A DNA stretch of 16,438 bases from Acanthamoeba castellanii str. Neff (lineage: Eukaryota; Discosea; Longamoebia; Acanthamoebidae). How positions within the stretch are numbered: the stretch's first letter is position 1; each line of letters starts with the position of its first letter. Of this stretch, positions 1 to 16,438 are shown in pieces. A program made the translations under genes and the position numbers. Location: assembly GCF_000313135.1 (NCBI RefSeq), contig NW_004457445.1, positions 141,424-157,861 of the forward strand, in the 5' to 3' direction. Under the pieces are notes generated by a model. It had not been told where the DNA came from and searched no databases. It worked only from the letters and a program-made list of their open reading frames with translations.

Positions 1-250
1 CCTCGGGGAAGAAATGGAGCTCGCTGTGCAGGACAGCACCGAAGGGATTAACGATCCTGAATTGGATGTCGAGCAGGCCACCGCGAGTCACAACGAATTC
101 GAAGGTGAAGTCCTCGCCCGGACGCTGCGACTTGTACTTGAAGCATTCGGTAGTGCGCGGCTCGATCTGCATCGTCATTCCATGTGCCACCTGGATGGCG
201 AGCAGCGCCACGGCCAAGATCAGGAGCAAACTGGACGTTGAGGCCTTCAT
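1..250 (-). CDS. p24/emp24/gp25L (TMED) family cargo receptor, 5' part only
   Basis: p24 proteins are type I membrane proteins that cycle between ER and Golgi in COPI/COPII vesicles and help select cargo. The ATG at 250-248 opens a frame that runs off the window after 83 codons. Residues 1-24 form a clear signal peptide (basic residue, then a Leu/Ala/Val-rich core ending AHG). The GOLD domain then begins: an E-P-x-x-x-E-C motif with the conserved Cys near residue 36, followed by alternating strands ending in the family-typical stretch VTRGGLLDIQFRIVNPFG. The transmembrane segment and cytoplasmic tail lie outside the window. The start is favoured because the signal peptide follows it directly. 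The 250 bp upstream hold a TGACGTCA palindrome. Domain assignment is from memory of the family; which p24 subfamily is not decidable. Confidence 0.85.
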   Translation of the reverse strand, partial: MKASTSSLLLILAVALLAIQVAHGMTMQIEPRTTECFKYKSQRPGEDFTFEFVVTRGGLLDIQFRIVNPFGAVLHSELHFFPE

Positions 251-342
251 TCTTGACTAATCGATCAGTCACTCCAGAGTGCCGTGTTGATCTTGATGTG
301 TTGCCCTTCTTTCTTGCCGCTCTGCCCTCGTGGCGCGGTTGC

Positions 343-350
343 TGACGTCA
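343..350. promoter_or_regulatory. CRE-like palindrome TGACGTCA upstream of the p24 gene
   Basis: A perfect 8-bp TGACGTCA lies 93-100 bp upstream of the p24 start codon, in the 250-bp gap between that gene and the 3' end of the next. This is the consensus site of CREB/ATF-type bZIP dimers in other eukaryotes. Whether a bZIP factor uses it here is inference; an 8-mer of this kind can occur by chance. Apart from A/T-rich stretches at about 380-425 nothing else is recognisable between 251 and 500. Confidence 0.25.
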
Positions 351-500
351 TGCGATACTTGCGTCGAAATTTCGACCTTTTACGCAAAGCCAAAACTAAC
401 TAAAAGAAATAGAAAAGAAAACGCTGTTGAAACCACGCGCACCCTTTAGGTCAACAGTTCAGTTGGGCAATGTCTCTTTATAAAACAGTTTTACGGACAT

Positions 501-1496
501 TCAAAGGGAGCGCATCCTCTTCCTACTGTCTTGCTTCTCTTCATTTTCCGTTGCGTCCGTTCCTGTCTTACTTTCTTCTTGGTGTTCCTTGTCCTGATCG
601 CCCACTTCCTCACTCTTTCTCTTGCCCTCAACTCCACCCGCCACCGTCTGCTTCAGCAACCATACCACCTTCTTCTCCACTTTGGAATCCTCTTCATTCG
701 TCTGATCAAGGCGAAGGTAGTTCTTCGCAGCCAGCAGCTCGACGAGTCGCTCGGGCTGGAAGCCGACGTTGACAAAGCACAGCTGGGCCAGGGAGCGCTT
801 GGCCGCTTCCACCGAAGTAGGACGCTGCTGCGGGTTGGCCTCCTGCCGCTCGACCCATCGCATCACCTTCTCCATCACCACCGCCGCCTCCTCCAACTCA
901 TCATCAGCTCCGCCCTCGCTCTCCACCCTCACCTCGGGCCAAGCGTGGAAGATCAGTTGCACCCGAACGCGAGGTTGCAGCTGCCGCGCTGGCCTTGGTC
1001 GTCGGTCACTCCCGCTACGGCCTGGGGCCCGTTCGCGGGCCATTTGTGGCCTTTCACTGTGTCTGTTGCGGGGGCGGCAGTCTTCTTGGTTGTCGGCCTC
1101 GTCTGCGCGAGCCGGTGCGGTGGTCTCGTCCGCGACAACCTCGATGTGGCCCAGACGGACCAGACGATCGAACACGGCGTCGGCAGTCCAGACCTGGCGC
1201 TTGACCGAGCACAGATCGGTGCGCAGCGCGCGGAGGAGGCGGGACTCGGACTTAGGCAGGCAGGCCAGGTGTCGCTGCACCCATACCTCTAGCCGCTTAG
1301 CCATCGCGGCCTCCTCAGGCTCGGCGAGGTTGCCCTGCTCGAGCTGATCGCATGCCGCCGCATGGTCTGTCGGCATCTCCTCGTCCATCTTCTCAACCAC
1401 CTCGGCGTGGGAAGGGAACCAGCCGCGGTGCTTTGGGTTGGTGTGGTGGTTGGTGGCGGGTACATGAGGGGTGGCACGACGGCTTCTGTTCATCAT
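501..1496 (-). CDS. Hypothetical protein with two copies of a ~60-residue alpha-helical repeat
   Basis: A 331-codon uninterrupted frame starts with ATG ATG (1496-1491) and stops at 503-501. I recognise no named family. Two regions resemble each other: residues ~60-123 and ~200-266. Both open with an E-x-E-E-A-A stretch, then W-V-(Q/E)-R, an Arg/Leu-rich helix, L-C-x-V, and a last helix followed by a short hydrophobic strand (LVRLGHIEV in copy 1, LLAAKNYLRL in copy 2). That helix-helix-strand pattern is reminiscent of a winged-helix fold, but this is only a guess. Residues ~125-200 are Arg/Pro/Glu-rich linker, and the last ~55 residues are a charged Lys/Glu-rich tail, likely disordered. An intron inside the linker cannot be excluded. 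The gene lies head-to-tail with the RNA-binding gene 227 bp upstream. Confidence 0.6.
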   Translation of the reverse strand: MMNRSRRATPHVPATNHHTNPKHRGWFPSHAEVVEKMDEEMPTDHAAACDQLEQGNLAEPEEAAMAKRLEVWVQRHLACLPKSESRLLRALRTDLCSVKRQVWTADAVFDRLVRLGHIEVVADETTAPARADEADNQEDCRPRNRHSERPQMARERAPGRSGSDRRPRPARQLQPRVRVQLIFHAWPEVRVESEGGADDELEEAAVVMEKVMRWVERQEANPQQRPTSVEAAKRSLAQLCFVNVGFQPERLVELLAAKNYLRLDQTNEEDSKVEKKVVWLLKQTVAGGVEGKRKSEEVGDQDKEHQEESKTGTDATENEEKQDSRKRMRSL

Positions 1497-1723
1497 AGAA
1501 ATGTGCGGTTGGCGATGATTGGATCAGAAATGTTGAGGTGCAGCGGGCGTTAGCCACTCGACTTTGTGACCCACACTTGCCCAACGATTGTGGGTTGGCC
1601 GTGGCTGCCTTTCTTCTTTCGTTCTTTCCTTCACTTTGCTTCTTGCATTTGGCTCTTCGGCGAAAAATTGTCTGGTATTTATGCTTTTCCCTCGAAGCCA
1701 ACGAACCCTCAAAGCCCTCGGGG

Positions 1724-3345
1724 TTAGTCGGAGTAGTCTGAGTGTCGGGACCGCCTGTCCTTGTGGTGGCGATCCTTTTTGTCCTTCTTATCTTTCTTCT
1801 CCTTCTTGTGCCTCTTCGAGTCCCGTTTGTCCTTCTTGTCCTTCTTGTCCTTCTTGTGCTTTCGCTTCTGCAGGTAAAAAAAAAGAGAGAGAAAAGGTGG
1901 AGTTGATAACGGCGCCTGGTGAGCATGGCGCGCCCAAAAGTGATGGAGCTGCGGAGGGGCAAGTGCCTTTCGCTTCTCGTCTTTGTTGGCGCGGGCGAGG
2001 ATCTTGAGCGCCTGCTTGAGGTCGCTGATCTGACCCACGGGCTCGGGTCTGTGTGCCACAGGCGCCGATGATGAAGATACGGCGTATCACGTAAGACGAA
2101 CGGCGAGGCAGAAGTAGGGAGGAAGACAGAACAAAGGGAAACAAGAAAACGTACGGAGGTGGCTCGTCGCCTCCCTCGGGCTCGGGGATGAGGTCGTATT
2201 TCTGACCGCCCGTGCTGTAGCACTCCGCGGCCAGGTGCCCACCCGCGCCGCACTTGGTACAGATCGTCGGCAATATCGCTCCTGCGAGGGGGGGGGAAGT
2301 GAAACGTGTGCGTGTTTGGTGATGCCGCGTCGTGTGCGTTCGTACCCAGTTCGATTCGCTTGGCTTCGCCGGGTCGTGGCTTCCTGCGCTGCGCGTTCTG
2401 TTCGAGTTCCACTGTAGAATCCGGATCAAGGCGATTCACACGCAACGTGATCAGCACAGATGCATTGCGCTACTCTGAGTACTCAAAGCTGGGGAGAGGC
2501 GTGCCATTGTTTGCGTCCAAGTCTTCGCCGGATGTCTGTGAGACGTACTTCATCGACAAACTAACCTTGCCGTCCTGTTGCCCGCACATCGAGTCAGATA
2601 CCGAAACGCAACACGCACACACGCACACACGCACACACGGAACGTACGGCGAGCGAGATGACTTTGACCCACACGGCCTCGCCCACCTCGACGATGGTGG
2701 GCAGGTCCTCGGCCTCGATGCGCGAGCCGCTCACCTGCGAGATGTGCACGAGGCCGTGGCGCCGCCGACCCTCCATCTCCACGAACACGCCGTAGTCCTT
2801 GATCGACGCCACCTTGCCCCGATGGATGCTGTGCAGCTCGGGCGGAGGTTCGTCCTCGCCCCGGTTGGGCGGACCTCGTCGCATGCCACCACCGCCTCCA
2901 CCATAACCTCCGCCGCCACCGTCGCCCTGATCGTGATCTCTTCCTCCTCTACCTGCGCGATGATGAAACTTGACGCGTCAATGGAGGCAATCAAAAATCT
3001 GAGAGATTTGGGGGGCAGTGTGCCTTCATCTTGGGCAGCGCCGCCTGATGCTTCCATGCGTTGCAGCATGCGTGCTCGCTCGGGATTCATGAATTTGAAG
3101 CGATCATCACTGCCGCCGCCATCGCTTCCGTGGCCTCTGCTGTCTCCACGATCATCCCTGTCGTCCCTGCCCCCACGTCGCCTATCCCTGTCGCCTCTAT
3201 CATCTTCATCGCGTCTGTGCCGTTCGCGATCCGGCGATCGCACGCGTTCCCTACCGTTGTCTCTGTCTCTACTGCGATCGTAGGAGTCCCTTGTGCGGTC
3301 GCGTCTATCCCAACGATCCTCATCTTCATCCCTTCGTCTGCTCAT
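1724..3345 (-). CDS. ZCCHC17/pNO40-like RNA-binding protein (S1 domain plus CCHC zinc knuckle)
   Basis: Exons: 3345-3024, 2952-2648, 2574-2505, 2411-2346, 2281-2155, 2048-1967, 1867-1724 (1116 nt, 371 aa). The family consists of nucleolar/ribosome-associated RNA-binding proteins; human ZCCHC17 is about 241 aa. Domains in order: an Arg/Asp-rich N-terminal extension (~1-130) with a Gly-rich stretch; an S1 OB-fold (HRGKVASIKDYGVFVEM through HGLVHISQVS, then a Lys-Val-Ser-Leu-Ser-Met-Lys strand in exon 3); a CX2CX4HX4C knuckle (CTKCGAGGHLAAEC) in exon 5; and a Lys/Asp-rich tail ending SDYSD. The exon 3-4 junction recreates the family-typical N-N-V-x-x-E-Q. Introns 1 (71 nt), 3 (93 nt) and 6 (99 nt) appear to start with GC rather than GT; the others use GTACG. 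The start at 3345 is preferred over an in-frame ATG ten codons upstream because it begins the charged region. Intron 1 has an alternative GT donor at about 3107. Confidence 0.85.
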
Positions 3346-3590
3346 TTTCTGGTATTTTACAATCAAAAAAATCATTTTCTTTTATTCCACGTTTTTTTAA
3401 GCTGCACGACCCTGCCGGCACTGCAGCGGCTGAGGGTCGGAGTCGTGGACGAGCACGCCCTGGCCGAAGAGCCACATGGGTGGTGTAGGTGAGCGGCACG
3501 GTCGTCCCACAAGGGCCGGAATGGAGAATTTCTAACATTGCCCGGTCCTGGTGGTGATTGAAAAACACTTCTCTCCTCGAAACAAAGTGT

Positions 3591-4789
3591 TCACTGCCGT
3601 GATGAAAGCGAGCAGAGTGCAATGGCGAACAGCTCCTGCATCGCCTGAGTGGGCAGCATATCCTCCAGATTTGTGAAATCGTCTCTGGTGTGTCGCACAG
3701 TGTGGAAAAAGATGAGTTGGTGTTGAGTTCGTGGTACCGCCACCACGTACCTGTCACGGGTCAGCACGACCAGGCAGAGCAGGGCCAGGTTCAAGGGACT
3801 TCTTTGGATGCCCGCGGCGTGCGTGGTGCTTCGGGATCGGCGCTCTTCGGCCTGCGCCACCGCGCGGGAAGAGTGTGCCCTGCGAAAGCGTCGGTCCAGG
3901 ATGTCGATAGGCGATGGTATGGGCTTCTTCCACAGCTTGCTCAGGCGTGCCTGCTCCTGCTTGCTGGGCACCAGCGGCGCCCCCAAAGACAACAACAGCG
4001 CAGCAACTTCGAACCACCCTGACAAGGCAACGACCGTGGCGTCAGTGGCCAGACCAAAGCAAGGGCTCTATAGGGCCGATTGGGGCAAGGGAGTACCGCA
4101 TCCGAGAGCAAGATGGATGGCCGTTTCGCCCCTGATGTTGCGCACGCGCATCAGCTTCTGCGCAGCCACTCGCCCAAAGCGTCCTTCCACCTGCTGCACC
4201 ACCATACCGACTCCTTCATATCTCTGCAAGTGATGTGCGTGTGCGTGTGCGGTTTCCGCATGTGCGCAGAAGTCAAAATTTTGTGCGTAGAAGAGTTTTG
4301 AGGGAGGCAGTACCCCTCCGATGAGAAGGTGGAGGAGGGTGTTGTTGTGCTCGTCGCGGCCCAGCAAACACGCCGATTCTTTCTCGACGGCAGCCCGGAG
4401 CGCCTCCAAATTGCGCAGCAGATCGAGGAATGTGCTCTTGTACCGGCGCGCCACGCGGACCACCTTGCCAAAGGCCAGCTGCGAACCATAGAGCGAGTGA
4501 TCAGACTGCCACACCATTCGACTGTGCCACGCTACGTTAGCGCATCGTACCGTCACAGTGTCGCGGATAAGCACGCGGCCCAGGTGAGGGCACACGTCAA
4601 AGGGCTCCACCACGAACCCAGCGAGCGGACGCAGCCGAACCTCGGCCACTGTTGACGGGCCGAATGAGGCGTTCACCAACAATGCGGCTGAGTGATAGAG
4701 TTCGGTGCTGGGTACCTTCGCCTGCACACACCTCACCCAGGGCTCCCCTGACTACATTCTGGCCTCGCTTGACACTGAGTATGGCCATT

Positions 4790-4833
<44 letters not shown>

Positions 4834-6996
4834 GACCGACGACAAGCGCAATCAGGCGTCAGAATGGCGACTGGAGTTGGTGGCCATGCGGTGCGACGCA
4901 ACCTTGCAGCCAACGCGAGCACCGTGACTGTGCACCGCCACGTCCTGGCCCACCGTCAGTACTCTTCGTCCCTGTAACGATACAAAGCAACACCGACCCC
5001 CATTGCGTGTGAACACATCAGCGCAGAGGCGAAGAGAGGTAGTGCTAGGACCTTGGCCGACACTGGATTGATGGCGCGCACAGAAACAGTGAATTCGGTA
5101 ACTGTCAATTCAAGCATCGTCCCTGCGTCTTCCCTGGCGTGCATCGCTACCATTCCTGTTGTCCAGCCTCCACCCGATCAGACGATTCCACCACAGCCTC
5201 GAAGGCGAAGAAGAACGAAGAGTGAAGAGCGAACTAACGAACCTGAGTGTAGGAACCGGGTGGCAGGTGTTTTGGTGGCAAAAACACAGAGGCAGCTACC
5301 GGCACTGGCCGACACCAGCGTCTGACCCACACACCGCGTGCGTGAAAAGAAGTCCTGAACTATGGCGGTGCGAGTGGTTGTGGCCTGGCGTACCTCATTG
5401 AATGACTCCGCACCTTCAGTAGAGATTATTGGCGCCGCACCGTTCCATATGCCGAGACGACTCTCCTGAGTTCGTGGATAGTATGCTAGATCCTGCCTGA
5501 GCTCACACAACCCAAGTTAATGCTCTACGTCAAGCAATGTCAAACAGTTGTCGGCTGTTGCTGGTCGTTGGGGGAACGAAGTAGGACCTGGGTCTAAAGT
5601 GCCCGGACAGGACGCGGCCGTAGGGGGCTGGGCAGCAGCCTGGTCTCCGCTTCACCCGCAGGAGGGCCTGGCGAAAAGGGGCAGCCGGCTGGTCCTTCTG
5701 CTGCTGGCGCGTTTTGTACAGTGGCAGCTCCTCCCGCCTGTGGGCCACTCCACCCTTCAGCCCATCGTGCCCGAATTGTGCAATGTGCCGTGCCGGTTGA
5801 TGACGCCGTACCGGATGTTCTCCAGAGCGTCGGCCATGCTGAGGCCCTTGGCGAAGAACGGACTCACAAACCCTTTGTCTTCCCACGCGCTTGTCACCAC
5901 CACGTGTATGTTCTGCCTGCGCGCCGTTGTGTGTGTCGTGTGTGTGTCGTGTGTGTCGTGTGTGCGTGTGTGTGGTGAGCGCTGAATGCAGATCAAAGGG
6001 AGGCGTGAAACCAGGACAGACCTCTGGAATCGCATTCGAAGTAAGAGGTTGACGACTTGCTTCTCTCGACTGCAGATGAGCGCTTCGTGTGCCTCCGTGT
6101 CCCAGTTATGAGCAAGCTCGCTCACCACAGCGTCTGCTTTGGCGAGCACCACAATGAGCTGCTCCATGCCCAAGCCCCTGGACGGACGCGACGGCCCCCC
6201 CCCCGCGGAGAGAGCAGCGCCAAACGGGTCAGTCCCATGTACCCAGGCACCAAGCGACAGAAGCCGGTACCTGGCGAGCAGGGCAGACTCGAACAGCGAA
6301 GCCTTGCCGCGGTTGGACATGCACGCCGCGAACTCCTCGCCCACCGCAGGCACCACCAGCAGCGCGTAGTCGGTCTGCAGACCCAGCCATAACCCCAGCG
6401 GGTTGATATGTGCGTGTGCGGTGCGTGCGTGTGTGCGTGTGGGCGGGAGAGCACCAATGATGCAGTGTGTATGCAGGCATGGGGGTAGTTGGTCAGCGAT
6501 GGCACGCTCACCAGAGACAACGGATACCGTTTGGTGTTGATCCGGTATCGTCTGGGCAGACCCAGCATGTGAGTGATGTGAAAGCAAGGAAAGGGCAAGG
6601 CTAGCGATCTAGGTACGTGGTGGTCATTGTGACGCCTCTCCTGCGCTCTCGCTCGCTTAGCCGCACCAGCTCGTGGAGCCGATCGTGCAGCTGAAGGAAA
6701 ACCTATGCCCAAGGTGGTTGGTGGAAACAACAGAGAGGAGGCGAACGAGCAGGTGAACGTACGTTGCCATGAGACATGAGCCGCGACACGACGCGCGGGT
6801 GTACAGCGCCAAAGGCGATCAGCATACGGCCGACCAGGTAGGCCTTGCCACTCTGGGGCGGACCCAGCAAAACCGCCTGCGACCATGTGCAGAAGCCACA
6901 CCACACAAAAGTTTGTTTGGACCGACCACTTGACGTGCCTGCAGAAGAAGGAGTGGAGTGAAAACGCACCTCAACGAGCACCTCCGTACGCTGCAT
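3591..6996 (-). CDS. EF1A/HBS1-type translational GTPase fold fused to ankyrin repeats; likely pseudo-GTPase
   Basis: Model of 18 exons: 6996-6970, 6876-6763, 6690-6617, 6551-6455, 6374-6271, 6177-6022, 5916-5812, 5737-5588, 5496-5394, 5321-5243, 5155-5052, 4971-4903, 4791-4737, 4687-4551, 4478-4314, 4223-4097, 4018-3751, 3684-3591; 2028 nt, 675 aa, all phases agree. Residues 1-226 are a G domain: G1 GPPQSGKA (14-21), G2 RGVTM (Thr68), DYALLVV, ALLARGLGMEQLIVVL and G5 TSA (199-201). Residues ~242-337 match domain II (GRVLSG, then a strand pair ending HSGMVAM). Residues ~345-470 match domain III (EFTVSVRAINP; HLGRVLIRDTVTLAFGKVVRV). Ankyrin-like repeats follow (NNTLLHLLIGG ~504; RGETAIHLALGCGWFEVAALLLSLGA ~544-569), then a basic tail. 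Family homologues keep DxPGH and NKxD; here these are SVPSL and AKAD. The start could lie further upstream, because the frame stays open for a few codons before 6996. Confidence 0.75.
4793..4836. repeat. (TG)n/(CA)n microsatellite inside an intron
   Basis: About 14 TG dinucleotides followed by TATGTGTATGTG. On the coding (minus) strand it is a CA tract that runs directly into the acceptor CAG of intron 12 of the GTPase-ankyrin gene, standing where a polypyrimidine tract would normally be. It is likely length-polymorphic. Confidence 0.9.
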
Positions 6997-7112
6997 GTGT
7001 GTTATTCCACCTGTGCCCGGCAGAAGGCCAGACCAAGAAAGACAAGAAATAAAAAGGAAACGGCTAACTTCAGGTATGACAAGAATTCACGACAGAATGG
7101 ACAGGTGCATGG

Positions 7113-10100
7113 CTAAGAGACGTCGGCCATGAGGCGGCGGTACGCGAGCTGGTGGGCGTGCATGTCGTGGAACACTGCGTGCTTGGCGTCATGGTACGCG
7201 CGTACACGCTCGCGCTCCGCGTCTGGCATGCCCTCGCCTCCTTTGGTGGGGGTGCTGTGTGAGTACACGATGACAAGCAGTCGCACACAAGGCACAATGA
7301 GGGCCTTGATCTTACCGGGAGTGATGGTGGCCTTGGGACCCGGGTCGAGGGCTGACATGGCCGCAGGAATGGAAGCAAAGTCGCCGCTGGCCACGGCTGC
7401 GAGCATGCCCGTACCTGAACACACCGGCGCGCGCCAGTTGGCCGTGATGAAGGCGTCAGGGCTCACGCAAATGCAGTGGGCAGGGACGAGGGAATGTATG
7501 GGTACCGAGCAGCATGGAGTCGGGTTCGTTGGAAATGATCACGCGACAATTGGTGACATCAGCATGCTCCTGTACGAAGAGCGGGTTCTTGGAGAGGCCG
7601 CCTGGTATGGCAACGCGACCACCAATCAATCAATCAATTGGCGCACATCTTTCATCAGCCCCCCCCCCAAAGGATTGCGCATACCGGTGAGCATGATGGT
7701 GTCGATGTGGTAGCCCGCTTTGTTCATCGCGGTGATGATGTGTCGCGTACCATGCGCGATGCTCTGCGATTGGTGGCAAAGTCAGTTTCAGATCAGCGAC
7801 CAGTGATCTGCCATGGTTGTCCGGTCGGCACCTGAATGGTTGCCAAGTAGAGCAACGCCAGGTCATCTTCGGTTGCGCTCAGCCGCAGGCCAGAGATCAT
7901 CCCGCACAGCGTCGCATCGGCACGAGGTGACCTACGTAGTGAGGTCGCAGCGCAGCACAACACAGAGGCTTGGTCAGGCCACCCATCCGAGAAGGCGACA
8001 ATGTTCGAAAGGGTGGGGTGTTCGGCGGAGACCTGTTGCCATGGAAGTCCGGAAACACGTGCAGATCTCGCGTCAACTGCGCGCGGAATGCTACGCCCCT
8101 GGGTGAGGCGGAAGTGGCTGACGTCAGCGATAGTATCCGCGGCTGATGGTGAGGTGAGTGCGTACCTTTCGCGGGCGAGAGCCTGGACCAGTTCATTCAG
8201 TGCCTCGTAAATGGTCTGCCCTTTCGCCGTGGCTCTTTCGCGCACTCGGGGTGAGGCCGGATGTGTGGCGATGATGTGGTCCAGAAGCGCCCCCGTCGCG
8301 CTTTGCCCGCCCTGATCGTGGTAAAAACAGGTCAGAGAGCAAGGCATGGCACCGGCGAAGGGGCGAGCGACGAATGGACGAACACACACACTACACGACA
8401 CACGCACGGCGGAGAGGGGAGACGGACCTCGGTGAGCCAAAGGCCGGGGATCATGGCCGAATGGTAGGGACCCCATATGCCCTCAATGAACCTGCAGGCG
8501 GGTCAGTGCCGTGAGCCCGAGCAGAGAGTCGGTCTTGTCTGGGGCCAAATGTGAGAAGAGGGTACCGGGGCTGGTGGGACACGGCCATGTGACACGAAGA
8601 GGTCCCGCAGATGATCGCCAAGCGGTTCTCTGTCTCTCCTTCGAGACGCGCCGCTCCGCAGCCCAGGATACCAATGCCGCCGGCATGAGCGTCGATAATT
8701 CCCACCCCGACCGCAGTACCTGGCGTCGGCCGGCCAAGCGTCAGACAACCTTTCCCGTTGTGAGCGAGTCGGTGAGGTGCAGGGTGGCGAGGTACCGGGT
8801 AGGAGCCCCAGCGCTTGGGCTGCCTCGGGAGCAAGGCCCTGCGACAGCGCTTCTCCCATCGGACGCACACGCGTCCCGATGCGCCGGTAACCTTCATCCA
8901 CGAACTCGCCTGAAGAAGATGGGCGTGTACTGATCAATTCGCACACTTAGCGTCATAGGAGGCATATGTGTAGCGGCGATACCGAGCCCGATGCCGCGCC
9001 AAAAGGTCTCCTGCCAGCCATCGACATCCGTTTGGGCTGCGTCGTCGGCTGCGTGGCCGAGAAACGTCCACTTGCACACCTGCGTCAATTCATTGACGGA
9101 TGCGCGAGAGAGGCCTCACGACACATTAGAGAGACGCCCGTTGAGAGTAGAGGCGGAGAGCTCGTTGGACAACACACATGAGTCAGACTAACCAGGGTGC
9201 ACAGCGAACGGGTGGTGTCTCCTCCGGTGGCCTGCACGCATCGGCATACGGTGCGAGGTGAGCCACAGAAGAAAGAAGCAAACGCGCACACGCGGTGCCG
9301 GATCACCTTGAAGGTGAGGTAGTCGGCCAGGTCGAAGAAGTGGGCCATGCGGGTCCACCGATCGGGCAGGTGGCGCTTGAGCCACAGGATCTTGGGGCTC
9401 TCCATCTCGGGCGATATACGGCCGCCCACGTACTTGAGCACCTCGTGCTCTGTGTCCCCACGGCCCATGAGTGATCGCGCAAGAACCGACACCACACGAC
9501 ACGCACGACACGCGGCACGAGACACACAGCACAACACGACACGGCACTTTGAAGAGACGAACTTGTGGCGTTGATGAGCTCGGCTTCGTGGGCGGCACGG
9601 TGGTCCAGCCACACGATGATATTGCGCTCTGCTGCCGCCGCTGCTTCGTGGTCTTCTTCACCGCCCTTGCCAGGAGGGGTCACGCTCACCGGCCGACCCT
9701 CCGCATCCACCACAACCCTGCGTCCTCGCCCAACAGCCGCGGCGTGGGCGCATAGCGGCCGAGTCAACACCACACTCCACTCACGGACGCGTGCACAAGC
9801 GGCGGGGGGGAGAGGAGCACACTACAGCGAGCAGGTGGCATCGAAGGCGATCCCCCGCACTTGGCTGGCGGCCACACCTGCGTCCTGCAACGCACCACGC
9901 ACCGCTCCGCACACGGCGTCCCACACCTCTGCGTGCGGTGCAGGCCACGCGCGTGTGACATAAGGACTGCAGCAGTTGCAGGTTTGGTTGGGGGGGAGCT
10001 ACCAGTTGAAGACTGTTCGTAGAGGTGGGGATGGGCTGCCGGGCGATGTAGCGGCAGAGGGCGTTCGGCACGCCCCAGCACGGCGCCCCCCACGCCCCCT

Positions 10101-10177
10101 GTCCGCTGCCCAACCACACCCGCTCTCACGCCCTGCGTGCCAACGTCCACCCCCACGTAGCACCCGCTGCTTTCCAT
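7113..10177 (-). CDS. FGGY-family carbohydrate kinase (ribulokinase-like, FGGY-type)
   Basis: ATP-dependent kinases of this family phosphorylate pentuloses and related polyols; the closest resemblance is to eukaryotic FGGY proteins (human FGGY ~551 aa), which act on ribulose-type sugars. Exons: 10177-10003, 9928-9826, 9717-9563, 9449-9307, 9231-9193, 9079-8983, 8909-8796, 8719-8566, 8491-8428, 8311-8166, 8098-8033, 7931-7832, 7763-7685, 7601-7506, 7414-7316, and a last exon starting at 7240 (or 7222) and ending 7113; ~585 aa. Visible motifs: N-terminal ATPase-fold strand [85 protein letters not shown] (catalytic Asp); [46 protein letters not shown]; the second nucleotide-binding motif [12 protein letters not shown]; and [14 protein letters not shown]. 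All catalytic regions look intact, so the enzyme is probably active. Introns are 67-116 nt, all GT-AG. Only the last acceptor is ambiguous. Confidence 0.92.
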
Positions 10178-10270
10178 CTTTTTCGTTTTTCTTATCCTTT
10201 TTTCTTGCTCTTGTTGGCCAGTGTGCAGAGACAAGGGGGATGTGATGGAGGCAGAGTGGTGAGAACTGTT

Positions 10271-10389
10271 GGATACGTCCATACTGCGCAGAAAGCACCG
10301 CTTCCCATCCGAACAGCGAAGTTAAGCTGCGCCAGGCGGTGTTAGTACTGGGGTGGGCGACCACCCGGGAATCCACCGTGCCGTATCCT
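10271..10389 (+). rRNA. 5S ribosomal RNA, copy 1
   Basis: The 119-nt sequence starts GGATACG and ends CCGTATCCT, so the two ends pair into helix I. The loop A/helix II segment, the CCCATCCGAAC motif of loop B/helix III, AAGTTAAGC, and the GGTGGGCGACC(A)CCCGGG region of helices IV-V are all present, including the internal Pol III control region. It matches my memory of Acanthamoeba 5S. A run of five T (10389-10393) gives a Pol III terminator. Position 8 (10278) is T where copy 2 has G, which loses the last pair of helix I. It is transcribed away from the FGGY kinase start 93 bp to its left. It is a dispersed copy; no tandem array is visible. Confidence 0.95.
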
Positions 10390-10393
10390 TTTT
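10389..10393 (+). terminator. Pol III T5 terminator of 5S copy 1
   Basis: TTTTT directly follows the GTATCC 3' end of the 5S gene. The mirrored copy at 12264-12268 is identical. Confidence 0.8.
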
Positions 10394-10467
10394 ACCTTTT
10401 GCACCCACACACTCCACTGCTCTCCCCCGTGCAGCACCACAGCCCAGCCAATTTCCTAAAATTGTGC

Positions 10468-10528
10468 GGGCGGGCGAGCAGGCGGGAGGGCGGGAGGGCG
10501 GGAGGGAGGGCGGGCGAGCAGGCGGGGC
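10468..10528 (+). repeat. G-rich tract with G-quadruplex potential
   Basis: Sixty bases made of GGGC/GGGA units, bracketed by two near-identical copies of GGGCGGGCGAGCAGGCGGG (10468-10486 and about 10509-10527). More than six G-runs of three or more bases are separated by 1-5 nt loops. It lies 11 bp downstream of the stop codon of the Myb-like gene, so on that gene's strand it is a C-rich 3' UTR segment. Confidence 0.8.
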
Positions 10529-10538
10529 TGACACCGAC

Positions 10539-12156
10539 TCAATCAACAGGCGGTGGCTTTGGAAGCGTTGCCTGTGTCTGCTGGAGGAGTTGCATGAATG
10601 CGTGAAAGAGTGCTGCAAGCTGCTCGTTGAGGGCGCGCTCTTGCTGGATTCCCTCTTGATGATACTCAACAAGATTCCCAATCAACTTGACCATGTTGCT
10701 GTGGTATGATTGTTCCTCATCAGCCTATGGGAGAGGGAGAGCACATGCGCGCACAAAGGCATGTGAGTGAGCAATCAGCACCAGGCCAAAAAAAGAACAT
10801 ACCAATTGCTGGCGCTTCTGCTCACGTTCCTTGCGTGCCTGCTTCTGCTCCGCAGCAGCCTTGTGAGCAGCTGCACGCTCTTCATCAGCAGGTGCCTGGC
10901 GCTCCGATCATGCCACGACCTCACGGTCCCAAAGGGTCTGGAGGGCTACATGACCATGTGTGATGAGCTGCTGTAGCTCCTTCTGCTTGTTCTCATGCAG
11001 AATGCGCTCACTCTCACACAGTGCGGCATCCATCCTTGCCCGTGGCTTGAACAGCTCTGTAACAGAGAGGACAATTAACATTAAGAAGTAAAGACAAAAC
11101 AACAAGGAGAGGACGAATGATGTCAAGCGCTGTAGGTTGGCATAGTGGGTCTCACACTTCTCATTGGTAGCCTCCACAATGGGATGATGGTTCCTACAAA
11201 TGTAGGCCCAGATTTGCTCCTTTCTCTTGTGCAGGGACTTGACCATCATCTCAATAAGTGAAACTGAGGTCTCATGTGGCCAGATGACCTTCTTGCTGGA
11301 AGGCTTTGTGGAGAAACATGAGAGAGAGCATAGATAATAAAATAGATATCATATTATATTATTAGTATATATATTATTATGTAATATTATCACCAACAAA
11401 TTGATATTAACTTTTAATATTTCTCATATAATTATTATAAACTTTATCATTTCGTGTGTGGATTGAGAACTTTAAATTTTTTAAATTATAAATATTTATC
11501 AATAAAAGGTAGTAAAAATAACAATATTATATCAAAAATAAATAAATTAATATATTAAATTTTGATTTCAAAAATTTATCAAATCATTTTTTCAAAAAGG
11601 TATAAAAATAAAAAATTGAAAAAAACAAAATAAATAAAAGAAAAATTATAACATAAACAAGTTTTAAAATTAATTAAATACTAATTCAAATAATAATAAA
11701 CATTTTATTTTTCCCTAATAAGAATGATAATAATAATTATAAAATTTAGAATAAATTAAATTGGCCAACACCAACTCAACAAGAAGAGGAAGATAAATAC
11801 CCCTGTGGCAAAGAGGTAACATCCTCCTCCACATTGCTTGGTCTATAAATCACAAGTAGAAAACAAGAAGAAGAGGAAGAGAAAGGCAGATTACCACTGT
11901 GGCAGTGGTGGTGGTGTGAGATGCTGGCATTTTGTGGTGGATGTAGAGGATGAGCCACCACAGCTGTGCCCCTCTTTGTTGTTGATGTTGAGGTGACTGT
12001 TCCTGCTGAGATGGTAGCAAATGGGCCACTCACTGGTGCAAGTTGGGTGGAGGAGTTGTAATTGCACTGAGGAGAAGAAGGAGCAGGAAGAGGAGTGGCA
12101 CCTCTGCTTTGCATCATACATTGCTCTTGCCAAGGAGAAGGGGAGGCCATTAACAT
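10539..12156 (-). pseudogene. Myb/SANT-like (trihelix-type) coiled-coil protein gene with an in-frame stop
   Basis: Probable exons: 12156-12034, 11963-11895, 11842-11801, 11303-11129, 11056-10803, 10724-10539 (849 nt, 283 codons, phases consistent). The 5' exons are tentative. The fourth exon encodes KKVIWPHETSVSLIEMM, then ...KRKEQIWAYI..., ending ...CETHYANLQ. This has the spacing of a Myb/SANT-like DNA-binding domain: Trp start, L-I-E helix, I-W helix, K-C-x-x-x-Y-x-N-L recognition helix. The later exons are a Glu/Gln/Lys/Arg-rich coiled coil ending in a Pro-rich stop. A TGA at 10910-10908 interrupts the coiled coil in frame; coding resumes at once (SERQAPADEERAAA), so CGA to TGA is the likely lesion. 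The intron after exon 3 is ~497 nt and nearly all AT-rich. The gene lies wholly between the facing 5S genes. Myb-like proteins occur in Harbinger-type transposons, but no transposase is seen. Confidence 0.55.
11330..11760. other. Extremely AT-rich island (~85% A+T or more)
   Basis: By line-by-line estimate only about 10-20% of bases are G or C, against well over half in flanking genes. It is dominated by A-runs, T-runs and ATT/TAA words, with stops in all frames, no recognisable coding sequence and no clear tandem unit. In the gene model it fills the long intron between exons 3 and 4 of the Myb-like gene. Base composition alone suggests inserted foreign or mobile DNA. Confidence 0.85.
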
Positions 12157-12263
12157 AAATAGGGGGAAAGAATGTGGGCATGTGTGAAGATGTGGACTGC
12201 AAGGGGGAGAGTGGAGTGCAGCAACAAGGGGGAGAGCAGTGGAGTGCTGTGGGTGCAAAAGGT

Positions 12264-12268
12264 AAAAA
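12264..12268 (-). terminator. Pol III T5 terminator of 5S copy 2
   Basis: AAAAA on the plus strand directly downstream of the minus-strand 5S gene. Confidence 0.75.
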
Positions 12269-12386
12269 GGATACGGCACGGTGGATTCCCGGGTGGTCGC
12301 CCACCCCAGTACTAACACCGCCTGGCGCAGCTTAACTTCGCTGTTCGGATGGGAAGCGGTGCTTTCTGCGCAGTATGGCCGTATCC
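12268..12386 (-). rRNA. 5S ribosomal RNA, copy 2
   Basis: 119 nt, identical by eye to copy 1 except G at position 8, which restores the full 8-bp helix I (GGATACGG with CCGTATCC). It faces copy 1, so both transcripts run toward the middle of the segment. The 55-bp upstream flank is the same as that of copy 1 and may carry external promoter signals. The ZPR1 gene ends 156 bp to the right. Confidence 0.95.
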
Positions 12387-12542
12387 AACAGTTCTCACCA
12401 CTCTGCCTCCATCACATCCCCCTTGTCTCTGCACACTGGCCCAAGAAGCCGATGGTCGTACCTGTAACAGGTCGAGAGGTGTTGTTGTTGTGCGCGTGTT
12501 GGAATAGAAGTTATTTTTATATGATCAAGAGTGGAGGGTGGA

Positions 12543-14047
12543 TCATGGCTGCTGGGTCTCAGCGGGCTTTACTTCCTCGTTCGACTTGGCTTCGGCCTCC
12601 TTGTCGCCTTTGTCGTCATCGTCCTCTTCTCCGTCCTCCCGGTAGTTCTCGGTCTTCATGTCGTTGAGGCCGAGATCCTCGTTCTGGTCCCACGAGCGTT
12701 CGTACTCCTCGACGGTCATGTTGGGGTCCTCGTCGGGCGCGTAGATGTTCTGGAGGTAACTGTTGGCCACCGGGTCGTCGAGCACCAGCGTGAAGGGTCC
12801 GCTTCGGAAGGCCAGAAGGTCGTCGAGGCCCTCGATGAGCGAGACCATACGGCCCGCGGAGGCGGCGCTGTCGCCGCGCAGGAAGGGGTTGTTCTTGAGG
12901 TCGTCGCGGATGGTGGTGAGGAGGCCCTCGATGGTGCTGAACTTGCCGCCGAGGGTGCCGGGGACGAGGCCCAGCTCGAGCTCGGGGATCTCGAGGCCGG
13001 CGGTCTCGGACTTGAGCACGTCGCGGTTGAGGTCGTCGGCGTTGGTGAGGCGCAGAGTGATCTTGCAGCCCTTGGGGGCGATGGCGCCGCCGGACTTGAC
13101 CTCGTTGGACTTGTAGCCGCAGGCCTCGCACATAAAGGCCATGATGATGACGTCCTTGAAGTGGGGGATGTGGGCCACGCACATGCGCGTCTCGCCGCGC
13201 TTGCCGCACAGGCCGCAGGTCTCCGGGAACTTCATCACCTCCTCGAGGTGTTCGGCGCCGCCTTCCTCCGCGCGCTTGACCAGCGCCTCGGCATCGGCAC
13301 CGGACAGGAGTCCACCGCCGCCACTCTTCTTCGCCTCCTTCTGGCCTTCCTCCTCCTCCTCTCCTCCTCTTCGTCCTCGCCGTCTTCACCGTACGCCTGC
13401 GAGATGCCGAGAGCACGGTTCTGTTCGCGGTTGCGCTCGTAGTGGGTGATGGTGAGGTTGGGGTCGGCAGCGGGGGCGGACGGGTTCTCGACGAACGAAT
13501 TGCCGGCAGGATCGTCGATGATGAAGGTGAACTTCTTGCCTCCGTGCTTGAGCTCCTCGAGCTTGGCGGTGAAAGCGTCGATTTGGGCCGCCACATTGGG
13601 TGCCGCTGCCCTTCGCTCCTCCTGGCCCTGGTTGAGACCCTCGATGGCCTGCATCAGGAATCCCTCGATCGTGTTGAGCGTTCCCTTCTGGGTCAATGGC
13701 GGAATCTCGAAATCCAATTCCGGAATGTAGATGCTGGCTGCATCCGATTTCACCACCTGGCGGTTGAGATCGCCCTTGTCGGTGACCACCAGCTTGTAGA
13801 TGCAGCCCCGTTCGGCGATGGAACCGCCGAATTGGATCTCGTTGTTACGGAAGCCGCAGTGCTTGCAATGGAAGGACATGAGGATTATCTCCTTGAACGA
13901 GGGGATCTTGGTGAGAAGGAGATTGGTCATGCCGTTCTCGTGGCAGTTCATGCAGAGGCTCTCGATGCGCGTGGGTCCCTCATCGGCTCCGAGATCGGCG
14001 AAGATGGGGTCATTGTTGTCCTGGGTCTCAGTCTGCTGTCCTTCCAT
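12543..14047 (-). CDS. ZPR1: ZPR1 zinc-finger protein, single exon with a one-base frameshift
   Basis: ZPR1 is an essential eukaryotic protein that binds eEF1A (chaperone role) and, in animals, receptor tails and SMN. It consists of two copies of a zinc finger plus beta-barrel module. N-terminal half (14047 to ~13360): CMNC...CKHCG finger, then GDLNRQVVKSDAASIYIPELDFEIPP and TIEGFL. C-terminal half (~13360-12543): CGLCGKRGETRMC...CEACG finger, then NADDLNRDVLKSETAG, TIEGLL and DDPVANSYLQNIY, ending in an acidic tail. The frame changes by one base inside a GAG-repeat coding for Glu (13351-13366, break near 13360/13361). Restoring one G would give ~501 aa, near the family size (yeast ~486, human ~459). 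No plausible intron explains it, so it is a sequencing error or a recent mutation. The ATG at 14047 precedes the first finger by ~30 residues and no introns are needed elsewhere. Confidence 0.92.
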
Positions 14048-14782
14048 CCTTATTTCTTGTGTGCCTAGACCTTACTCTCGATCAACCGTGTTCGATCCTG
14101 TCGCCGTCAACTGAAGATGAGGAGATGACCAGAGCTCACAACCCCAAAAAAAACCAAGCCAGAAAAATGCAAACTGAGAAATAAACGGAAACCCAAAATT
14201 TCTCTTTCTCCCAAAACCCTCGGAAAAATCAGGGATTGCTTTTCTGCGGATCCGAAAGAGATTTCTTGGTCGACATAAATTGCAGCGGAAAACGGCGATT
14301 GGTGCCATTTTTTCGGAGTCACTGCGCAAAAACGAAGACAACGCTGGACGATTCAGCCTTCCATCTCGCACAACAATAAGTACAAGGAGGTCTGTGACGG
14401 GCTTCCCACCCACCTTCCATCTGCCCGAGACCACTAGGCCTGACCATCACGCGCCTACCAGGCTGCGTTAATTCGAAGAACAGACACCCTTACTTCTAGA
14501 AACTGCGGCAGTCCCAGCCCATCGCGTTCCTACTACTCTCCCTCGTCTGCCTACGCGCAGCTGCAAGAGACATAGATATAGCGTACGTTCTCTAGACCAT
14601 TCCTCATTCTAGTAATTATTACATTTTTCTTCCTGTTCCTTCCGGTTGTTCATGTTTCTACCCTCTGCTGATCCAATTCTTCAACACAAATTCAATCAAA
14701 TTGGCAATGTCTGCTCATTTCTCCTTTCTTTTTTAAAATTCATTCCCGACTTTGGTCTTTGTGCGCGCAGTGAAGAGGGTTT
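14048..14782. other. 735-bp divergent intergenic region between ZPR1 and PP2C
   Basis: This shared upstream region holds the promoters and 5' UTRs of the minus-strand ZPR1 and plus-strand PP2C genes. The ZPR1-proximal 200 bp is A-rich on the plus strand; 14600-14750 is T-rich. I found no tRNA (no GTTCRA-type B box with matching arms), no 5S copy, and no convincing TATA box or long repeat. Short open frames here have no recognisable domain. Confidence 0.5.
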
Positions 14783-16432
14783 ATGTTCTGGGCGAAAGCC
14801 GCACAACATTCCTACCATACGATCTTCGAACCCACCTACCGCGCCTACAGCCAAAACCAAAAAACCGACTCTCCCTCGGCCTTCCGCCTTCATCTGACAT
14901 CTCATCTCCTCAAAAACGGCAACGACTCTCATCTCGCCGACAACCACCCTCACCTCGCCCATCCCTCCCGCACCTCCACCGAATCCGAAGAGGAGCACGT
15001 GAAGATGAGCAGAAGCAACAACAACGGCAAAAGGCACAAAAACCACGCTGGCCACAAAGCCAGCAAACATCGTAAAAACAATAAGGGCAACAAAGCCAAC
15101 AACCACAACAACTCCTCCCACCACGCGACTCATGGCAAACGCCGCATCAACAGAGCCCCTCAAGGAACGGGCGAAGGCTGGTATGCCGTGGCTGCCATGC
15201 AGGGGCGTCGGCCCCACATGGAGGACACGTACAGCGTCGTGATTCCCGACACGACTGGCCCCACCGGCGGCGACCTCCACTCCCTCTTCGGCGTGTTCGA
15301 CGGACACGGCGGCAAGGTATCATCATTTCTTTCTTCTTCATTTCTTCGCCGCGCTCCTATGGCACGTGCTGCGTAGTGTATGCGTGTGCTATGTGCTGAC
15401 TCGCCTTTCCCTCCTGCAGAAAGTGTCGCAGTTCTTGAAGGACAACTTGCTGCCCGCCATCGTCGAGGCCTACGCTCAGGAGAAGGCGGGCGAGGAAGAT
15501 GACCCCGACCACCAGCGCACCCCCGCGGAGAGGCTGCAGGCCATCCTCCCGCGCACCTTCCTCAGGATCGATGAGCGCGCCATGGCCGACGACCAGCTCT
15601 CCGGCAGCACGGCCGTCGTGGCCATCCTCACCGAGAACGACGTCGTCGTAGCCAACGTGGGCGACTCGCGGGGCATCATCTACCGCTCCAACGAGGCCGC
15701 CAGCCAGCGCATGCGCGAGTCCGGCGACAGCGGCTACGACAGCAGCAACGACGCCTCTCTCCACTCGACCGCGAGCGAGGACGACGCCACCGAAGACGCC
15801 ACCGACGAGGAAAACGACACCGACACCGACGAAGACCTGGACGACGCGGTGCCCAATGCCAAGGGTGCCAAGAAGCAGCAGCAGCAGCAGCAGCAAAAGC
15901 AAAAGCCTGATGGGTCGCAGAAAAAGAAGAAGAGGAAGTACAAGAAGAAGCCCGAGGAAGGACCCGTGGGCAAGATCGGCCGATGGCAGGCGCTCTCGGT
16001 CGACCACAAGCCGAACCGGCCCGACGAGAGGGAGCGGGTGGAGCACTGCGGCGGGCGCGTGACGAAGAGGACCAACGATGTGTGGCGCTTCCAGAGCGTG
16101 CTCGCCGTCTCCCGCGCGTTCGGCGATCACGGGCTCAAGGTGGGTGCCGGCGGCTCCGCACTCACTGCGAACCCGGAGATCAAGATATTCACGCGCCAGG
16201 AGAACGACAAGTTCTTCGTGTTGGCTAGGTAAACACACGCGCACACGCGCACACGCGCACACAACACCGCACGCATGAAACTCATCAACCTCCCCCCTCT
16301 TTTGTAACCATCAGTGACGGCTTATGGGACGTCTACACCAACGAACAGGCCGCGAAGGTCGGCCGCAACGTTCTTCTGCAGAACCCCAAGAACCCCGCCC
16401 AAGCAGTACCGTCACTCGTCAAGCTCATCTAA
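14783..16432 (+). CDS. PP2C-type Ser/Thr protein phosphatase (PPM family), apparent early stop
   Basis: Mg/Mn-dependent phosphatase with exons 14783-15316, 15420-16228, 16315-16432 (486 aa to the stop). Introns are 103 and 86 nt, GT-AG. Residues 1-~130 are a His/Asn/Lys-rich extension. The catalytic core shows GWYAVAAMQGRRPHMEDTYSV (metal-site Glu-Asp), FGVFDGHGG (metal Asp), SGSTAVVAIL, VANVGDSRGIIYR, LSVDHKPNRPDERERVEHCGGRV, LAVSRAFGDHGLK and LASDGLWDV (metal Asp). Between VGDSRGIIYR and LSVDHKP lies a ~95-residue insertion with acidic Ser/Thr/Asp/Glu repeats, eight Gln (seven in a row) and a Lys-rich stretch. TAA at 16430-16432 falls where the family continues toward the GSxDN metal motif, so either the gene is truncated or one base is wrong; the window ends six bases later. 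The in-frame ATG at 15005 is an alternative start, but GC-rich third positions upstream favour 14783. Confidence 0.85.
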
Positions 16433-16438
16433 GCCCTC

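What the first reader, a model, noticed from the sequence alone, without database searches (positions are those of the whole stretch)
3591..6996. Translational-GTPase fold (EF1A/HBS1 type) fused to a C-terminal ankyrin region
Eighteen short exons, invisible in any single reading frame, join in consistent phase to a 675-residue protein: G domain, two EF1A-like beta-barrels, then ankyrin repeats. Landmark matches to EF1A/HBS1/eRF3 run the full length: ALLARGLGMEQLIVV in the G domain, GRVLSG in domain II, FTVSVRAINP and LGRVLIRDTVTLAFGKVV in domain III. The domain III strand runs straight into the helices before the first ankyrin repeat, within one exon (4478-4314), so two neighbouring genes read as one is unlikely. 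I know of no described EF1A-family protein with ankyrin repeats. It could be a ribosome- or tRNA-related regulator that uses ankyrins to bind a partner.
Basis: partly seen in the sequence, partly recalled or inferred. Interest (0 to 1): 0.88.

Follow-up and report, generated by a model that had tools for sequence, protein, structure and literature searches.

The report
Inactive-looking EF1A fused to ankyrin tail
An amoeba-like genome carries a small gene family in which the protein-synthesis factor EF1A has lost its GTP-binding signature residues and gained an ankyrin-containing tail, so it probably works as a binding platform rather than as an enzyme.

Summary
The finding holds. On the minus strand, 18 exons (6996-3591) splice in phase into a 666-residue protein. 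A family profile matches archaeal EF1A over all three domains in one stretch (residues 8-455, E 2.4e-38; eRF3 and HBS1 weaker). The same genome holds two full-length paralogues (59% and 44% identical); 13 intron positions are shared by all three. A 658-residue relative, orthologous to one paralogue, lies on contigs of at most 2148 bases and reads from EF1A into the same tail, which I take as a transcript. Two neighbouring genes misread as one is therefore very unlikely. dN/dS against the nearer paralogue is about 0.19-0.37. The ankyrin part is small: one clear repeat and a probable second, below Pfam's cut-off, supported by the family profile. Domain III and the tail show the lowest dN. Best reading: a nucleotide-independent adaptor on an EF1A fold, working like yeast Ski7 without being one. 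Partner and function are untested.

The parts
3591..6996 (-). whole coding span, 18 exons, 666 aa
   Evidence: spliced model, 17 of 17 introns GT-AG, phase kept; paralogues share 16 (C48) and 13 (C72) of its 17 intron positions exactly
5812..6996 (-). exons 1-7 (6996-6970, 6876-6763, 6702-6617, 6551-6455, 6374-6271, 6177-6022, 5916-5812): degenerate G domain, residues 1-229
   Evidence: Pfam GTP_EFTU 51.3 bits, cut-off 26.5
6838..6864 (-). G1 position: GPPQSGKAY where EF1A has GHVD[AS]GKST
   Evidence: alignment with own-genome EF1-type proteins; A after GK in 4 of 4 family members
6494..6508 (-). G3 position: SVPSL where EF1A has DAPGH (Asp, Gly and catalytic His lost)
6132..6143 (-). G4 position: AKAD where EF1A has NKMD (Asn lost)
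5243..5737 (-). exons 8-10 (5737-5588, 5496-5394, 5321-5243): domain II, residues 230-341, with an insertion relative to EF1A; most divergent part
4449..5155 (-). exons 11-14 (5155-5052, 4971-4903, 4791-4737, 4648-4551) and start of exon 15: domain III, residues 342-459; lowest dN
   Evidence: Pfam GTP-eEF1A_C 25.1 bits in the window protein (cut-off 27, just below); best E 2.1e-9 among the three family members and 34 bits in P0005; dN 0.17 W-C48
4314..4478 (-). exon 15: last domain III strand joined to LLGRDEHNNTLLHLLI (probable first, degenerate ankyrin repeat)
   Evidence: uninterrupted exon in window and same join in both paralogues
3969..4139 (-). exons 16-17 (4223-4097, 4018-3751): clear ankyrin repeat, residues 533-563
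   Evidence: family-profile hits to ankyrin structures, e.g. I-kappa-B-alpha 1nfi E 4.1e-7; Pfam Ank 16.7 bits, below its cut-off of 21.1, matched in 2 of 3 members at E<=1 and not in P0005
3591..3803 (-). conserved C-terminal segment (RSPLNLALLCL...NLEDMLP, end of exon 17, and exon 18 3684-3591)
   Evidence: conserved in 4 of 4 members; no Pfam family at E<=0.01

Best explanation
The gene belongs to a three-member family of EF1A-derived pseudo-GTPases. Shown: an EF1A-type G domain, domain II and domain III in one chain with an ankyrin-containing tail; loss of residues that in EF1A-type GTPases hold magnesium, gamma-phosphate, catalytic water and guanine; selective constraint, with lowest dN in domain III and the tail. 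Inferred: the protein does not cycle on GTP. It keeps the EF1A shape as a fixed scaffold, docks through domain III and the tail, and bridges or competes for a partner of the translation or RNA-surveillance machinery, while the ankyrin tail recruits a second protein. That is the logic of yeast Ski7, reached from another starting point.
For: EF1A homology along residues 8-455, E 2.4e-38. Paralogues C48 and C72 with the same architecture. Shared intron positions. Contig-encoded C72 orthologue, 90% identical to my C72 model. G1, G3 and G4 changes of the same kind in 4 of 4. W-C48 dN/dS NG86 0.337/0.919, YN00 0.312/1.535, ML 0.324/1.73; dN by part (NG86): G 0.40, II 0.60, III 0.17, tail 0.25. The genome separately holds EF1A-type, eRF3-type and HBS1-type genes with intact motifs (subfamily names by my reading), so this is an addition, not a replacement. 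Ski7 precedent: altered G motifs including Ser at the catalytic His position (PMC4509514, sections 9-11 read).
Against: P-loop Gly-Lys, G4 Lys-Asp and the G5 Ser remain, and switch I Thr remains in the window protein and C48, so some nucleotide binding cannot be excluded; Ski7 binds GTP despite its changes. No partner, localisation or expression data for the window gene itself. dS values are high, so dN/dS is rough. The protein lies far below the curated EF1A cut-offs (TIGR00483 88.4 bits against 540.1; PRK12317 96 against 502), as expected for a diverged member, but no proof of function. Pfam Ank is below cut-off in the window protein and not reported in P0005.
Confidence: 0.6

Rival explanations
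1. An active but unusual EF1-type factor: it still binds a nucleotide with a rewired pocket and delivers a tRNA or tRNA mimic to the ribosome, with the ankyrin tail giving specificity (a SelB-like logic, with an extra C-terminal domain).
For: GPPxxGKA is fixed in 4 of 4 and G4 reads [AT]KAD in 4 of 4 rather than varying freely, as if a pocket were kept; a C-terminal extra part after domain III recalls SelB.
Against: Asp and Gly of G3 and Asn of G4 lost in 4 of 4; domain II divergent (dN 0.60), with an insertion.
Confidence: 0.15
2. A regulator outside translation (for example cytoskeletal or ubiquitin-linked) that merely reuses the EF1A fold; the tail is an interaction module.
For: eEF1A has non-translational partners (recalled). 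Domain III and the tail, not the catalytic core, show the lowest dN.
Against: No linking domain found: Pfam reports only Ank and Ank_2 in the tail at E<=1, and no SOCS box.
Confidence: 0.2
3. A decoy of eEF1A in a bacterivorous host: the dead copy is bait or sensor for bacterial effectors that act on eEF1A.
For: Legionella glucosyltransferases modify eEF1A at Ser-53 (PMC3245282, start of abstract in search listing), and amoebae are natural hosts (PMC8043192, start of abstract). Dead copy plus extra interaction domain is the form that integrated decoys take in plants (recalled).
Against: The stretch around Ser-53 (motif recalled) is not conserved: no Ser at the matching column in the 3 family rows, by my reading; the C72 row is uncertain there and P0005 was not in that alignment. 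No signalling domain.
Confidence: 0.04
4. A decaying pseudogene or two genes read as one.
For: Degenerate motifs; low Pfam scores for the tail.
Against: Open in phase over 18 exons, two paralogues with the same layout, dN/dS well below 1, contig of an orthologue open through the join.
Confidence: 0.02

Closest known systems
eEF1A / aEF1A
   Same: three-domain core, best profile match (E 2.4e-38 to 1jny); family 24-29% identical to two EF1A-type proteins of the same genome, C207 and C125
   Different: G1 Ser, G3 Asp/Gly/His, G4 Asn lost; domain II insertion; ankyrin-containing tail; far below curated EF1A cut-offs
Ski7 (yeast, HBS1-derived)
   Same: trGTPase-like protein with altered G motifs including the catalytic His (PMC4509514, sections 9-11); exosome cofactor, an adaptor in that sense (PMC4509514 and PMC4933942, starts of abstracts)
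   Different: Ski7 has its Ski-complex and exosome binding region at the N-terminus (PMC4933942, start of abstract) and still binds GTP; here the extra part is C-terminal and G1, G3 and G4 have lost the residues named
eRF3 and HBS1
   Same: same superfamily, weaker matches (best E 3.7e-23 and 7.7e-20)
   Different: no N-terminal extension: the P-loop begins at residue 14
SelB
   Same: EF1-type core followed by a C-terminal extra region
   Different: SelB match is marginal (TIGR00475 16.7 bits, cut-off 242.25); Pfam finds ankyrin-like and no SelB domain in the tail
Ankyrin-repeat proteins
   Same: one clear repeat, profile hits to I-kappa-B-alpha and NF-kappa-B p100
   Different: only one or two repeats; below Pfam's cut-off

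Membership tests
EF1A-type translational GTPase (homology) | G domain, domain II, domain III collinear with EF1A | tested here: met
   one hmmsearch stretch 8-455 against 1jny 4-417, E 2.4e-38
EF1A-type translational GTPase (activity) | G1 GxxxxGK[ST], G3 DxxGH, G4 NKxD | tested here: not met
   GKA, [SN]xPS[LQ], [AT]KAD in 4 of 4 family members; intact in own-genome C207, C125, C120 and C51
EF1A-type translational GTPase (activity) | GTP binding and ribosome-stimulated hydrolysis | not testable with these tools
   needs biochemistry
EF1A proper (NCBIfam equivalog) | curated score cut-off of TIGR00483 | tested here: not met
EFL | EF1A replacement with intact motifs, almost always without eEF1A | tested here: not met
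   EF1A-type genes C112, C93 and C207 are present; motifs lost here
HBS1 / eRF3 / Ski7 | N-terminal extension before the G domain | tested here: not met
   P-loop at residue 14 of the window protein, 19 and 17 in the paralogues
HBS1 / eRF3 / Ski7 | best match among EF1 subfamilies | tested here: not met
   EF1A 2.4e-38, eRF3 3.7e-23, HBS1 7.7e-20; the 7-row tree puts the family on its own long branch and does not settle its origin
Ankyrin repeat | at least one repeat by profile | tested here: met
   family tail profile against PDB: ankyrin and designed-ankyrin chains from 8.5e-14 (a sum over many repeats), I-kappa-B-alpha 4.1e-7
Ankyrin repeat | Pfam Ank gathering score | tested here: not met
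   16.7 bits against 21.1 in the full protein, 17.7 on the tail alone; 2 of 3 members match at E<=1, P0005 does not
Ankyrin-SOCS (ASB) adaptor | SOCS box at the C-terminus | tested here: not met
   no SOCS_box in 3 tail ends with max_evalue 10, though HMMER's filters drop most matches above 0.1; none in the genome at E<=1, one candidate scored. A BC-box-like LxxxC pattern was only a visual impression

The most novel reading that the evidence does not exclude
A new subfamily of EF1-type translational pseudo-GTPases, seen so far in one amoeba-like genome and one unnamed contig set, in which domain III plus an ankyrin tail became the working part: an independent invention of a Ski7-like adaptor from an EF1A-type ancestor, used to control translation or RNA surveillance.
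Probability: 0.4. Interest if true: 0.75.

Novelty: new variant of a known kind. Interest (0 to 1): 0.6.

Why it matters
EF1-type factors are among the most conserved proteins. The survey of the superfamily that I consulted (PMC4342817; found passages and section 7 read) describes variable N-terminal extensions for the eukaryotic EF1 paralogues and C-terminal extensions for SelB, and its main text does not contain the word ankyrin. A constrained, duplicated EF1A derivative without GTPase signatures shows which parts of the EF1A fold are useful without nucleotide switching, and gives a natural separation-of-function experiment.

Tried and rejected
Two neighbouring genes joined: rejected (exon 15, paralogues, contig of an orthologue). 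Pseudogene: rejected (dN/dS, open frames). SOCS-box tail: suggested by eye, not supported. A weak WAPL match to the last 50 residues of two members (E 0.06 and 0.077) is treated as chance. Viral or prokaryotic relatives: 160 pattern stretches in viral contigs and 41 in genome contigs, none a relative by tblastn; each scan rested on two short peptide patterns. Other eukaryotes could not be searched as such. Protein database: first search none at E<=1e-3 among 7997 candidates; the profile search gave 4 proteins at E<=10, SelB/CysN-type by their domains and names, best E 0.018; the third, on the C48 tail region, gave P0005 alone at E<=10 among 6634 candidates. Tail elsewhere in the genome: 13 matches at E<=10, 12 of them in the three genes, one more (C134) at E 0.046 with two stops; counts are lower bounds. 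Structure: both AlphaFold models too weak to judge domains II, III and tail; Foldseek hits to HBS1L, aEF1A and Ski7 probably rest on the G domain, though aligned ranges are not shown.

Limits of the models. My C72 model is wrong or uncertain around residues 50-80 (exon 3), as P0005 shows. The C48 first exon and the exon near its C-terminus were chosen by hand. C48 and C72 each contain one GC-AG intron in my models. These touch the C72 rows of dN/dS, which are saturated and unused, more than the W-C48 row. YN00 failed for some parts. Of 12 regions fetched, those of C124, C175 and C78 (L047-L049) were scanned for motifs but not modelled, and L050 was not used. C112 and C93, partly withheld, were left out of the tree; C44 was left out of the first tree and included in the second, where two forks stayed open. 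Literature searches for the fusion: (open-licence papers only); nothing describing it in the listings.

Full report
Observation. The window lies in contig C122 of an unnamed 38.4 Mb genome. The organism was not identified; composition and intron style look like Acanthamoeba to me, but this was not tested. On the minus strand, 18 exons from 6996 to 3591 give an open frame of 666 residues with 17 GT..AG introns of 60-111 bases.

Homology. Pfam reports GTP_EFTU at 51.3 bits (cut-off 26.5), GTP-eEF1A_C at 25.1 (cut-off 27, just below) and Ank at 16.7 (cut-off 21.1, below) for the final model. NCBIfam EF1A models match at 88-96 bits, far below their cut-offs of 502-540: a relative of EF1A, not EF1A. 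A profile of the three family members reaches 1jny over residues 8-455 in one stretch at E 2.4e-38, eRF3 at 3.7e-23 and HBS1 at 7.7e-20. Four EF1-type proteins of the same genome, independent of the window, splice-align to the locus with scores 105-127 against shuffle maxima of 59-73 (20 shuffles each) and 49-77 on the opposite strand.

Paralogues and transcript. A search of the genome with the draft protein found two further loci with matches from the G domain to the tail. Modelled exon by exon they give proteins of 647 (C48) and 662 (C72) residues, 59% and 44% identical to the window protein. The window gene has 17 introns, C48 18, C72 19; 16 are at the same column and phase in window and C48, 13 in all three. 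A protein database search with the C48 tail region found one protein, P0005, 658 residues, E 7.5e-58, on three contigs, the longest 2148 bases. The C72 gene spans 350724-354561, about 3.8 kb, so a contig of at most 2148 bases that encodes the whole protein must lack the introns; I take it to be a spliced transcript (inference; the source is labelled only lgn, and a processed gene copy is not excluded). P0005 is 90% identical to my C72 model over 649 aligned positions and 43% to the window protein over 615. Its uninterrupted frame crosses the join between domain III and the tail.

Selection. For window against C48 (630 codons) dN and dS are 0.337 and 0.919 by NG86, 0.312 and 1.535 by YN00, 0.324 and 1.73 by ML. 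dN by part (NG86): G domain 0.40, domain II 0.60, domain III 0.17, tail 0.25. dN/dS by part is 0.55, 0.33, 0.21 and 0.27 by NG86 and 0.21, 0.26, 0.16 and 0.13 by ML (ratios computed). dS is high, so ratios are rough, but each is below 1. Rows against C72 are saturated and are not used.

What is lost. In the alignment with own-genome EF1A-type, eRF3-type and HBS1-type proteins and with P0005, the P-loop GHVDAGKST reads GPPxxGKA in 4 of 4; DAPGH reads SVPSL, NVPSL, NTPSQ, NTPSQ; NKMD reads AKAD, TKAD, TKAD, TKAD (window, C48, C72, P0005). The Ser/Thr that holds magnesium, the G3 Asp and Gly, the catalytic His and the G4 Asn are therefore gone (roles from general knowledge of G proteins and PMC4509514, sections 9-11). 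Gly-Lys of the P-loop, Lys-Asp of G4 and the Ser of G5 stay. Switch I Thr stays in the window protein and C48. For comparison, yeast Ski7 has Ser in place of the catalytic His and still binds GTP (PMC4509514). The present family looks further from a working switch.

The tail. A profile of the three tails finds ankyrin structures in the PDB. The best E-values sum over many repeats of designed proteins and overstate the case; I-kappa-B-alpha (4.1e-7) and NF-kappa-B p100 (2.8e-5, tail positions 28-111) are fairer. One repeat (residues 533-563) is clear, the one before it (from residue 489) is degenerate, and a conserved end follows (RSPLNLALLCL...NLEDMLP) that matches no Pfam family at E<=0.01. 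Against this, Pfam Ank is reported in 2 of 3 members at E<=1, below cut-off in the one whose score was shown, and not in P0005. In the genome this tail was found only in the three genes apart from one match at E 0.046 with stops. Two AlphaFold runs with few sequences gave confident stretches only within the G domain of the first; in the second the tail comes out helical at pLDDT about 35-68, which neither supports nor refutes ankyrin.

Origin. In a seven-row tree the three paralogues form one clade (100/100), apart from the EF1A pair (91/93) and the eRF3/HBS1 pair (85/90) of the same genome. The long branch and the absence of outgroups leave the exact origin open; profile scores point to EF1A. 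No relative was confirmed in viral contigs or in prokaryotic genome contigs.

Mechanism. Shown: EF1A fold by sequence, loss of GTPase signatures, constraint that in dN is tightest in domain III and the tail. Inferred: no GTP switching, a fixed scaffold, docking by domain III and the tail, recruitment through the ankyrin part. I put the pseudo-GTPase reading at about 0.9 and a role in translation or RNA surveillance at about 0.5; the best explanation as a whole, mainly its adaptor logic, is scored 0.6. The rivals (active but rewired factor, non-translational regulator, decoy, artefact) are weighed in their own section.

Known or new. EF1-type proteins with degenerate G motifs have a precedent in Ski7. 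An EF1A-type member with a C-terminal ankyrin-containing tail was not found in my paper searches (listings only), which cover open-licence papers only. I therefore call it a new variant of a known kind.

Noticed in passing
window 12546-14047 (-): A ZPR1 gene with two zinc-ribbon plus jelly-roll modules, same strand, about 5.5 kb upstream. ZPR1 and eEF1A occur together in papers on eEF1A folding (listing only); the neighbourhood may be chance.
   Followed up: partly
window 10271-10389 (+) and 12268-12386 (-): Two 5S rRNA genes in inverted orientation on either side of a low-GC stretch (32% GC at 11001-12000).
   Followed up: no
window 15366-16229 (+): PP2C-type protein phosphatase exon.
   Followed up: no
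window 2597-2884 (-): S1 RNA-binding domain next to an Arg/Asp/Ser-rich frame upstream (2731-3375), possibly an RNA-processing protein.
   Followed up: no
window 5-250 (-): emp24/p24 family match at the window end.
   Followed up: no
G000 C125 (L043): An EF1A-like gene, apparently without introns, with intact G motifs, 55% identical to the intron-bearing EF1A-type gene C207: the EF1 superfamily has expanded in this genome.
   Followed up: partly
G000 C44 (L046): A very divergent EF1-type gene that keeps GKS, DSPGH and NKMD, on a long branch.
   Followed up: partly
L039, upstream of the C48 paralogue: A frame ending in LPRELVHMLLLCLG...LPLQP lies just before the C48 gene and may be the end of a neighbouring gene.
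   Followed up: no
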